This document shows positions 1 to 64,000 of a stretch of 64,000 nt of DNA, piece by piece (positions within the stretch are counted from its first letter, which is position 1; each line of letters starts with the position of its first letter). The notes under the pieces are model-generated. The model did not search any database. It was not told where the DNA came from and saw only the letters and a list, made by a program, of their open reading frames with translations. Source of the DNA: Desulfomarina profundi (lineage in GTDB: Bacteria; Desulfobacterota; Desulfobulbia; Desulfobulbales; Desulfocapsaceae); contig NZ_AP024086.1 of NCBI RefSeq assembly GCF_019703855.1, positions 4,174,501-4,238,500 on the forward strand. The letters run 5' to 3'. Made by a program: the position numbers and the translations under genes.

Positions 1-129
1 AAAATAACTTAACTTGATTTTTGCATTAGATGATAAAATGCCACCCCAAAATGGTATTTTACTTCTTACTGCTGTTGCAGCCAAGCAACAACCTGAAATA
101 ATAGCAAATATTATAGGAATCGATTTCAT
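1..129 (-). CDS. Small hydrophobic protein, partial (possible Rhs immunity gene)
   Basis: The reverse strand opens with an ATG at 129, and the frame stays open for 43 codons to the window edge. It begins MKSIPIIFAIISGCCLAATA, a hydrophobic stretch that looks like a signal peptide or membrane helix, with a Gly-Cys-Cys that could be a lipobox. The start lies 1 nt after the stop codon of the Rhs tip gene (131-619), so the two would be translationally coupled. Rhs toxin tips are normally followed by a small immunity gene, so that role is inferred from position only. The rest of the gene lies outside the window. Confidence 0.4.
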   Translation of the reverse strand, partial: MKSIPIIFAIISGCCLAATAVRSKIPFWGGILSSNAKIKLSYF

Positions 130-130
130 T

Positions 131-619
131 TTAATCACAGAGCTCTTTTGGATAATAATCACCTTTTGAAATATCAATTGGAGTGAAACCAGCTCCGAGT
201 CTCAATTTTACACTCCATTTGTCACCATTTGTTGACATACCTAACCATCTACTAGGGCCGAAATTTATGTCAAAAGGCGTTGTTGGCGGATCAACTTCAC
301 CATCAAACGGATAGTCGAATTCAAAAGAAAAACCACCACCTATTTCCAAATCTGTCGTGAAATCTATTTTTGTTGGATGTTTTGAATTCCAACTAAATGT
401 CACAGGGCCCAAACTTCCACCAAATCCCCAAGAAAACAACCCCTCCGGATCCACCCAATTAACGGGATCATTTCCAACGTAACCATAAAGATTAATCCCA
501 CCATCAAGCCCAATAGGATCAGCAGAAAGATACCGTCCAGTATCCGGATCATAAAATCTGTGCCAAGATATCACGATGCGTCTTCTCCCCCTAAGGAGCT
601 GTTTTTCTTCAGGGTTCAC
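131..619 (-). CDS. Orphan Rhs-repeat protein C-terminal tip (5'-truncated)
   Basis: Residues about 19-60 carry the end of an Rhs core, with the typical run RFYDPDTGRYLSADPIGL followed by NLYGYVGNDPVNWVDPEGL. After the PxGL boundary comes a variable C-terminal domain of about 100 residues, rich in Gly, Phe and Asp, that I do not recognise. In full-length Rhs proteins this position holds the toxin. The first 18 residues (MNPEEKQLLRGRR...) do not resemble Rhs, and the many upstream YD repeats are absent. This is therefore a displaced tip fragment, of the kind used as a recombination cassette behind a full-length rhs gene, not a working Rhs protein. A small hydrophobic ORF follows at once. Confidence 0.75.
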   Translation of the reverse strand: MNPEEKQLLRGRRRIVISWHRFYDPDTGRYLSADPIGLDGGINLYGYVGNDPVNWVDPEGLFSWGFGGSLGPVTFSWNSKHPTKIDFTTDLEIGGGFSFEFDYPFDGEVDPPTTPFDINFGPSRWLGMSTNGDKWSVKLRLGAGFTPIDISKGDYYPKELCD

Positions 620-677
620 GCAGGTTCAAAGAGCTGTGTTCAGTAATACACGACATTTACAGACAAGACAAGCAACT

Positions 678-1300
678 TCAGGCAGTTAAAGAAAAAAAGA
701 GTTGTGCACCGGGGTTGTGTTCTGGTTCCTTTCGCCGCAGGCGGAGTAGGTTGACGATTGCTCCGTCTTTGTCGCAGATTGGGAAGACAACGCAGTTATA
801 AAAAATCTCGTTGCCTTTTGCATTGAGTATACCCAGGCTTTTCAGCGTGTTGATGACTTCCGGATCGTCCGGCAGGATGTTTTTCAGACTGCCATTTGCA
901 TAGCCGGTGCCGAAGTCGGTGAGCGTTTGGTTGTTCGATATGCCCCGACCCTTGAGGTAGTGTCTTCTGTGAAAGTGTGTTGATAATAGCCGACCACACG
1001 AGCCAGCAGCTTCTTGTCGGATACGCTGATTCTTGCTTTTTCATTTTGTTCTTTAACTGCTGCTTTTCTGGCTTCTGCCTTCTGGTATCGGCAGCTCTCC
1101 TCCGGGGAAGTAGTCCTTGAGCAGTTCCACAGGTTTTCCCTGGGATTAACGGTAAGTGATGGACTCTTTGTATTCTCATGGAAGGGGCAGAAGCCTTGGT
1201 AGTTCCCGCCGACCTGCTTCAGCTCGATGCCACAGGCCTTCATAAAGGGAGCAAGGTCAACGCCTTGCTTGATGGCGTCGATTTCGTCTTGATTGGTCAT
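678..1300 (-). pseudogene. Decayed CHC2 zinc-finger / TOPRIM-type primase gene
   Basis: From the ATG at 1300 the reverse strand encodes MTNQDEIDAIKQGVDLAPFM, then the start of a CHC2 zinc finger (CPFHENTKSPSLTVNP...LWNC). The second half of the finger is lost and the frame runs into a charged linker. After a frame change near 965 the sequence YLKGRGISNNQTLTDFGTGY and ILNAKGNEIFYNCVVFPICD follow. These match the region after the zinc finger in phage- and plasmid-type primases. The frame ends at a TGA (678-680). At least one internal deletion plus a frameshift make it non-functional. It was probably cargo of an integrated element. The IS3 end lies 35 nt upstream. Confidence 0.7.
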
Positions 1301-1459
1301 CTCGTCTTCTTCTCCTGTCTTGCATTTCAAAAAGTGATCATGCTATGAAATAGTGGACACTCAGTTAAGCCATTGTTACGTAAGCGCTAAATAAACCCCA
1401 TCTTCTCATAGCAGTAAGAAAATGTTCCACTATGCCAAACCCAAACAAGGAGGCATATC

Positions 1460-1783
1460 ATGGACAACAACTCAAAAAAGGATTTCTGGCATCGGCATAT
1501 AGAGGAATGTGAAAAAAGCCATTTGAGCCAGATCGAATACTGCACCACCCATAACATTGCATTGTCAACCTTCGGCTACTGGAAAAGAAAGCTGGGTAAA
1601 GACCAGAATCGCAAACCAGTTTTCTATCCTCTTACCGTGTCCCCCAGCATCTCCCATAAAAATGGCATCAAAGAATCCGGCCTGACCCTCCATGTCAAAG
1701 ATGGACGTTTTACAATTCAGATAGAAAAAGGATTTTCATCATCAGCTTTGTCTGAAGTAATAACAACTTTAGAGCAGTTATGA
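1460..1783 (+). CDS. tnpA: IS66 accessory protein TnpA
   Basis: The 107-residue protein matches the small first ORF of IS66 elements. An N-terminal helix-turn-helix-like segment (SQIEYCTTHNIALSTFGYWK) is followed by a basic linker and a C-terminal part with LTLHVKDGRFTIQIEKGFSS. It is a DNA-binding accessory protein needed for transposition. A strong ribosome site (AAGGAGG) lies 7 nt before the ATG. The stop codon overlaps the start of tnpB by 4 nt (ATGA), the translational coupling typical of the family. It is intact. Confidence 0.88.
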   Translation: MDNNSKKDFWHRHIEECEKSHLSQIEYCTTHNIALSTFGYWKRKLGKDQNRKPVFYPLTVSPSISHKNGIKESGLTLHVKDGRFTIQIEKGFSSSALSEVITTLEQL

Positions 1784-2133
1784 GAGATTGGCATACCGGA
1801 GGCGGGGTATATATTGCCCTGGGAGCAACCGATATGAGAAAGTCAGTTAACGGCCTGTCGCTTCTGGTGGAAGAACATTTTGAACTGGATCTGTTTTCCG
1901 GTAGTCTGTTTGCCTTCTGCAACCGGAAACGAAACATTGTCAAAATCCTTTACTGGTCTGGCAACGGATTTTGTATCTGGATGAAGAAACTTGAAGAGGA
2001 GATGTTCAGATGGCCGGAATCGGAACAGGAGGTGTTGGAGATCAGCCCCAAGGCCCTGGGCTGGCTTCTGGATGGTCTGGATCTGGACCATGCACACAGA
2101 CGGTTGAATTATAATGAGCCGAAGCACGATTAA
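1780..2133 (+). CDS. tnpB: IS66 accessory protein TnpB
   Basis: This 117-residue protein is the second IS66 ORF (family name TnpB, Orf2). Diagnostic stretches are GVYIALGATDMRKSVNGLS near the start, LFAFCNRKRNIVKILYWSGN in the middle, and the C-terminal RWPESEQEVLEISPKALGWL. The role in transposition is accessory and not biochemically defined. It overlaps tnpA by 4 nt. The TAA stop (2131-2133) forms part of the target of the inner transposon, which starts at the next base. Without that insert, tnpC would begin about 61 nt downstream. Confidence 0.9.
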   Translation: MRDWHTGGGVYIALGATDMRKSVNGLSLLVEEHFELDLFSGSLFAFCNRKRNIVKILYWSGNGFCIWMKKLEEEMFRWPESEQEVLEISPKALGWLLDGLDLDHAHRRLNYNEPKHD

Positions 2134-2246
2134 TGATGGAACGTTTTTCGAGTTATTTGATGTTTGGTGCCGTAGTAGATATACAACCCCTCGGCTGCGC
2201 CTCTGGTTCGTAGGTTTTTTAAGGCATGGGGAAGCTCGAGCTTAGA

Positions 2247-2277
2247 AAAAAAGGTGGGGAGCCCGAAGACTCCCCGG
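2247..2277 (-). terminator. Rho-independent terminator after the transposon operon
   Basis: Read on the reverse strand, GGGGAG - TCTTCGGG - CTCCCC forms a stem followed by ACCTTTTTTT. It lies about 120 nt past the stop of the ATPase gene. On the forward strand the same stem is followed by TTTTTT about 8 nt later, so it may act in both directions and insulate the element. Confidence 0.65.
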
Positions 2278-2399
2278 ACGGTTTTTTCTAATCCGTCGCT
2301 CCCATCTGGCTATCCCTTGGCGGGTTGCTCCTCAGCAGAGCCCGCCTCCGTTTCGCCAGACCTTTGTACCTGCCAAAAGCAGGAGTGACTTTTGTTAAT

Positions 2400-3230
2400 T
2401 TAACGTGATCTTTTTTTTTGTGGTGTGGGGGAATACATTTCCAGAAAGAGTTGTTCATCAAGCTGAGTAAGCTCACGTTGCGCTGCGGTGGTAAGCAGTT
2501 CTGCTGCCATGACATTGAGTAGTCTCAAATTGCCGGCACTATGTTCCACAAGTGCCGACATAAGTGGTTTTGTCATTAACTGAGGTGCTCCGGCTTGTTT
2601 CAGACAATACTCCAGATAATTTCTCAGTTCTTTTTTGTCATATGGTGAAAGTATTCTTCTAAACCTGATACGACTTCCCAGAGCAAGAAGATTATTGCTC
2701 CGAAAACGTTCAGGAAGAGTGAGATCCCCGCAAAGAATAACAGTCAGTAAACATTCTGAATCAAACTGAGCACTCCCCATCAACCGCAATTCATTGAGGT
2801 TACAGGTCACCATTTCCTGAGCCTCGTCAATCAGGAGTATTGGTCTGAACAAAGTTGATGTAATATGCTGTCGCCACCTTTCCCGGAGAGCTTTAAATCC
2901 ACCGTATCTGTTGGATGGGGTAAGATTGACACCAAAGAGATCCCCCATCTCACGGTAAAAGTCTGCAATACTTGATTGAGGTCTTTCCATAACACCAACC
3001 ACGACGTTTTCCAACCGTTCAAGTTTATGGGAAAGATATTGAAGATTTTTTGATTTACCAAGCCCGGGTTCTCCGGCCATGAGTGCGAATCCGCCATCCA
3101 TGACCAGATTTTCAATTTGAAAGAGGAAGGTATCTATTCCCGGTGCCGGCCATAAAGAGTGTACTGGAATGTTGGGAAGAAACGGATTCCATTTCAGACC
3201 GAACAGTGCAAGAAGACGCTTATTATTCAT
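2400..3230 (-). CDS. AAA+ transposition ATPase (TnsC/TniB/ExeA-like)
   Basis: This 276-residue protein has a Walker A motif GEPGLGKSKN (about residue 56) and a Walker B PILLIDEAQEM (about residue 130). The later part, ALGSRIRFRRILSPYDKKEL, resembles the ExeA/TniB/TnsC group of ATPases. In Tn7, Tn5053 and Tn552 such ATPases select the target and activate the DDE transposase. The ATG at 3230 overlaps the transposase stop by 8 nt (ATGAATAA), so the two are coupled. A longer upstream reading frame exists but lies inside the transposase. Target choice by this particular protein is unknown. Confidence 0.82.
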   Translation of the reverse strand: MNNKRLLALFGLKWNPFLPNIPVHSLWPAPGIDTFLFQIENLVMDGGFALMAGEPGLGKSKNLQYLSHKLERLENVVVGVMERPQSSIADFYREMGDLFGVNLTPSNRYGGFKALRERWRQHITSTLFRPILLIDEAQEMVTCNLNELRLMGSAQFDSECLLTVILCGDLTLPERFRSNNLLALGSRIRFRRILSPYDKKELRNYLEYCLKQAGAPQLMTKPLMSALVEHSAGNLRLLNVMAAELLTTAAQRELTQLDEQLFLEMYSPTPQKKRSR

Positions 3231-4668
3231 GGTCTGCCTCCATTGGAATAAAGGCAGGAGGGAGTCCGGTGGCTGCATAATCAGCCAGTAATTTACGCAA
3301 TAGCGGTGGATAGGGGTCTGTGTCGATATCAGCTTCAGGCAAGGCCACAAGAGGAGCCAGTGTTCTTCGCAATCCGTCACTGTTTTTGATCTTGTCCTGA
3401 GGGTAAATTTTCGCAAGCAAAGTTGAATCTCTCTCGTCTACCAGCCAGGCGTGGCAAAGATTCCAGCTTTGATATCGTACATATAGTCGGTCAAAGTGGC
3501 GGAACCTGGATGGAACTTCAAATCGAACACCTTTGATCTGTAAAGTAGAGTCACTTTTTCGCTGGGCACGATTTTCCTGAACAGTAAAAGAAAAAACCAT
3601 CTTTTCACGCTCAGGAGCAGGGCGTGCACCATCTGGTCCCGCCAGCATTTTCTCCACAGGGGAACAGTTGATCTCCTGGTGGCGTTTTCGGTTATACTCC
3701 ATCTCCGACCAGGCCTGTGTGGCATAATTCAACGTCTCAAGCGTCAAGGGTTCTACCCGTGACAGCATGGACATCAGCCGTCCTTCCAACTGTCCCCAGA
3801 AGGATTCCTGTTTGCCATTTTGATAAGGACTATACGGCAATGTCCGGTCGTGTTTTATGCTCAAGCCCAGTAGGCCATTTGTTGTTTCGCGGGCGATCAT
3901 TGCCGCACCATTATCCGTCATTAAACTGCGGGGTAATCCCCGTTTCATAAAGGCCTGCAACATACCATGATGCAACACTTCCGCTGTTTCCTGATAATAC
4001 CACTGGATATGGCAACATAATCGGGAACAGTCATCAAGTATGCAGAGTGCTATCGGAGTATGCCATTCTCCGTTACTATCAGCTACCCGTAGTTTGCCCT
4101 TATGGAAATCCAGATGCCAAAGTCCGTGGACATGGGACGCCTCGTAACTTCTTACTTCCATCTGTTCAAGATGTTCTTCTGCCTTGTATTGTCCTTTGGT
4201 TTTGTTACGGGGTGACCGCTTCTTGTACCACCCTCTTTCTTTCATGCGTCGGCGAACACTGGCATAAGATGGAGGTTTACCCAGCTCTGGCTTTTCTTCA
4301 ATTAATGCCAGAAGATTGTCGGTATGGAGCCGATAACTCCAATGGGGAAAGCTGCAATACTGTTTCCCGAGTTCGATCAGCATCTGCGCAGAAAGAGCTG
4401 TTTTCTTCCCGAGATCTGAACGGGGTTTTCGTTCCATATCTCCCACAGGATCGTTACCGTTCAACGCTTTGTAGTACCAACGCTCAATGGTGGAAGCACC
4501 AAAGGTAACAAACCCATCTTTGCATGGGTGCTGATACCGTCGGCTCGCAAGTATTTTAAGTTTTCTGCCAAGTTCTCCCGGCTCGGGAGGACTGGCAAGC
4601 AGTCCTCCTATGATGGAAAAACGGAGTTGTGCCCAGGAATGCAGGCGGGACTCGCTATTCTTGTTCAT
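3223..4668 (-). CDS. DDE (rve-type) transposase, TnsB/TniA/Tn552-like
   Basis: The protein is 481 residues long from the ATG at 4668, which has AGGAG 7 nt upstream. An N-terminal HTH region is followed by an integrase-core domain. Its catalytic residues are visible: Asp in LWHLDFHKGK, Asp in PRSLMTDNGAAM and Glu in QNGKQESFWG. A C-terminal beta-barrel region (LQIKGVRFEVPSRFRHFDRL) resembles the Mu/TnsB C-terminal domain. It should carry out strand transfer with the adjacent ATPase as partner, as in TniA/TniB. It is intact. The order zinc-ribbon protein, transposase, ATPase is conserved on one strand with short or overlapping junctions. Confidence 0.85.
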   Translation of the reverse strand: MNKNSESRLHSWAQLRFSIIGGLLASPPEPGELGRKLKILASRRYQHPCKDGFVTFGASTIERWYYKALNGNDPVGDMERKPRSDLGKKTALSAQMLIELGKQYCSFPHWSYRLHTDNLLALIEEKPELGKPPSYASVRRRMKERGWYKKRSPRNKTKGQYKAEEHLEQMEVRSYEASHVHGLWHLDFHKGKLRVADSNGEWHTPIALCILDDCSRLCCHIQWYYQETAEVLHHGMLQAFMKRGLPRSLMTDNGAAMIARETTNGLLGLSIKHDRTLPYSPYQNGKQESFWGQLEGRLMSMLSRVEPLTLETLNYATQAWSEMEYNRKRHQEINCSPVEKMLAGPDGARPAPEREKMVFSFTVQENRAQRKSDSTLQIKGVRFEVPSRFRHFDRLYVRYQSWNLCHAWLVDERDSTLLAKIYPQDKIKNSDGLRRTLAPLVALPEADIDTDPYPPLLRKLLADYAATGLPPAFIPMEADHE

Positions 4669-4772
4669 GATATGGCTCCTGTCTGGTTTATGAGCATAGT
4701 CTGCTCGTTTTTGGACAAAAACCAATTTACAGGGAGAGGACAAAAGAAGAAGTCCCCAACTTTTGCGGGGAG

Positions 4773-5342
4773 TTACTGCTCCATCACTGTTCCTGTCGCC
4801 AGCAGTACGAGACAATTGAGAATTGCGTTTGAGGAGGATTTTTTGGTTTCGAGATAATGACCCACCAAAGATCCAGGCAAAGTGTGATTTGTAACAGCAG
4901 GATGAATAGAACCACGTATTGTTTGCCAGAGTTGACTTTTAGGGAAAATCTCACGAAAATACGTCAACCACTTGCTGATTGTTTTCCTGTCTGCTCCAAG
5001 CATTTTTGACACCATGTTTTTACTGTATTCCTGTGGTTTGCTTTGGTTTAGTGTGGTTACAATCAATATAACTACTCTGAAATACACCCGCCGATCCATG
5101 AATAGAGTCGATTTCGGTAAGGTTCTACGACGACAATTCTCTTTACTGCAACAGAGACTGAACCGTACAGAGTACTCTTCAGGAAGATCAGGCCCACCGC
5201 GTGGCTGACGTTGGTAATTGGAATAATGCTGAGGGCTACCACAATAGGGACAACCGGCTTTATGCTGCTGATCAGCCAAATCTATGTCTATATGGTGAAG
5301 AAGCTTAAAAAGGTTGGTGCTTTGAAGTAATTCTGGTATCAT
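4773..5342 (-). CDS. Zinc-ribbon / HTH protein of the inner transposon
   Basis: This 189-residue protein is the first gene of the transposon operon. The ATG at 5342 follows GGCAGGAAA. Residues about 31-75 hold a probable zinc ribbon (CPYCGSPQHYSNY, then LCCSKENCRRR). A helix-turn-helix-like segment near residues 110-130 reads MVSKMLGADRKTISKWLTYF. I do not recognise a named family. By position it could be a target- or end-binding factor comparable in role to TniQ/TnsD, which also carry zinc fingers, but that is inference. The upstream region contains an inverted repeat, GGAACCCTC with GAGGGGGTTCC, that may be an operator. Confidence 0.6.
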   Translation of the reverse strand: MIPELLQSTNLFKLLHHIDIDLADQQHKAGCPYCGSPQHYSNYQRQPRGGPDLPEEYSVRFSLCCSKENCRRRTLPKSTLFMDRRVYFRVVILIVTTLNQSKPQEYSKNMVSKMLGADRKTISKWLTYFREIFPKSQLWQTIRGSIHPAVTNHTLPGSLVGHYLETKKSSSNAILNCLVLLATGTVMEQ

Positions 5343-5569
5343 TTTCCTGCCTTAGTGTTTTAGGCAGGAACCCTCTCGGGGTATTTGCGCGATACGTGAG
5401 GGGGTTCCTTACCTTTCCATCACTTATCTTGCACATTTTAACTCTATTTTCCATCATTTATTTTGGCCACTCTCAATAATAAAACAGGCTGAAAAAACAC
5501 ACCATTAATCACTGTTTCCTTAAGGGAAAAAGGTTGATTTTTATTGCTGTTTATGGTAGTGTTTTTCTC

Positions 5570-7162
5570 ATGATTTCAGATAGTTCTACATTGCCGGATG
5601 ACCCTTCCGAACTCAAGAAAATCATCGTTGCGCTGGAACTGAAAAACCAGAAAAAGCAGGATGCTCTACAGCAGCAAATCGATATTTTACACGAAGAGCT
5701 GCGACTTGTTTATGCAAAGTTTTTCGGCCCCAAAAGTGAAGTATTCCGCGGCAAAAGTCCGCAGTTACCTCTTTTTGACATGCCGGAGCCCGATGATATT
5801 GAGAAAGAGTCTGAAGAACACGTTGAGATACCTGCTCATTCAAGGAAGAAGAAAGGGAGAAGGCCGCTGCCTGAGGAGCTGCCACGTATAGAGGTGGTTC
5901 ACGACATAGCTGATGAGGAAAAGACTTGCCAATGTGGTTCTCATCTGGTCAGAATTGGCGAGGAAGTTTGTGAAAAGCTCGATATCATCCCTGCTATCAT
6001 TCGTGTAATCAAACATATCAGACCAAAGTACAGTTGCAGATCATGTGAAGGCATAGAAGATGATGGAGCGACCGTCAAGATAGCACCTGTTCCGCGGCAG
6101 ATTATACCCAAAGGGATTGCAAGTGGTGGACTGCTTGCCCACATTCTCTGTGCCAAGTTTGAAGATGCTCTGCCGTTTTATCGTCAGGAGAAACAGTTTA
6201 CCCGCCTTGGGGTCGATCTGAATCGGGCGACCATGTGCAGCTGGGCCATGAAAGCTGCCCGGCAATGTTCACCTCTTCTTGAACTGCTGAAAAAAGATCT
6301 TCTTTCAGGACCTCTGATCAATGCCGATGAGACCACGGTTCAGGTCCTGGCTGAGCCTGGCCGTTCTCCAACAACGAAATCGTATATGTGGGTTTATCGT
6401 GGAGGTGTATCTTCTTCACCTGTCCTGCTCTACGAGTATCATCCTAGTCGTTCCGGGGATGTTGCAGCTGCGATGCTGAAGAACTATTCCGGCGCAGTAC
6501 AGACCGATGGGTATAAGGGATATAATTTTCTTGACACCCAGGATGAAGTTGTCCATCTCGGCTGCTGGGCTCATGCCAGAAGGAAATTTGTCGAGGCAGA
6601 CAGGGCCAGGCCCAAGAAAGCAAAGCCTGGCAGCACAACTATTGCGCTCAGGTTCATAAGAAACCTTTATAAGGTTGAGAAAGATGCAAACAGAAACGGC
6701 CTGGTAAAAAAAGAGTTGGTTGAATATCGCAAAACACATGCAGTTCCTATCCTGAGAGACTTTAAAAAATGGCTGGCAAAAAGATCTCTTAACACAACCC
6801 CTCAGAGCCTTCTTGGAAAAGCGATCTCCTATTGTCTGAGGCAGTGGGAAAGACTCGAGGCTTATATAGAGGTGGGAGACGCCACACCCGATAACAATCT
6901 GGCAGAAAATGCCATCCGCCCCTTTGTTGTAGGTAGGTAGAACTGGCTGTTTTCAGGAACACCAGACGGGGCAAAAGCAAGTGCTGCCATGTACTCGCTT
7001 ATCGAGACAGCCAAAGTGAATAATCTTGACGTATACAAATATCTTCGCTTTCTCTTTGAAAAGCTTCCCCTGGCCCAAAGCGAAGATGATTATAGAGAAC
7101 TGCTTCCAACTGTTGTTTCTGCAAAGGCAATGCTTCCTCTTCCAGGGATCAGTGCGGTTTAA
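5570..7162 (+). pseudogene. tnpC: IS66 transposase TnpC, interrupted by a nonsense codon
   Basis: The frame from the ATG at 5570 encodes a typical TnpC. It has an N-terminal coiled coil (ELKNQKKQDALQQQIDILHE), a leucine-rich segment (RLVYAKFFGPKSEVF), a zinc-binding region (CQCGSHLVRIGEE... SCRSCEG) and the DDE domain (LINADETTVQVL, AVQTDGYKGYN, DNNLAENAIRPF). A TAG at 6938-6940 replaces the Lys expected in VVGR-KNWLFSGT. The same frame then stays open for 73 more codons of normal C-terminal sequence to the TAA at 7160. All three catalytic acidic residues lie before the stop, but loss of the conserved C-terminus probably inactivates it. Unlike the other breaks in this window, this is a substitution, not a homopolymer indel. 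Confidence 0.88.
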
Positions 7163-7202
7163 TTAGCGCTTACATTGTTACAAATATGGCAGGAGGAAAA
7201 AT

Positions 7203-7508
7203 ATGAGTGTTCAACAGAGAAGAAAATACGATCCAGATTTTAAACGCAATGCGGTTCTATTGTCAGAAGAACCTGGGAAGGCAGTAACTGAAATAGCTGA
7301 CAACCTTGGTATCTCAAGAGATTTGCTTTACCGATGGAGAAGAGAATACAGAGCCAGAGAAAACTATTCTTTTTCAGGGAATGGCAGAGAGTCCCTGACA
7401 CCTCAGGATCAAAAAGTAAGAGATCTCGAAAAGAGGCTCAGGGATGCCGAGATGGAGCGGGATATATTAAAAAAAGCCATGGCCATCTTCAGCAGGACAC
7501 CGAAATGA
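7203..7508 (+). CDS. IS3-family OrfA (helix-turn-helix)
   Basis: The 101-residue protein has an N-terminal HTH (FKRNAVLLSEEPGKAVTEIA, LGISRDLLYRWRREY) and a C-terminal leucine-zipper segment (DLEKRLRDAEMERDILKKAM), as in IS3 OrfA proteins. AGGAGG precedes the ATG. A run of seven A (7469-7475), read A-AAA-AAA in this frame, lies where IS3 elements make a programmed -1 shift into orfB. The shifted frame is open from there into OrfB, so the OrfAB fusion transposase can be made. Confidence 0.9.
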   Translation: MSVQQRRKYDPDFKRNAVLLSEEPGKAVTEIADNLGISRDLLYRWRREYRARENYSFSGNGRESLTPQDQKVRDLEKRLRDAEMERDILKKAMAIFSRTPK

Positions 7509-8386
7509 TATTTAAGTTCATCAAGGAAAATCGCTCATCATTTCAGGTGAAGAAGATGTGCCATGTATTCAATGTCTCCCCGAGCGGTTATTATCGCTGG
7601 ATCAAGGCCCCTATCTCTACGAGGCAGATAGAAAAGGACCATTTGAAAAAACGTATACAAGAGCTGTTTGAGCAACACAACGGCATGGTCGGGAGTCCGA
7701 TTATCACTGCTGATCTTCACGATCAACCTGAGTTTTCAAATGTAAGCCGACAGCGTGTAGCTCGTATGATGAAGGAAATGGGTTTGAAATGCCGAACTGT
7801 AAAAAAGTTTGTTGTTACCACGGATTCAAAGCACACTGAGCCAGTGGCTCCCAATCTGTTGGACCGCAAGTTCACCGTGTCCTCCCCCGACTTGGTGTGG
7901 GTTACCGATATCACCTATCTGAAGATAGGCAGTAAATGGCACTATCTCACAGTTTTCATAGACCTGTTTTCTCGAATAGTTGTGGGTTGGGATCTCAGCG
8001 ATTCCCTTGAAAGACATTCTGCAATTAGGGCGCTAAACAAGGCCATATTGAGGAGACACCCTGGCCAGGGATTAATGGTTCATAGTGATCGTGGAGTTCA
8101 ATATGCAAGTAGCGATTTCAGAGCATTGCTGCAGAAACGAGGATTTGTTCAAAGCATGAGCAGAAAGGGAAACTGCTGGGACAACGCAGTAGCTGAATCG
8201 TTTTTCCATACTATTAAAACCCAAATGATTCATCACTGCACATTCCACAATGTGGCTGAGGCTGAGCAGACCTTATTCCATTACATCAAGGTCTACTACA
8301 ACCGACAAAGGAAACATTCTACAAACGAATATAAGGCTCCTGCTCAATATGAGTTGGAGTGGTGGGACGATAGAAAAGCGGCTTAA
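7505..8386 (+). CDS. IS3-family transposase OrfB
   Basis: This frame is -1 relative to OrfA. It contains an HTH_21 segment (CHVFNVSPSGYYRWIKAPIS) and an rve core with the DDE residues. They are Asp in LVWVTDITYL, Asp in LMVHSDRGVQYAS and Glu in DNAVAESFFHTIK, and the protein ends with the usual YYNRQRKHSTNEYKAPAQYE. The product is probably the OrfAB fusion made by frameshifting at 7469-7475. The internal ATG at 7505 overlaps the OrfA stop. The gene is complete and lies just before the right inverted repeat. The only defect of this IS3 is the IS66 in its leader. Confidence 0.9.
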   Translation: MIFKFIKENRSSFQVKKMCHVFNVSPSGYYRWIKAPISTRQIEKDHLKKRIQELFEQHNGMVGSPIITADLHDQPEFSNVSRQRVARMMKEMGLKCRTVKKFVVTTDSKHTEPVAPNLLDRKFTVSSPDLVWVTDITYLKIGSKWHYLTVFIDLFSRIVVGWDLSDSLERHSAIRALNKAILRRHPGQGLMVHSDRGVQYASSDFRALLQKRGFVQSMSRKGNCWDNAVAESFFHTIKTQMIHHCTFHNVAEAEQTLFHYIKVYYNRQRKHSTNEYKAPAQYELEWWDDRKAA

Positions 8387-8416
8387 CCGTGACTCCACTT
8401 TTTTGTGGCAAGATCA

Positions 8417-9398
8417 GCTTTACTCTGATCGTACTGCTGGGACCAACTCGAACTTCAAAACGAGTACATGTGTCGAGCTTACCCGAAGGCAGTGGACGCA
8501 ACATCGACTGTTCTTCTTGAAAGCGCTCCTGGCGGTTGCAGTTGAGTTGTGCAAACAGCTTCTGTAGAAATAACTCATATTCCTTGCGTGTAGTAAAATC
8601 CCGGTTACCTCGCAGCATCAGGGCCTGATCTACGGCTTTCTTGAAACGATGATGGCGCTGCTCAATGTCACCATTTTCGTGGGGGCTTGACGAATTTATT
8701 TTACGGCCTTGCAATTTGTAATGGGCCAAAAGCCCCTGGTAGCCACGGGTAAACTCTTCCGGGTTATCCGGTTTATTCACCGCAGCTGACAACCTGTCTG
8801 TTTGATGTTGTTCTGGAACTCCGCCAAGTTTCCATAGACTCTTCTGTAATCCTTCGCTCAGGCTTTCGAAACTCTCGGAAAAACAGATCGTTCCTGTCTC
8901 CCAGTTCGAATATGTCAGCACAAAATGGTAGATCAGGTGATCAAAAGGCTGACCACCAATACTGATCTGTAATTGGGACATATCTGTAAAATCAGACTGA
9001 CTCAACCGTGCAGGCACATGCACCTGGGGAAAATAAACTTCACGTCCTGGACCTTCTGTACAACGCCAGGTTTTTACTCGACGTTGAAACGTGCGGAGCT
9101 GGCCATCTCCAAAAGAACCGGGATAAATCCTTTGAAAATGGGTAAAAAGAGTTTTGGCTTCCAAACCTTCATTAGTTTCCAGAAATTGTAAAACCTCTGG
9201 CCATATACCTTCAAAAGGATCTTTACGAGTTCGCCACTCCCTCACTCGCTCCGCACTGATCTCACTTGGCAATTTGCCATTATCTCTATACTTGCGACCG
9301 GTTTTCTCATCCATGCCGGCTCTAGCCGCTGCTACTTCCAACGTCTTCCCTTGACTTAAGTATTTCTTCAATTTCCTCACCTGAATATCTGTGACCAT
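8417..9398 (-). pseudogene. istA: IS21-type transposase IstA, 3'-truncated by IS3
   Basis: From the ATG at 9398 (GGAGG upstream) the frame encodes an N-terminal HTH (LSQGKTLEVAAARAGMDEKT). An rve core follows with Asp in LSQSDFTDMSQL, Asp in EQHQTDRLSAAV and Glu in HENGDIEQRH. The native sequence ends at about FEVRVGPSSTIRVK. After that the frame reads into the IS3 inverted repeat and stops at 8319 with unrelated residues. Roughly the last quarter of IstA and all of istB are lost. It is non-functional. Confidence 0.85.
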
Positions 9399-9491
9399 CC
9401 ATATTCCTCCTTTGAGAAATATGAATAATCTGATCACAATTTTCCGGGAAATTTAATTGTCGTCAAAAGGAATTATAATTGTCGCTGGTCA
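8417..9491 (-). mobile_element. IS21-family remnant
   Basis: The reverse strand carries the left end and most of istA. Beyond the gene, the sequence near 9450-9491 (reverse) begins TGACCAGCGACAATTATAAT and repeats CGACAATTA, as in the multiple terminal repeats of IS21 ends. The other end, including istB, is missing where the IS3 right repeat abuts at 8416. Confidence 0.7.
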
Positions 9492-9823
9492 TATTCAGTG
9501 GTAATCTCTGCCAGCACCTTACGGACGGTTTTTTTTGTCTTCTTGCCCAGACGGCTTCAGTTTGGATATTGTTTTTTCAGTTGTTTTCGGACAAGGATCC
9601 TGATATTCTTGTGATGAATAAAAGCCTTTGTTATGTTTGAATTTTCCTTGAGCAGAATTTTTCAACATTACAGAGGCTTTTATGCTTTATCTCACTGTTT
9701 TTACACGGTGATTATTTACTCTTTTCAACATCTTTTTTACAACTTATTCTACTTTTTTATCAATATGCTGAATTCTCCGGAGATTTAGAAAAACAAACCC
9801 GGATACGACTGATGGAGGTACAT
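9492..9823. other. Non-coding stretch with one long hairpin
   Basis: There is no convincing gene. ATAAAAGCCTTTGT (9618-9631) and ACAGAGGCTTTTAT (9670-9683) form a 14-bp inverted repeat with one mismatch around a 38-nt loop, possibly a small palindromic repeat or the end of a lost element. The sequence is AT-rich towards 9780. Confidence 0.5.
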
Positions 9824-10003
9824 ATGTCGGAAAAACAGATTCTATATTATATCAAAAATGAAAGTAACAGTGAACTGCTCTACCTTGTTGCCGTGACCTG
9901 CCTGGAGAGAATGGCAGATATCGGTAAAGTTGCGGGAGTGAAAGCGGTGCTTGATGCCGGCACCAATATTCTTTACAATATGATTAAAAAAGACAGAGAA
10001 TAG
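9824..10003 (+). CDS. Small protein of unknown function (59 aa)
   Basis: From the ATG at 9824, preceded by GGAGG, 59 residues are encoded: a charged start (MSEKQILYYIKNESNSELL) followed by helical sequence (LYLVAVTCLERMADIGKVAG). The alternative ATG at 9812 overlaps the ribosome site and is less likely. I do not recognise a family. It lies alone between the IS remnants and the flavodoxin operon, with no obvious partner. Confidence 0.5.
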   Translation: MSEKQILYYIKNESNSELLYLVAVTCLERMADIGKVAGVKAVLDAGTNILYNMIKKDRE

Positions 10004-10353
10004 CCTGCATTTCTAATCATTTCTGGCTGTGTCAGGTCCAAAGTCCCGGAGTCTGCGCGTACTTTACATGGTTCCTGTCCGGAAATGGAATTTTTCCTGT
10101 TCCCTGACCTCGAAGAAAAGTCAAATTTTTCAAGGTACCCCATAAACGATAACGCCGTAGTTTTTTACAATCTTCGCCAAATCTCCGGCAAAAACTACTG
10201 CTGATTTATCCGTGTCAGGAGTCAGTTTTTATACTGAGCATATGCACATAAATAGTCTTTGCAATTTTTGCCAAACTGGAAATAAAGAACACAATTAAAG
10301 TCTTTAATTTAAAACAGGTCTGGATGTTTATGATGGCTGTTACGTTGGGAGAA

Positions 10354-10364
10354 GTAACGTTACC
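10354..10364. promoter_or_regulatory. Candidate activator-binding site GTAACGTTACC
   Basis: The palindromic GTAACGTTAC lies about 140 bp upstream of the sigma-54-type promoter at 10504, with a related half-site TGTTACG at 10339. The same half-sites occur in front of the divergent regulator gene (13227-13247) and at 16204. The distance fits an upstream activating sequence for an enhancer-binding protein. Binding is inferred. Confidence 0.5.
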
Positions 10365-10503
10365 ATGATAAAGATATTGGAAGCAGTACTGGGGGGTCTT
10401 TTGGAACTATCTGTAAAGATTGAAAATATTATTATAAACTTTACTGGCACTGAATTTGAATAAGAAATTTTGGTTTTTTGTTGAAAACAGTGGTGAATGT
10501 CCT

Positions 10504-10519
10504 TGGGTTTTCGGTTGCA
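10504..10519 (+). promoter_or_regulatory. Sigma-54 promoter candidate
   Basis: TGGGTTTTCGGTTGCA has the TGG and TTGCA blocks of a -24/-12 promoter at the correct spacing (TGG-N8-TTGCA). The start of transcription would fall near 10530, 24 nt before the ATG of the flavodoxin gene. The rest of 10004-10503 contains no gene that I can support. Confidence 0.65.
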
Positions 10520-10553
10520 AGGATTTTGATGATTAACAGCTGGGAGAAATACT

Positions 10554-11039
10554 ATGAAATCATTGATTATTTATTCAAGTAAAACAGGAAATACAAGAAA
10601 ACTTGCCGAAGCAGTCTGTGATTTCCTGCCAGGCGAAACAATTGTGAAACCGGCAATGGATAACCCGAGCCAGGAAGGATATGATCTTGTTGTCATCTGC
10701 TTCTGGCTGCAGGGAGGTAAACCGGACCCGAATTCAGCTAAAGTCCTGGAAAAGTCCACTGGTAAAATTTTTCTACTGGCTACCCATGGGGCCGCGGCAG
10801 ATTCGGTGCATGCCGCTGGCGCTATGGCTGCTGCAAGAGAGTTGGCCGGCAGTGCTGACGTTGTTGGGGAATTTAACTGCCAGGGAGAGGTGAATCCTGA
10901 TTTTCTGAAGAAAGCGGCGGCAAAAAAACCACAACCTCCCTGGGTTCAGGATGCGGCAGATGCTGTAGGACACCCAGATGCAAATGATATTGCCGAGCTG
11001 AAAAAGGTTCTTCTGGAAGCTGTGTCATCAATATCATAG
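10554..11039 (+). CDS. Flavodoxin family protein
   Basis: This 161-residue protein begins MKSLIIYSSKTGNTRKLAEA. The SSKTGNT loop is the FMN-phosphate-binding motif of flavodoxins. The next segment (GYDLVVICFWLQGGKPDPNS) and LLATHGAAADSVHA fit the other two FMN loops. It is a cytoplasmic one- or two-electron carrier. The length fits a single-domain flavodoxin. GGGAG precedes the ATG. It is the first gene behind a sigma-54 promoter and is followed after 103 nt by a DUF1638 gene. The redox partner is not identifiable from sequence. Confidence 0.8.
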   Translation: MKSLIIYSSKTGNTRKLAEAVCDFLPGETIVKPAMDNPSQEGYDLVVICFWLQGGKPDPNSAKVLEKSTGKIFLLATHGAAADSVHAAGAMAAARELAGSADVVGEFNCQGEVNPDFLKKAAAKKPQPPWVQDAADAVGHPDANDIAELKKVLLEAVSSIS

Positions 11040-11142
11040 TATGGAAAATCATAAGGCACCCATAAATTAAATTGTATTTTCAATATATTATTTAATAGAA
11101 GACATAAAACTGTCATGGATTCCCGGCAACAAGGAGAATACA

Positions 11143-11796
11143 ATGGAGTCAGTAACTTTTGAAGATATTGCAATCGTTTCCTGTGGGACGATGAGCCTGG
11201 AACTGAATTTTCTCCAGGATGAAGGGTTTTTGAATGCTGCCGAGATAATCTATACTACCCCCGGCCTTCATCAGGATATTCTTGAACTCGAACGGCAGCT
11301 TGTTAGCAGGATCGCAAAAGCAAGGGAAAAGCATGATAAAGTCATAATCGTATATGGTGGTAAATTCTGCTATGTCAATGTGGATGAACCAACACGGTTG
11401 ATGGAAACCATTATCGACGAACAGGGCAGTGGGATTGGTAGAATTGGGGCCACACATTGTATGGATATGCTTGTCAGTGAACAAGATCGGCAAAAGATTG
11501 CAGCGGAGGTTGCCGGGGGAGAGCCGGTCTGGTGGATGACGCCCGGCTGGGTGAAATACCGCTCGAAAGTATTCAAAGGCTGGGACAAGGCTGTGGCCAA
11601 TGAGAATTTTCCCCGGCACACGGGTGGGGCCATTGTCCTTGACGGGACAGGATACATGGATAAAATGATGGCGGAAAATCCGGAAGAGTTTCTTGACTAT
11701 GGTGACTGGATGGGAATTCCACTCATTCCCTATACCATTACTCTTGACCGTTTTAAAACGCTTCTCGCGGATGAGGCGGTGAAACTGGCCGGTTGA
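11143..11796 (+). CDS. DUF1638 domain protein
   Basis: The 217-residue protein matches DUF1638 in overall pattern: IVSCGTMSLELNFL at the start, VIIVYGGKFCYVNV in the middle, RIGATHCMDML, and a C-terminal GDWMGIPLIPYTITL. Genes of this family are often found with corrinoid methyltransferases and their activators, but no function is established. Conserved Cys and His (CGT, YGGKFC, GATHC) could bind a metal. AAGGAG precedes the ATG. It ends 10 nt from the convergent regulator gene. With the flavodoxin gene it forms the probable target operon of that regulator. Confidence 0.75.
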   Translation: MESVTFEDIAIVSCGTMSLELNFLQDEGFLNAAEIIYTTPGLHQDILELERQLVSRIAKAREKHDKVIIVYGGKFCYVNVDEPTRLMETIIDEQGSGIGRIGATHCMDMLVSEQDRQKIAAEVAGGEPVWWMTPGWVKYRSKVFKGWDKAVANENFPRHTGGAIVLDGTGYMDKMMAENPEEFLDYGDWMGIPLIPYTITLDRFKTLLADEAVKLAG

Positions 11797-11806
11797 TAAT
11801 GCAGGG

Positions 11807-13201
11807 TCAGGGACGTTGCAGGGGAATATCCCATTTTTTCATATATTTCCAGATTGCGGTTCTGCTGCGTCCCACCCTGCGTGCCACTTCTGCCTTATTC
11901 CAGTTGCAGTCATCAAGTAATTTCAGCAAGCTGTCCTTTGTAAGTTTTTCTTTCTCTGTTTGAAAAAACCTGCCAGGGGTTGTTTTCCGTGAATTATTTA
12001 TGGTTTCGAGGAGTTCGATGGGCAGGTCCTCCGGTTCGATTCTATCGTTTTTACAGAGAACAAAGGCGTGTTCTATACTGTTTTCAAGTTCCCTGATATT
12101 CCCCGGCCAGTTGTAATTCATAAAAATTCGCATGGCCCGGCGGGAAATGTCCATGATCTGTTTCCCGGTTTTGCGGTTGAATTCCTTGATAAAATGACTG
12201 ATCAACAGGGGGATGTCCTCCTTGCGTTCCCTGAGAGGAGGAAGCAGGATGGGAAAAACTTTGAGCCTGTAGTAGAGATCTTCCCGGAAATGACCTTCCC
12301 TCACTCTTGCATAGAGGTCCTGGTGAGTGGCTGCAACGATACGGATATTGATTTTTCTCTTCCTGGATTCTCCAACACGTTCTATTTCCCGTTCCTGAAG
12401 TACACGCAGCAGTTTGACCTGTATAAAAGGGCTTAATTCTCCAATTTCGTCGAGAAAGACTGTTCCGCCTTCAGCCTCTTCAAAACGTCCAACCCGGTCA
12501 CTGACTGCTCCGGTGTACGCTCCCTTGATGTGGCCGAAAAGTTCACTTTCAAGCAGAGTTTCTGAAAGAGCAGAACAGTTGACAGTTACAAGAGGGTGTG
12601 TTTTTCGTGTGCTGTTGTAGTGAATGGCCCCCGCAACCAGTTCTTTGCCTGTACCGCTTTCACCATGGATAAGGACGGTAGCATCACTGGCTGCCGCTGC
12701 TTCAATGGCAGAGAAAACGTCACGCATCACCCGGCTTTTTGCAATGATATTATCCAGGCGGTGAATCTCCCCAAGGCGCAGAGCCGCTTCTTCGGCACGT
12801 TTTCTGGCCAGGTTCAGTTCAGTGAGATCCGTCACTGTTTCAACGATACCAAGAATTTTTCCCTGTTCATCTTTTACGACGCTTGCATTTTTGATCACGG
12901 AAACATCATGGCCGTCTTTGTGCTGCAGCAGACATTCTTTGGCCTCAGAATGTTGCAGCTCAAGGATTCTACAGGTTTTTACGTCCGCAGGGCAGTTTTT
13001 CCCAAAACAGCGGCTGCACCGCAGGATTTCACAGGTTCTGCCCAGGGCCTCTTCGGCCGGGTATCCGCTGATTTTCTCCATGGAAGCGTTCCAGGAGGAA
13101 ATAATACCCCGACTGTCCATGGTAAATACACCATCAGCCATGGAGTCGATAATCTGATTGACAAACCTGCGATTCCATATTTCATGTGTTTTTTTGTTCA
13201 T
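11807..13201 (-). CDS. Sigma-54-dependent activator with PAS sensor
   Basis: This 464-residue enhancer-binding protein has a PAS domain (about residues 10-130; [20 protein letters not shown]) with a Cys-rich stretch ([21 protein letters not shown]) typical of redox- or metal-sensing PAS. An AAA+ domain follows ([13 protein letters not shown] Walker A, the sigma-54-contacting GAFTGA form as [18 protein letters not shown] Walker B). A Fis-type HTH is at the C-terminus ([20 protein letters not shown]). There is no receiver domain, so control is by ligand or redox state. The gene is convergent with DUF1638. A palindromic site lies directly upstream of its own start (13227-13247), suggesting autoregulation. 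Confidence 0.9.
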
Positions 13202-13226
13202 GACAGATGAGTATTATGCTGTTAAT

Positions 13227-13247
13227 GGTAACGTTACTGTCGTTACC
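13227..13247. promoter_or_regulatory. Inverted repeat operator GGTAACG-N7-CGTTACC
   Basis: A perfect 7-bp inverted repeat with a 7-bp spacer lies 26 bp upstream of the sigma-54 activator gene. The half-site recurs at 10354-10364 and 16204-16218. It is the most likely binding site of that activator, by position and sequence repetition only. Confidence 0.55.
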
Positions 13248-13472
13248 TGGAGTTGTATCCTTTTTTATGATACGATGTCAATCCTGAATTCGTGAACATT
13301 CAATGTCTGAAATTCTGGTGAGATATGGAGAAACCGGAAGAAACCTGCAGTTGGCATGGAAATTGATAAAAGAACTGTAGTCAGCGTTATGGTCCAATCA
13401 TGGGAAATGAAAAGGCTGTCACGGATTCATGAAAATTCCCAAATGTACTTTCAGGCCGGATGAAAAACAGCA

Positions 13473-13802
13473 ATGACACAGTTGGTTGAAATTAACTCAC
13501 TGCAGGAATTTGAAAAGGTAATAGAAAAAGGTCTTCGGCTGGTACTGTTTACTGCATCCTGGTCACGACCCTGCCGGGAGCAGTGCAGGAATGTACGGAA
13601 AATAAAAAAAGATCTTTTGGGATTGATGCCGGTTATCCTGGTGGACGTGGAAAAATTTCCGTCTATTGCCTCGGACGTCGTTATTCAGACTATACCGACA
13701 AGTGTAGTTTATCAGGACAGTGAAGAGATCCTTCGGTTGGTTGGACTGCAACAGGAGAAGGTTCTCCGTTCTATTATAAAAAAAATCAGGAAAATAAAAT
13801 AG
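13473..13802 (+). CDS. Thioredoxin-fold protein with altered active site
   Basis: The 109-residue protein has the length and pattern of thioredoxin: VLFTASWSRPCREQC at the active-site position, VILVDVEKFPSIASD, and the cis-Pro loop IQTIPTSVVY. The usual W-C-G-P-C is W-S-R-P-C, so the attacking first Cys is Ser and only the resolving Cys remains. A further Cys follows four residues later. It therefore cannot act as a normal dithiol reductant, but could form mixed disulfides or use the C-x3-C pair. It lies 41 nt upstream of the small Cys-rich gene. Confidence 0.75.
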   Translation: MTQLVEINSLQEFEKVIEKGLRLVLFTASWSRPCREQCRNVRKIKKDLLGLMPVILVDVEKFPSIASDVVIQTIPTSVVYQDSEEILRLVGLQQEKVLRSIIKKIRKIK

Positions 13803-13842
13803 AGGGGCGACTGTATTAAAGCGTGACCCCGGAGGAACAGCA

Positions 13843-14043
13843 ATGGGAAAATGTGTAAATCACCCTGATCGAGAGACAAATTATCTATGCCAGAAGCAGA
13901 ACATCTATTTTTGTGAGGAGTGTATGCATTGCAGGGATCCAAAAATATACTGTAAATTTCGTTCATCCTGCATGATCTGGTTTATGACCAAAAAAAGTGA
14001 TGGACTGGATGGTGATAAAAAGACGGAAAAGATATCGACTTGA
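13843..14043 (+). CDS. Small Cys-rich, probably zinc-binding protein
   Basis: This 66-residue protein has the pattern C-x2-H (CVNH) - x8-9 - C - x8 - C-x2-C (CEEC) - x2 - C, then CRDP and CKFRSSC. It resembles a B-box or treble-clef zinc site. GGAGG precedes the ATG. The C-terminal 20 residues are charged and probably disordered. I know similar short ORFs only as uncharacterised proteins of sulfate reducers. Pairing with a thioredoxin-like protein hints at a redox or metal-handling role, which is inference. Confidence 0.65.
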   Translation: MGKCVNHPDRETNYLCQKQNIYFCEECMHCRDPKIYCKFRSSCMIWFMTKKSDGLDGDKKTEKIST

Positions 14044-14121
14044 CAGGAAGAAACTCTATTTTATAGAATTTTTTATGGTGAGTGAATGTAATAAAATAGC
14101 TGTCTAGAGAGAGGAGGGCAA

Positions 14122-15120
14122 TTGTCAGGTATGCTGTCATATAAATGCATGACACTGATACTCATTGCTTTTGGTGCGGTAATAATGTCGGTGAATCTGT
14201 TGAAATGCCGCTCCATTATCCAGACTTCCAGAGAGTGCCTGGGCAGGTCCGATTTTCGATTGATCTTTTTTTCCTGTTCTCATCAGGGGTTACTTGTTCT
14301 CTTTCTGGTGGGATACGGTCTTGTCTTTTTTGCCATCTTCAATGATATTTCACTTACAGGCAGTTTACTGATTGGAGTAATCTTTTTCTTTGGTGCGGTT
14401 TTTGCCGCGGTAGGACTTTTTCAGCAGTCGGAAATGCTTTCTTCAATTCAATTGCAGAACAGGGAACTGGCAAAACAGAATCAACAGCTGGAGCAGACAG
14501 AGGCAACAACAATTTTTGCGTTGGCTTACCAGGCTGAATTGCGTGATCTGGAAACAGGGCAACATATTGAGAGGACATCGAAGTATGTAAAACTTCTTGT
14601 GGATAAACTTTCGAAACATCCTGAGTACAGTGATTATCTTACTCTTCAATACAGACAGGATCTGGTCAAAGCTGCTCCGTTGCATGATATTGGCAAGGTT
14701 GGGGTTCCGGATGCGATTTTGAAGAAAAAGGGTCGGTTGACGGACGATGAATTCACAATCATGAAAAAACATTGTGAATATGGAGCCCGGGTCCTGAAAA
14801 TTGCCGATGAAAAGCTCGGGTTTGAATCCTTTTTGAAACTGGCTGTTCAGATTGTTTTGACACATCATGAAAAATGGGATGGATCAGGGTATCCAAGGGG
14901 GTTGAAAGGAGAGGAAATACCACTTTCCGGACGAATAATGGCTGTAGCCGATGTCTATGACGCCCTCAGAAGTGAACGATGCTATAAAGATGCGTATTCC
15001 CATGCAGAGGCGTGTGAAATTCTCAGTCAGGAAAAAGGAAAACACTTTGATCCATTGCTGATTGAGGTATTTTTTGAATGCGAAAAAGAGTTCGAAATAG
15101 TTTCCTGTTTGGTCGGATAG
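14122..15120 (+). CDS. Membrane HD-GYP cyclic-di-GMP phosphodiesterase
   Basis: Three hydrophobic helices occupy residues about 5-115 (LILIAFGAVIMSVNLL; LLVLFLVGYGLVFFAIF; LLIGVIFFFGAVFAAVGLF). A short coiled coil (LQNRELAKQNQQLEQTE) and an HD-GYP domain follow. The motifs HDIGKVGVPDAIL and HHEKWDGSGYPRGLKGEEIP are complete, so hydrolysis of c-di-GMP is expected. The best ribosome site (GAGAGGAGGG) is spaced for the TTG at 14122, and the ATG at 14131 is the alternative. The output partner is unknown. The gene lies directly before a solute-binding protein. Confidence 0.85.
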   Translation: MSGMLSYKCMTLILIAFGAVIMSVNLLKCRSIIQTSRECLGRSDFRLIFFSCSHQGLLVLFLVGYGLVFFAIFNDISLTGSLLIGVIFFFGAVFAAVGLFQQSEMLSSIQLQNRELAKQNQQLEQTEATTIFALAYQAELRDLETGQHIERTSKYVKLLVDKLSKHPEYSDYLTLQYRQDLVKAAPLHDIGKVGVPDAILKKKGRLTDDEFTIMKKHCEYGARVLKIADEKLGFESFLKLAVQIVLTHHEKWDGSGYPRGLKGEEIPLSGRIMAVADVYDALRSERCYKDAYSHAEACEILSQEKGKHFDPLLIEVFFECEKEFEIVSCLVG

Positions 15121-15180
15121 AAAAGGGGGAACTCTACGGTTTATCCAGTGAATTGGATATATTATGAGAAAGGTATTAAA

Positions 15181-16020
15181 ATGAAAAAGGACTCAAAATA
15201 TTTTTTTATGATGTTTTTCGGGCTCATTCTTCTGGCCTTTGTTTTCCAGTCCGGAGTGATAGCCGCCGGTCAGAAAAGGCCTTTTAAATGGATGGATGAC
15301 GAAGACTACAACCCTTTCATCTATAAGACGGTTGATGGGAAACCAGCAGGTTTTTACAAGGATCTCATGGTAGAGGTTTTCAGACGTATGGATGTGCCTC
15401 TGCAATGTGAGGTCTATCCATGGAAAAGAGCACAGAAATACGTGGAAGAAGGGATTGGCGACGGGATGGTCACGACCCTTACGAAAACACGAACTAAACT
15501 GTTTATTGCAACTGAGCCCCTGTTTATAAACAGTGAAAGAGTCTTTACCAGAAAGGATAATCCGAGAATCAGAGAAATTATGGCGGTTGATTCCATTGAA
15601 GGATTAAAACCATTTAAGATTGTTGAAACAATCGGTTCGGGCTGGGCCGAAGAACATTTTAAAGATTTGAATATTGAATGGGCCCCGACGTATACCTCAG
15701 CCCTGAACATGCTGGCCAATGGCCGCGTAGATGCCTATATCCTGGGTTATTATCCCGGCATGGCAGATATTGTTGAGCGGATCAATAACAAGGTGCACTA
15801 CAGTGAAAAGTTAAAAAAAATCGTGGTGAGTCGGAACTCACTTGTCGAAATACCTTTCTGCCTGTTGATCCGAAAAAATTCAGAGTACGTGAGCATTATC
15901 CCCCGTTTTAACAACATCTTGAAACTGTTAAAGAAAAATGGAACATACCAGGTTATGTTTAAGAAGTACTTCTCCGAAGCCATGAAAATTCCCGAGGGGG
16001 TGCAGGAAAGGAGTTTTTAA
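15181..16020 (+). CDS. Periplasmic solute-binding protein (SBP_bac_3 type)
   Basis: From the ATG at 15181 an N-terminal signal peptide (MKKDSKYFFMMFFGLILLAF, cleaved near GVIAAG) leads into a family-3 substrate-binding fold of about 255 residues: FIYKTVDGKPAGFYKDLMVE, DGMVTTLTKTRTKLFIATEP, and VDAYILGYYPGMADIV. This fold usually delivers amino acids or related ligands to an ABC permease. No permease gene is adjacent, so it may be an orphan receptor. The gene before it is an HD-GYP protein, which would fit ligand sensing. The GTG at 15148 would add residues before the signal peptide and is less likely. Confidence 0.8.
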   Translation: MKKDSKYFFMMFFGLILLAFVFQSGVIAAGQKRPFKWMDDEDYNPFIYKTVDGKPAGFYKDLMVEVFRRMDVPLQCEVYPWKRAQKYVEEGIGDGMVTTLTKTRTKLFIATEPLFINSERVFTRKDNPRIREIMAVDSIEGLKPFKIVETIGSGWAEEHFKDLNIEWAPTYTSALNMLANGRVDAYILGYYPGMADIVERINNKVHYSEKLKKIVVSRNSLVEIPFCLLIRKNSEYVSIIPRFNNILKLLKKNGTYQVMFKKYFSEAMKIPEGVQERSF

Positions 16021-16203
16021 GTATCCGTGAATCTCCCCCAGCAACCGGATTCAATGTGAAATAAAACATGCAACCGGTAACAACTTGACTCCTCTTCTCT
16101 TTTCTCCGATTGATCCTGCCTGCAAAAGTATTTTTGTCTTGAAAATATATTGAATTGTTTGTTAAATAAAATTGATGTTCAGGCCTGGGGGATTTCGACG
16201 TAT

Positions 16204-16218
16204 CGTTACCGGTAACCG
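16204..16218. promoter_or_regulatory. Palindrome CGTTACC/GGTAACC upstream of the hdr operon
   Basis: Two half-sites of the 13227 operator are placed back to back about 75 bp upstream of the metF-like gene. No sigma-54 -24/-12 box is visible after it. Whether it belongs to the same regulon is open. Confidence 0.4.
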
Positions 16219-16289
16219 AGAATCTCATCAATGCGTATCAGTACACTCCCCTAAGAATAATATCTCATTATCATCTTACAGGAGGTTCA

Positions 16290-17167
16290 ATGACCGCAGC
16301 ACATCAAAACCCCAATTCCGCAGACAACCATATTCTTATAGCTGAAATCGATCCTCCCAAAGGTGCAAATCTGAATAGCTTTCTTGATTCGGCCTTGAAA
16401 GTGAGGGGACGTGTCGATGCTGTCAGGGTTACGGACAGTGAGCACGCGATCATGCGTATGTCCCCCTTGCGCCATGCCTGGCCCTTATTGACAGAGAGAT
16501 TGACCCGATCATGGTTATCAGTGGCAGGGATCGTAACAGGATATCGTTTCAGGCGGATCTGCTGACGGCGGCAGCAATGGGCATTAATAAGATTGTGATC
16601 AAGGAAGGGCATGACCCGGCTGAGGGTGATCAGCCTGTTGCCAGAACCAGTGGCGACCTCGACCTGATTACCATGCTGCAGTGTGTAACGGCTCTGAACG
16701 GGGGCAGGGACTTGGCGGGGGAAGAACTGGACGGCGCCACAGATTTTGAAATTGGTGTCTGCATGGAGCTTTCAGATGATGTGAATTATAACCGGGAGCG
16801 GGCGGAGTTTTTCATGCGGCTGGAAGACTACGGTGTAAGATCTGTCACCCTTGGTCCCACCTATGACCTGAATGTGATCGAACAGTTTGTTCCTTTTGCG
16901 GAAAAAACGGGGATTAAGCTCTTTTCTTCCCTGATGTTTTTAAAATCCGTAACTATGATCAGGTATCTCAATAACCTGCCTGGGGTTCCTTCAATTCCCC
17001 AGGAATTTCTCAAAAAAATGATGCAGGCACCGGTCAAGAAGGATGCGGGGATGCAGGTGGCGGCTGATTTCCTTGCAGAGTTATCCGCTTTCGGTGACGG
17101 TGTGGTGTTGCTTGCTATAGGCTGGAGGGAAAGATTACCGGAATTTCTTGATCTAATCGGTCGGTAA
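16290..17167 (+). CDS. MetF-like (methylene-THF reductase family) protein, frameshifted in this sequence
   Basis: CAGGAGG precedes the ATG. The first frame gives ILIAEIDPPKGANLNSFLDS and RVDAVRVTDSEHAIMRMSP. One base later the second frame gives APCLALIDREIDPIMVISGR and DRNRISFQADLLTAAAMGIN. The two join as one MetF-type TIM barrel of about 292 residues if a C run at 16462-16466 had six C instead of five. It is more divergent than the metF at 24951, and the FAD-binding stretch (GHDPAEGDQ in place of GDHQKFGDD) is altered. It is probably a paralogue with a changed or accessory role in the Hdr-MetVF system. It lies 6 nt upstream of the kinase gene. I regard the frameshift as probably artefactual. 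Confidence 0.7.
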
Positions 17168-17172
17168 TCTCA

Positions 17173-18716
17173 GTGGAAACGCTTTCCGTTCAATCAACAG
17201 CAGACAGGCCGGAAGAAGAAATTGCCCGGAAACTGGGACCGTATCACTATCTCTATACAATTCTGGAAGAGACTCCCAACGGGGTAGTTGTGATTGGCCT
17301 GAACCATCGGATAGTTCATGCGAATCCTGCTGCAAGACGATTTCTTGACATTCCTGACAAGGCGTTTGAAGGATTGACGCTGCAGGAAGTTCTCGGTCAG
17401 AATAATCGTACTCTTCTCAACGTCATCCTCGAAGCGTTTGCCGCTCCACCCGGGAAGTTCAAAAAAATACGGCACGAAATGGAGGTGACGGAAAACGGTG
17501 AACGATCCATCCTTGATGCGGTAATCGTTTATCCTCCGGCATCCCCTGATTATTATCTGCTTTATCTTATTGATATTACACAGCAGAAAAAACTGGAAGG
17601 GGAGCTGCGCCGCAGAAACGCCTTTTTCCATAATCTCATTGATTCTTCGGTGGACGGTATTATTGCCGCGGATATGAAGGGTAATATCATGCTCTTCAAC
17701 AAGGGAGCCCAGGAACTGCTCGGTTACGATGAACAGACAAGCCTGCAGTTGCATGTGACCGGTCTGTACCGGGAAGGGGCGCTTATGAACTGATTAAACG
17801 AATGCGCAGTGATGATTGCGGGGGAAAAGGGCGACTGCTTCGCCATAAACTGGCGGTAAAACACAAGGATGGTCATGATATCCCGGTTTCCTTTTCCGGC
17901 GGAATCATTTACGACCAGGATCAGGAAATTGCCACCTTCGGCCTGTTTACTGATCTTCGCGCGCTTAAACAGATAGAGGAAGATCTCGAGCAGACCCATA
18001 ATATGCTGATGCAGTCGGAGAAAATGGCAGGATTGGGCCGTCTGGCGGCCGGCGTAGCCCATGAGATCAACAACCCCATGTCCGGAATCATGCTCTATGC
18101 CAACCTGATCCAGGAAGAACTGGGAGATGATCATCACCTGAATGAGGATCTTCAGACCATCATCCGCGAAGCGGAGCGCTGCAAAGTCATTGTCGCTGAT
18201 CTGCTGGAATTTTCCCATCAGACAAACTACGAGATGAATCCGGTGGCTCTGAACGATGTGATACATAAGACCATCACAGTGCTGCAGCACCAGCCGATTT
18301 TTCATAATATTGAAGTCATTATGGAGCTGGAAGAAAACCTTCCCGCCATTTATGGCAACTCCATTCGCCTGAATCAGGTAGTGATGAATATCATCGTCAA
18401 TGGTGCCCAGGCCATGGAAGGTAACGGGAAACTGCATATTCTCAGCAGGTGCAGGGCCAATCATGATATCAACGAAATCAGGATCAGCGATTCAGGGCCG
18501 GGAATTCCCGATGATCTGCTGGAGAAAATATTTGATCCATTTTTTACCACAAAGGCCACGGGGGAAGGAACCGGACTGGGACTCTCTGTTTCCTACGCTA
18601 TTGTCAAGGAACATAAAGGGAGTATCCGGGTCAATTCTTCACCGGAGTCCGGAACGACCTTTATTCTTCGCTTTCCCGTTGTCATGGACACACTGACTGG
18701 AGAAAACAATGACTGA
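17173..18716 (+). CDS. PAS-PAS sensor histidine kinase, frameshifted in this sequence
   Basis: The gene starts at a GTG. Residues about 25-140 are a PAS domain (GVVVIGLNHRIVHANPAARR) and a second PAS follows (DGIIAADMKGNIMLFNKGAQ). The frame then breaks at a run of four G (17776-17779). Adding one G continues with AYELIKRMRS and the rest of the kinase. The H-box is GVAHEINNPMSGI. ATP-binding boxes are visible as NIIVNGAQAM, DSGPGIPDDLLEKIFDPFFT and GTGLGLSVSYAIVKEH. The repaired length is about 514 residues. It is cytoplasmic, as no membrane helix is seen. Its 3' end overlaps hdrC by 8 nt, so the kinase is co-expressed with the electron-transfer complex. The response regulators at 25932 and 26465 are plausible partners. 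Confidence 0.82.
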
Positions 18717-19272
18717 TACCATCATTTGCCCGGAGGATCGGAACAGGAAATTTCTCGAAAAACTCGGCAGGAGAGGGATTGACGTCCAGGCCTGCTTCCA
18801 GTGCGGGCGTTGCTCCGCAGGGTGTCCCGTTGGTGAGTTTTTTGATCTCAATGTTATGGAAGTGGTCAGGCTTGCCTCATATGGTATGGAGGAGCCTTTG
18901 CTTAACTGTCATACAATCTGGCTCTGTGCCGCATGCGAGACATGTGCCACCCGATGCCCCAACGACATTGAAATTGCGGGACTGATGGATGTGATTCGGG
19001 AAATTGCCCTGAGAAAAGGTATAAAACCGGCTGAACCCCGGGTGCCGATTTTTCATAAATCTTTTCTGAAATCCATCAGTAAATGGGGACGGGCCTATGA
19101 GATCGGTATGATCGGCGGGTATAAACTGAGTTCGGGAGACCTTTTTGGTGATATGAAGCTCGGTCTGAACATGTTTTTAAAGGGAAAACTGAAGCTGACT
19201 CCCCATTCAATCGAGGGAAAATCTGAAATCAGGCAGATATTTTCCGGCAAGGGAAAGGAGTATGACAGATGA
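18709..19272 (+). CDS. hdrC: Heterodisulfide reductase subunit C-like ferredoxin
   Basis: The 187-residue protein has two complete [4Fe-4S] motifs, CFQCGRCSAGCPV (about residue 26) and CAACETCATRCP (about residue 68), as in HdrC. The segment NCHTIWLCAACETCATRCPN is typical of the family. It passes electrons between HdrA and HdrB. Length fits HdrC. Its start overlaps the kinase gene, and its stop overlaps hdrB by 4 nt (ATGA). No membrane segment is present, so the complex is soluble. Confidence 0.9.
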   Translation: MTDTIICPEDRNRKFLEKLGRRGIDVQACFQCGRCSAGCPVGEFFDLNVMEVVRLASYGMEEPLLNCHTIWLCAACETCATRCPNDIEIAGLMDVIREIALRKGIKPAEPRVPIFHKSFLKSISKWGRAYEIGMIGGYKLSSGDLFGDMKLGLNMFLKGKLKLTPHSIEGKSEIRQIFSGKGKEYDR

Positions 19273-20129
19273 AACTCTCATATTATCCAGGCTGTTCCCT
19301 TGAAGGAACGGCACTTGACTACGATCAGTCGGTAAGGGAACTCTGCAGTCGACTTGATATTGAGCTGGTTGATATTTTTGACTGGAATTGCTGTGGAGCC
19401 TCGTCTGCCCATATGACAGACCATGAGGTGGGGATACGTTTGCCCATGCGCAACATGATGCTGGCAGCAGAAGCGGGACACGATATCCTCGTACCTTGTG
19501 CCGCCTGTTTTCAGCGACTGCGTGCGGCGGACATTGAGATGCGGACACGACCGGAATATTGGGATCTGTCGGAATACGCACCGGATATCAAAATTATTCA
19601 TATCAGTTCTTTTCTGGCTGCACCGGACACCCTGGAACGAATCAGGGAAAAGGTAACAAGGCCCCTGGATGGATTGCAGGTTGCCTGTTATTACGGTTGT
19701 CTTTCCCTGCGTCACCCCCATGTTACCGGGGCTGAAAACTGGGAGATGCCGGTCAATCTGGAGAAAATTGTTGAAGCTGTTGGAGCCACAGCTGTCAAAT
19801 GGTCCCATCGTACCGAATGCTGTTCCGGCAGCCTGACCATGGCCCGGCCCGATATTGCGAGAAAACTGGTGAGCGATATCGCGGACAGTGCCCGTCGGGG
19901 AGGGGCCACGGCTATGGTGACAGACTGTCCCATGTGTCAGGCTAATGTGGAGAGTCGACAGCTTGACCTGGGAACAGGCAATGAGCTGCCGGTATTTTTC
20001 GGGACTGAATTGATAATGGCGGCCCTTTCCGGAGAGTATCCGAAGAAACAGCAGAAGGTTCATCTTGTTTCTCCAGATCCGCTTACTGCCTGTTTTTCCG
20101 AACAGTTACCCGTGGAGGATTCCCCATGA
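19269..20129 (+). CDS. hdrB: Heterodisulfide reductase subunit B-like protein
   Basis: The 286-residue protein has two CCG domains. The first shows CSLEG near the N-terminus, WNCCGASSAH and CAACF. The second shows YYGC, TECCSGS and CPMC. In methanogen HdrB these hold two non-cubane [4Fe-4S] clusters that reduce the heterodisulfide. In bacteria such as Moorella, HdrB within MetFV-HdrABC-MvhD has an unknown acceptor. Both sets of Cys are present here. It overlaps hdrC and hdrA by 4 nt each, so expression is tightly coupled. Confidence 0.9.
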   Translation: MKLSYYPGCSLEGTALDYDQSVRELCSRLDIELVDIFDWNCCGASSAHMTDHEVGIRLPMRNMMLAAEAGHDILVPCAACFQRLRAADIEMRTRPEYWDLSEYAPDIKIIHISSFLAAPDTLERIREKVTRPLDGLQVACYYGCLSLRHPHVTGAENWEMPVNLEKIVEAVGATAVKWSHRTECCSGSLTMARPDIARKLVSDIADSARRGGATAMVTDCPMCQANVESRQLDLGTGNELPVFFGTELIMAALSGEYPKKQQKVHLVSPDPLTACFSEQLPVEDSP

Positions 20130-23100
20130 CGACAAATGTGAACACTCCTGAAAATAATACTTCCCCCAAAACAGGGGCGGTTATGGTCATCGGCGGCGGT
20201 ATCAGCGGGATGCAGTCGGCCCTGGATCTGGCCAATGCGGGTATCAAGGTTTACCTTGTTGAGAGTTCTCCCGCCATCGGCGGTAAAATGGCTCAGCTTG
20301 ACAAAACTTTTCCCACCAATGACTGCTCCATGTGTATCGTCTCTCCCAAGCTGGTGGAGGTTGGGCGTCATAAAAATATTGAGTTGTTCACCCATAGCGA
20401 GGTGAGAGATTTTTCAGGGGAGCCGGGAAGTTTTACAGCTACAGTAGTCAGTCATGCCCGTTATGTGGATGTTGAAGCCTGTACCGGTTGTGGCTTGTGC
20501 GAGCTTGTCTGTCCCGTAACCCATCAGTCATATTTTCCGAAAAAAAAGGATGACGGACCAAAGGAGAAACGGGCGAAGGAAAAGCGCCTTGTCCAGGGTG
20601 CGGAGATACCCCGCCCGTCTTCTTCACTGAAGTGGACCTTCACCGTTGATAACGATACGTGTTCCGCCTGTGGTCTTTGTTTTCGTGCCTGTCTCCATGG
20701 GGCGATAATCTGGCGGAAAAAGGAGAAGGCGGAAATTATTCAGGATAAGTGTACCGGCTGCGGTGCCTGTTTTTCGGCCTGTCCCGACAAATTTCAGGCA
20801 ATCACGGTAAGCAATGCACCTGAACTGGAGAAATCTGTCGGCGCGGCTGTCCATGAGCGTTCCCTGGCCATAACCAAGGAACTGAACGGCGAGGAAAAAA
20901 ATCATTGTATCCGCTGCGGACTCTGTGTCATCACCTGTAAAAAAGTCATGGGGATCGGTGCCCTTAAAATGGTGGAGGAAGGTATCGAGGTTCGGGCTGA
21001 TCTCTGTCAGGTTTGCGGTGCCTGTGTCTCGGTTTGTCCCGTTGATTTTCTTGAAATTGATGCGGTTGCGGGCAGAAAGCCGCGGCCACTGTTGAATCTG
21101 TTCAACGAGGGGCTGGATGGCCGAAAACCGGTAAATATCCACTATCCCCAGGCCGTACCCAGGGTTCCCACTATTGATGAGTCAAGCTGTGTCAGGTTGA
21201 ACAGCGGCGCCTGCGGTACCTGTCAGTCCATCTGTGGTGTTGGCGCAATCCATTACGACCATGTGGAAAAGGAAACGGAGATTCATATCGGATCAGTTAT
21301 CTTCTCTCCGGGTATTGAGGTCTTTGATGCTGAGAGGCGGGGAGAGTTCGGTTATGGAATGTATAAGAATGTGGTGACCTCAATTGAGTTTGAGCGTCTT
21401 CTGTCCGCCTCCGGACCGACTTCGGGAGCTGTTCTGCGGCCGGGAGACGGCAGACATCCCAAAAAGATCGCCTGGATCCAGTGTGTCGGCTCCAGAGACC
21501 ATTCCTGTGATCGCGATTACTGCTCCTCCGTCTGTTGCATGTACGCAACCAAGGAGGCGTTTATTGCCAGAGAGCATGATTCCAATATCGAGCCGACGAT
21601 ATTTTATATCGACATGCGCTCCTTCGGCAAAAATTTTGACGACTATGTGACCAGGGTGAAGGATCACAATGTCCGTTTCGTCCGGGCTATGGTCAGCAGG
21701 GTTTTTGAAGATCCGGTGACTGGCGACCTTGAGTTGCGCTATGTGGATGAGTCCGGAAAGAGGCAGAGCGAGACCTTTGACATGGTGGTTCTCTCGGTTG
21801 GCCTGCAGGTCGCGAAATCGACCAAATCGCTTGCGGACAGGCTGGAAATAGAGCTGGATCGCTACGGTTTTGCCGTGACGGATCACTACAGTCCCCTTGC
21901 TACCTCAAGACCGGGAATTTTTGTGAGCGGGGCTATTAACGGTCCCAAGGATATTCCCGAAACCGTCTCCGAAGCGTCCGCCGCGGCTGAAGCGGCTTCC
22001 GCGGATCTGGCAGAGGCCAGGGGTAGTCTTATTACTGCCGAGGTTCTGCCGGAGGAGCGTAAGGTTGAGGATGGAGAAGAGCTGCGTATCGGTGTCTTTA
22101 TCTGCCACTGCGGTACTAATATCGCGTCGGTGGTGGATGTGGAGGCGGTAATGGAATATGCTTCCACTCTGCCGGGAGTGGTTTACGTGGACAAACCTCT
22201 TTATACCTGCTCCCAGGATTCCCAGGAGCGGATGAAGGATATTATCCGGGAACATCGTCTGAATCGGGTGGTTACTTCAGCCTGTTCACCTACAACCCAT
22301 GAACCTCTTTTTCAATCCACCCTGCAGGCGGCGGGTATCAATAAATATTTCTTTGAAATGGCCAATATCCGTGACCAGTGCAGCTGGGTACATCCCCTGG
22401 AACCCGAACTGGCCACGGAAAAATCAAAAAGACTTACCCGTATGGCGGTGGCAAACGCGGCCGCAGGAAAAGCACTGGAGGAAATGGAATTTGATGTGGA
22501 TGACCGTCTGCTCATTGTCGGTGGCGGCATTGCCGGTATGACTGCGGCCCTTGAGGCGGCCCGGCAGGGTTTCGGGGTCTGGCTGGTGGAGAGAAGTGCC
22601 GAGCTGGGTGGACATCTCCTCAACCTGCGGCGCACAGGCGATGGGCGGTTGTTTGCGGATTATCTGGATGAGCTGAAAGCGGCCCTCGAGGCCGATGAAC
22701 GAATCAGGATCTTTACCTCCAGTGAGGTGGTTGAACAGTCCGGGTTTGTCGGTTCATTTGAGACGGAGATCATGACACCATCCGGAGCGACACGGACCGT
22801 TCAGCATGGCGCCATTCTGGTGGCCACCGGAGCTGAGGAATTTCGACCTGAACTTCATGGGCTTGACAGTGTGGAAACTGTCATGACCCAGGCAGATTTT
22901 GAGAGGCGGCTGGAAGAGAGCGGAGAAGACTGGCAAAAGAAAAAAATCGTCATGCTGCAATGTGCCGGTTCCAGGGATGAAGAATATCTACCCTACTGTT
23001 CGAGAGTATGCTGTAACCAGGCAGTAAAAAACAGTCTGCGTTTTGTTGAAAAATATCCCCAGGCAAGAGTCGATATCCTATACAGGGATATGCGTTGTTA

Positions 23101-23749
23101 CGGTATTGGTGAGGAAGAATATCGTCGAGCGCGAATGGCAGGAGTGAATTTCATTCGCTACGATCCAGAGAACAATCTCCCTGAAATCAAGGCTGAAGAG
23201 AGCGGAGTCGAAGTGAGGCTGATCGATCCGTCCATCAGGATGGGTGTGAAGCTGCAGGCGGACTTTCTGGTTCTCTCCACCGGAATGGTACCCAGGGATA
23301 CCGAGGAACTGGCATCCATGCTCAGGGTTCCCCGCAGCGACAGCGGTTTTTTTATTGAGGCGCATGCCAAGCTGCGTCCGGTTGATCTGCCGGGAGAGGG
23401 ATTGTTTATGGCAGGTACCGTCCACGGACCCAAGAGCTCTTCGGAGGCTATCGCCCAGGCACAGGCCGCTGTTGCCAGAGTGGCGACCATTCTTTCCAGG
23501 GACAGCCTGAAAATGTCCGGCGTGGTTTCATGGGTGGATCCGACAAACTGTGCTGTTTGTCTGACCTGTGTACGGGCATGTCCTTATGGTGTGCCTTTTA
23601 TCAACGATGAACACAGCGCGGAGATTAATCCGGCACTTTGCCAGGGGTGCGGGATCTGTGTCGCTGAATGTCCGGCCAAAACAATTTCTCTTGGGCGGTT
23701 CGAAGATCGTAATATTGAAGCCAAGATAGAGTCATACTGTGAGACCTGA
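20126..23749 (+). CDS. hdrA: Very large HdrA: two flavin modules with many ferredoxin clusters
   Basis: The protein has 1207 residues, clearly longer than a single HdrA of about 650. Module 1 has the FAD fold MVIGGGISGMQSALDLANAG and DCSMCIVSPKLVEVGRH. Then come [4Fe-4S] motifs CTGCGLCELVCPV, CSACGLCFRACLHG, CTGCGACFSACPD, CIRCGLCVITCKK and CQVCGACVSVCPV, and a CGTCQSICG site. Module 2 (from about residue 655) has VFICHCGTNIASVVDVEAV and a second FAD fold IVGGGIAGMTAALEAARQGF. It ends with CAVCLTCVRACP and CQGCGICVAECPA. The flavin in HdrA is the electron-bifurcating centre in known complexes. Here two nucleotide folds suggest a fused HdrA-HdrA' arrangement. It lies in an operon with mvhD and metVF. 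Confidence 0.9.
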   Translation: MTTNVNTPENNTSPKTGAVMVIGGGISGMQSALDLANAGIKVYLVESSPAIGGKMAQLDKTFPTNDCSMCIVSPKLVEVGRHKNIELFTHSEVRDFSGEPGSFTATVVSHARYVDVEACTGCGLCELVCPVTHQSYFPKKKDDGPKEKRAKEKRLVQGAEIPRPSSSLKWTFTVDNDTCSACGLCFRACLHGAIIWRKKEKAEIIQDKCTGCGACFSACPDKFQAITVSNAPELEKSVGAAVHERSLAITKELNGEEKNHCIRCGLCVITCKKVMGIGALKMVEEGIEVRADLCQVCGACVSVCPVDFLEIDAVAGRKPRPLLNLFNEGLDGRKPVNIHYPQAVPRVPTIDESSCVRLNSGACGTCQSICGVGAIHYDHVEKETEIHIGSVIFSPGIEVFDAERRGEFGYGMYKNVVTSIEFERLLSASGPTSGAVLRPGDGRHPKKIAWIQCVGSRDHSCDRDYCSSVCCMYATKEAFIAREHDSNIEPTIFYIDMRSFGKNFDDYVTRVKDHNVRFVRAMVSRVFEDPVTGDLELRYVDESGKRQSETFDMVVLSVGLQVAKSTKSLADRLEIELDRYGFAVTDHYSPLATSRPGIFVSGAINGPKDIPETVSEASAAAEAASADLAEARGSLITAEVLPEERKVEDGEELRIGVFICHCGTNIASVVDVEAVMEYASTLPGVVYVDKPLYTCSQDSQERMKDIIREHRLNRVVTSACSPTTHEPLFQSTLQAAGINKYFFEMANIRDQCSWVHPLEPELATEKSKRLTRMAVANAAAGKALEEMEFDVDDRLLIVGGGIAGMTAALEAARQGFGVWLVERSAELGGHLLNLRRTGDGRLFADYLDELKAALEADERIRIFTSSEVVEQSGFVGSFETEIMTPSGATRTVQHGAILVATGAEEFRPELHGLDSVETVMTQADFERRLEESGEDWQKKKIVMLQCAGSRDEEYLPYCSRVCCNQAVKNSLRFVEKYPQARVDILYRDMRCYGIGEEEYRRARMAGVNFIRYDPENNLPEIKAEESGVEVRLIDPSIRMGVKLQADFLVLSTGMVPRDTEELASMLRVPRSDSGFFIEAHAKLRPVDLPGEGLFMAGTVHGPKSSSEAIAQAQAAVARVATILSRDSLKMSGVVSWVDPTNCAVCLTCVRACPYGVPFINDEHSAEINPALCQGCGICVAECPAKTISLGRFEDRNIEAKIESYCET

Positions 23750-23833
23750 TAAAATTGCCGTATTTCCAGGTTGGCTGAGTTGCATGGGTAATTAAAAAAA
23801 ATAGAAAAAAGAATTCAGGAGAGGAGTGGAATA

Positions 23834-24289
23834 ATGAGTGACTTTGCAGCCCGTGTCATTGTTTTTGCCTGTCGTCATTGAGCATATTCCGCAGCGGACC
23901 TGGCAGGTTCGGAAAGACGGACCTATCCTCCGGCGATCAGTATAATCATGTTGCCCTGCACCGGCAGGATAGATGAGGCGCTGCTCTTGAAAGCGTTTGA
24001 GAATGGAGCGGACGGAGTAATGGTGGTTGGTTGCCTGGAAGGGGACTGCCATTACGTGAACGGCAATATCCGGGCCCGTGCCCGGGTCAAACGGGTTTAC
24101 GGGATTCTGGAGCAAATCAATATAGGCCCTGAACGGGTCAGGATGTACAACCTGAGTGCCGGTGAAGGATCGAAGTTTGCAGCCTACGCCAACGAATTTG
24201 TGGATAAGATAGAAGAACTTGGGCCAAGCCCGATCAATGTGGCAAGAGAGGGAAATCCCGATGCCGCATCACAGGAGGAGGCAGGATGA
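23834..24289 (+). CDS. mvhD: MvhD-type hydrogenase/Hdr iron-sulfur subunit, selenoprotein
   Basis: From the ATG at 23834 (GAGGAG upstream) the frame reads MSDFAARVIVFACRH, then TGA (23879-23881), then AYSAADLAG and on to RRTYPPAISIIMLPCTGRID. MvhD proteins have C-x2-C at the point where this one has C-R-H-stop. A selenocysteine for the second Cys is therefore expected, and the frame is open for 136 codons after it. Later family Cys are present in MLPCTGR and GCLEGDCHYVNG. The protein (about 151 residues, one [2Fe-2S]) connects HdrA to its electron donor, here the MetVF pair. A hairpin just after the UGA can serve as SECIS. The stop overlaps metV by 4 nt. Confidence 0.88.
23879..23914 (+). promoter_or_regulatory. 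UGA codon and candidate bacterial SECIS hairpin
   Basis: Five nt after the TGA, TTCCG (23887-23891) pairs with CGGAA (23910-23914). Inside, ACCT (23898-23901) pairs with AGGT (23905-23908) around a GGC loop. Position and the G-containing apical loop fit a SelB-binding element. An RNA-folding check would be needed to settle the internal bulge. Confidence 0.6.
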
Positions 24290-24951
24290 TAACAGGAACA
24301 CCGAAGCCCATTGAAGAAATTCTGGAAATGGTTGAGCCCTATGACAAGATCGTCGTCGCGGGATGTCACGGCTGTGTCACGGTCTGTCGGGTCGGCGGGG
24401 AGAAGGAGGTGCAGGTGCTGGCATCCACCCTGCGACTGGCAAGGGAGTCGAGTGGCAGAAAAATCGAGATTAAAGAGGTGAGCCTGGAGAGGCAATGTGA
24501 TCCGGAATATGTGGAATTGATGCGGCCCTATGTAGAGGAATATCAGGCTGTTCTTTCCATTGCCTGCGGGGCCGGAATCCAGTTTCTCGCGGAGAAATAC
24601 ACAACGACTCCCCTGTTACCGGGTATCAACACCGGGTTTCTCGGAGTTACCGAACGCCAGGGGGAATGGGCGGAAAGATGCCAGGGGTGCGGAGATTGCG
24701 TACTCCACCTGACTGGTGGTATCTGTCCGGTAACCAGGTGTGCAAAATCGTTGTTTCATGGGCCATGTGGTGGTTCGGTACGGGGGATCTGTGAAATAGA
24801 CAAGGAAGTCAAGTGCGGCTGGCAGCTTATTATTGACAGGTTGAAATCCCTGGATCAGATGGAGAATTACGGGAAACTGAAGCCTTACAAGGGATGGAAT
24901 ACGTCAAGGGATGGTGGCCCGCGCCGCATTATCAGGGAGGACATGATCTGA
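24286..24951 (+). CDS. metV: MetV, zinc-containing partner of methylene-THF reductase
   Basis: The 221-residue protein shows the MetV pattern: VVAGCHGCVTVCRVGGEKEV near the start, SIACGAGIQFLAEKY in the middle, then a Cys-rich C-terminal region CQGCGDCVLHLTGGICPVTR and CAKSLFHGPCGGSVRG. In acetogens MetV binds [4Fe-4S] clusters and zinc and carries electrons to MetF. Its ATG overlaps the mvhD stop, and its TGA shares one base with the metF ATG at 24951. Together with hdrABC-mvhD it reproduces the gene set of the Moorella MetFV-HdrABC-MvhD complex. Confidence 0.88.
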   Translation: MITGTPKPIEEILEMVEPYDKIVVAGCHGCVTVCRVGGEKEVQVLASTLRLARESSGRKIEIKEVSLERQCDPEYVELMRPYVEEYQAVLSIACGAGIQFLAEKYTTTPLLPGINTGFLGVTERQGEWAERCQGCGDCVLHLTGGICPVTRCAKSLFHGPCGGSVRGICEIDKEVKCGWQLIIDRLKSLDQMENYGKLKPYKGWNTSRDGGPRRIIREDMI

Positions 24952-25877
24952 TGAATACGGAAAGTAACCTGAAAAAAGTATTGGAAGCGGGTCATTTTTC
25001 GGTCACTGCTGAGTGTGGCCCTCCCCGTGGAGCCGATCCGGAGATCGTTCGGAAAAAAGCAGCCCTTGTGGTCGGCAATGTGGATGCCTGCAATGTGACC
25101 GATAATCAGACTGCGGTAGTGCGCATGAGTTCACTGGCCGGCTGCATGCTGATCAAGGAACAGGGAATTGATCCTCTTATTCAGATGGTGGTGCGGGACA
25201 GGAATCGCATTGCCCTTCAGTCGGATCTTCTTGGTGCGTCCGCCCTCGGTGTGAGAAACCTTCTCTGCCTGTCAGGGGATCACCAGAAATTCGGGGATGA
25301 TCCCCAGGCAAAAAATGTTTTTGATATTGATTCAATGCAGTTAATACATCTGGCGAAGACAATGAGGGACGAAGGGGTTTTTCCATCCGGAGACAAACTT
25401 GAAGGCGCACCGCAGTTTTATATCGGTTGTGCAGTCAATCCTTTTGCTGATCCTTTTGAGATTCGGGTACCGCGCCTGAAAATGAAGATGGAGGCGGGGG
25501 CTGATTTTGTCCAGACCCAGTGTATTTATAATATGGATAAATTTAAAACGTATATGGAGGATGCAAAAAAAGAAGGACTGCATGAAAAAATAAAAATCCT
25601 TGCGGGAGTGACTCCCCTGAAATCGGCGGGTATGGCGAAGTTCATGCGACGTATGGTTGCCGGTATGGATATCCCCGATGAGGTGGTCAATCGTATCGCC
25701 GATGAGCCTAAGGAAAAACAGGCCGCCAAGGGTATCGAGATGTGCATCGAACAGATCCAGGAATTAAAGGAGATGGAAGGTATAGCCGGTGTCCATGTCA
25801 TGGCGATTGAGTGGGAGGAAAAACTGGAAGAAATTATTGGCGGGGCGGGTCTGCTGCCCAGGCCGAAAGTTGATTGA
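24951..25877 (+). CDS. metF: 5,10-methylene-tetrahydrofolate reductase
   Basis: The ATG at 24951 follows a GGGAGG site. The 308-residue TIM barrel shows FSVTAECGPPRGADPEIVRK with the catalytic Glu of the first strand. Next come DRNRIALQSDLLGASALGVR, the FAD/NAD region LCLSGDHQKFGDDPQAKNV, and GADFVQTQCIYNMDKF. It interconverts methylene- and methyl-THF in the Wood-Ljungdahl pathway. In a complete oxidiser it would run in the oxidative direction. It is the last gene of the hdr-met set. A longer frame starting upstream at 24894 lies inside metV and is rejected. Confidence 0.92.
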   Translation: MNTESNLKKVLEAGHFSVTAECGPPRGADPEIVRKKAALVVGNVDACNVTDNQTAVVRMSSLAGCMLIKEQGIDPLIQMVVRDRNRIALQSDLLGASALGVRNLLCLSGDHQKFGDDPQAKNVFDIDSMQLIHLAKTMRDEGVFPSGDKLEGAPQFYIGCAVNPFADPFEIRVPRLKMKMEAGADFVQTQCIYNMDKFKTYMEDAKKEGLHEKIKILAGVTPLKSAGMAKFMRRMVAGMDIPDEVVNRIADEPKEKQAAKGIEMCIEQIQELKEMEGIAGVHVMAIEWEEKLEEIIGGAGLLPRPKVD

Positions 25878-25931
25878 GAGAAGAAAGAAGTTGCCGCAGT
25901 AAGGCAGGAATATTGAATAATGGAGGAAGGA

Positions 25932-26318
25932 ATGGCTGAAAAGAAGAAAGTTCTACTCGTTGATGATGATCCCGATTTCGTTGAAGCTGTACGAGTGATC
26001 GTTGAAAGCGGTGGATATGATGTTCGGGTTGCCTATGATGGGAAAGAGGGACTTGAGGCTGTTGCCGAAGATAAACCTGATCTCATTGTTCTCGATGTGA
26101 TGATGCCAGTAATGAACGGCCACGAAGCCTGTGCCAGTTTAAAAGGTAATCCGGAGACTGCCAATATCCCGATTATCCTGTTGACTGCTGTTGCGGAACG
26201 GGTCACGACCAGCACTTACTCCCATCGGGATATGCTGGAAAGCGAGGCGGAGGATTATATGCCCAAACCGGTGGAGCCTGCCGAATTACTTGAATTGATC
26301 AAGAACTGGTTGAAGTAG
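25932..26318 (+). CDS. Single-domain response regulator
   Basis: From the ATG at 25932 (GGAGGAAGGA upstream) 128 residues form one receiver domain: KVLLVDDDPDFVEAVRVIVE with the acidic pair, phospho-acceptor Asp in DLIVLDVMMPVMNGHEA, Thr in IILLTAVAERV and Lys in EDYMPKPVEPAELLEL. It has no output domain. It lies 54 nt after metF and before a receiver-kinase hybrid, and may shuttle phosphate between that kinase or the one at 17173 and other proteins. An in-frame ATG at 25920 overlaps the ribosome site. Confidence 0.9.
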   Translation: MAEKKKVLLVDDDPDFVEAVRVIVESGGYDVRVAYDGKEGLEAVAEDKPDLIVLDVMMPVMNGHEACASLKGNPETANIPIILLTAVAERVTTSTYSHRDMLESEAEDYMPKPVEPAELLELIKNWLK

Positions 26319-26464
26319 CAACGGGTCCATCTCTTTTCGGTACCGGAAGGCTGCCGGAAAGAGATTTTTTGTGAATGCCCGGAATAGGATAGGAGGAGTG
26401 CTTCGTTCTGCTCCAGGTGTACTTAAACCGGCGGAACAGATATGTTTACATCAGGGAAACGGCC

Positions 26465-27952
26465 ATGGAGAACGTACGTATACTGATTATTGATGACGAG
26501 AAGGTAATCCGTGAGGGTGTTGGACGTGCTCTTGAAAAGAGAGGGTACGCCATCGCCAAGGCCGAAGATGGTAAACGGGGCCTTGAACTGCTCCAGGAGC
26601 AGGAGTTTCATATTGTGCTCACCGACCTGATGATGCCGGGTATTGACGGTTTTGCCGTGCTGGACTGGATCAGGGAAAATCAACCCCATGTGCAGGTCAT
26701 TGTTATCACAGGTTTTGCCACTGTTACCAAGGCGGTTACGGCCATGAAGCAGGGTGCCTTTGATTTTGTCGGTAAGCCGTTTACACCCGATTATATCCGG
26801 GTGGTGATTGACCGGGCCATTGACAAGATCAGCATGATGGCTGAAACGGAACAGCTGCGCAGGGAAAAAATGATGGGGCTGGAAGCCATCGACAAATCCC
26901 AGAGTCGTTTGAAGACAGTCTTTGCCTGCATGGCGGAAGCAGTGATTGTTACCGATACCGACAGTGTTGTTGTGCATCATAATCCGGCAGCCATAAAAAT
27001 TCTCGAGATCCAGACCGACCCATTTATCGGTAAACCCCTTGCCGATTCTATCCGTGACCATGCGGCGGTGGAAATGGTGGCGGAAGCTATCGAGAAAAAA
27101 ATCGTGGTGACACGGGAATTTATTCCGGGCTCCATTTCCCGGAAATTCCTGCGAGCCCACTGTTCTCCCGTTACTTCGGACCAGGGGGAGGTTATCGGTT
27201 CTGTTACCGCCTTTGAAGACATAAGCGCCCATAAGGAAATCGACAGAATGAAGTCCGATTTTGTCGCCATGGTTGCCCATGAACTGAAGGCTCCTCTTGC
27301 CTCTATTGAGCAGATGATTTATGCCTCACGGGTGGGATGTCAGCATGAAGAGGTCAGTTCCTGCCATTCTCTCCATGAACGGATGACGGTCAGGACGAAG
27401 GATTTGCTGAGACTGATAGACAACCTGCTCAACCTCTCCAAACTGGAGAGTGGCACTGTTGTGTTCAATCTGGAACCTGTCCGCGGCACCAATATGATAG
27501 AAGATGTTATTGAAATTGCTTCCCCCCAGGCGGAGGGTAAGAAAATTTCACTGAAGTATAAATCCTGTGATACGGACTGGTGGTTCACTGTTGATTATGA
27601 TCATATGCGAACAGCGATTATGAATATCGTCTCCAATGCGGTGAAATATACTCCGGACGGAGGCGAGGTCCTGATCAGCACCTCTGTTTCCGGAGGTTTT
27701 GTCAATATTGAGGTGAGGGATTCAGGAATAGGAATCCCGGGAGAGGATCTTCCCCATATCTTTGATCGTTTTTTTCGGGTCAAGGGCAAAGCGACCCGTC
27801 ATATTACCGGGTCGGGGCTTGGTCTGGCCCTGGTCAAGGAGGTCGTTGATGCCCACCAGGGATATATTGATGTGCAGTCCAGTCCCGGAGAGGGAACACA
27901 GGTTTCTCTCAGTTTTCCAGTGACTTCAATGGAAGAGACAGTTTCCGTGTAA
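26465..27952 (+). CDS. Hybrid receiver-PAS-histidine kinase
   Basis: The 495-residue protein runs receiver (VRILIIDDEKVIREGVGRAL; phospho-Asp in IVLTDLMMPGIDGF; Lys in FVGKPFTPDY), PAS (about 150-260; AVIVTDTDSVVVHHNPAAIK), HisKA (DFVAMVAHELKAPLASIEQM) and HATPase (NIVSNAVKYTPDGGEVL, RDSGIGIPGEDLPHIFDRFF, GSGLGLALVKEVVD). A receiver at the N-terminus means kinase activity can be set by another phosphodonor. It is cytoplasmic, with no membrane helices. With the kinase at 17173 and the regulator at 25932 it brackets the hdr-met operon, suggesting dedicated control of that complex. Confidence 0.9.
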   Translation: MENVRILIIDDEKVIREGVGRALEKRGYAIAKAEDGKRGLELLQEQEFHIVLTDLMMPGIDGFAVLDWIRENQPHVQVIVITGFATVTKAVTAMKQGAFDFVGKPFTPDYIRVVIDRAIDKISMMAETEQLRREKMMGLEAIDKSQSRLKTVFACMAEAVIVTDTDSVVVHHNPAAIKILEIQTDPFIGKPLADSIRDHAAVEMVAEAIEKKIVVTREFIPGSISRKFLRAHCSPVTSDQGEVIGSVTAFEDISAHKEIDRMKSDFVAMVAHELKAPLASIEQMIYASRVGCQHEEVSSCHSLHERMTVRTKDLLRLIDNLLNLSKLESGTVVFNLEPVRGTNMIEDVIEIASPQAEGKKISLKYKSCDTDWWFTVDYDHMRTAIMNIVSNAVKYTPDGGEVLISTSVSGGFVNIEVRDSGIGIPGEDLPHIFDRFFRVKGKATRHITGSGLGLALVKEVVDAHQGYIDVQSSPGEGTQVSLSFPVTSMEETVSV

Positions 27953-28114
27953 TGTATGGGGAAGCTGTCTGGGGTAGAGCCGAAACGCCTTCTAAGATAC
28001 CATATGCCCTGACCATCTTTTCATCCAAAACAAAAAAAATTCTGATCAACTATCGACCCAAATGGCCCTGCCTGAACTGGTGAATTCAGGTGTGATGTCC
28101 ATGAGAAAGGCGGG

Positions 28115-30625
28115 TTAACCATGTGGAGTGTTCATGTTTCGTTTCGTACGACAGGTTGCCCGGGCCTTGAGCGGATCATCCGGCCAGTAATGTTTCGGGT
28201 ACCTGCCGCTCAGTTCTTTTTTGACTTCACCATATGTTGTTCGCCAGAAAGAACCGAGATCAGTGGTGATCTGGATCGGGCGATGGGCCGGGGAGAGCAG
28301 GTGCAGAGTCACGGGGAGTCGGCCACCGTATATGCGGGGTGTTTCGGACAGACCGAACAGTTCCTGGAGCCGTACAGCCAGCACCGCTTTCTCAGGCACT
28401 GCGTAAGAAATGGGCAGTCGTGAACCGCTGGGTACCTTCAGATGCGTGGGGGCCAGGGTGTCGAGTTGCAGCTGTTGTTCCCAGGAAAGCAGAGAGAGCA
28501 GAATCGTTTTCATGTTTATGTTTTTGAGCTGGCTGAAGCGGTTCATCCCGAAACAATAGGGTTCCAGCCAGGTCAGGTCTTGTGCCAGGTTGGTATTGCT
28601 CAAATCGGGCCAGTCTTCCGTCTGATGATGGAGAAAACAGACTCGCTGCTGCACGTTGACAGCCTCCCTGCTCCAGGGGAGACATTGCAGGTCTGTTTCC
28701 TGTATGGCTTTCAGGAAAACGGCCATGATTTCCTCCGGGTGGGAAGTTTTTACCGGCCGACTGCTGATCTGCAGTTTTCCGAGCATCAGATCCCTCGTTG
28801 TTTTCACCTGCTCTGAGTTTTCATCCCAGACAGTCAGTTCTGATTCGTGGAAAAGGTGGGAATGATCCTGCCGGAGGTTATCCAGTGAGACAGGTGCTGC
28901 CATGAAAATTCTGCCGGATTTTTTTTCTCCATCCACCTGGGGGATGACCAGTGTTTTATTACCCTGCAGTGGATCCGCAGGTTTCAGTCGGCAACCACGG
29001 CCGCTGGACAGTAGATAGTGGTAGTTGGAGCCGGGCCGCAGGCCGCCGATACGATCGGGAAAACCGTAAGCAAGCAGGCTGCCGACACTGGTGTAGTCTA
29101 TTGTTTTTTTGCCGGGAAAACCTCTGAACCACATCTTCGCCTGTGTGAGAATACGGCGGCAGAGCTGCCGGTCGATAAAAGTGTTGCTGTCTGAGCCGGA
29201 TTCAAAATCATCTACTGTTTTCAGACGATCAAGGATGTCGGCGGAATTGGTTTTTCCCTTGCAGATATCTCTTTCGGAAAGAATGGCCGCAAGCAGACAG
29301 GCTGTCCAGCAGAGATTGTGTTTTTTACTGGAAACTATCATCAACCCCAGTCGCGGATGGAGAGGGAGCTCCGCCACTTCCCGGCCTGTCCGGGAAATCC
29401 GTGCCTGGCTGTCTAAAAGTGTTAATTTCTGCAGGAGCTGGACCGCACGATCCCAGTTGGTTTTTCTCGGCCGATCCAGCCAGGAAAGAGAGTCTGGAGT
29501 GTTCACTCCCCAGAGTGCCAGTTCCAGGACAAGCGGAGCCAGGTCTCCATGGAGGATTTCCGGAAGGGTCTGCTCTGCCATATTGTGTTCTTCCGCCCTG
29601 TCCCAGAGCCGAAAGCATTTTCCCGGGGCCAGGCGACCGGCACGACCGGCTCTCTGGGCCGCGGATGCTCTTGAGATTCGTAAAGTTACAAGGCGGGAGA
29701 GACCGCTGCGGCTGTCATAAACGGGGCGGCGAAAATAGCCGCTGTCCACAACACAGGAAATATTTTCAACAGTGATTCCCGTTTCGGCAATGGGTGTTGC
29801 CAGAATAATTCTGCGACGATTATTATCCCGATGAAAGATCCTGTCCTGCTCCTGGTGGCTCAGATCGCCATAGAGGGGCAGAATAAGTTCCTTTCCCGGT
29901 TGTTTTTCAAGGAGATTTCTGCACCGGTGAATTTCAGGGGCACCGGGCAGAAAGGCAAGGATGTCCCCTGATGTTTCCCCGAGGGCATGGCGGATACCGG
30001 CTGTCATGGTTTGGGGAATTGATTGCTGTGTAGTGGAAGAAAGATGCTCGATTGTGACCGGATAGGTCCTTCCCTGTCCCTCGAGGATCGGAGCATTGCC
30101 GAGAAGTTTGCTGACGGGTTCCATGTCAAGGGTGGCCGACATGACAAGAATTCGCAGGTCTTCACGCAGGGTGCAGAGATCCAGGAGCATGGCCAGGCCC
30201 AGGTCTGTCTGGATGGACCGCTCGTGGAACTCATCCATAATGACGAGACCGATATCCGCAAGTTCCGGGTTGTTCTGCAGCATCCGGATCAGGATGCCTT
30301 CTGTGATGACTTCGATTCTGGTTTGTGTTGAGAGCCGGGTTTCAAAGCGGGTCCGATATCCGATGGTTGTTCCTGTTTTTTCATCTAGAAGACTGCTCAT
30401 TCTGTTTGCAGCCGCCCTGACACCGATTCTTCTCGGCTCCAGAAGAAGGATTTTTTTATTTTCAAGCCATGCCTCACAATAGAGTAGCAGCGGAATGCAG
30501 GTGGTTTTTCCCGAACCTGTGGGGGCGCTCAGGACAGTGTGTCCACGGAAAAGATGTTTTCTGAGCGTTGGGACAAGGGAATAGACGGGCTGGGATTTAA
30601 TTTCCTGTTCTCTTTTTGCGTTCAT
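28115..30625 (-). CDS. hrpB: ATP-dependent helicase HrpB
   Basis: From the ATG at 30625 the protein is 836 residues, the normal HrpB length. Visible motifs are TVLSAPTGSGKTTCIPLL (Walker A), IGLVIMDEFHERSIQTDLGL (DEFH-type box), LVMSATLDMEPVSKLL (motif III), RIILATPIAETGITVENISC and SAAQRAGRAGRLAPGKCFRL (motif VI). The C-terminal HrpB-specific region includes KHYWPDDPLKARAT. It is a DEAH-type RNA helicase of undefined cellular role. It overlaps the end of the upstream HhH gene by 29 nt. A longer start at 30691 lies deeper inside that gene. Confidence 0.9.
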   Translation of the reverse strand: MNAKREQEIKSQPVYSLVPTLRKHLFRGHTVLSAPTGSGKTTCIPLLLYCEAWLENKKILLLEPRRIGVRAAANRMSSLLDEKTGTTIGYRTRFETRLSTQTRIEVITEGILIRMLQNNPELADIGLVIMDEFHERSIQTDLGLAMLLDLCTLREDLRILVMSATLDMEPVSKLLGNAPILEGQGRTYPVTIEHLSSTTQQSIPQTMTAGIRHALGETSGDILAFLPGAPEIHRCRNLLEKQPGKELILPLYGDLSHQEQDRIFHRDNNRRRIILATPIAETGITVENISCVVDSGYFRRPVYDSRSGLSRLVTLRISRASAAQRAGRAGRLAPGKCFRLWDRAEEHNMAEQTLPEILHGDLAPLVLELALWGVNTPDSLSWLDRPRKTNWDRAVQLLQKLTLLDSQARISRTGREVAELPLHPRLGLMIVSSKKHNLCWTACLLAAILSERDICKGKTNSADILDRLKTVDDFESGSDSNTFIDRQLCRRILTQAKMWFRGFPGKKTIDYTSVGSLLAYGFPDRIGGLRPGSNYHYLLSSGRGCRLKPADPLQGNKTLVIPQVDGEKKSGRIFMAAPVSLDNLRQDHSHLFHESELTVWDENSEQVKTTRDLMLGKLQISSRPVKTSHPEEIMAVFLKAIQETDLQCLPWSREAVNVQQRVCFLHHQTEDWPDLSNTNLAQDLTWLEPYCFGMNRFSQLKNINMKTILLSLLSWEQQLQLDTLAPTHLKVPSGSRLPISYAVPEKAVLAVRLQELFGLSETPRIYGGRLPVTLHLLSPAHRPIQITTDLGSFWRTTYGEVKKELSGRYPKHYWPDDPLKARATCRTKRNMNTPHG

Positions 30626-30878
30626 CTGTAAAAGTCCACCAGGGTCTGGCTTCTCCACCTTCCATGAAATGGATGACCGACATGAAAACATCGATCACAC
30701 AGGGGTCGTGCCTGGTTTTTGTAAGAGTACAAAGCTCGCTGTAGAGTGTAAAGGGGTCTTTTCCGATCAGTTGCCGGGGGTGGTGTATGTCCAGAAGCCT
30801 GAGATCCTTTCCCATGGCCGGACCGATATTGGGGAGCTGTTCGAGCTGTGATACTGTTTTCCTGTCCGGTGTTTTCAT
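30597..30878 (-). CDS. Helix-hairpin-helix protein of the Cdd1 type
   Basis: The 93-residue protein begins with an HhH motif (LEQLPNIGPAMGKDLRLLDI). It continues with the Cdd1/pathogenicity-locus pattern: DPFTLYSELCTLTKTRHDPC and VIDVFMSVIHFMEGGEARPW, ending in a Trp-rich WWTFTDERK. Such proteins bind DNA or RNA non-specifically through the HhH. The name of the family does not imply virulence here. It is translated just ahead of hrpB with overlap, an arrangement that suggests joint expression. Confidence 0.8.
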   Translation of the reverse strand: MKTPDRKTVSQLEQLPNIGPAMGKDLRLLDIHHPRQLIGKDPFTLYSELCTLTKTRHDPCVIDVFMSVIHFMEGGEARPWWTFTDERKKRTGN

Positions 30879-30942
30879 TATACTCGGTAGTGTAATCCAG
30901 GAGCTTGTTCAAAAAAATACCACAGATATACAGTTGATATTT

Positions 30943-31061
30943 CTGGGCAGACCTTGAGTGAACATTGTGTAAATTTTGTTCTATTACATGTAGTTGTATA
31001 ATTATTTGTATTCTACAGTTATTCTCAAAATTGCCACAATGTTCAACAGAAATCCGGGCTA
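30943..31061 (-). repeat. MITE-like repeat, partial copy A
   Basis: This is a partial copy in reverse orientation. It contains the 87-bp palindromic core (30959-31045) with ends TGAACATTGTG and the left terminal repeat TAGCCCGGATTTCTGT at 31061-31046. After CTCAAGGTC it diverges from the other copies. Its outer TAG (31061-31059) is the stop codon of pruA. Confidence 0.75.
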
Positions 31062-32698
31062 ATCCGTACTTCTCATAAACGGATAGCTATAATCATTCGG
31101 TGGCACAAAGGTCTCCTTGATGGTTCTGGGTGAGGTCCAGCGAAGCAGGTTCAAAAGAGAACCGGCTTTATCATTGGTGCCGGAACCACGGGCCCCGCCA
31201 AAGGGCTGCTGTCCTACAACAGCACCCGTCGGTTTGTCATTGATATAAAAATTTCCCGCGCTGTAGCGCAGCCTGTCGGTAGCGACGATAATGGCTTTTC
31301 TGTCATCGCCCAGGATTGAACCGGTGAGGGCGTAGGGAGAGGTGCTGTCGCAGAGGGCCAGAGTTTCTTCAAACTGATCGTCATCATAAATGTAGAGCGT
31401 CAATACCGGGGCAAAGAGCTCCTCTTCCATGGAACGGTAACGTGGGTCGGTTGTGACCAGTACGGTCGGTTCAATGAAATACCCTGTTGTTTTGTCACCA
31501 GTGCCGCCGAAAATGATCTCAACTGTATCATTTTTTTCAGCTTCTCCGATAAACGCCATGGTTTTATCAAAGGTCGCTTCATCTATAACCGCGTTGTAAA
31601 ACATGAAATCAGCCGGATCACCTGTCTGTTTTTTTATATCTTCAAGGATTACCGTGAGTTCTGTTTTTACGGAAGGCCACAGGGAACGGGGAATATAGCC
31701 CCTTGAAGCTGCAGAGCATTTCTGACCCTGGTATTCAAAGGCACCCCTGGCTAGAGCCACCGCAGCAGTTTCGGGGGTGCGGAGGAGTGGGCAAAGACAA
31801 AATCCTTTCCCCCTGTCTCCCCGACTATGCGGGGATAGTTTTTGTAGCTGTCGATATTGTCGGCCACGGTTTTCCACATGGTGTTGAATACCCTGGTGGA
31901 GCCTGTGAAATGGATTCCTGCAAGATTACGGTCCGTTAATACCTGTGGTCCGATCTTTTCGCCGGGTCCCGGAATAAAATTAATTACCCCCGGTGGAAGT
32001 CCCGCTTCAAGAAGAATCCGCATTACATACCAGGAGCTGAGTACAGAGGTGGAGGCCGGTTTCCAGAGGACAACGTTACCCATCATGGCAGCCGATGTGG
32101 GCAGGTTGCCGGCGATGGCGGTGAAATTAAAAGGGGTCACCGCGAAAACAAATCCTTCAAGGGGACGGTAATCAGTTCTGTTCCAGGTGCCTGAACTGTG
32201 TCTGGCCGGTTGTTCCCGGTAGATCTGTTCCATGAAAAATATATTGAAACGAAGAAAGTCTGCCAGTTCGCAGGCGGAATCTATCTCAGCCTGATAGACG
32301 TTTTTTGACTGGTTCAGCATGGTGGCCGCATTGAGGGTTGTTCTGTATTTACCGGAAATAAGCTCAGCTGCCCGCAGAAAGACAGCGGCACGGCTCTGCC
32401 AGTCCATGGCCTCCCAGCCGTCCCTGGCTTTGAGTGCGGCGGAGACGGCTTCTGCCACCTCATTTGTTCCTGCCTGATGGAAATCAGCCAGAACATGGTG
32501 ATGGTCGTGGGGGCAGACAGCGGTTGCCGTGCGACCGGTCCGTATTTCTTTTCCTCCGATCAGAAGAGGAATATCAAGACGTGTTTGTCGTTGCCGGTCA
32601 AGTTCTGCTGCAAGTGCCTGCCGCTCAGGCGACCCTTTTTTGTAGTCGAGAATGGTTTCATTCTGCGGGGGTGGGGACGAGTAGAATCCATTTTCCAT
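31059..32698 (-). CDS. pruA: L-glutamate gamma-semialdehyde (P5C) dehydrogenase, frameshifted in this sequence
   Basis: The first frame (from 32698) covers the N-terminal half with FNFTAIAGNLPTSAAMMGNV, VLWKPASTSVLSSWYVM and GIHFTGSTRVFNTMWKTVAD. The second frame (31785 down to 31059) covers ETAAVALARGAFEYQGQKCS with the catalytic Cys, then EELFAPVLTLYIYDD and GQQPFGGARGSGTNDKAG. The join is a run of five C on the coding strand where six are needed. Repaired, the protein has about 546 residues, the normal length of bacterial or eukaryotic single-function P5C dehydrogenases. It oxidises glutamate semialdehyde to glutamate with NAD. The stop codon comes from a MITE end. I see no proline dehydrogenase gene nearby. 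Confidence 0.85.
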
Positions 32699-32866
32699 GG
32701 TTGTTCTCCATTGCCGAAGTATATTATCTGAAGTTCTAAGGACTTTTTGGTTGAATTTAGAATAGCCTTTAAATGAACATACTCAAACAATGGTTACGGC
32801 TTGGAACTAAATCAACTGGAGAGTTTCACCTCCCTTCCGGTTTTGTCATCAGGAGTTGGTTGGATT

Positions 32867-34792
32867 CTACTCATTTCCCCGGCCGACATTTGGGAACAGA
32901 TCCAGATCCGTATGGGGCAGAAACAGGGCCGCCATATAGTGATTCATGAAGTCGATATTGTCTGAGAGCTCGAGGTTGGTCATGAGGGTTCGAACTTCTG
33001 CTCTTTCACGAAAGCGACGATGGTCGGTAAGGCTGATCTGGCAGCCGAGCATCGACGCATTGCCCAGGTAGAAAAAATTATTTCGGTCAATATCAGGAAG
33101 AAGGCCGATGGATATGGCCCGTTCCAGATCGATATGAGCACCGAAATTTCCGGCGAGGATGATTCTGTCAAGGTCATCAAAGCTCAAACCGACAGAAGTG
33201 AGCAGGGTCTGGTAACCGGCAAACATAGCCCCTTTGGCCCGGATAAGGTTATCAAGATCAATTTCAGTGATGACGATATCCTCACCGATAAGCGAATCAT
33301 GGGACCAGGCGATGACATATTCCCAGCCGTCAGTACCCTTTCTGATCCGGGGATGGTTATGATCACGGACGAATTTTCCCCTCTGGTTGATGATTCCGGC
33401 ATCCAGAAGTTCAGGAACGATGGATATCAGCCCGGATCCGCAGATTCCTCTCGGTTTTGTCGCTCCGATGGTGACTATCATCGGGTCAAAGGTTTCGCCG
33501 TGGATATGGAAATTTTCTATGGCTCCTGAACTGGCCCGCATGCCGAATTTAATGCCGCCTCCTTCAAAGGCCGGGCCTGCTGAACAGGCGGCGCAGACCA
33601 TCCAGTCCTTGTTTCCGACTACGATTTCCCCGTTGGTGCCGATATCGATAAAAAGGGTAATGGCATCACTTTTATGCATCTGGCAACTGTGGACTCCCGC
33701 GACAATATCTCCGCCCACGTATGAAGCGACACAGGGATAAAGAAAGAGACGAACGGAAGGGTGGGCCATTATGCCGAGGTCCGCGGCCTTTGTCAGGGGA
33801 AACTGGTTGACGCTTGGAACATACGGTGCCTCGCGGATATATTTCGGGTCAATTCCAAGGAGCAGGTGAGACATTACAGTATTTCCTGCAGCCATGATAT
33901 AACTGATATCACTCGGGTTGATTATGATCTTTTTGCAGATATCCTCAATTATGGTATTGATAGTATAGACTACCTTTTCCTGCAGAATTCTCAATCCACC
34001 GGATCTCTGGGAGTAGACAATCCTGGAAATGACATCCTCGCCATAACCGATCTGGGAATTATAGCCTGAGCCTTCTTCGACAACCTCCCCGCTGTTCAGG
34101 TCCAGGAGTACTCCACAGATGGTTGTTGTACCAAGGTCTATGGCTAGACCGTAGAGCTGATCAGTTGTGTCTCCAGGTTCCACGGCGATAATTCTGTCTG
34201 GTTCCTCTTCCCCTTTTCCGTGCAAAAGAATAAGGGTGACCTCCCAGTCGGCTTCCCTCAAAATAAAGGGAAGTTCGCGTATCAGTTCCGGATGATCATA
34301 ATCGGGCTCGGGATTGTCGGGAAGATGTTTTTTTATTTCCCGAAAGAGTCGCTGCATATCGGAAATATTGTCGTCCAGAGTGGGAGGAGGCAATTTAAGA
34401 AACAGTTTTCTTACCGGTGGTGCAATCTGCCACTCCCCAACCAGGATCTCGAGTGATTCCGCGGAGAGGGATCTTGTCGTTTTCGGTTTTGACTTCAGTG
34501 CTCTGCCGTCGGACTGCACGATTTCAGGAATCTGAATTGTACTATCTGAAACAATTGAGGAGATACAGGCAAGGTGGATGGACTGATTGATTTCTTCACC
34601 GGTCAGGGCAGCAGAATTCCCGGCCTCCAGCTCACCTTCAAGAAGTTGAACCTTGCATTTGCCACAGACACCGTCACCTCCGCAGAACGCGTGGATATAC
34701 ACCCCGGCCTTGGCTGCAGCGGCCAGCAGATTTTCGCCGTGATCAACGGTAATGGTTCGTTTGTCCGGAAGAAATTGAACAGTATGTTTCAT
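32867..34792 (-). CDS. RACo/RamA-like reductive activator of corrinoid proteins
   Basis: The 641-residue protein has an N-terminal [2Fe-2S] ferredoxin domain (HAFCGGDGVCGKCKVQLLEG, then HLACIS), a linker, and a C-terminal ASKHA ATPase (DUF4445): GLAIDLGTTTICGVLLDLNS, IMAAGNTVMSHLLLGID, LFIDIGTNGEIVVGNKDW, RGICGSGLISIVPELLDAG and RIILAGNFGAHIDLERAIS. This is the architecture of RACo, which uses ATP to reactivate cobalt(II) corrinoid proteins such as CoFeSP. No corrinoid protein is encoded in the window, so its client lies elsewhere. It would fit the Wood-Ljungdahl pathway served by the hdr-met operon. GAGG lies 8 nt before the ATG. Confidence 0.88.
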   Translation of the reverse strand: MKHTVQFLPDKRTITVDHGENLLAAAAKAGVYIHAFCGGDGVCGKCKVQLLEGELEAGNSAALTGEEINQSIHLACISSIVSDSTIQIPEIVQSDGRALKSKPKTTRSLSAESLEILVGEWQIAPPVRKLFLKLPPPTLDDNISDMQRLFREIKKHLPDNPEPDYDHPELIRELPFILREADWEVTLILLHGKGEEEPDRIIAVEPGDTTDQLYGLAIDLGTTTICGVLLDLNSGEVVEEGSGYNSQIGYGEDVISRIVYSQRSGGLRILQEKVVYTINTIIEDICKKIIINPSDISYIMAAGNTVMSHLLLGIDPKYIREAPYVPSVNQFPLTKAADLGIMAHPSVRLFLYPCVASYVGGDIVAGVHSCQMHKSDAITLFIDIGTNGEIVVGNKDWMVCAACSAGPAFEGGGIKFGMRASSGAIENFHIHGETFDPMIVTIGATKPRGICGSGLISIVPELLDAGIINQRGKFVRDHNHPRIRKGTDGWEYVIAWSHDSLIGEDIVITEIDLDNLIRAKGAMFAGYQTLLTSVGLSFDDLDRIILAGNFGAHIDLERAISIGLLPDIDRNNFFYLGNASMLGCQISLTDHRRFRERAEVRTLMTNLELSDNIDFMNHYMAALFLPHTDLDLFPNVGRGNE

Positions 34793-35084
34793 AGATATAC
34801 CTCACTGAAGGCTGACGTATGAAAATATCAGCACAATATTCTTGAAGATGATTGCTCGGAAAAAAGGTAAAAATTTAAAATAGAACAACACACCACTCCA
34901 TTTTGAGGGAAGCAATACATAACCCTCGTAGTTTACCTTTTGTTTGTAGAGACAGAGTGATGAATTTAAAGGATTACAAGCAGATACTGATGAGAATAGT
35001 TATTAGTACATAATTATCTTTTCCTGAGTATTTTTCAAGGAGAAATTTCTTGACCAGGATCCCGGCTTTTACGACTGCCTTTCC

Positions 35085-35327
35085 TAGTCCGCATGTTCCC
35101 ATGAACATTGTGTCAATTTTGAGAATAACTATAGAGCACAAACAATGAGACAATTATCAGTGACCCAGAAAAATTTACATAATGTTCACCCAAGGTCAGT
35201 CCAGGCAACGCCATCTTCTACAGTATTTTGGCTGTAAATATTGATCACTATAATTCACTGCCCGGTAAGCGAAGACTCCGGGAACTTTGAACCTGACGCC
35301 GCCTGAACTGATGAGAGATGCGGGCTA
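35085..35327 (+). repeat. MITE-like repeat, copy B
   Basis: Left terminal sequence TAGTCCGCATGTTCCCAT, 87-bp core 35102-35188 (ends TGAACATTGTG and AATGTTCA), then CCCAAGGTCAGTCCAGGC and the right end CTGATGAGAGATGCGGGCTA. It is nearly identical to copy C over long stretches, with an extra block near 35262-35290. It occupies most of the 34823-35464 intergenic region, where I see no gene. Confidence 0.8.
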
Positions 35328-35450
35328 CGTCGCTACGAAAAATAAAAATGCTCACATATGTCTAATATGCTGCGTTTTTTATTTTCCTATGCTCCTCGGA
35401 GTCTACGCTTACCTGAACTCGAACAAAAAATCTCATTTCTGGACAGACAC
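35328..35450 (+). repeat. Second small repeat, 5'-truncated copy
   Basis: CGTCGCTACGAAAAATAAAA to TCATTTCTGGACAGACAC follows MITE B directly and matches 49772-49881. This copy lacks the left arm (GTCCATAAATG) that gives the 49745 copy its inverted repeat, and carries a 16-bp insertion in the middle. Confidence 0.7.
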
Positions 35451-35464
35451 TAGGATGGAGAATT

Positions 35465-35749
35465 ATGAAAAAGCAAAGACGAAAACACAGTGCAGAATTT
35501 AAGGCAAAAGTTGCCTTTGAAGCCGTTCGAGGAATAAAACCCCCCATTGTATTTTTGAGAAAAATCAAAGCGGAAAGACCAAAAAGCTCTGAGAAGGAAA
35601 AAGCCCGACTTAATCAGAAAGTCGGGCTTTTATCACTGGAAGTTGGTTCCTTCGAAAAAAGTGCAGGCAGTTGGGAATACCCGTCAAAGGACGAAATTGA
35701 TAGACAAGGATTTGCAACTGTTTATCCGCTGCCAATGCTGATTACTTAA
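35465..35749 (+). pseudogene. IS3-type OrfA remnant
   Basis: The first 25 residues (MKKQRRKHSAEFKAKVAFEA and VRGIK) match the start of IS3-family OrfA. The rest lacks the HTH and has lost the expected order. A later segment (LNQKVGLLSLEVGSFEKSAG) may correspond weakly to the OrfA leucine zipper. A perfect 13-bp stem (35599-35631) runs through this part, which argues against coding. No orfB follows. It is a degraded fragment. Confidence 0.6.
35599..35631. terminator. Perfect 13-bp hairpin, probable terminator
   Basis: AAAAGCCCGACTT and AAGTCGGGCTTTT form a perfect stem with a 7-nt loop. A-rich and T-rich flanks make it usable in both directions. It lies inside the IS3 remnant. Confidence 0.6.
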
Positions 35750-35790
35750 TATTAATTTTCCAATGGTATATTAAGCACTTGCTGGAAAAT

Positions 35791-35845
35791 CCGGAGAGGT
35801 GTAAATGTCACTGAAAAACAGTGAATTTATAGTGCCCCTCTCCGG
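35791..35845 (-). terminator. Long hairpin downstream of the PEP-CTERM gene
   Basis: CCGGAGAGG (35791-35799) pairs with CCTCTCCGG (35837-35845), with an inner stem CACTG-AAAAA-CAGTG and further partial pairing. It begins 28 nt beyond the stop of the PEP-CTERM gene on that strand and is followed by ATTTTCC, so it probably terminates that transcript. The T-run is weak. Confidence 0.5.
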
Positions 35846-35872
35846 CTGCTTATATTACTGTTTGCTGAGTAA

Positions 35873-36451
35873 CTATTTTTTACGCCTGATTCTTGATCCA
35901 GCAAGACCAATCAAACCTGTACCAAAAAGGAGCATTGTCGCAGGTTCCGGAACCGGGTCACTGCTGCGGGTGGCAATCAGCGTTGATTGGCTGACCGGAA
36001 TACTGCTGACACTTAACCAAGAAGGATTCGCAATTCCCTGGGAACCACTACCGCTGGAGAAACCAAAACCTGTAGTGGCAGCGAATCCTCCACCAATAGA
36101 AACACCCCAGTCCTGTCCAAAATCATCTGCAGAATAACCACCGGTATAAAAGGTTTCAGATGTGCTGTCAAAATTAAAATTAAATGTGTCGCTCCCAAGA
36201 AGAGGAGTGTCAGTAAAAAAGTCAAAAGTACCAAGTGATGTACCGCTTAAAAAACCTTCAATGTTGAAACTTGTAAGACTGGTTTCATCAATTCGGCCAG
36301 TTCCAATAAGAGTATCGCTGTAGCTGAATGAACCTTCCATGGTATAATTGCCAGCACCGGTCCATGAAATATCAAACGAAACTGCTTCTGCCTGTTGGAC
36401 TACCAGTGAGAGCGCCCCGCATACGATTATTGCTGATAAAATATTTTTCAT
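35873..36451 (-). CDS. PEP-CTERM sorting-domain protein
   Basis: The 192-residue protein has a signal peptide (MKNILSAIIVCGALSLVVQQ, cleavage near AEA) and a Gly/Ser/Thr/Phe-rich body with no Cys beyond the signal. The C-terminal PEP-CTERM tag is VPEPATMLLFGTGLIGLAGS then RIRRKK. The tag directs processing by an EpsH/exosortase system and surface or exopolysaccharide attachment. No exosortase gene is in the window. AAGGAGG precedes the ATG. The function of the body is unknown. Confidence 0.88.
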   Translation of the reverse strand: MKNILSAIIVCGALSLVVQQAEAVSFDISWTGAGNYTMEGSFSYSDTLIGTGRIDETSLTSFNIEGFLSGTSLGTFDFFTDTPLLGSDTFNFNFDSTSETFYTGGYSADDFGQDWGVSIGGGFAATTGFGFSSGSGSQGIANPSWLSVSSIPVSQSTLIATRSSDPVPEPATMLLFGTGLIGLAGSRIRRKK

Positions 36452-36918
36452 GTTTCCTCCTTTTGGGATATCATTTCTGTAACCGGTAAATACTTATACC
36501 GGGATTTATGCAAATATTGACCCAGTATCTGTTTTTATTATATCTTGTTTAAATTAGAGAAAAAAAAATTTAAACCAAACAATGCTGCTGCAGCAATTGG
36601 TAGAATTTTTCGGATGAGTGGAGAAGAATTTCGGAATTCCGGGTTGTTTAATTTTCTGTAACACCATTCACCTGTTGAAAATGTGACGTTGGTTTTTGCT
36701 GAAATCAATCGTTTTCATGTAAATTAATGGCAAGTTTTGCCCTGTTTATGACATTCTCTTTGTTTAAAGCTATTAAGAATGTTATTGTATGAGCTTAATA
36801 TTGACGAATGACAGAATATCGTGCATGTTCTATTAAGGTTTGAATTTCATACAGTTACAATGTGGTAGCTCGGGTTGTTTCATCATGTGTCCGGTGAAGA
36901 GTTGAGTGAGGTGCAGCT
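36452..36918. other. Intergenic region without a gene
   Basis: This AT-rich stretch lies between the divergent PEP-CTERM and panC genes. No ORF with family features, tRNA or clear operator was found. It probably holds both promoters. Confidence 0.5.
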
Positions 36919-37770
36919 ATTAAGATTATTCATACAATAGAAGAAATGCGGGATCGGGCAGAAGGCCTGAGGATAGAGGGAAAAACCATCAGCTTTGTTC
37001 CGACAATGGGTTATCTCCACGAGGGGCATCTGTCTCTTCTACGCATAGCCCGGCAGAAAGGGGACGACCTTGCCCTGTCAATTTTTGTAAATCCTGCCCA
37101 GTTCGGACCGAATGAAGATTTGAGTACCTATCCCCGTTCTCTGGAAAAGGATCTTGAACTGGCTGAGAAAGAGGGTGTCGATGTTGTTTTTGTACCAATG
37201 GACTCAAGTTTATACCCGGAAGGGTATCAGACTTACGTAGAGTTGGAAAAATTGCCAGCTCACCTGTGCGGCCTGTCACGTCCGGTATTCTTTAAAGGAA
37301 TTGCCACGGTCGTAACCCAGTTGTTTAACATCGTCAAACCCCATGTGGCTGTTTTTGGAGAAAAAGATTTTCAGCAACTGGCAATAATCCGTCAGATGGT
37401 GAAGGACCTGAAATTTGATATTGAAATCATTGGAGGACCGATAATCCGGGAGGCTGACGGTCTGGCCATGAGTTCCAGGAATGCCTATCTTGACGAATCC
37501 ATGAGGCCTGCGGCGTTGAGCCTTTCACGGGCACTTGCAAGGGCAAAGGAAATGGTGCGGTCAGGGATTATAGACTCAGAACGCATTGAACGGGAGGCCA
37601 GAGCCATTCTCTCTGCCTTTCCTGACATTGCCATTGATTATATTTCTATTTGTGATCCGTTCAGCCTGGATGGAGTTCAGCAGGTCAGGGGGAAGACACT
37701 GATGGCCCTGGCTGTGAATCTGAGAAAAATAAGGCTGATAGATAATACAGTTCTGGATCCGGAATCCTGA
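36919..37770 (+). CDS. panC: Pantothenate synthetase, probable AUU start
   Basis: It joins pantoate and beta-alanine using ATP. Family motifs are complete: FVPTMGYLHEGHLSLL (HIGH-like), VFVNPAQFGPNEDLSTYPR, VFGEKDFQQLAIIRQM and MSSRNAYLDESMRPAA (KMSKS-like). The first ATG (36946) would cut off the beta-strand KIIHTIEEMR that nearly all PanC proteins start with. In frame upstream lies ATT (36919) with GAGGTG 5 nt before it, and a stop just beyond. No ATG, GTG or TTG exists between. Start at ATT gives 283 residues, the normal length. A misread base is the alternative. Confidence 0.88.
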   Translation: MKIIHTIEEMRDRAEGLRIEGKTISFVPTMGYLHEGHLSLLRIARQKGDDLALSIFVNPAQFGPNEDLSTYPRSLEKDLELAEKEGVDVVFVPMDSSLYPEGYQTYVELEKLPAHLCGLSRPVFFKGIATVVTQLFNIVKPHVAVFGEKDFQQLAIIRQMVKDLKFDIEIIGGPIIREADGLAMSSRNAYLDESMRPAALSLSRALARAKEMVRSGIIDSERIEREARAILSAFPDIAIDYISICDPFSLDGVQQVRGKTLMALAVNLRKIRLIDNTVLDPES

Positions 37771-37814
37771 TGCCTTGACTGAGGATAAACTGATCCCATT
37801 GAAAAGGTGTTTTT

Positions 37815-38588
37815 ATGTATCAATCTCTGTTGCCTGTCTTGAAACCACTTGTCTTTGAAGGAAAAAGTGGTGTTCTTGAAATAGTCCACAAATATGATGA
37901 TCGAGGGTTCTTGTATCTCAATGAAGGTATCATAGAGCAGGTTGAAACAAAAAATCTCCAGGGAAGAAAGGCCGCTGCAGCCTGTGTCAGATGGGTCAAT
38001 ATCACTGTCCGGTTTAGAGAGGGAGCGCGGGAAAAATATATTCCAGATCCTGATGTCGATACCAACGAAATTCTTTCCTATCTTGAAAAGGTGCACAGAA
38101 ACATCGCGGTAATCAACGATAAAATATCGGATGAGAATGCGATTTTTCAGGCTGACTTCGACCGGATAGGTGAGGTTGAGCGATTGAGTGCCGGTGATCT
38201 CAAGGTGGCCATGCTGCTGGATGGGGAACGGAGCATCGAGCAGGTTATGCGCAAGTCGGGCAAGTCGGAACTGGCAGTACTGACGCATATCTGCCGGTTG
38301 ATGATTGCGGGAGTAATACAACAGAAAATCTCGAAAAATGTACTGGATACCGATAAACAGAATGATTTGCTGGCATCACTTGAAACCGTTCTCATAGATC
38401 TGGTGGGCCCGGCGGCCCCTATATTGATAGAAGATTCTTTTGAAGAGATACAGTCAAGGCCCGGGATGCTGGCGAAAGAAGATGTCCAGTCTCTTTTTTC
38501 GGCTATCAGAAAAGAGTTGAGCGAGGAAGACAAGGTTCTTTTCGATGATTGGAGTTCTTCAGTCTTGTCAGGCAGACTTGTCTACTGA
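37815..38588 (+). CDS. DUF4388 (PATAN-type) domain protein
   Basis: The 257-residue protein begins with a DUF4388-like segment (FEGKSGVLEIVHKYDDRGFL, YLNEGIIEQVETKNLQGRKA), found in bacterial regulatory and gliding or chemosensory proteins. A charged helical middle (about 90-160) and a C-terminal helical domain resembling a winged helix (LAVLTHICRLMIAGVIQQKI) follow. No catalytic motif is seen. It lies 44 nt after panC, and its 3' end overlaps that of the convergent repeat-protein gene by 21 nt. Confidence 0.7.
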   Translation: MYQSLLPVLKPLVFEGKSGVLEIVHKYDDRGFLYLNEGIIEQVETKNLQGRKAAAACVRWVNITVRFREGAREKYIPDPDVDTNEILSYLEKVHRNIAVINDKISDENAIFQADFDRIGEVERLSAGDLKVAMLLDGERSIEQVMRKSGKSELAVLTHICRLMIAGVIQQKISKNVLDTDKQNDLLASLETVLIDLVGPAAPILIEDSFEEIQSRPGMLAKEDVQSLFSAIRKELSEEDKVLFDDWSSSVLSGRLVY

Positions 38589-39299
38589 TAAACGGTTGGT
38601 GATGAATATTTTTATGAGGTCCTCTGGGGGAGCTTGGCCGTAAGTTTTTGCAAAAGCTTTACGGAATTCGAGCACAGTGGAAATAGAACCGTTGGCCCCT
38701 GTCCTGGCGAAATACACTTCATCCTCCTGATTTTTATCCTGCATTCTTTCCAGAAATATTTTTGTGATGTTATCTGGTGGCGGAAAGCCGAACTCTTCGA
38801 TAAACTGTTTCCTGAAAGTGAGAACCGTGGGGTGGGGCGTGTCCGCTATCTTCCTGGCAAAATCCTGTTGATTCCGTTTATCTGTTTTTTTACAGACAGC
38901 ACTGGAAGAGCCTGGGTGCTTTGCTTCTTTCAGGTACAGTTCAGTCAGGTGTTCCGATGGAGGAACAGCGTATTTTTTTTCAAAGTCACGAAGGAACTGC
39001 AGGACAGTAGAGGAACTGCTGTAGACAACGCTTTCTGCCGGGCCGATATCCTGAGTACTGCCTGTCGGTTGCGGGGCACCTGTAAAATCCATGTATTTCT
39101 TCAGTTCCGACCTGTCGATTTCAGTCAGGCCAATAAAGTAGTCAATGAGATCGATACCGGGGCCATGGCCGAATTCTTCTATAAAAGCTGTATGCAGTCG
39201 TTCCAGTGTCGGTTCAGGGCCTTCAGCTGTTTCTTTGACCAGGGATGCCTGAACAGGCCAGAGATCATTGAGATTATGTCGGTTACAGGGGTCTGTCAT
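38568..39299 (-). CDS. Uncharacterised four-repeat protein
   Basis: The 243-residue protein contains four copies of a repeat of about 27 residues near positions 31, 97, 158 and 206. They are TLERLHTAFIEEFGHGPG.., TVLQFLRDFEKKYAVPPS.., TVLTFRKQFIEEFGFPPP.. and TVLEFRKAFAKTYGQAPP... Each continues with a helix (DNITKIFLE, EDLIKIFI). The consensus is TVLxFRKxFxxxYGxPPPxxLxKIF. Linkers are charged and variable. I do not recognise the family. It follows a dCache-HAMP protein after 8 nt on the same strand and probably works with it, perhaps as a peptide- or protein-binding adaptor. Confidence 0.6.
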   Translation of the reverse strand: MTDPCNRHNLNDLWPVQASLVKETAEGPEPTLERLHTAFIEEFGHGPGIDLIDYFIGLTEIDRSELKKYMDFTGAPQPTGSTQDIGPAESVVYSSSSTVLQFLRDFEKKYAVPPSEHLTELYLKEAKHPGSSSAVCKKTDKRNQQDFARKIADTPHPTVLTFRKQFIEEFGFPPPDNITKIFLERMQDKNQEDEVYFARTGANGSISTVLEFRKAFAKTYGQAPPEDLIKIFITNRLSVDKSA

Positions 39300-39306
39300 G
39301 GGGTAT

Positions 39307-40494
39307 TTATTTCTGTTTCCGTTTTAACAGGATAACCATGGATTTTCTTAACCGTTCAATTGCTTCCGCCAGCAGTTTTGTTTCATCTTTTGAAGCAACA
39401 ACAACTGAAGAAGTGAGTTCTCCTTTGCTCATAGCCTCTGTGGTTTTGGTCAGGTAAATTATCGGATCAGTAATTGATTTTGCAAGGACCACCGCCAGGA
39501 ACAGGGTTGCGATAAAAACAACCATGCTTATTCCCAGAAAAACATTCCTGAATGTCGTGACGGACCGATAGACTTCAGTGGCAGGAACCACCTCCACAAC
39601 ATTACCAAGGAGAGTATATTTTTTCTTATCGACAAAAACAGGTGCAGAAGCAATGAGATTGTCCTGCAGGATTATCGTATTGGGATTTTGAGCACTGATG
39701 ATCTGTTTTGCGGCGCCCGGGAAATCGGTTTTGAAGTTTTCTCCGGTATTCAGATCTGTCTGGCTGCCCCATTCTTTTTTGGCGTTGCGATGCGAATAGT
39801 AATATCCTTTATTATCTATGAAATAGAGCTGCTCATAGCCTCTGTTCTTTTCTCTCACAAGTTTGAGGAATTTGTCGGCCATTACGTTGAACAAGACAAT
39901 TCCCTTGAACTGGTTGCTTTTGTCATATACTGGAGTGCCATACCTGATGACCGGTCGGAGCGGCTGCTCGACTTTTCCTCTTTCGCGATTCAGGTCAAGT
40001 GGAGAGATCATGAGCTGTCCGTTGTTCAGTTCTGCCGTGTCAGCAAAATAATAGCGTTTTTTCTTGTTCTGCAGCCTGTCTTTTGCCACTATTGCGCTTT
40101 CACCCTGGTTTCTGTCAACCCTGACGACCTCCATTCCAGTCGCATCCAGGAACCGGACCTGGTGATAAATCTTTTTGTGTTTAGAAAAGGCAAGGAAATC
40201 TTTTTCGAGGTTTTTCCTGAGTGTATTTATATCATTTGCAGACGGTGAAAAAACATCACCAATCAGGGTTCGCAGGGTCACGGAGTCGCGGAGGTAGAAA
40301 AGGTCATTGGAGACATTTTTCAAAAAATCTTCAATTTCAAAGGAAATCAGGTGCACTTTATCATTCAGTTTAGCGGTAATTGAGGATTTCAATGAGTTGC
40401 TGATATTGCTTAAAGCATACCAGCCTATTGATACAAGCGGGATCAGTGAAATGAATATAAAGGCAAGTAAAAGTTTAGTCCTGATTTTTCTCAT
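39307..40494 (-). CDS. dCache-HAMP membrane receptor without output domain
   Basis: From the ATG at 40494, 395 residues. TM1 (LLLAFIFISLIPLVSIGWYA) and TM2 (about 305-335; FLGISMVVFIATLFLAVVLA) enclose a periplasmic double-Cache sensor (YHQVRFLDATGMEVVRVDRN; GTPVYDKSNQFKGIVLFNVM). A HAMP domain (SITDPIIYLTKTTEAMSKGE) follows and the protein ends soon after. No kinase, methyl-accepting or cyclase domain is present. Signal output must go through a partner, most simply the four-repeat protein encoded next. The upstream Met at 40518 is an alternative start. Confidence 0.82.
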   Translation of the reverse strand: MRKIRTKLLLAFIFISLIPLVSIGWYALSNISNSLKSSITAKLNDKVHLISFEIEDFLKNVSNDLFYLRDSVTLRTLIGDVFSPSANDINTLRKNLEKDFLAFSKHKKIYHQVRFLDATGMEVVRVDRNQGESAIVAKDRLQNKKKRYYFADTAELNNGQLMISPLDLNRERGKVEQPLRPVIRYGTPVYDKSNQFKGIVLFNVMADKFLKLVREKNRGYEQLYFIDNKGYYYSHRNAKKEWGSQTDLNTGENFKTDFPGAAKQIISAQNPNTIILQDNLIASAPVFVDKKKYTLLGNVVEVVPATEVYRSVTTFRNVFLGISMVVFIATLFLAVVLAKSITDPIIYLTKTTEAMSKGELTSSVVVASKDETKLLAEAIERLRKSMVILLKRKQK

Positions 40495-40821
40495 GTTTTT
40501 CTCCAAAAGGGGGCGCAAATTCCTGTGGAACCAATTCCGTGCTCAAGAAAAAGAAAGTCATGTTCCTGTAAAGTGCAATAACACAATATTAGCAGACAAT
40601 TTCTTAAATACATAATAATATTTATCATATAGTGCAATTTCATGACTGAAAACTTACTTCAGACCACCTCAAAAAATGACCTTTTCGTCCGATCTCTTCG
40701 GTAAAATTGAGGAAAATCGAAGTTGACAGGGATTACGAGTGTGAAAATGTTCCTTCGATTCATTTTCAACCGGCAAAAAGACGCCAGGCTGAGGTCTTTT
40801 TGTCACTAGGATTTATTCCGG
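40495..40821. other. Intergenic region without a supported gene
   Basis: It contains a short inverted repeat AATCGAA (40725 region) with TTCGATT (40754 region). The reading frame at 40707-40922 overlaps the IclR gene antisense and has no family features. Confidence 0.4.
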
Positions 40822-41604
40822 TCAAAACAGATGATTTGATATCTTTTTGGCGGTTTCACGGAGTGTGGGAATTGCCGTCTCCAGGAAATCGGATGTCATG
40901 CGAAATGCCGGGCCGGCTATGACCACTGCAGCTTTCGGGGCGCCGTCCGGGCTGTGTATAGCTGCAGCCATGGCATGGGTATCCCGGTAGCGCTCACCCC
41001 TGTCATAGGCAATTCCGGTCTGTTTAATTTCTTTTAACAGGTTGAGGTAATCTTTTCTGGTGACTATTGTGTTTTCGTTGAACCGTGTAAATTTCTGTTG
41101 CAGGCAGAGTTCTAGAAATTTCGGATCACTATGTGACAGGATAACCTTGGCTCCGGCGGCGACGTTGATCGGTACCTGTTCTCCCTGCTGGAAGTTGAAC
41201 CTGATATGGCTCGGTCCTTCCACATGAAGGGCAAGAACTACATTGGTGCCCGAAAGCATTTCAAGGGCGACACTTTCTCCCATCATCTGTGAAAGCTCGG
41301 TGAGATATGGCTGGGCGATCACCAGCAGTTTGCTGTTGATTGATCTGGTGGTGGCCGTGCCAATTTTCAGGGCTGATTTCCCCAGCATGTATTTTCTGGT
41401 GATCGGGTTCTGCTGCAGAAAATTGGTGGCAACGAGAAGTTTGATCAGCCTGCTGGTTGTTGATTTATGGATACCGAGCTTTCGGCTCAGCTCAGTCGTT
41501 CCCATTTCATTGTTGTATGGAGCGAAAGCGAGGAGGATGTTGAGCGCTTTTTCCGCCGATGAACTGTTCGCCGGTTTTTCCTGTTGTTGGTTACTGTTTT
41601 CCAA
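40822..41604 (-). CDS. IclR-family transcriptional regulator
   Basis: The 260-residue protein starts at a TTG with GGAAGG 4 nt upstream. The N-terminal winged helix (GTTELSRKLGIHKSTTSRLI) is followed by the IclR effector domain (about 85-255), including GESVALEMLSGTNVVLALHV, VPINVAAGAKVILSHSD and AYDRGERYRDTHAMAAAIHS. IclR proteins often control aromatic degradation genes and bind a pathway intermediate. It is divergent from transhydroxylase operon A with a 0.5-kb gap and is the most likely regulator of that operon. Confidence 0.88.
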   Translation of the reverse strand: MENSNQQQEKPANSSSAEKALNILLAFAPYNNEMGTTELSRKLGIHKSTTSRLIKLLVATNFLQQNPITRKYMLGKSALKIGTATTRSINSKLLVIAQPYLTELSQMMGESVALEMLSGTNVVLALHVEGPSHIRFNFQQGEQVPINVAAGAKVILSHSDPKFLELCLQQKFTRFNENTIVTRKDYLNLLKEIKQTGIAYDRGERYRDTHAMAAAIHSPDGAPKAAVVIAGPAFRMTSDFLETAIPTLRETAKKISNHLF

Positions 41605-41792
41605 TTTGCCTTCCTTTGTTCCGAATGTGTGAATCGTGTCCCGTATGTTGGAACTTAATAGAGTGTCTCGGCTTTCCTGTCAAGAAATTTCACCCGGTGA
41701 GAGGTATGAAAAACTGCTGGATGAGCGTAACATTCTGAAAATATAGTATAAAAAAAACAGAAGCCATCTTGTAATTGCATGTAAAATGGCCT

Positions 41793-41820
41793 TGACATGT
41801 TTGGTGGTCAGTGTAATATG
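41793..41820 (+). promoter_or_regulatory. Sigma-70-type promoter for operon A
   Basis: TTGACA (41793-41798), a 16-bp spacer and TAATAT (41815-41820) lie about 290 bp upstream of the first Mo enzyme gene. The long leader (41830-42110) contains no ORF of note. AT-rich imperfect repeats around TGCATATGT and ATATGGCAC could be IclR sites. Confidence 0.55.
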
Positions 41821-42110
41821 GTTGCATATGTCGGTATTACGTGTGCAGTATATGGCACAAATTAAGGTGCTGTTTTATCGTAAGGGAAGTGTCTATTTTT
41901 AAAATAACTAATATAATTAATTAGTTGTGTTGTTATGTGCAGGGGAAAACTGTTTTTGAGCAGGAAGAGACGAGAAAAATTTCTTTTTAAAATTTGATTC
42001 AGGTTTGCATGTAACGATCCGGGGAAGACCGGGAAAAGAAACTGTTGTGAAAATATACCGTTTGTTCTGGTTTAAATGGAAAAGGAAGCTCAACTTCGGG
42101 AGGTTATATA

Positions 42111-44627
42111 ATGAGTGAACAGGTTTTTACCAATTGTACAAACGCCGGACCCGTCAGCGTCTATGTCAAGGATGGGAAAGTAACACGAATGCGGCCGCTG
42201 GTGGCAGATGAAAAGGATTTCAAGCCATGGACCATTGAGGCGGGAGGAAAGAAATATTCGCCACCCAAAAAATTTGCGGTAGCTCCCTATGTCCATGCGG
42301 ATCGGCGCCGACTTTATTCCGAAGAACGGATAAAATACCCCATGAAGCGGGTCGACTTTGATCCCGACGGTGAAAGAAATCCCCAGAATCGGGGCAAATC
42401 CCCCTACGAGCGGATCTCCTGGGACGAGGCTTTGGACATTGTTGCCGGAGAAATCAAAAGGGTCAAGGACACGTATGGTGGTGCAGCCATCAGCGGGATG
42501 ACGTCATCACACCACAACTGGGGAATTGTCGGTTACAAAATGGGGCCGTTTGCCCGCTTTATGAATCTGTTGGAGTATACCCCCGTACTGGACAATCCGG
42601 ACAGCTGGGAGGGTTGGCACTGGGGAGCTACTCATACATACGGTTTCTACTGGCGGCTTGGAATGCCGGAGCAGTACGATCTTCTTGAGGATTCCCTGAA
42701 AAATGCGGAGATGATTGTACTCTGGTCCAATGATCCCGATACGACCAGGGGTACCTATACCGGTCAGGACTCCGCCCTCTGGCGTCAGTGGTTGAAGGAA
42801 AAGGGTGTGAAGATGGTTTTTATCGATCCCTTTTATAATTTTACCGCAGGGGTTATGGACGGCAAATGGATCGCACCGAGAATCGGGACCGATACCTGCC
42901 TGGCAATGGCTATTGCCCATGTCTGGATCACGGAAGATATCTACGACAAGGAGTATGTCCGGGACCGGACAGTAGGATTTGACGAATTCAAGGAATATGT
43001 TCTTGGTAATACTGACGGCCAGCCTAAGACTCCGGAATGGGCCGAAAATGAATCCGGTGTAAAGGCCAGAGTGATTCGTGCCCTGGCCAGGGAATGGGCG
43101 GCAAAACGGACAATCCTCTCGGGTGGCGCAAGAGGCGGTGAGGGTGGTGCATGCCGCCAGGCTTACGGTACGGAATGGGCTAGAATGATGGTTCTGCTTC
43201 AGGGAATGCAGGGACTGGGAAAACCCGGTCGCACCATCTGGGGAACCACCATGGGCGCTCCCTCCGACACCAAACACTGGTTTCCAGCTTATGCTGATCT
43301 CCAGGGCCGGGTATCCACCGCGGATATCGCAAAATATGTGCCCATGAATCCAACAAAACAGCGACTGTGGAGGCTCACACTGCCTGATGCGGTTCTTGAC
43401 CCGCCGGTCAGCTGGTACGGAGAAGGGTTCTGTGGTCAGTCACTTGAACAGCAGTTTACCCATTTTGAGTATCCCATGGAGGGGTACCCGGAAATCAGGC
43501 TGTTCTATCGATATGGCGGTTCCTTCATGGGTACCATGAGTGATACAACCAAATGGGTAAAAATGTACCAGAGCCCGAAACTTGAATTTGTCGTCAACCA
43601 GGATATCTGGTTTAACAGCGAAACCCGTATGGCTGATATCATTCTCCCTGCATGTTCCAATTTTGAACGGGACGATGTGGGTGAGTGGGGAGCGTGCGGC
43701 GGGTATACCTGCCATGCTTCCAGTGGCTGTAATTACCGGATTGTTGTTCGTCAACAGAAATGTATCGAGCCGCTGTGGGAATCAAAATCCGATTATCAGA
43801 TCCTTACCCTGCTGGCGGAGCGCCTCGGGATGAAGGAAGAGTTCACAGATGGTCGTACCGAGCTGGACTGGGTCAAGGCATTCTATGAATCATCGGATCT
43901 GCCGGGCCTGGTGAGCTGGGAAGAGTTCAACAAAAAAGGCTATCACATTATCAATATTCCCGATGATTATAAATCCACCCCGTCGCTGCGCTGGTTTGCT
44001 GAAGGCCGTGACTGTGACACGCCTGATACAAACAATCCGAAACGGAACACGGAAAAAGCGAAAGAACTGGGGACGTACTCCGGCAAGATCGAGTTCTCCT
44101 CCGAGAGCCTCAAGGCCAATTTCCCGGATGACGAGGAGAGGCCGGTATCTCCGAAGTATATACCAAGCTGGGAAGGTCATCACAGCGAGATGTACAGGGA
44201 ATATCCCCTGCAACTGATGTCTCCCCATCCCCGGTTCACCTTTCATTGCCATTACGATAAGCATACGGACTGGCTTGATGATATTCCGGGACATCGTATT
44301 AAAAAAGACGGTTATGCCTGGTGGCCGGCCAGGATCAGTCCGGAAGATGCTGCTCTTCGCGGCATACAGAATGGTGATATTGTCCGGCTGTATAATCACA
44401 GGGCTTCTGTACTCTGTATTGCCGTGGTCACTGAACGTATCCGGCCCGGGATTATTCACAGCTATGCCTCTTCCGCGAAATATGATCCACTGGTACCCGG
44501 GCAGGCAGACTCCCCGGACCGGGGTGGCTGCGTGAATATGCTGACACCTTCGCGGATGGTCTCAAAAAATGTTCCGGGCATGACACCGAATTCGTGTCTG
44601 ATTGAAATTGAAAAATGGGAGGGTTAA
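42111..44627 (+). CDS. Transhydroxylase-like molybdopterin oxidoreductase, large subunit (operon A)
   Basis: The 838-residue protein belongs to the DMSO-reductase family and most resembles pyrogallol-phloroglucinol transhydroxylase alpha subunit. It lacks the N-terminal Fe-S domain, as that enzyme does. Visible matches are [51 protein letters not shown] (His134/135), [20 protein letters not shown] and LLEDSLKNAEMIVLWSNDPD. Asp164-Ser165-Trp166 corresponds to the D-S-W site that holds the molybdenum ligand in the Pelobacter enzyme. No twin-arginine signal is present, so it is cytoplasmic. Resorcinol hydroxylase (RehL) is the other known relative, so the substrate could be a di- or trihydroxybenzene. 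It is followed after 4 nt by its small subunit. Confidence 0.85.
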   Translation: MSEQVFTNCTNAGPVSVYVKDGKVTRMRPLVADEKDFKPWTIEAGGKKYSPPKKFAVAPYVHADRRRLYSEERIKYPMKRVDFDPDGERNPQNRGKSPYERISWDEALDIVAGEIKRVKDTYGGAAISGMTSSHHNWGIVGYKMGPFARFMNLLEYTPVLDNPDSWEGWHWGATHTYGFYWRLGMPEQYDLLEDSLKNAEMIVLWSNDPDTTRGTYTGQDSALWRQWLKEKGVKMVFIDPFYNFTAGVMDGKWIAPRIGTDTCLAMAIAHVWITEDIYDKEYVRDRTVGFDEFKEYVLGNTDGQPKTPEWAENESGVKARVIRALAREWAAKRTILSGGARGGEGGACRQAYGTEWARMMVLLQGMQGLGKPGRTIWGTTMGAPSDTKHWFPAYADLQGRVSTADIAKYVPMNPTKQRLWRLTLPDAVLDPPVSWYGEGFCGQSLEQQFTHFEYPMEGYPEIRLFYRYGGSFMGTMSDTTKWVKMYQSPKLEFVVNQDIWFNSETRMADIILPACSNFERDDVGEWGACGGYTCHASSGCNYRIVVRQQKCIEPLWESKSDYQILTLLAERLGMKEEFTDGRTELDWVKAFYESSDLPGLVSWEEFNKKGYHIINIPDDYKSTPSLRWFAEGRDCDTPDTNNPKRNTEKAKELGTYSGKIEFSSESLKANFPDDEERPVSPKYIPSWEGHHSEMYREYPLQLMSPHPRFTFHCHYDKHTDWLDDIPGHRIKKDGYAWWPARISPEDAALRGIQNGDIVRLYNHRASVLCIAVVTERIRPGIIHSYASSAKYDPLVPGQADSPDRGGCVNMLTPSRMVSKNVPGMTPNSCLIEIEKWEG

Positions 44628-44631
44628 CAGA

Positions 44632-45471
44632 ATGTCACGATACTCCATACTGATAGATGTAAGCAAATGCAACGGTTGTTATAACTGCTTCCTTGCCTGC
44701 CGTGATGAATATTTCGGGAATGACTACCTGCCCCTTTCGGCGGCTCAGCCACTCAATGACCAGTTCTGGCTGCAGATGAAGGAAATTGAGCGGGGTGTAT
44801 ACCCCAAGCCCAAACTGTCCTACATTCCCACGCCGTGCATGCACTGTGAATCCGCACCTTGTATTGACGCGGCAAAGGATGGTGCAGTGTATCGCAGGGA
44901 GGACGGGATTGTCATTATTGATCCGGAAAAGGCCAAAGGTCAGGAAAGAATCGCCAACGCCTGTCCCTACAGGGTGATTTACTGGAATGAGGAAAAGGAA
45001 ATACCACAGAAGTGTACAATGTGTGCCCATCGACTGGATGAGGGCGTCAAACAACCCCGCTGTGTCGAGTCCTGCCCCACCGGAGCCATGGTTTTCGGTG
45101 ATCTGGATGATCCGAAAAGTGAAATTGCAAAGCTTGCCGCCAAACTGCCGGTGGAAGATTTTCATCCGGAGTATGGCACTGCACCTCTGGTGAAGTATGT
45201 TGGACTTCCCAGGCGATTTGTGGCTGGAGAGGTCGTTTTTTCAGATAAGGAAGGTGAGTGCGCCCAGGGTGTCGTGGTCAAATTGACCGGAGATGGCCTG
45301 AGCCTTGAAACCATCACGGATCTTTTTGGTGATTTTGAATTTGAAGGGCTTGAAAAAAACAAAAGCTATCAGGTCAGCGTTTCGGCAGACGGATATCAAG
45401 GCCGGGATGTTGAGTTTAAAACATTCAAGGATGTCAATCTCGGTGAGATTGTGCTCAATCCTGCCGGGTAA
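44632..45471 (+). CDS. Transhydroxylase-like Fe-S small subunit (operon A)
   Basis: The 279-residue protein starts with DVSKCNGCYNCFLACRDEYF and has further Cys sets in PTPCMHCESAPCIDAAKDGA, IANACPYRVIYW, QKCTMCAHRLD and RCVESCPTGAM, enough for three [4Fe-4S] clusters. A C-terminal domain of about 75 residues (FVAGEVVFSDKEGECAQGVV, DLFGDFEFEGLEKNKSYQVS) is the carboxypeptidase-regulatory/Cna-B-like beta-barrel known from the small subunit of transhydroxylase. GGGAGG precedes the ATG. The order large-small and the C-terminal barrel are diagnostic for this enzyme group as opposed to other DMSO-reductase relatives. Confidence 0.86.
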   Translation: MSRYSILIDVSKCNGCYNCFLACRDEYFGNDYLPLSAAQPLNDQFWLQMKEIERGVYPKPKLSYIPTPCMHCESAPCIDAAKDGAVYRREDGIVIIDPEKAKGQERIANACPYRVIYWNEEKEIPQKCTMCAHRLDEGVKQPRCVESCPTGAMVFGDLDDPKSEIAKLAAKLPVEDFHPEYGTAPLVKYVGLPRRFVAGEVVFSDKEGECAQGVVVKLTGDGLSLETITDLFGDFEFEGLEKNKSYQVSVSADGYQGRDVEFKTFKDVNLGEIVLNPAG

Positions 45472-45479
45472 TTCATACA

Positions 45480-45509
45480 GGGGGTGTGTCGCACCCCCTC
45501 TTCTTTTTT
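45480..45509 (+). terminator. Terminator/attenuator after the small subunit
   Basis: GGGGGTG-TGTCG-CACCCCC followed by TCTTCTTTTTT. It sits 9 nt past the small-subunit stop and 14 nt before the cupin gene, so it should reduce read-through and give more Mo enzyme than downstream enzymes. Confidence 0.75.
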
Positions 45510-45522
45510 CCTGAGGTCAGTC

Positions 45523-45852
45523 ATGATAAGTGTAAAAGACGCGGAAGGTACTCCATACGAAGCCGCGAAACATTCTGAAGTATACGGACTCCAGAAGATT
45601 ACAGAAGCAGTGTCGAAACGGACCACCGTCTGTTATTCTTATTTCCAGCCCAATGGCGGTGCGGAAATGAGTTCTTCTCCCAAGGAGAGAATTTATTATG
45701 TGGTCAAAGGTTCAATTACCGTCAGCGGCCCTGATGAAAAACATGTCCTTAATGAGGGTGATCTCATTTATATCGCCCCCGGTGAAGAGCGTGACATGGT
45801 GATCAACGGCGGTAAACCGGCCGAAGTCCTGGTAACCATAGTCACCCCATAA
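45523..45852 (+). CDS. Small cupin-domain protein
   Basis: The 109-residue single-domain cupin reads CYSYFQPNGGAEMSSSPKER, IYYVVKGSITVSGPDEKHVL and NEGDLIYIAPGEERDMVING. The usual metal ligands of motif 1 (HxH...E) are largely missing, only one Glu being in place, so it may not be a metalloenzyme. Function could be ring-opening, isomerisation or binding of a pathway intermediate. Nothing in the sequence decides this. Its position between the Mo enzyme and the SDR argues for a role in the pathway. Confidence 0.7.
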   Translation: MISVKDAEGTPYEAAKHSEVYGLQKITEAVSKRTTVCYSYFQPNGGAEMSSSPKERIYYVVKGSITVSGPDEKHVLNEGDLIYIAPGEERDMVINGGKPAEVLVTIVTP

Positions 45853-45949
45853 CCCGAATCGAATAACGGTTTACGGGAATGGAGTGGCTTTTAGATAACA
45901 TGTAATTTCGTATGCAAGGGGTGGGCGGGTTGCCACCCGGGGAGAAAAA

Positions 45950-46717
45950 ATGAAAGATATATTCAAACTTGACGGAAAAGTAGCGATTGTGACCGGTGGT
46001 GCCGGGGGAATCGGTAAGGCTCTGGCCCTTGGTCTCGGAATTCACGGGGCAACTGTTGTTGTTTCCAGCAGAAACCAGGAAGCGATTGATAAGGTGGCGA
46101 AAAAGATCACCGAAGAATCTGGCAACGAGGCTATTGCCATTGCCTGTGATGTGACCGATGAGTCCAGCGTGCAGAATCTGGCAGACAAGGTGAAGGAAAA
46201 ATATGGCAGAATCGATATTCTTGTCAATGCCATGGGGATGAATATCAAACATGATGCATTTGAGTATCCGGTGGAAGACTGGCAGAAATTGTTCAAGGTT
46301 AATGTGGAAGGGACAATGATTGCCTGCAAAACCATGGGCAAGGTTATGCGTGATCAGAAAGGTGGGGCCATTGTAAACCTTTCCTCTGTTCGTGGCATCC
46401 GTGGCTATACCGGAGGAAACAGCGGCTACTGTGCCACCAAGGGTGCCGTAGAGCTGATCACCAAGGCGCTTGCCCTGGAGTGGGCACCCCATGGAATTCG
46501 GGTCAATGCCCTGGGACCTGCTCTGGTAATTACTCCCGGAACCGCACATATCGCAAAAGATCCGACTCTTGCCGCCAAGTATGCGGCAGCTGTGCCCATG
46601 GGGCGGATCGGTATGCCCGAAGATATGGTTGGAGCGGTTATCTACCTTGTTTCCGAGGCGGCCAGCTTTGTTTCCGGGCAGACTATTTATGTGGATGGTG
46701 GATTGACTGCAGCCTGA
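45950..46717 (+). CDS. Short-chain dehydrogenase/reductase (candidate phloroglucinol reductase)
   Basis: The 255-residue classical SDR has GGAGGIGKALALGLGIHGAT (TGxxxGxG nucleotide loop), DVTDESSVQNLADKV, ILVNAMGMN, the catalytic set Ser in NLSSVRGIRG with Tyr-x3-Lys in SGYCATKGAVELITK, and the C-terminal GQTIYVDGG. The residue after strand 2 (SSRNQEA) is basic, which suits NADP(H). Known phloroglucinol reductases are NADPH-dependent SDRs, so ring reduction after the transhydroxylase is an attractive assignment. Oxidation of a 3-hydroxy intermediate is an alternative. GGGGAG precedes the ATG. Confidence 0.85.
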   Translation: MKDIFKLDGKVAIVTGGAGGIGKALALGLGIHGATVVVSSRNQEAIDKVAKKITEESGNEAIAIACDVTDESSVQNLADKVKEKYGRIDILVNAMGMNIKHDAFEYPVEDWQKLFKVNVEGTMIACKTMGKVMRDQKGGAIVNLSSVRGIRGYTGGNSGYCATKGAVELITKALALEWAPHGIRVNALGPALVITPGTAHIAKDPTLAAKYAAAVPMGRIGMPEDMVGAVIYLVSEAASFVSGQTIYVDGGLTAA

Positions 46718-46778
46718 TACAAGCGGATTCTGACAAAGAACCAGCAAGAAATACAACTATTTAAGTGAGGAAAGATAG

Positions 46779-47474
46779 ATGACAACAGCTCGAATCTTGA
46801 GTCAGGCCAGGGAAGAGAAAAGGACGGTCCTTACCGAAATTGAGGCCAAGCAGATTCTCGCAGAAGCTGGAATAAACTGCACCGAAACGGTGTTGGCAAC
46901 TTCACGGGAAGAGGCGGTGTCTCTCTGTGACCGAATTGGCTACCCGGTAGTCTTAAAAGTATCATCCGTTGATATCAGTCATAAGAGTGATGCCGGCGGT
47001 GTGAAGGTAAATCTCAACTCGAAAGAAGAGGTTGAGAAGGCCTTTGATGATATCATGACCTCCTGCAGAGCATATGCCCCGGATGCTGATATTGAAGGTG
47101 TTGCTGTGCAGTCCATGGCAAAACCGGGAACGGAAATAATTATGGGAATGATTAATGACGCCAGTTTTGGTCCCGTGGTGATGTTCGGTCTCGGGGGTGT
47201 GCTGGTTGAAGTATTGAAGGATGTGTCGTTCAGAATTGTTCCTATTGATAAAAATGATGCCATTGAAATGACTACCGAGATCCAGGGGAAGAAACTGCTG
47301 GAAGGGTACCGGGGACAGGATCCGGCCGATGTGGAATGTCTGCGTGATATGCTGGTGAAATTATCAGACTTTGTTGATGCGACTCCGGGAATTGAAGAAA
47401 TCGATATGAATCCGGTCTTTGCCTATAAGGATGGGGCGGTGGTGGTTGATGCCAGGATAATCCTGTCGTCATGA
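46779..47474 (+). CDS. ADP-forming acyl-CoA synthetase, beta (ATP-grasp) subunit
   Basis: The 231-residue ATP-grasp domain reads LTEIEAKQILAEAGINCTET, IGYPVVLKVSSVDISHKSDA, GGVKVNLNSKEEVEKAF, GPVVMFGLGGVLVEVLKDV and EEIDMNPVFAYKDGAVVVDA. It phosphorylates the catalytic His on the alpha subunit. The enzyme converts an acyl-CoA plus ADP and Pi to acid plus ATP, or the reverse. It is encoded next to the alpha subunit, as separate chains rather than the fused form. In this operon it could activate the ring-cleavage acid or recover ATP from acetyl-CoA. Confidence 0.87.
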   Translation: MTTARILSQAREEKRTVLTEIEAKQILAEAGINCTETVLATSREEAVSLCDRIGYPVVLKVSSVDISHKSDAGGVKVNLNSKEEVEKAFDDIMTSCRAYAPDADIEGVAVQSMAKPGTEIIMGMINDASFGPVVMFGLGGVLVEVLKDVSFRIVPIDKNDAIEMTTEIQGKKLLEGYRGQDPADVECLRDMLVKLSDFVDATPGIEEIDMNPVFAYKDGAVVVDARIILSS

Positions 47475-47560
47475 GAAGGAAATTTGAATAAAAAATATCG
47501 TTTCCCATTCGAAACTGACAGCGCAAAAAAAAATGCGATGAAAAGAAGGACGGTGCAAAT

Positions 47561-48943
47561 ATGATGGAATTATTTTTTAAACCGAAATCGGTGGCGGTAA
47601 TTGGGGCCAGCGGTACTCCCGGAAAGCTTGGTTACGTCATTGTCAATAATATCAAGGGCAGTGACTTCAGTGGAGATGTTTATCCTGTCAATCCGAAATC
47701 CGACGAAATCCTGGGTTACAGGGTGTATAAATCTGTCCTGGAGATACCGGGAGAAGTGGATCTAGTCATTACTGCCCTGCCAACCCCGAAATTGACGGTT
47801 ATGACCATGGAAGCCTGTGCGGAAAAAGGGGTGAAGGCCGTTATCATAGAATCTGCGGGTTTTGCCGAAATGGGTGGAGATGGTAAGGTGTATCAGGAAC
47901 AGATAGTTGAGATTGCAAAGAAAAATAATATAAGGGTCATGGGGCCCAACTGTTCTGGCATTGTCTCGCGTAATATTGTCACCTCCATTTATCCCATGAC
48001 GAAAAAAGTACCGAACGGCAATGTTGTGCTTATCGGTCAGTCTGGACTTCTGGCGGCAGGCATGGCATCGGATATCGTGGAGAACGAAAGCCTTAATATC
48101 AAACAGGTCTGTTCCATCGGCAATAAATGTGATGTTAATGAAAATGATCTGCTGGAATATTTTGGAGCGCAGGATGACGTGGATGTCATTTCCATGTATT
48201 TGGAGACTATCAGTGACGGGCGGAACCTGACAAAAATCGCCAAAAAGGTGGCGGCTGAAAAACCGGTTATCTTTCTCAGCGGCGGACGTACGGAAGCGGG
48301 TGCCAAAGCGGCCATGAGTCATACCGGCAGTATCGCCAGCAATGCCAAAATTGTCGAGGCGGCGGTCAAGCAGACCGGGATGATTATGGCTGATGATTTT
48401 ACGGAGCTCAAGGATTTTGCCAAGGTTTTTTCAACTCAGCCACTGCCGAAAGGGAATCGTATTGCCGTAATTACCCTGGCGGGGAGTGTCGGTGTAAATG
48501 TCTCCGATCTTTGTGCAAGTCACGGTCTTGAACTGCCCAAACTGACGGAGGAAACAACGGAAAAACTCAAGGATATGTTTGATACACCGGTTTCCAATCC
48601 GGTGGATCTCTATTTCAGTGTCACCAAGATCGGGTTTACCAAAACCCTGGAAACAACCTTCCCCGATGCGTTCAGAGATGACAATATCGATGCGGCTGTT
48701 CTTATCCTGGCGGGATTTGAATATACCCAGGAAGCTGTACAGAAGAAGATCATTCAAAAAATTGTTCAGGATGTGGGTAAGCCGGTTGTTGTCTGTATGA
48801 TTGTTGGCTACAACAAGTATAAAAATGTCATTATGGATGAGATGGGTAAGGAACTGCCTGTCTTCCCGTCGCTTATTTCAGGAGTGAAAGCCCTGAGCAA
48901 ACTCTGTGAATACGGTATTCGCCAACAAAAACAATCTGCCTGA
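47561..48943 (+). CDS. ADP-forming acyl-CoA synthetase, alpha subunit
   Basis: The 460-residue protein has a CoA-binding Rossmann domain (VAVIGASGTPGKLGYVIVNN; VDLVITALPTPKLTVMTMEA) and two succinyl-CoA-ligase-like domains. They include RVMGPNCSGIVSRN, GNVVLIGQSGLLAAGMASD and the phospho-His segment AAMSHTGSIASNAKIVEAAV. The C-terminal part includes NRIAVITLAGSVGVNVSDLC. It pairs with the beta subunit encoded 86 nt upstream. Sequence alone does not fix the acid. Genome context suggests a short oxo- or hydroxy-acid from ring cleavage. Confidence 0.87.
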   Translation: MMELFFKPKSVAVIGASGTPGKLGYVIVNNIKGSDFSGDVYPVNPKSDEILGYRVYKSVLEIPGEVDLVITALPTPKLTVMTMEACAEKGVKAVIIESAGFAEMGGDGKVYQEQIVEIAKKNNIRVMGPNCSGIVSRNIVTSIYPMTKKVPNGNVVLIGQSGLLAAGMASDIVENESLNIKQVCSIGNKCDVNENDLLEYFGAQDDVDVISMYLETISDGRNLTKIAKKVAAEKPVIFLSGGRTEAGAKAAMSHTGSIASNAKIVEAAVKQTGMIMADDFTELKDFAKVFSTQPLPKGNRIAVITLAGSVGVNVSDLCASHGLELPKLTEETTEKLKDMFDTPVSNPVDLYFSVTKIGFTKTLETTFPDAFRDDNIDAAVLILAGFEYTQEAVQKKIIQKIVQDVGKPVVVCMIVGYNKYKNVIMDEMGKELPVFPSLISGVKALSKLCEYGIRQQKQSA

Positions 48944-48953
48944 TGGGGGAAGT

Positions 48954-49721
48954 ATGACTTTTGAAAACATTATCCTGGAAAAGGAAGAAAATATTGCCAT
49001 CATAACCTTTAACCGCCCCGAGGCTATGAATGCCCTCAATATTCAGACCCGGGCGGAGTTTGCGACAGCGGTGAAAGATTTGGAAGAGGATGAGGCGATC
49101 AAGGTGCTGATCCTGACCGGATCCGGCAAGGCCTTTGTGGCGGGATCTGATATCAAGGAGTTTCACGCGACCACCCCATACGGGGCGCATAATATTGTCC
49201 GTCTTGGTTCTATCGTGGAGAAGCTTGGCAAGCCGGTTATCGCCGCGGTCAACGGTTTCTGCCTGGGCGGTGGATGTGAAATCGCCATGGCCTGCGACCT
49301 GATCATTGCCTCGGAGAAGGCAAAATTCGGGCAGCCGGAAATTAATCTCGGCATCATTCCCGGAGGGGGCGGCACCCAGCGTCTGCAGCGTCTTGTGGGC
49401 GCCTGCAGGGCCAAGGAACTTATTTTCACGGGAGATATTATTCGGGCGGATGAGGCTGATCGGATCGGCCTGGTCAACCGGGTGGTTCCCATGGACGAGT
49501 TAATGACAGTGGCAAAGGAAATTGCGGCCAAAATTGCGACCAAGAGTTCTGCAGCACTGAAACTGGCCAAGCAGGCAATCAACAAGGGAATGCAGATGAG
49601 TCTGCAGGATGGACTTGATTACGAATATGAAATGTATGCCCTGGCACTCTCCCTGGAAGATAAGGAGGAGGGAGTCAACGCGTTTCTTGAGAAAAGAAAA
49701 CCGAAATTTGTCGGTCGTTAG
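48954..49721 (+). CDS. Enoyl-CoA hydratase/isomerase family protein
   Basis: The 255-residue crotonase-fold protein reads IAIITFNRPEAMNALNIQTR, GSGKAFVAGSDIKEF (oxyanion-hole region), AAVNGFCLGGGCEIAMACDL and GQPEINLGIIPGGGGTQRL. Both catalytic Glu residues of classical hydratases (GGGCE and QPEINLG) are present, so hydration or dehydration of an enoyl-CoA is likely. The ATG at 48954 has GGGGGA upstream, and the GTG at 48906 overlaps the previous gene. It would act on the CoA ester made by the upstream synthetase. A 415-bp repeat-filled gap follows. Confidence 0.87.
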   Translation: MTFENIILEKEENIAIITFNRPEAMNALNIQTRAEFATAVKDLEEDEAIKVLILTGSGKAFVAGSDIKEFHATTPYGAHNIVRLGSIVEKLGKPVIAAVNGFCLGGGCEIAMACDLIIASEKAKFGQPEINLGIIPGGGGTQRLQRLVGACRAKELIFTGDIIRADEADRIGLVNRVVPMDELMTVAKEIAAKIATKSSAALKLAKQAINKGMQMSLQDGLDYEYEMYALALSLEDKEEGVNAFLEKRKPKFVGR

Positions 49722-49744
49722 TTGCAGGGTTTTTACTAGTGCAG

Positions 49745-49875
49745 GTCCATAAATGGCCTTTTTGCCCGATTTCTGCGTCGCTACGAAAAATAAAAATGCT
49801 CACATATGCCTAATATGCTGTGTTTTTTATTTTCCTATGCTCCTTGAACTCGAACAAAAAATCTCATTTATGGAC
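49745..49875. repeat. Second MITE-like repeat (131 bp), full copy
   Basis: GTCCATAAATG (49745) and CATTTATGGAC (ending 49875) are perfect 11-bp inverted ends. The interior from CGTCGCTACG on matches 35328-35450. It is directly followed by MITE copy C. Confidence 0.7.
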
Positions 49876-49885
49876 AGACACTTAC

Positions 49886-50110
49886 TAACCCGCATTTCTC
49901 ATGAACATTGTGTCAATTTTGAGAATAACTGTAGATTGCAAATAATTGGACAACTATCAGTAATAGAACAAAATTTACATAATGTTCACCCAAGGTCAGT
50001 CCAGGCAACGCCATCTTCTACAGTATTTCTGCAATAAATATAGATCACTATAATTCACTGCAGAAAACTTAGAACCTGACGCCGCCTGAACTGATGAGAA
50101 ATGCGGGCTA
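49886..50110 (+). repeat. MITE-like repeat, full copy C (225 bp)
   Basis: Terminal inverted repeats are TAACCCGCATTTCTCAT (49886) and, in reverse from 50110, TAGCCCGCATTTCTCAT. The palindromic core spans 49902-49988. The TA at both ends may be the target dinucleotide, as for Tc1/mariner-derived MITEs. No ORF. It splits operon A between the hydratase and the DUF35/thiolase pair. Confidence 0.8.
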
Positions 50111-50136
50111 AAGGATATCAATTAAGGAAGAAAACA

Positions 50137-50568
50137 ATGGAAAATATGGCAAACAAGGTAGCCCGGATACCCAACCTGGTGGACTGGTCCACCGGTGAAG
50201 TGAGATTGATGAGCGCAAAATGTAACAGCTGCGGGACATACTTTTTCCCGAAGGAGCATTACCAGCATCGCCCCGGTTGTTCAAGAGAAGGTGTGGAGGA
50301 TGTACTTCTTCCCACAAGAGGAAAACTGGCCAGCTATACCATTCAATATTATCCCTGTCCGGCACCGTTTAAAACAGAGAAAAAGATCACCCCCTACGGT
50401 ATCGGCCTGGTGGAATTTGCAGATGAGAAAATCCAGATTACAGGCATCATCACGGAAACTGACCTGAAGACGCTGAAAATCGGCATGGAAATGGAAACCA
50501 CCCTGCTTGAGATGTACACCAATGAGGAAAAGCAGCAGGTTGTCACCTGGGCGTTCAAGGCCGTTTAA
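50137..50568 (+). CDS. DUF35 OB-fold/zinc-ribbon protein (thiolase partner)
   Basis: From the ATG at 50137 (AAGGAAG upstream) 143 residues. The rubredoxin-like zinc ribbon has C-x2-C in LMSAKCNSCGTYFFP and a Cys in HRPGCSREG. The OB-fold follows (GKLASYTIQYYPCPAPFKTE, YGIGLVEFADEKIQITGIIT). Proteins of this type sit beside thiolases and bind the CoA substrate, as BbsA does for BbsB or in archaeal acetoacetyl-CoA thiolase complexes. The thiolase gene follows after 39 nt. Confidence 0.85.
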   Translation: MENMANKVARIPNLVDWSTGEVRLMSAKCNSCGTYFFPKEHYQHRPGCSREGVEDVLLPTRGKLASYTIQYYPCPAPFKTEKKITPYGIGLVEFADEKIQITGIITETDLKTLKIGMEMETTLLEMYTNEEKQQVVTWAFKAV

Positions 50569-50607
50569 TAATCGGTACCGCAAAAACTATAAAAAGGGAT
50601 AATAACA

Positions 50608-51789
50608 ATGAGAGATGTTTATATAATAGGAACAGGGATACACCCCTGGATGGGTTTTTCTGAGCAGGTATTTGCTGATTTTGCAGCTGTGGCTGTTGAT
50701 GGTGCCTTAAAAGACGCCGACATAGAATGGCAGAAGATTCAGGCGATTATGGCCGGGATTTTTATCTACGGTGGTAATGCCGGTCATCTTTCCGGTCAGT
50801 ATCTTGAGTCCATTTTCGGGGAAACGGGTATTCCCGTGGTCAACGTTTATAACGCCTGTGCCACCGGGTCCGCTTCCATCAGAATGGCTTATAACAGCAT
50901 AGCAGCCGGTGAAACTGATACCGCCCTGGCCTTTGGCGCCGATGTATCTCCCAAGGGTTTTCTGACCGCGAAATCCGATAACGCTGTCCAGGACAGGGAT
51001 GTTATAAGATGGAAGATGGGTGGCCTCCCAAATCCCATTTACTGGGCGCTGGAATGCCGGAAGCGAATGGAAAAATATGATACAACCGAAGAGGATCTGG
51101 CCCTTGTAAAGGTGCTGATGAGCGAATACGGTTCTAAAAACGCCCATGCCCGTTTTAAGAAGACCTACAGCCTGGAAGAGGTATTGAATTCTGTTTATGT
51201 CTGTGATCCCCTGAGGCTTTATGAGATCTGTCCGGTGAGTACCGGTGCTGCCGCAGTTATTGTTACCGCCGACAAGGAATTGATAGCCAAAGCTGATAAT
51301 CCGGTGAAGATCAATGCAACAACCATGGGAAGTGCCATGTACGGTGATCCGACCATCCGTATTTCTGCTCTTTCCTGTCCTTCAGTGGCTGAGGCGCCTA
51401 TGCTCAGCGAGAGTTATTCCGCTTCCCGCCAGGCCTACGAAAAAGCGGGTATCGGCCCTGAAGATATTGATCTGCTTGAACTGCCCGATAACAGCTCTTG
51501 GCATTATCTGGTCTATCTGGAAACCTGCGGGTTCTGTGGAGAAGGTGAAGCGGACAAGATGCTGCGCGACGGTCTGACGAAGATCGGCGGAAAACTGCCG
51601 GTTAATCCGAGTGGTGGTTTTTCTTCCCATGGTGAGGCTCTTTCCGCCCAGGCACTCTGGCAGGTTATCGAATGCAGCAATCAGTTGCGCGGCCGATGTG
51701 GTGAACGTCAGGTTGAGGGGGCCAAAGTGGCCATGGCCCAGACTTATGGCCTGATGGGGAACAGCGGAACAACCATCCTTTCAGTTTGA
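50608..51789 (+). CDS. Thiolase-superfamily protein (acyl-CoA acyltransferase)
   Basis: The 393-residue protein has the DUF35-associated thiolase pattern: VVNVYNACATGSASIRMAYN with the nucleophilic Cys, AFGADVSPKGFL, YEICPVSTGAAAVIVTADKE, and NPSGGFSSHGEALSAQALWQ with the His of the second half. Instead of the C-terminal CxG loop it reads MAQTYGLMGNSGTTILSV, so the second Cys is absent, as in other SCP-x-like or DUF35-dependent thiolases. It would cleave a 3-oxoacyl-CoA to acetyl-CoA units, the expected end of phloroglucinol breakdown. A clear terminator follows. Confidence 0.83.
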   Translation: MRDVYIIGTGIHPWMGFSEQVFADFAAVAVDGALKDADIEWQKIQAIMAGIFIYGGNAGHLSGQYLESIFGETGIPVVNVYNACATGSASIRMAYNSIAAGETDTALAFGADVSPKGFLTAKSDNAVQDRDVIRWKMGGLPNPIYWALECRKRMEKYDTTEEDLALVKVLMSEYGSKNAHARFKKTYSLEEVLNSVYVCDPLRLYEICPVSTGAAAVIVTADKELIAKADNPVKINATTMGSAMYGDPTIRISALSCPSVAEAPMLSESYSASRQAYEKAGIGPEDIDLLELPDNSSWHYLVYLETCGFCGEGEADKMLRDGLTKIGGKLPVNPSGGFSSHGEALSAQALWQVIECSNQLRGRCGERQVEGAKVAMAQTYGLMGNSGTTILSV

Positions 51790-51814
51790 TTTTATCGGCT
51801 TGAAAAGTATCAGC

Positions 51815-51856
51815 AGGCCCACTCCCCTGTAAGGGGGTTGGGCCTGTTGCTTTTTG
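51815..51856 (+). terminator. Terminator of operon A
   Basis: AGGCCCA-CTCCCC-TGTAA-GGGGGTTGGGCCT forms a long GC-rich stem, followed by GTTGCTTTTTG. It lies 26 nt past the thiolase stop and closes the catabolic operon. Confidence 0.85.
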
Positions 51857-51868
51857 CAGGATTCAGGT

Positions 51869-51943
51869 TACCCCGCATTTCTCATCAGTTCAGGCGGCGT
51901 CAGCTTCAAAGTTCTCGACAATAAATTATAGTTACCTATATTT
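51869..51943 (-). repeat. MITE-like repeat, partial copy D
   Basis: Reverse-oriented right end of the same family: ACCCCGCATTTCTCATCAG, then CAGGCGGCGTCAGC and an AT-rich block matching the 35240-35300 part of copy B. The sequence after it (51951-52070) holds further palindromes (GTGTCGTGTAA with TTACACGATCAC) but no gene. Confidence 0.65.
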
Positions 51944-52097
51944 ATTGTCGATATACAAGGCGTGGCGGTGTCGTGTAAGCGCAGGCGTACATAGAGTACG
52001 TCGAGCATTACACGATCACCCCACAACGCAGTAGATCGGAGTTTTTACGAGTCCATCAAGATTGGACTGAAAGTTATCCACACCTGTGGGAGAAAAA

Positions 52098-53603
52098 ATG
52101 AGTGAGAAGTGGGAAAAATTAAATCAGAATGTGATTTCCGCCATTCAAAGAGGGGACTATGAGGTGGCTCTTGCCGATGCACAGGCCGCTTTTGAAGTGG
52201 CTGAAAAAGAAAAGGGTGATGGCAGGAACATGGCCGTGTCTCTCAATAATCTGGGTGAATTATATCATCTCCTGGGCAGGTTTGATGAGGCCGAAAAGGT
52301 TTTGTTGCAATCTCTGGAATTGTTTGAAAGGCAGAATGGAGAACAGTCAGTCGAAGTGGCTGATGCCCTTGCCAACCTTGCCGAATTGTACCTGCGAATG
52401 GAGCAGTTTGTAGAGGCGGAAGAGATACTCCTCCGGATTCTTGCTATCTGTGAAAAGGAAAACCTTGACCCGTTGTTTCCTCTGGAATCTCTGGCAACTG
52501 CCCTGCTCGGCCAGGGAAAGATGAGCGAAGCACGTTCCCGCCTTGAGCAGGCATTGGAGGTAGGAGAAAATAGTTTTGGCAAAGATCATCCTGATCTTGG
52601 AGAAATCCTCAAGCGATTGGGCACTGTTGAGCAGCAGTCTGGAAATCTGGATGGTGCCGAAAAATACTTCAGACGGGTTCTGGTCCTTTATGAAAACAGT
52701 ATTGGTGTGGATCATCCATTCTTTGCTTCAATTCTCAGTCACCTTGCCGGAATATACCTGGCCAGAGGTCATTTTCAGGCTGCTGAACCACTCCTGAACC
52801 AGGCGGTGGGGATTTACAGGCAGGATTCACCTGACGGCCATCCTGAACTGGCTGAAACCCTAGAAAAACTCGCTGGTATGTATGGCGGACTGGGAAAAAG
52901 AGAAAAAGCGGAAGATTATCAGAAACAGGCGGTGGAAATGTATGTGGCCGTTCTTGGTAAAGATCATCCCGCTGTGGCCCAGGCCTGGAACAGTCTTGGG
53001 GAGCTCTACCTTCAGGATAAAAAAGTTGTTCAGGCCCGGAAACTGTTCAATGATTCTCTGGCTGTTCGGGAAAAAATTTTCGGAGAGAATCATCCTGCTG
53101 TAGCCCAGTCATATAACAATCTTGGTATACTCCACAGTATGTGTGGGGAACGTAGTCTTGCCGTGAAACAGCACCAGAGAGCATTAAAAATCAGAAAAGC
53201 CGCCTTTGGTGAACAACATCCAGCCATTACCCAGTCTCTTGAAAATCTTGCAGGGTTGGCCAGGGAATCTGGAAAACTCCAGGAGGCAAAAAAATATCTG
53301 CTCCAGTCTCTTTCAATCTGGAAATCAGCCATGGGCCAGGAACATCCTGCTGTGGCTCAGAGTCTGCATAATCTTGCCACTCTGGAGATGATGGCCGGAA
53401 ATAACGGGGATGCTGAACATATGCTCCTTGAAGCACGAAAAATCCTTGAGAAGGATCGGGTTGCCAATGAAATGCATCTTCTTATTGTGTATGAGACATT
53501 GGCGGCGCTCTACAAGACTATGGGCAGGAATATGGAGGCCGGTGAGTTTGCCGCCCGTATTCACAAGATCAAGAAACCTGAACATATGCGGAAAAGAGGT
53601 TAA
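52098..53603 (+). CDS. TPR repeat protein (kinesin-light-chain type)
   Basis: The 501-residue protein consists almost wholly of about eleven tetratricopeptide repeats of 42 residues, with units such as VAQSYNNLGILHSMCGERSL and HPAVAQSLHNLATLEMMAGN. No signal peptide or membrane helix is seen. It is a cytoplasmic protein-interaction scaffold. The ATG at 52098 follows GGGAG. It lies 5 nt upstream of an FMN reductase gene and between the two transhydroxylase operons, but nothing ties it to them functionally. Confidence 0.88.
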   Translation: MSEKWEKLNQNVISAIQRGDYEVALADAQAAFEVAEKEKGDGRNMAVSLNNLGELYHLLGRFDEAEKVLLQSLELFERQNGEQSVEVADALANLAELYLRMEQFVEAEEILLRILAICEKENLDPLFPLESLATALLGQGKMSEARSRLEQALEVGENSFGKDHPDLGEILKRLGTVEQQSGNLDGAEKYFRRVLVLYENSIGVDHPFFASILSHLAGIYLARGHFQAAEPLLNQAVGIYRQDSPDGHPELAETLEKLAGMYGGLGKREKAEDYQKQAVEMYVAVLGKDHPAVAQAWNSLGELYLQDKKVVQARKLFNDSLAVREKIFGENHPAVAQSYNNLGILHSMCGERSLAVKQHQRALKIRKAAFGEQHPAITQSLENLAGLARESGKLQEAKKYLLQSLSIWKSAMGQEHPAVAQSLHNLATLEMMAGNNGDAEHMLLEARKILEKDRVANEMHLLIVYETLAALYKTMGRNMEAGEFAARIHKIKKPEHMRKRG

Positions 53604-53608
53604 CAGAT

Positions 53609-54166
53609 ATGATACTTATGGGGATCAGTGGCAGTATCAGGGAAAAATCTTATAATACCGGATTGTTGCAGAGTGTGGTGCGCTGCCTGCCTGAGGGTGT
53701 GTCCCTTACTCTTTTTGATTGTGCCGGGTTACCCCTGTACAATGGTGATGTTGATGCAGACAAGGAAAACAAGCCTGGTGAAGTTCAGCGCTTACTCGAT
53801 GAACTTGCACTCTGCGATGGTGTCATTTTTGCGACTCCTGAATATAACTACAGTATTTCCGGTGTGTTGAAGAATGCAATCGACTGGGCTTCCCGACCAG
53901 CCTACAAATCGGTTCTTGCCGGAAAACCGGTGGCGATTCTGAGTGGGGCCAAAGGTGTGGTTGGAGGAGCCAGGGCCCAGAATCATCTGCGGGATATTTT
54001 TTCCAGCACCCTTTCTCCTGTTGTTCCCTCACCTCCATTTCTGGTTCCTGAGGTTCAGAAGAAGTTTGATGACAGGGGAGTGCTCACGGATGAAGGGACA
54101 AAAATCCGTTTGCAGCGATATATTGAAGATTTTGTAGCGTGGGTTAATCTTCTCGATAAACGGTGA
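53609..54166 (+). CDS. NADPH-dependent FMN reductase family protein
   Basis: The 185-residue flavodoxin-like fold reads LMGISGSIREKSYNTGLLQS (FMN phosphate loop), DGVIFATPEYNYSISGVLKN (PEYN loop) and KPVAILSGAKGVVGGARAQN. These are the FMN contacts of azoreductase/chromate-reductase type proteins. It reduces quinones or free flavin using NAD(P)H. A role with quinonoid or polyphenol intermediates is possible but unproven. It shares an operon with the TPR protein and is convergent with the sigma-54 activator (6 nt apart). Confidence 0.85.
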   Translation: MILMGISGSIREKSYNTGLLQSVVRCLPEGVSLTLFDCAGLPLYNGDVDADKENKPGEVQRLLDELALCDGVIFATPEYNYSISGVLKNAIDWASRPAYKSVLAGKPVAILSGAKGVVGGARAQNHLRDIFSSTLSPVVPSPPFLVPEVQKKFDDRGVLTDEGTKIRLQRYIEDFVAWVNLLDKR

Positions 54167-54171
54167 GGATT

Positions 54172-55716
54172 TCATTTACTGAACCGTTTAACTTTGCGAC
54201 CAAACTTAATACCCAGTTTTTTCATTTTGTTGCGGAGAGTATTCGGGTGGATGGCCAGCATGGCTGCAGCTCCGTCACTGCCGTTGATCTTTCCCTTTGC
54301 GGCTTGGAGTGCCTCGATAATATGTGTCCGGATAACTTCATCAAGGGGCACAGGAACAGGTGTTACCTGGAGGGAAAAATCATTCTCCATTACCGGGGAA
54401 AGTTTTTGCGGATGATGAAAATAGAGGGGGCCGTGGCGATGCTGAATGAGAGCACGTTCCACAACATTTTCAAGTTCCCGCACATTGCCGGGCCAGGATT
54501 GTTTGGTGAGGTTCGACAGGGCTTCAGGCGCTATGCCGGGCACGGGAGTGATGCCGAGTTCTTTTGATTTTTTCTTGATAAACCATGAGGCCAGAAGAGG
54601 TATGTCCCCAGGGCGGGCACGAAGGGGAGGGATGAAAATTGGAAACATATTGATGCGAAACCACAGGTCTTCCCTGAAACTTCCCTCTTCAACCATCTTT
54701 TCCAGGTTCCGGTGGGTGGCGGCAATCACCCTGATATCCAGCCTGATCGGTGGAGAACCACCGACCCTCTCAATCTCCTGGGTCTGCAGGACCCGTAATA
54801 ACCTGACCTGAGCCCATGGAGGGAGTTCTCCTATCTCGTCAAGAAAGATTGTACCCTTGTTGGCCCGTTCAAAGCGGCCCCGTTTCTGGCTGTCTGCCCC
54901 GGTGAAAGCGCCTTTCTCATGACCGAACAGTTCACTGTCGATCAGGTTTTCCGGGATGGCGCCACAGTTGACCTTGATGAACGGCTCATCCCGTCGTGGT
55001 GATTGGCGATGAATGGCATTGGCTATGACCTCTTTTCCTGTTCCGGTTTCGCCAAACAGCAGCACAGTGGTTTTGAGATGGGCGATTTGAATCACCTTGT
55101 CCATGACGTCTTTCAGCCCTGTTTCGGCACCGATGACCTCGTCTCCTGCCCGGGAAATAAGTTCACTGTTGAGATAGCGGTTATCCGAGACCAGGCTTTC
55201 CTTCAAATCCAGCAGTTCCTGATGTTTCAGGGCATTGGCCATGGCAATGGCAAAGGGTTCGCGCAGCTGGGCGAGCAGGCGTGCGTGGTCTTCGGAAAAA
55301 CGATTGTGTCCTTTGGCAAACAGGTCTATTACTCCCAGGCGATGACCTTCGATAAAGAGGCGCAGGGCGATAAAGGAATACTCTTTTAATTGCAGTTCGG
55401 TGGTGATGATTCTTCCAAGGGGGTCGTCATCGGGTCTGTTGATGATGAGATAATCCTTGAGACGCCTGCCGCTCTCGATTGCCTGGATCAGGCCGACCGG
55501 TAGCTTGATCGACTGGCCGATTTTCTTTCCGCCCCGGTCATCGGCCATGGCTACGTAACGGATACCGCTGATGCTCGGTTCATAAATGTTGAGATACATG
55601 GCGTCTGCCGGCAGGTAAGTGCGGATAAACTCAAAACACCGCCACAGGGCGACTTCCACATCAAGGCTACTGCAGATCAATAAAGTGGCTTTTTTGAAAA
55701 ACAGGTTTTCATCCAT
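54172..55716 (-). CDS. Sigma-54-dependent activator with GAF sensor
   Basis: The 514-residue protein has an N-terminal GAF-like domain (about 10-170; LPADAMYLNIYEPSISGIRY, LRLFIEGHRLGVIDLFAKGH) and an AAA+ domain. Motifs are Walker A GETGTGKEVIANAIHR, the sigma-54 contact loop GAFTGA, and Walker [18 protein letters not shown] Fis HTH (GAAAMLAIHPNTLRNKMKKL) is at the C-terminus. FhlA/NorR-like logic: a ligand bound by GAF releases the ATPase. It is divergent from operon B, with an 11-bp inverted repeat and a sigma-54 promoter between them, and is the obvious regulator of that operon. Confidence 0.9.
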   Translation of the reverse strand: MDENLFFKKATLLICSSLDVEVALWRCFEFIRTYLPADAMYLNIYEPSISGIRYVAMADDRGGKKIGQSIKLPVGLIQAIESGRRLKDYLIINRPDDDPLGRIITTELQLKEYSFIALRLFIEGHRLGVIDLFAKGHNRFSEDHARLLAQLREPFAIAMANALKHQELLDLKESLVSDNRYLNSELISRAGDEVIGAETGLKDVMDKVIQIAHLKTTVLLFGETGTGKEVIANAIHRQSPRRDEPFIKVNCGAIPENLIDSELFGHEKGAFTGADSQKRGRFERANKGTIFLDEIGELPPWAQVRLLRVLQTQEIERVGGSPPIRLDIRVIAATHRNLEKMVEEGSFREDLWFRINMFPIFIPPLRARPGDIPLLASWFIKKKSKELGITPVPGIAPEALSNLTKQSWPGNVRELENVVERALIQHRHGPLYFHHPQKLSPVMENDFSLQVTPVPVPLDEVIRTHIIEALQAAKGKINGSDGAAAMLAIHPNTLRNKMKKLGIKFGRKVKRFSK

Positions 55717-55739
55717 CTGGTTACCTTTCCAACCAAGGG

Positions 55740-55795
55740 TTTTATTTACCGTATTTGGGAGAACAATTTTTATTTACCATATAAGGTAAATAAAA
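55740..55795. promoter_or_regulatory. Upstream activating sites TTTTATTTACC
   Basis: TTTTATTTACC occurs at 55740-55750 and again at 55768-55778. The second copy forms a perfect 11-bp inverted repeat with GGTAAATAAAA (55785-55795, 6-bp spacer). ACCATATAAG recurs at 55798. The sites lie about 75-130 bp upstream of the sigma-54 box, the usual place for enhancer binding, and next to the activator gene. Confidence 0.7.
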
Positions 55796-55870
55796 TCACC
55801 ATATAAGATATTTGGTTATGTGGTACCCGCCTAATTGATTGGTAATATATGAAATAAAATCCGCTGTATC

Positions 55871-55886
55871 TGGTGTCAATATTGCA
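55871..55886 (+). promoter_or_regulatory. Sigma-54 promoter of operon B
   Basis: TGGTGTCAATATTGCA has TGG and TTGCA with N8 between, the correct -24/-12 spacing. Transcription would start near 55897. This rules out the upstream ATG-like start at 55839 for the Mo enzyme. Confidence 0.75.
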
Positions 55887-55922
55887 TGTTATCTCCATGA
55901 ACACGGTTTATGGGAGGAAGGT

Positions 55923-58900
55923 ATGGTCACATTTATGGTTGAAACATTTTTGACACGGTCGGAGGCGGTTGCAAACCTGGTGTTTCGGGTCCTTCTGTAT
56001 CTTGCCTACCGTATGATGGTAGTAAAAAGTGGCTTGTCTGACGGCCTTAAAAAGCGGTTGGGGGAAAAGGACTATGTCGCTGAAATTAAAATCCGTGGAG
56101 GATATGGCCGGATTTTCATTCTGAAAAACGGGGAAGTTTTTTCAAAAAAGAATTTTACCGGCAAGGTGGATGTCAGCATGGTTTTCACCGACAGTGTCAC
56201 TGCCGTAAAACTCATGACTTCTCCCAGAAACTCCCTGGCCCAGATCAATGCCATGAAGAATTTCCGGGTCGATGTTCAGGGGGATGAACAGAACACCATC
56301 CATTTCATGCAGACCCTGAACATGATGAGCGGTCAATCTTCACCACCGCCGTATGGGATTGATATGGGAGACGGGCTTATCCGCTATGTCAGCAATACCA
56401 ACGGCGGACCAGTCTTTGTCTACGTAAGAGAGGGGAAGATCATCAGGATTACGCCAATAGAATTTGAGGATGGTGACGGGGCTTCCTGGACGATACATGC
56501 GCGGGGAAAATCGTTCACTCCTCCAAGAAAAGGAACAGTAAACCCTTATGTCTTCGGTTTGAAATCCCTTGTTTATTCAGAAGATCGTCTGCTGTATCCC
56601 ATGAAACGGGTTGATTTCGATCCGAATGGAGAGCGTAATTGTGCCAATCGGGGAATCTCCGGATATGAGCGGATAAGCTGGGATGAAGCTCTTGATATTG
56701 TGGCTTCAGAGATTAAAAGGGTTAAAAGGGAACATGGTCCCGGTGCCATCATGAACGGTTCCGGCTCTCATCATACGTGGGGAAATATCGGTTACTGGCT
56801 CAGTGCAAAAACACGTTTTATGAATTCCATCGGCTCCAGTCACGTGGTTCATAATCCTGACAGCTGGGAAGGATGGTACTGGGGCGCCATGCACCATTGG
56901 GGCAACAGCATTCGCAATGGTGCCACTGATACTTACGGCACGGTGGAAGATTGCCTGAAGGAAGCGGAGATGATCGTTTTCTGGTCCAGTGACCCGGAAT
57001 CGACAAGTGGAGTCTACGGGGCCTTTGAGGGTACGGTTCGCAGGCAGTGGGCCCAGTCGCTTGGCATCAAGATGGTGCACATTGATCCCTACTATAACCA
57101 TACTGCGGCCCTGCTTGGAGGCAAATGGATTGCTCCGCGTCCGGATACCGGTAACGCCATGGCTCTGGCCATTGCCTATGTCTGGATCACGGAAGATCTC
57201 TACGATAAGGATTATGTTGCAGAGAGGACGGTCGGTTTTGAGAAGTGGCGGGATTATATCCTCGGTAAAGAGGACGGAATTAAAAAAACTCCGGAATGGC
57301 AGGAGAAGGAAACAGAGGTTCCGGGCCGGGTTGTCCGGGCCCTTGCCAGACAGTGGGGAACGAAAAAAACCTATCTCTCGCCGGGGGGTTGGCAGGATTT
57401 GGCGGCGCATGCCGCTGTGCCACCGGTATAGAATGGGCGCGTTCCATGGTATGTCTCATGGCTATGCAGGGCCTCGGAAAACCAGGAATCAATATGGGCT
57501 GCCTGCAGCAGGGGGCGCCGGTTGACACCAATTTTTATTTTCCGGGCTATGCCGAGGGTGGACTTTCCGGAGATCTGGATTATACAGGCCTTCGTATTTC
57601 CATGTACCAGCGGATGCCCCAGCTTCCTTCCATGAATTCCGTCTCCCAGATGATTCCCCGGTTGCGGATTCCTGAGGCGATTCTCAACCTTTCCTGTGAA
57701 GGATATCCCACTGATCCCAAGAGTATAGAAGGTCAGTTTAAAAAGATCACTTACCCTGCTCCCGGCCATTCTCCGTCAAGAATGTACTATAAGTATGGTG
57801 GTTCTCATTTCGGTACCATGGCGGATTCTAATCGTTTTGCCAGGGCCTATCGCAGTGAAAACCTGGAATTTGTGGTCAATCAGTCCATCTGGTTTGAGGG
57901 AGAGGCAAAATTTGCGGATATTATCCTGCCCGCCTGCACGAACTTTGAGCGATGGGATATCGGTGAGACGGCCAACTCCGGTGGATACAGTCATCAGCAG
58001 TTTATCCAGTGGAACCATCGGGTCATCACCATGCAGCATAAATGTATTGAACCCCTGGGGGAAAGCCGCTCAGATTACCAGATCTTTCTCGATCTGGCCA
58101 AACGGCTGGGATTGGGGACTCTTTTTTCAGAAGGGATTACTGAGATTGAATGGTGTCGCCGGCTCTTTGATGCCAGTGATTTGCCCACAGTGATTTCCTG
58201 GCGGGATTTCATGAAAAAGGGCTATTATGTTGTTCCGGCTCCCAAGGAAGAAAACCGTGCCCCGGTTTCCTATCGATGGTTTGCGGAAGGAACTAAGAAA
58301 AATGTGCCTGAACTTTCCCCTCTGCCCTCGGATTACACGGAAGAGTGGCGAAAGGGACTGCAGACTCAATCAGGGAAGCTGGAGTTTGAATCATCGAGCC
58401 TCAAGCGATTTGCACCGGATGACCCGGAGCGGCCGCCAATTTCAAAATTCAGGCCATCCTGGGAAGGACACCATAATAAAGAACTGTATGAAAAATATCC
58501 CCTCAATCTTATCTCTCCCCATCCGCGTTACAGTTTTCACACCATGTTTGACGGCAAGAATTCCATCATCAATGATGTCAAGGACCATCGAGTTCTGGTA
58601 GATGGTTATTATTACTGGATAGTGCGAATCAACCGTGGGGATGCCCACAGAAGAAATATTGGCCATAACAGTCTTGTCCGTGTATTTAATGACCGGGGTG
58701 AAGTGATCTGTGCTGCCCATGTGACGGACAGATTACCACCGGGTACGGTCCAGTCCCCTGAAGGATCCGCTGTGTATGATCCTCTTGGAGAACCGGGAAA
58801 CTCACCAGACAGGGGCGGTTGTATCAATCTGCTCACTCCAAGCAGGAATATAATCAAAAGATCGCACTCAACTGCTTCCAATTCATGCCTGGTTCAGGTT

Positions 58901-58927
58901 GAACCCTGGAAGGAAGGGGGTGAATAA
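55923..58927 (+). CDS. Transhydroxylase-like Mo enzyme large subunit with N-terminal SCP2-like extension (operon B), frameshifted in this sequence
   Basis: The ATG at 55923 has GGGAGGAAG directly upstream. Residues 1-130 are an extension with a hydrophobic helix ([17 protein letters not shown]) and an SCP2-like fold ([33 protein letters not shown]). The transhydroxylase body starts at about 140 ([20 protein letters not shown]) and contains [46 protein letters not shown] and [20 protein letters not shown]. It is closer to the Pelobacter enzyme than the operon A paralogue in several stretches. The frame breaks at a run of six G (about 57382-57387). A seventh G would join LSPGG to [14 protein letters not shown]. 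The repaired length is about 1001 residues. The stop overlaps the small-subunit ATG by 1 nt. Confidence 0.83.
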
Positions 58928-59769
58928 TGAAAAAATACGCTTTTATCATCGATATCGCCAAATGTGAAAACTGCAATAACTGTTTTCTTTCCTGTAAAGA
59001 TGAGCACTGTGGCAACAACTGGCCCGGAATCAGTCTGTCCCAACCCCTTCATGGTCAGCGCTGGATAAATATCAGGAGAAGGGAAAGGGGGGAATTCCCC
59101 TTTATTGATGTTGCCTACCTGCCGCAACCCTGTTTTCATTGTGACAATGCCCCCTGTGTGCGGGCAGCGGGAAACGGGGCCGTGTACAGGAGGGAGGACG
59201 GGATAGTGATTATTGATCCGGAGAAGGCAAAGGGGAGAGAGGAAATAGTCTCGTCCTGTCCCTTTGGCGCCATCTGGTGGAATGAGGAAGCGCAGATTCC
59301 CCAGAAATGCACTTTCTGTGCCCATCTTCTAGATCAGGGATGGAAAAAAACACGGTGTGTACAGGCCTGTCCCACCAGTGCTCTCTCCTCTGTTTTTCTG
59401 GAGGATAAAGAACTTGAACGGTTGATCAGGGAAGAGGGACTGGAGAGATATGGCGGAGAACGGCAGGATGCGAAACCCCGTTGTTTTTACAAAAATCTCC
59501 ACAGGTATACTCGAGCCTTTATCGCGGGAACCGTTGCAACGGGAGATAAGCTGAGATCGGATTGTGTTGAAGGGGCAACTGTAAGACTGCTCAAAGATGG
59601 TAATCCTGTAGCTGAACAGAAAAGTGATGCTTTCGGGGATTTTAAATTTGATGGACTGGAAGCTGATGGATCTGTTTACATTGTTGAGGTGTTATCTTCT
59701 GCAGGAGAAAGACACACAGTAGAAATTGAATTGAAAAAGAGTTGTTTTACCGGTACGGTCAGGGTCTAG
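58927..59769 (+). CDS. Transhydroxylase-like Fe-S small subunit (operon B)
   Basis: The 280-residue protein has Cys sets in DIAKCENCNNCFLSCKDEHC, LPQPCFHCDNAPCVRAAGNG, VSSCPFGAIWW, QKCTFCAHLLDQGWKKTRC and VQACPTSALSS, as in the three-cluster small subunit of transhydroxylase. The C-terminal barrel is present (FIAGTVATGDKLRSDCVEGA, DAFGDFKFDGLEADGSVYIV). It is a paralogue of the 44632 gene but clearly diverged, so the two operons are not a recent duplication. Translation is coupled to the large subunit. Confidence 0.86.
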   Translation: MKKYAFIIDIAKCENCNNCFLSCKDEHCGNNWPGISLSQPLHGQRWINIRRRERGEFPFIDVAYLPQPCFHCDNAPCVRAAGNGAVYRREDGIVIIDPEKAKGREEIVSSCPFGAIWWNEEAQIPQKCTFCAHLLDQGWKKTRCVQACPTSALSSVFLEDKELERLIREEGLERYGGERQDAKPRCFYKNLHRYTRAFIAGTVATGDKLRSDCVEGATVRLLKDGNPVAEQKSDAFGDFKFDGLEADGSVYIVEVLSSAGERHTVEIELKKSCFTGTVRV

Positions 59770-59807
59770 AAATCTGGCGGGAAAGGGCGTAAAATCAACA
59801 AAAGTGA

Positions 59808-59840
59808 TTGACAAAAACGTGGTTACATGTAATTTTACAT
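59808..59840 (+). promoter_or_regulatory. Sigma-70-type promoter with palindrome before the transporter genes
   Basis: TTGACA (59808-59813), 16-bp spacer, TAATTT (59830-59835). The palindrome ATGTAA-TT-TTACAT (59827-59840) covers the -10 and could be a repressor site. It would give the transporters their own transcript besides the sigma-54 one. Confidence 0.5.
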
Positions 59841-59876
59841 AGCACAAAATGTGTGGTGAAATATGGATGCGATCAT

Positions 59877-61094
59877 ATGAAGATGAGGGGATACGCAATT
59901 ATCATTGCGGCATTTTTTACGGTGTCCATTGCTTACGGTATTCGGTATGGATACGGGATGCTGCTCCCCGGAATGATCAAGTCCCTTGAAATCGGCAAGA
60001 CGGAGGCCGGAATCATATATGCGTCATATTTTGTCGCTTATACACTTTTTTCACCCTTACTCGGATTACTCTCCGACAGGTATGATTCCCGCCTGATTTT
60101 AACTGTTTTTCCCGCGCTGATGGCGACTGGTGCCCTGTTGATGTCATATGCCGTCACACTGGGACAGGCGGCTGTTTTTTTCTCCCTGGCAGGAATAGGC
60201 CATGCGGCCTGTTGGGCTCCGGTAGTCTCCCTGGTGCAACTGTGGGTAAAGGATGGTCACCGGGGCACGGCGCTTGCCTTTGCCACCATGGGGAGTGGAG
60301 TAGGTATCGCCTCCTGGGGAATGATTCTGCCGGTTGTTGTTGAGCGCTCATCCTGGCAGGCAGGCTGGTATGCCATGGGTATTTTTGGTCTTTTCGTGGC
60401 GGTGCTGAATTTTATTCTTGTAAGAAACCCTCCAGGGGAGGATGATTCTCAACAGTGCTGTGAAAAGAGCAGGAAGAATTGGAAAAACAAACCGTCATAC
60501 ATGCAGATTTTGAAAAAAAAACAGCTGTGGCTTATCGGTTTTTCATATCTGCTTATCGGTTTTATCGTTCTTATACCTTTTACTTTTCTCGGTGTTTATG
60601 GAGTCGAGGAACTGCATCTGCCATACAGGGATGCAACACGGCTTTTTTCGCTGCTTGCCGTGTCGGGAATGGCCGGAAAAATTATTCTGGGAATTTTGTC
60701 TGATAAATGGGGCAGGGTTCAGGTGATGATGCTCTGTGGAGCCCTGCTTGGCACGGGATGTCTGGGTATTGTTAACTTGAGTGCTTTTCAGTTGAAAATT
60801 TGTTCTGTTGCAATGGTTGGATTGGGATTTGGAGCTGTATGGCCCGTCTATGCCGCAGCGGCAATGGATTTCTTTCCCAGGGCTGTGGCGGGTACTGTCA
60901 TCGGTTTATGGACTGTTTTTCTTGGAATTGGTTCCATATTGTCACCGGTGATCTGCGGCTGGACAATTGATCGATCCGGTTCCTATTTCGGGCCATTTAT
61001 GATAGGATTTATTGCGTCGGTTTTTTCAGTACTTCTGCTGATTCCAGGGCTTAAACAATCGGGTGTTACAGCCTGGAAAGCAGAAGAATACTAA
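59877..61094 (+). CDS. MFS transporter (monocarboxylate/OxlT-like)
   Basis: The 405-residue protein has about 12 membrane segments, from YAIIIAAFFTVSIAYGIRYG at the N-terminus to FMIGFIASVFSVLLLIPGL at the C-terminus. The cytoplasmic loop motif LGLLSDRYDSRLIL (loop 2-3) and its repeat ILGILSDKWGRVQVM are typical of MFS. The closest style is the oxalate/formate and monocarboxylate group, so an aromatic acid or acetate-like anion is a plausible substrate. It is placed 107 nt after the Mo enzyme and before a TRAP system. The ribosome site is weak, and the Met at 59883 is an alternative start. Confidence 0.82.
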   Translation: MKMRGYAIIIAAFFTVSIAYGIRYGYGMLLPGMIKSLEIGKTEAGIIYASYFVAYTLFSPLLGLLSDRYDSRLILTVFPALMATGALLMSYAVTLGQAAVFFSLAGIGHAACWAPVVSLVQLWVKDGHRGTALAFATMGSGVGIASWGMILPVVVERSSWQAGWYAMGIFGLFVAVLNFILVRNPPGEDDSQQCCEKSRKNWKNKPSYMQILKKKQLWLIGFSYLLIGFIVLIPFTFLGVYGVEELHLPYRDATRLFSLLAVSGMAGKIILGILSDKWGRVQVMMLCGALLGTGCLGIVNLSAFQLKICSVAMVGLGFGAVWPVYAAAAMDFFPRAVAGTVIGLWTVFLGIGSILSPVICGWTIDRSGSYFGPFMIGFIASVFSVLLLIPGLKQSGVTAWKAEEY

Positions 61095-61200
61095 AGGAAG
61101 ATCAAATACTTATAATCCCTGTGGCATAAAGGAGGATGTCTGTAAGGGGCAATTCGAAACGGGAAGTTTCATCGCAAACAACATTTAGGGAGACAGCAAC

Positions 61201-62220
61201 ATGAAAAAAATCGTTTTTACCTGTACGTTGGTCCTGGCTTTTTTCACATTTTTACTTGTAACTCCGTCCAATTCCACTGCAAAAACTGTAACACTGAAAT
61301 ATGCAAATTTCTTCCCTCCGACTCATATTCAGAGCAAACTGGCTGAGTCCTGGTGCAGGGAAGTAGAAAAGCGCACTGATGGCAGAGTAAAAATAGAATA
61401 TTACCCCGGCGGCAGTCTTTTGAAGGGAAAACAGATTTATGATGGTGTTGCTGATGGTATCGCGGATATCGGTTTTTCTGTTCTGGCGTATACCCGTGGA
61501 CGTTTTCCTGTAATTTCCGCTCTGGATCTACCTTTCGGATATACTTCCGGCATCACGGCCACCGCTGTGGCCAATGAATTGTATAATAAATTGAAGCCAA
61601 AAGAATTCAACGATACGAAGCTGATGTATCTCCATGCCCATGGACCCGGCTTTATTCATACCAGAAATAAGCAGATCACCAAACTTGAAGATTTAAAAGG
61701 ACTGCGGATCAGGTCCACAGGTATGAGTGCGGAAGCGGTAAAAGCTCTTGGTGCAACTCCGGTTGCAATGGGCATGGCAGATTCCTATCAGAGTCTGCAG
61801 AAAGGTGTTGTAGACGGTAGTGCTTATCCCCTGGAAGCAAACAGAGGCTGGAAGCTCGGTGAAGTGACCAAATATGCTGTCTGTGTTTATCCTGTTGCCT
61901 ATACGACGACATTTTTTGTTACCATGAATAAGGATAAATGGAGTGCCATCGATAAAAAAGATCAGGACGCGATTGAGGCCATAAATGCGGAATGGTCCAT
62001 CAAGCACGGTGAGGCCTGGGATTCAAGTGATCTGGCAGGACTCCGCTTTTTTATGGAACAGGGAAATACTGCAGCCGGCCTGGACCAGAAAGAGGTTGAG
62101 CGCTGGAAGAAAGCTGTGGCACCGGTCATCGATAAGTATGCAGCCGGACTCGATAAAAAAGGTATAGACGGGGCTGCTGTAATAAAAACTATTCGTGATG
62201 GTCTTAAAGCCAGAATGTAA
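61201..62220 (+). CDS. dctP: TRAP transporter solute-binding protein DctP
   Basis: The 339-residue protein has a signal peptide (MKKIVFTCTLVLAFFTFLLV, cleavage near NSTA) and a DctP fold: LKYANFFPPTHIQSKLAESW, GRVKIEYYPGGSLLKGKQIY, DGIADIGFSVLAYTRGRFPV, the carboxylate-binding Arg in LKGLRIRSTGMSAEAVKALG, and VDGSAYPLEANRGWKLGEV. It captures an organic acid in the periplasm and hands it to DctQM. GGGAG precedes the ATG. Context suggests an aromatic or ring-derived acid, but TRAP sequence does not fix the ligand. Confidence 0.9.
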   Translation: MKKIVFTCTLVLAFFTFLLVTPSNSTAKTVTLKYANFFPPTHIQSKLAESWCREVEKRTDGRVKIEYYPGGSLLKGKQIYDGVADGIADIGFSVLAYTRGRFPVISALDLPFGYTSGITATAVANELYNKLKPKEFNDTKLMYLHAHGPGFIHTRNKQITKLEDLKGLRIRSTGMSAEAVKALGATPVAMGMADSYQSLQKGVVDGSAYPLEANRGWKLGEVTKYAVCVYPVAYTTTFFVTMNKDKWSAIDKKDQDAIEAINAEWSIKHGEAWDSSDLAGLRFFMEQGNTAAGLDQKEVERWKKAVAPVIDKYAAGLDKKGIDGAAVIKTIRDGLKARM

Positions 62221-62243
62221 GAATTACATATTGTAATGATACT

Positions 62244-62282
62244 GGGGGCCGATTTTGTTTTGAGTGAGGCCCCCTTTTTTTT
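62244..62282 (+). terminator. Terminator between dctP and dctQM
   Basis: GGGGGCC (62244-62250) pairs with GGCCCCC (62268-62274) around a 17-nt loop, followed by T8. It should leave binding protein in excess over membrane subunits. Confidence 0.8.
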
Positions 62283-62402
62283 GCAGGCTGTTGAAATCCA
62301 GAGGCAAGATCTGAACAATCCGAATTTTTATGAAAATGACTGTGTAACTCCTGAATAAAAAGCGGCAAACCATTCTTCGGACTTCGTTGTGAAAGCATTT
62401 TC

Positions 62403-62912
62403 ATGAATGTTAAAAGAGAACCTTCAATGGAATCAATTGATAAAATACTGCAGTTTATTGCAGAGAAATTAAAAGTTGTCGGGGCATTCTTCCTGTTTGG
62501 AATGGCCATTCTGACCTGTGTGGATGTGGTGGGTAGACTGTTCAAACATCCCATATTCGGTTCGGTGGAACTGGTCAGTTTCATGGGGGTGATCGCTATC
62601 GCCACTTCGCTGCCCTTTACTCATGCGGAGGAAGGACATATCGGAGTTGAGCTGTTTATCCGTAAATTCCCGAAAAAAGTACGGGATATCGTTAAACTGT
62701 TTACGGAAACAATCTGCCTGATTCTCTTTATCCTGGTGACCTGGAGGATGTTTATCTACAGCTATAAAGTCAGGGAATCAGGTGAGCTGTCCATGAACCT
62801 GCAGCTACCTGAATACTGGATTATTTTTCTGCTGGCGGCTTGCTTTGTCATCCTCACCATGACAATTTTTGTAAGTATTCTAAAAACCATTTCAAATTTG
62901 AGAAAAAGATGA
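62403..62912 (+). CDS. dctQ: TRAP transporter small membrane subunit DctQ
   Basis: The 169-residue protein has four hydrophobic segments: VVGAFFLFGMAILTCVDVVG, LVSFMGVIAIATSLPF, TICLILFILVTWRMFIYSYK and IIFLLAACFVILTMTIFVSI. It matches DctQ, including the central HAEEGHIGVELFIRKFPKK. The ATG at 62427 (MESIDK...) is an alternative start. The TGA overlaps the dctM ATG (ATGA). It joins DctP and DctM in the sodium-driven transporter. Confidence 0.87.
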   Translation: MNVKREPSMESIDKILQFIAEKLKVVGAFFLFGMAILTCVDVVGRLFKHPIFGSVELVSFMGVIAIATSLPFTHAEEGHIGVELFIRKFPKKVRDIVKLFTETICLILFILVTWRMFIYSYKVRESGELSMNLQLPEYWIIFLLAACFVILTMTIFVSILKTISNLRKR

Positions 62913-64000
62913 ATTCCACACTAATCGGCGTCACCGGAATAGTATTGATGATCGTGGTATTTATGACCCGAATGCCGGTTGCGTATGTTATGGCAACGGT
63001 AGGTTTTCTGGGTTTTAGTATTATGGCTTCGCTGAAAGGTGGCTTGAATCTGCTGGCAAAAGATTTTTACGAGGTTTTTTCTTCCTATGGTCTGACGACT
63101 ATTCCCCTTTTTATCCTGATGGGCCAGCTTGCCTTTAATTCGGGATAAGCAGTAAACTCTATGAGGCTGCTTATAAATTTCTCGGTCATAAAAGAGGAGG
63201 GCTTGCCATAGCAACCGTTACCGCGTGCACAGCTTTTGGGGCTGTCTGTGGGTCAAGCGCGGCAACAGCTGCAACCATGGCAACTGTCGGGCTTCCTGAA
63301 ATGAAAAAATTTAATTACTGCGATGAGCTGGCCGCGGGGTCTGTGGCTTCCGGTGGCGGCCTGGGTATGATCATGCCTCCCAGTGTTGTTCTTATCGTAT
63401 ATGGTATTTTGACGGAGCAGTCGATTGGAAAACTCTTTATGGCTGGTATTCTCCCGGCTCTTCTGGTGACCATACTGTTCATTATTGCCATTACTATCTG
63501 GTGTTTTTTCATGCCGGAGCAGGGACCCAGGGGAGAAAAATTCTCCTGGAGAGAGAGGTTGAAGTCCTTGAGCGGTATGGGGGAAACGCTGACAGTTTTT
63601 GCCCTGGTCATGGGTGGCTTGTTCTTTGGCCTTTTTACACCAACGGAGGCAGCAGCAGTTGGAGTAATGGGCGTACTGGCGGTCTCCATGCTGCGCAGAC
63701 AGATCAGCTGGGAGCGGTTTGTTGATGCTCTGTATGAGACTCTTAAAACTTCCTGCATGGTCATGATGCTGGTGGCTGGCGCCACGGTATTTGGAAAATT
63801 CCTGGCTGTCACAAGGATACCCTATGATATTGCCTCGTGGATAGGAGGGTTTGATCTGCCGCCTCTGGCGATTCTCAGTATGGTGGTCATGGTCTATTTT
63901 ATCGGTGGCTGTTTCATGGATTCCCTGGCCCTGGTAATGCTGACAGTACCGATTTTCTTTCCCCTTATTCTTGGCCTTGGTTATGACCCGATCTGGTTTG
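62909..64000 (+). CDS. dctM: TRAP transporter large subunit DctM, partial and frameshifted in this sequence
   Basis: The first frame gives GVTGIVLMIVVFMTRMPVAY and LTTIPLFILMGQLAFNSG, then TAA. One added base at GGG (63142-63144) continues with ISSKLYEAAYKFLGHKRGGL, ACTAFGAVCGSSAATAATMA, GGGLGMIMPPSVVLIVYGIL and GCFMDSLALVMLTVPIFFPL to the window edge. These are the DctM permease signatures. The missing base sits in a short G run, like the other breaks in the window. The 3' end lies outside. Confidence 0.87.

Follow-up and report, generated by a model that had tools for sequence, protein, structure and literature searches.

A predicted selenocysteine at codon 16 of mvhD in a metVF-linked gene cluster of Desulfomarina profundi

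The closest described counterparts of the gene cluster studied here are the Hdr-type methylenetetrahydrofolate reductases HdrCBA–MvhD–MetVF of Moorella and Sporomusa, which are encoded by the same types of genes. In Sporomusa ovata the genes for HdrCBA and MvhD lie directly upstream of metV and metF (PMC9430772, PMC6085437) and pull-downs tie MvhD to HdrB, HdrA and MetF (PMC9430772). The [2Fe-2S] cluster of MvhD is described as passing electrons to the flavin of HdrA (PMC12350162, PMC6019823); in the available portions of the MvhD literature we found no statement of which cysteines ligate this cluster. The string 'selen' does not occur in the main text of PMC9430772 on the Hdr-type enzyme, whereas the MvhD described here is a predicted selenoprotein.

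Selenocysteine (Sec)-containing MvhD with the motif CxxU is itself already known. The family table of PMC13188914 has an entry for Sec-MvhD/VhuD with this motif and two Sec, and the Sec-containing MvhD/VhuD/FrhD family (PF02662) outlined in the accessible part of that paper is like ours in family, in-frame UGA and CxxU motif. Multiple Sec residues are reported there for some archaeal FrhD and VhuD, whereas the proteins compared below mostly carry one Sec, at either site 16 or site 67, and those loci that carry an organism name are bacterial. Sec-containing MvhD is on record in sulfate reducers, as is predicted here: Desulfobacterium autotrophicum HRM2 has four (mvhD1, 2, 3 and 5), with mvhD genes adjoining hdrA/hdrL (PMC2702500), and Desulfococcus multivorans has one (PMC5109826). 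In the available text of these two papers the position of Sec in the proteins concerned is not given, nor is a link to MetVF. A Sec-containing methyl-viologen-reducing hydrogenase is also recorded for marine Deltaproteobacteria (PMC8318568).

The window, by which we mean the whole stretch of 64,000 nucleotides that was analysed, contains contiguous hdrC, hdrB, hdrA, mvhD, metV and metF genes at 18709–25877, where the names HdrA, HdrB and HdrC rest on NCBIfam matches below cut-off. We read the mvhD gene as encoding a Sec-containing subunit of an Hdr-type methylenetetrahydrofolate reductase, in which the UGA at codon 16 would be decoded through SelB and tRNA-Sec together with a downstream hairpin, and on the sequence evidence we put the probability of this reading at about 0.95. 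The features of the locus are as follows.

18709–19272, + strand: hdrC-like gene (TIGR03290, E = 3.3e-21, below its cut-off)
19269–20129, + strand: hdrB-like gene with CCG domains (PF02754, E = 4.7e-18; TIGR03288, E = 1.7e-31, and NF042965, E = 1.1e-36, both below cut-off)
20126–23749, + strand: hdrA-like gene, 1207 aa (NF040770, E = 3.1e-286, below its cut-off)
23817–23826, + strand: purine-rich, ribosome-binding-like stretch AGGAGAGGAG upstream of ATG 23834, picked out by eye
23834–24289, + strand: mvhD/flpD gene with the UGA read through, predicted selenoprotein (Sec16) of 151 residues (translation, PF02662, relatives)
23879–23881, + strand: UGA codon predicted to encode Sec, the second residue of the motif C13-x2-U16 (sequence; Cys at the aligned position of paralogues and of PDB chain 5odc_D)
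23895–23911, + strand: candidate bacterial SECIS core, 7 bp stem CGGACCT/AGGTTCG with a GGC loop (codon freezing, hairpin rules)
24286–24951, + strand: metV-like gene (PF12225, methylene-tetrahydrofolate reductase C terminal, E = 1.8e-33)
24894–25877, + strand: metF-like gene (PF02219, E = 9.9e-41)

Two further window genes look frameshifted. In a MetF-like gene at 16290–17167 what we read as MetF-like sequence is lost from the frame of 16290 at about 16470 and taken up again in the frame from 16511; the latter part matches PF02219 just under the cut-off (E = 5.6e-5), while the 5' fragment alone has no Pfam match. A PAS/histidine kinase at 17173–18716 is split into ORFs 17173–17793 and 17802–18716 in different frames. 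The assembly may therefore contain indels, or these genes may be decaying.

The mvhD frame opens with ATG at 23834 and closes with the TGA of 24287–24289; its single internal TGA is that of codon 16, around which read-through translation gives ...VFACRH-U-AYSAADLAG.... The original prediction of a selenoprotein MvhD counted 136 open codons after the UGA, which holds if the stop is included; the exact figure is 135 sense codons and the stop. When U is replaced by Cys, residues 8–130 cover positions 1–123 of the 123 in the Pfam profile PF02662 (FlpD; E = 5.3e-48) and score 162.5 bits against a curated cut-off of 22.3, which places the protein in the FlpD/MvhD family. The match to NF045873 (VhuD) lies below its curated cut-off (138.5 bits against 215), and the gene is for this reason not filed as VhuD proper. 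The conserved family cysteines Cys13, Cys42, Cys67 and Cys72 are all present alongside Sec at site 16 (row CUCCC of the alignment, L107), and the protein aligns from its first residue with 5odc_D (methyl-viologen reducing hydrogenase subunit D), where site 16 is Cys. Alignment with the paralogues, 5odc_D and PF02662 confirms the placement of the in-frame UGA at the second Cys of the N-terminal C-x2-C of MvhD, giving the motif CxxU. Mechanical gene calling truncates this subunit at its N-terminus and removes its first CxxC: just as anticipated, the table-11 ORF listing starts at 23948 with an ORF of 113 aa that has lost residues 1–38, including Cys13 and residue 16.

Every locus used for comparison was retrieved through its similarity to the window protein or to the family of that protein. 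In the related loci, which are the best 80 of 101 confirmed and come from 76 assemblies, site 16 is UGA in 78 and Cys in two, and Cys13, Cys42, Cys67 and Cys72 are kept in all 80; one peptide pattern behind this selection requires Cys67, so that site-16 forms are favoured in it. Isolates with the gene include Desulforhopalus singaporensis DSM 12130 (L044) and Desulfofustis glycolicus DSM 9705 (L053). A sense codon other than Cys or Sec at this site in sister strains, which would have spoken against the prediction, does not occur among these loci. Within the genus, UGA stands at site 16 in all seven genomes searched, including that of the window (the gene of G002 is partial, with 75 residues). 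The paralogue set comprises 80 stretches chosen among the matches listed, five of them from the window's own genome. Counting duplicates, the retrieved loci contain 215 FlpD domain rows, in which site 16 is U in 118, C in 95 and D in two; both Asp rows stem from a single distant paralogue of the window's own genome that lies in two overlapping loci.

The distinct FlpD domains number 186 by protein and 188 by DNA. Sites 16 and 67 of the 186 are U/C in 95, C/C in 46, C/U in 40, U/U in four and D/C in one, and no UGA is found elsewhere within these domains. Since 135 of the 139 distinct Sec domains carry a single Sec, at one site or the other, and only four carry both, the two Sec sites of MvhD are almost mutually exclusive within the sampled domains. 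The four distinct double-Sec proteins (L198, L199, L202 and L203, with L173 being the same gene as L203) each have a Sec-containing HdrA motif (NDCAIU) upstream, and MetV or MetF was found downstream of none of them.

We call an MvhD gene MetVF-linked if a match to the window MetV or MetF lies on the same strand at most 3.5 kb downstream. This holds for 94 of the 95 Sec16/Cys67 genes, 24 of the 40 Sec67 genes, 23 of the 46 all-Cys genes and none of the four double-Sec genes. The lone exception in the first class (L131) has only 224 nt of sequence downstream; Sec16/Cys67 genes are thus always MetVF-linked where this can be tested. Some HdrA proteins have NDCSMU where the window HdrA-like protein has NDCSMC. 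A strict coupling of Sec16 to an HdrA Sec was considered and rejected: upstream of the 94 MetVF-linked Sec16 genes the HdrA motif has Cys in 61 and Sec in seven, and was not found in 26.

The genome of the window itself holds six FlpD domains, namely Sec16 (window), Sec67 twice (L021 and L024), all-Cys (L022), Asp16 (L025) and a divergent one (L026). Three of its MvhD genes are MetVF-linked: the Sec16 gene of the window, a Sec67 gene (L138) and an all-Cys gene (L137). An own-genome Sec67 MvhD (L139) follows an HdrA-like stretch with an in-frame UGA of its own and precedes a PF01058 (Oxidored_q6) protein. On the minus strand of this locus, the read-through ORF 5968–9642 is HdrA-like, has its in-frame UGA at NDCSMU and runs on into the Sec67 MvhD. 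The read-through ORF 9759–11324, also on the minus strand, contains a UGA in LLLPEUGHAY and encodes what we take to be an HdrC/HdrD-like protein. Both ORFs likely encode further selenoproteins. Tandem mvhD copies are seen elsewhere: in L080 an all-Cys copy comes after a Sec16 copy, and L154 and L158 each have two Sec16 copies.

MvhD would be the small [2Fe-2S] electron-transfer subunit of HdrCBA–MvhD–MetVF and, by analogy with the MvhD systems cited above, should pass electrons between HdrA and MetVF. Sec16 would take the place of one CxxC cysteine, either in the cluster or adjacent to it. For its chemical role there is a serious alternative, to which we give not quite even odds, namely that Sec16 is no cluster ligand and forms with Cys13 a redox-active CxxU (selenenylsulfide) pair. 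The listing of CxxU as the family motif (PMC13188914) is in line with such a pair, as is a description of the family with four conserved cysteines (PMC5736913), and the Asp16 paralogue keeps Cys13, Cys42, Cys67 and Cys72, which makes four Cys even without site 16. Against it stands the Sec of the Sec67 paralogues, 24 of the 40 with MetVF neighbours: site 67 lies outside the CxxC, and a metal-site role shared by the two Sec positions fits at least as well as a redox pair. We offer a wider picture more tentatively. Selenium in MetVF-linked MvhD would occupy either Cys position 16 or Cys position 67, with a separate SECIS for each, and would thereby create natural Fe–Se-ligated [2Fe-2S] clusters that might adjust how electrons enter a bifurcating or confurcating complex; the organism would run three MetVF-linked clusters side by side, one with Sec16, one with Sec67 and one with all-Cys MvhD.

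Whatever the role of the residue, its insertion would be helped by a short hairpin within the coding sequence. The stem CGGACCT/AGGTTCG starts 13 nt after the UGA, its GGC loop follows at 20 nt and the core has a folding energy of −6.9 kcal/mol. The original prediction had the GGC loop right and gave the start of the hairpin loosely, as 5 nt after the UGA, where only a weak TTC/GAA extension identified by eye could start. In the bacterial SECIS model of PMC13188914 (Fig. 2A) the loop has 3–9 nt with a G in its first two positions and lies 16–37 nt from the UGA, the stem has 4–16 bp and the MFE is at or below −7.5 kcal/mol. The 3 nt loop, 7 bp stem and 20 nt distance seen here fall within these rules, and the GGC loop at offset 20 is the best hairpin by the published loop rules in 92 of 95 Sec16 genes. 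Hairpins of at least 4 bp that obey the loop rules are also present at this place in 38 of 40 Sec67 genes and in 33 of 48 all-Cys ones, where loop and offset usually differ.

Energy is of little help. The window hairpin has −8.7 kcal/mol for 40 nt against −6.9 for the core alone, and the −7.5 kcal/mol threshold is non-discriminating: applied to the MFE of 45 nt it is passed by 94 of 95 Sec16, 40 of 40 Sec67 and 41 of 48 all-Cys genes, and as an uninterrupted-stem test by only two of 95 Sec16 genes. For three stretches compared with shuffled sequences z is −1.18, −0.44 and −0.51, with 25, 62 and 57 of 200 shuffles folding equally well or better. We consequently rejected thermodynamic folding as evidence for a SECIS, the z-scores not being significant and the MFE failing to separate Sec from Cys genes. 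An Rfam search at gathering scores gave no match. In a codon-bias scan of the window for further Sec codons, the mvhD UGA fell outside the 15 best of 254 UGA; these 15 were read as mostly antisense shadows, and the scan was set aside.

The discriminating signal lies in codon usage. In the 95 Sec16 genes, whose pairwise amino-acid identities are 0.45–0.99, codons 21–25 are frozen to GCG GAC CTG GCA GGT, with synonymous diversities of 0.10, 0, 0, 0 and 0.04, the five lowest of 51 degenerate codons (median 0.55); the compared genes are related, so that codon counts are not independent and shared states may reflect few events. The same codons have diversities of 0.43–0.73 in Sec67 and all-Cys genes, codon 23 not being scorable in the latter. 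GCGGACCTGGCAGGTTC followed by G or C is found in 87 of the 95 Sec16 genes, and at the position of GCGGACCTGGCAGGTTC the 88 Sec67 and all-Cys genes have 81 different 18-mers. This nucleotide-level constraint tied to the UGA supports a putative SECIS at codons 21–25, which folding energy alone does not. In the 40 Sec67 genes the freezing follows codon 67 instead, where the lowest diversities among 37 codons are those of codons 73, 75 and 78. Codons 74 and 77 covary in all 40 (TTC–GGA in 24, TAC–GGT in 16), which is what pairing between them in a hairpin at about codons 73–78 would produce; this pairing was drawn by eye. A conserved element of its own accompanies each Sec site of MvhD.

Sites 16 and 67 were masked for a quick tree (184 rows, 129 columns, two very long branches), which excluded identical rows as well as domains shorter than 110 codons, L131 and L143 among them. 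A group of 144 rows (SH-aLRT 100) unites 94 Sec16, 24 Sec67 and 26 all-Cys genes, and the five site classes need 11 changes on the tree, where four is the least possible and shuffling gives a mean of 78.1. Of the five frozen codons, the Cys genes nested within Sec16 groups retain three in L080:5010, two in L144, one in L145 and none in L142, which sits on a long branch. The Cys gene L143 differs from the Sec16 consensus over codons 21–26 by one synonymous change, CTG to CTC, a near-intact element such as a recent Sec-to-Cys change would give.

The machinery for Sec decoding is encoded in the genome (4,307,339 bases, one contig). The original prediction expected selA, selB, selC and selD, with absence of selB or selC counting against it, and all four were found. 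In profile searches SelB scores 364.5 bits against a cut-off of 242.25, with 12 other matches under the cut-off, and SelA 634.6 bits against 267.9. The tRNA-Sec scores 74.9 bits against a gathering score of 47 and is likewise called by ARAGORN as tRNA-SeC with anticodon tca. Two SelD proteins are above the cut-off (L018 and L019), each with one in-frame UGA near the N-terminus. An open frame beyond the UGA would equally be seen if this codon were read as an ordinary amino acid such as Trp, or by general read-through without SelB. We regard this as very improbable, because the genome encodes SelB, SelA and tRNA-Sec, close relatives without UGA have Cys here and not Trp (C 95 and D 2 over all rows), the mvhD gene itself terminates in TGA and the frozen stretch after the UGA occurs only in UGA genes. 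Still less credible is a sequencing error or true nonsense mutation, leaving a pseudogene or a start at 23948: the 113 aa ORF and possible assembly indels noted above would suit it, but the recurrence of UGA at this codon in 78 of the related loci (best 80 of 101; 76 assemblies) argues strongly against it, and the residues upstream of the UGA are kept in the Sec16 genes (Phe11 in 92 of 95, Cys13 in 95 of 95), with synonymous variation in their codons.

The frame, the machinery genes and the conservation together support the prediction that this MvhD is a selenoprotein. In the open-licence literature as available, supplements aside, we did not find the partition of Sec between two sites, an element for each site or the link of Sec16 to MetVF; their absence from print is not thereby established. 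Two Sec sites, each with a frozen element, together with Cys genes in which such an element has decayed, provide a clean comparative case for what a bacterial SECIS needs, and the same case bears on the role of selenium in the Fe–S electron carrier MvhD.
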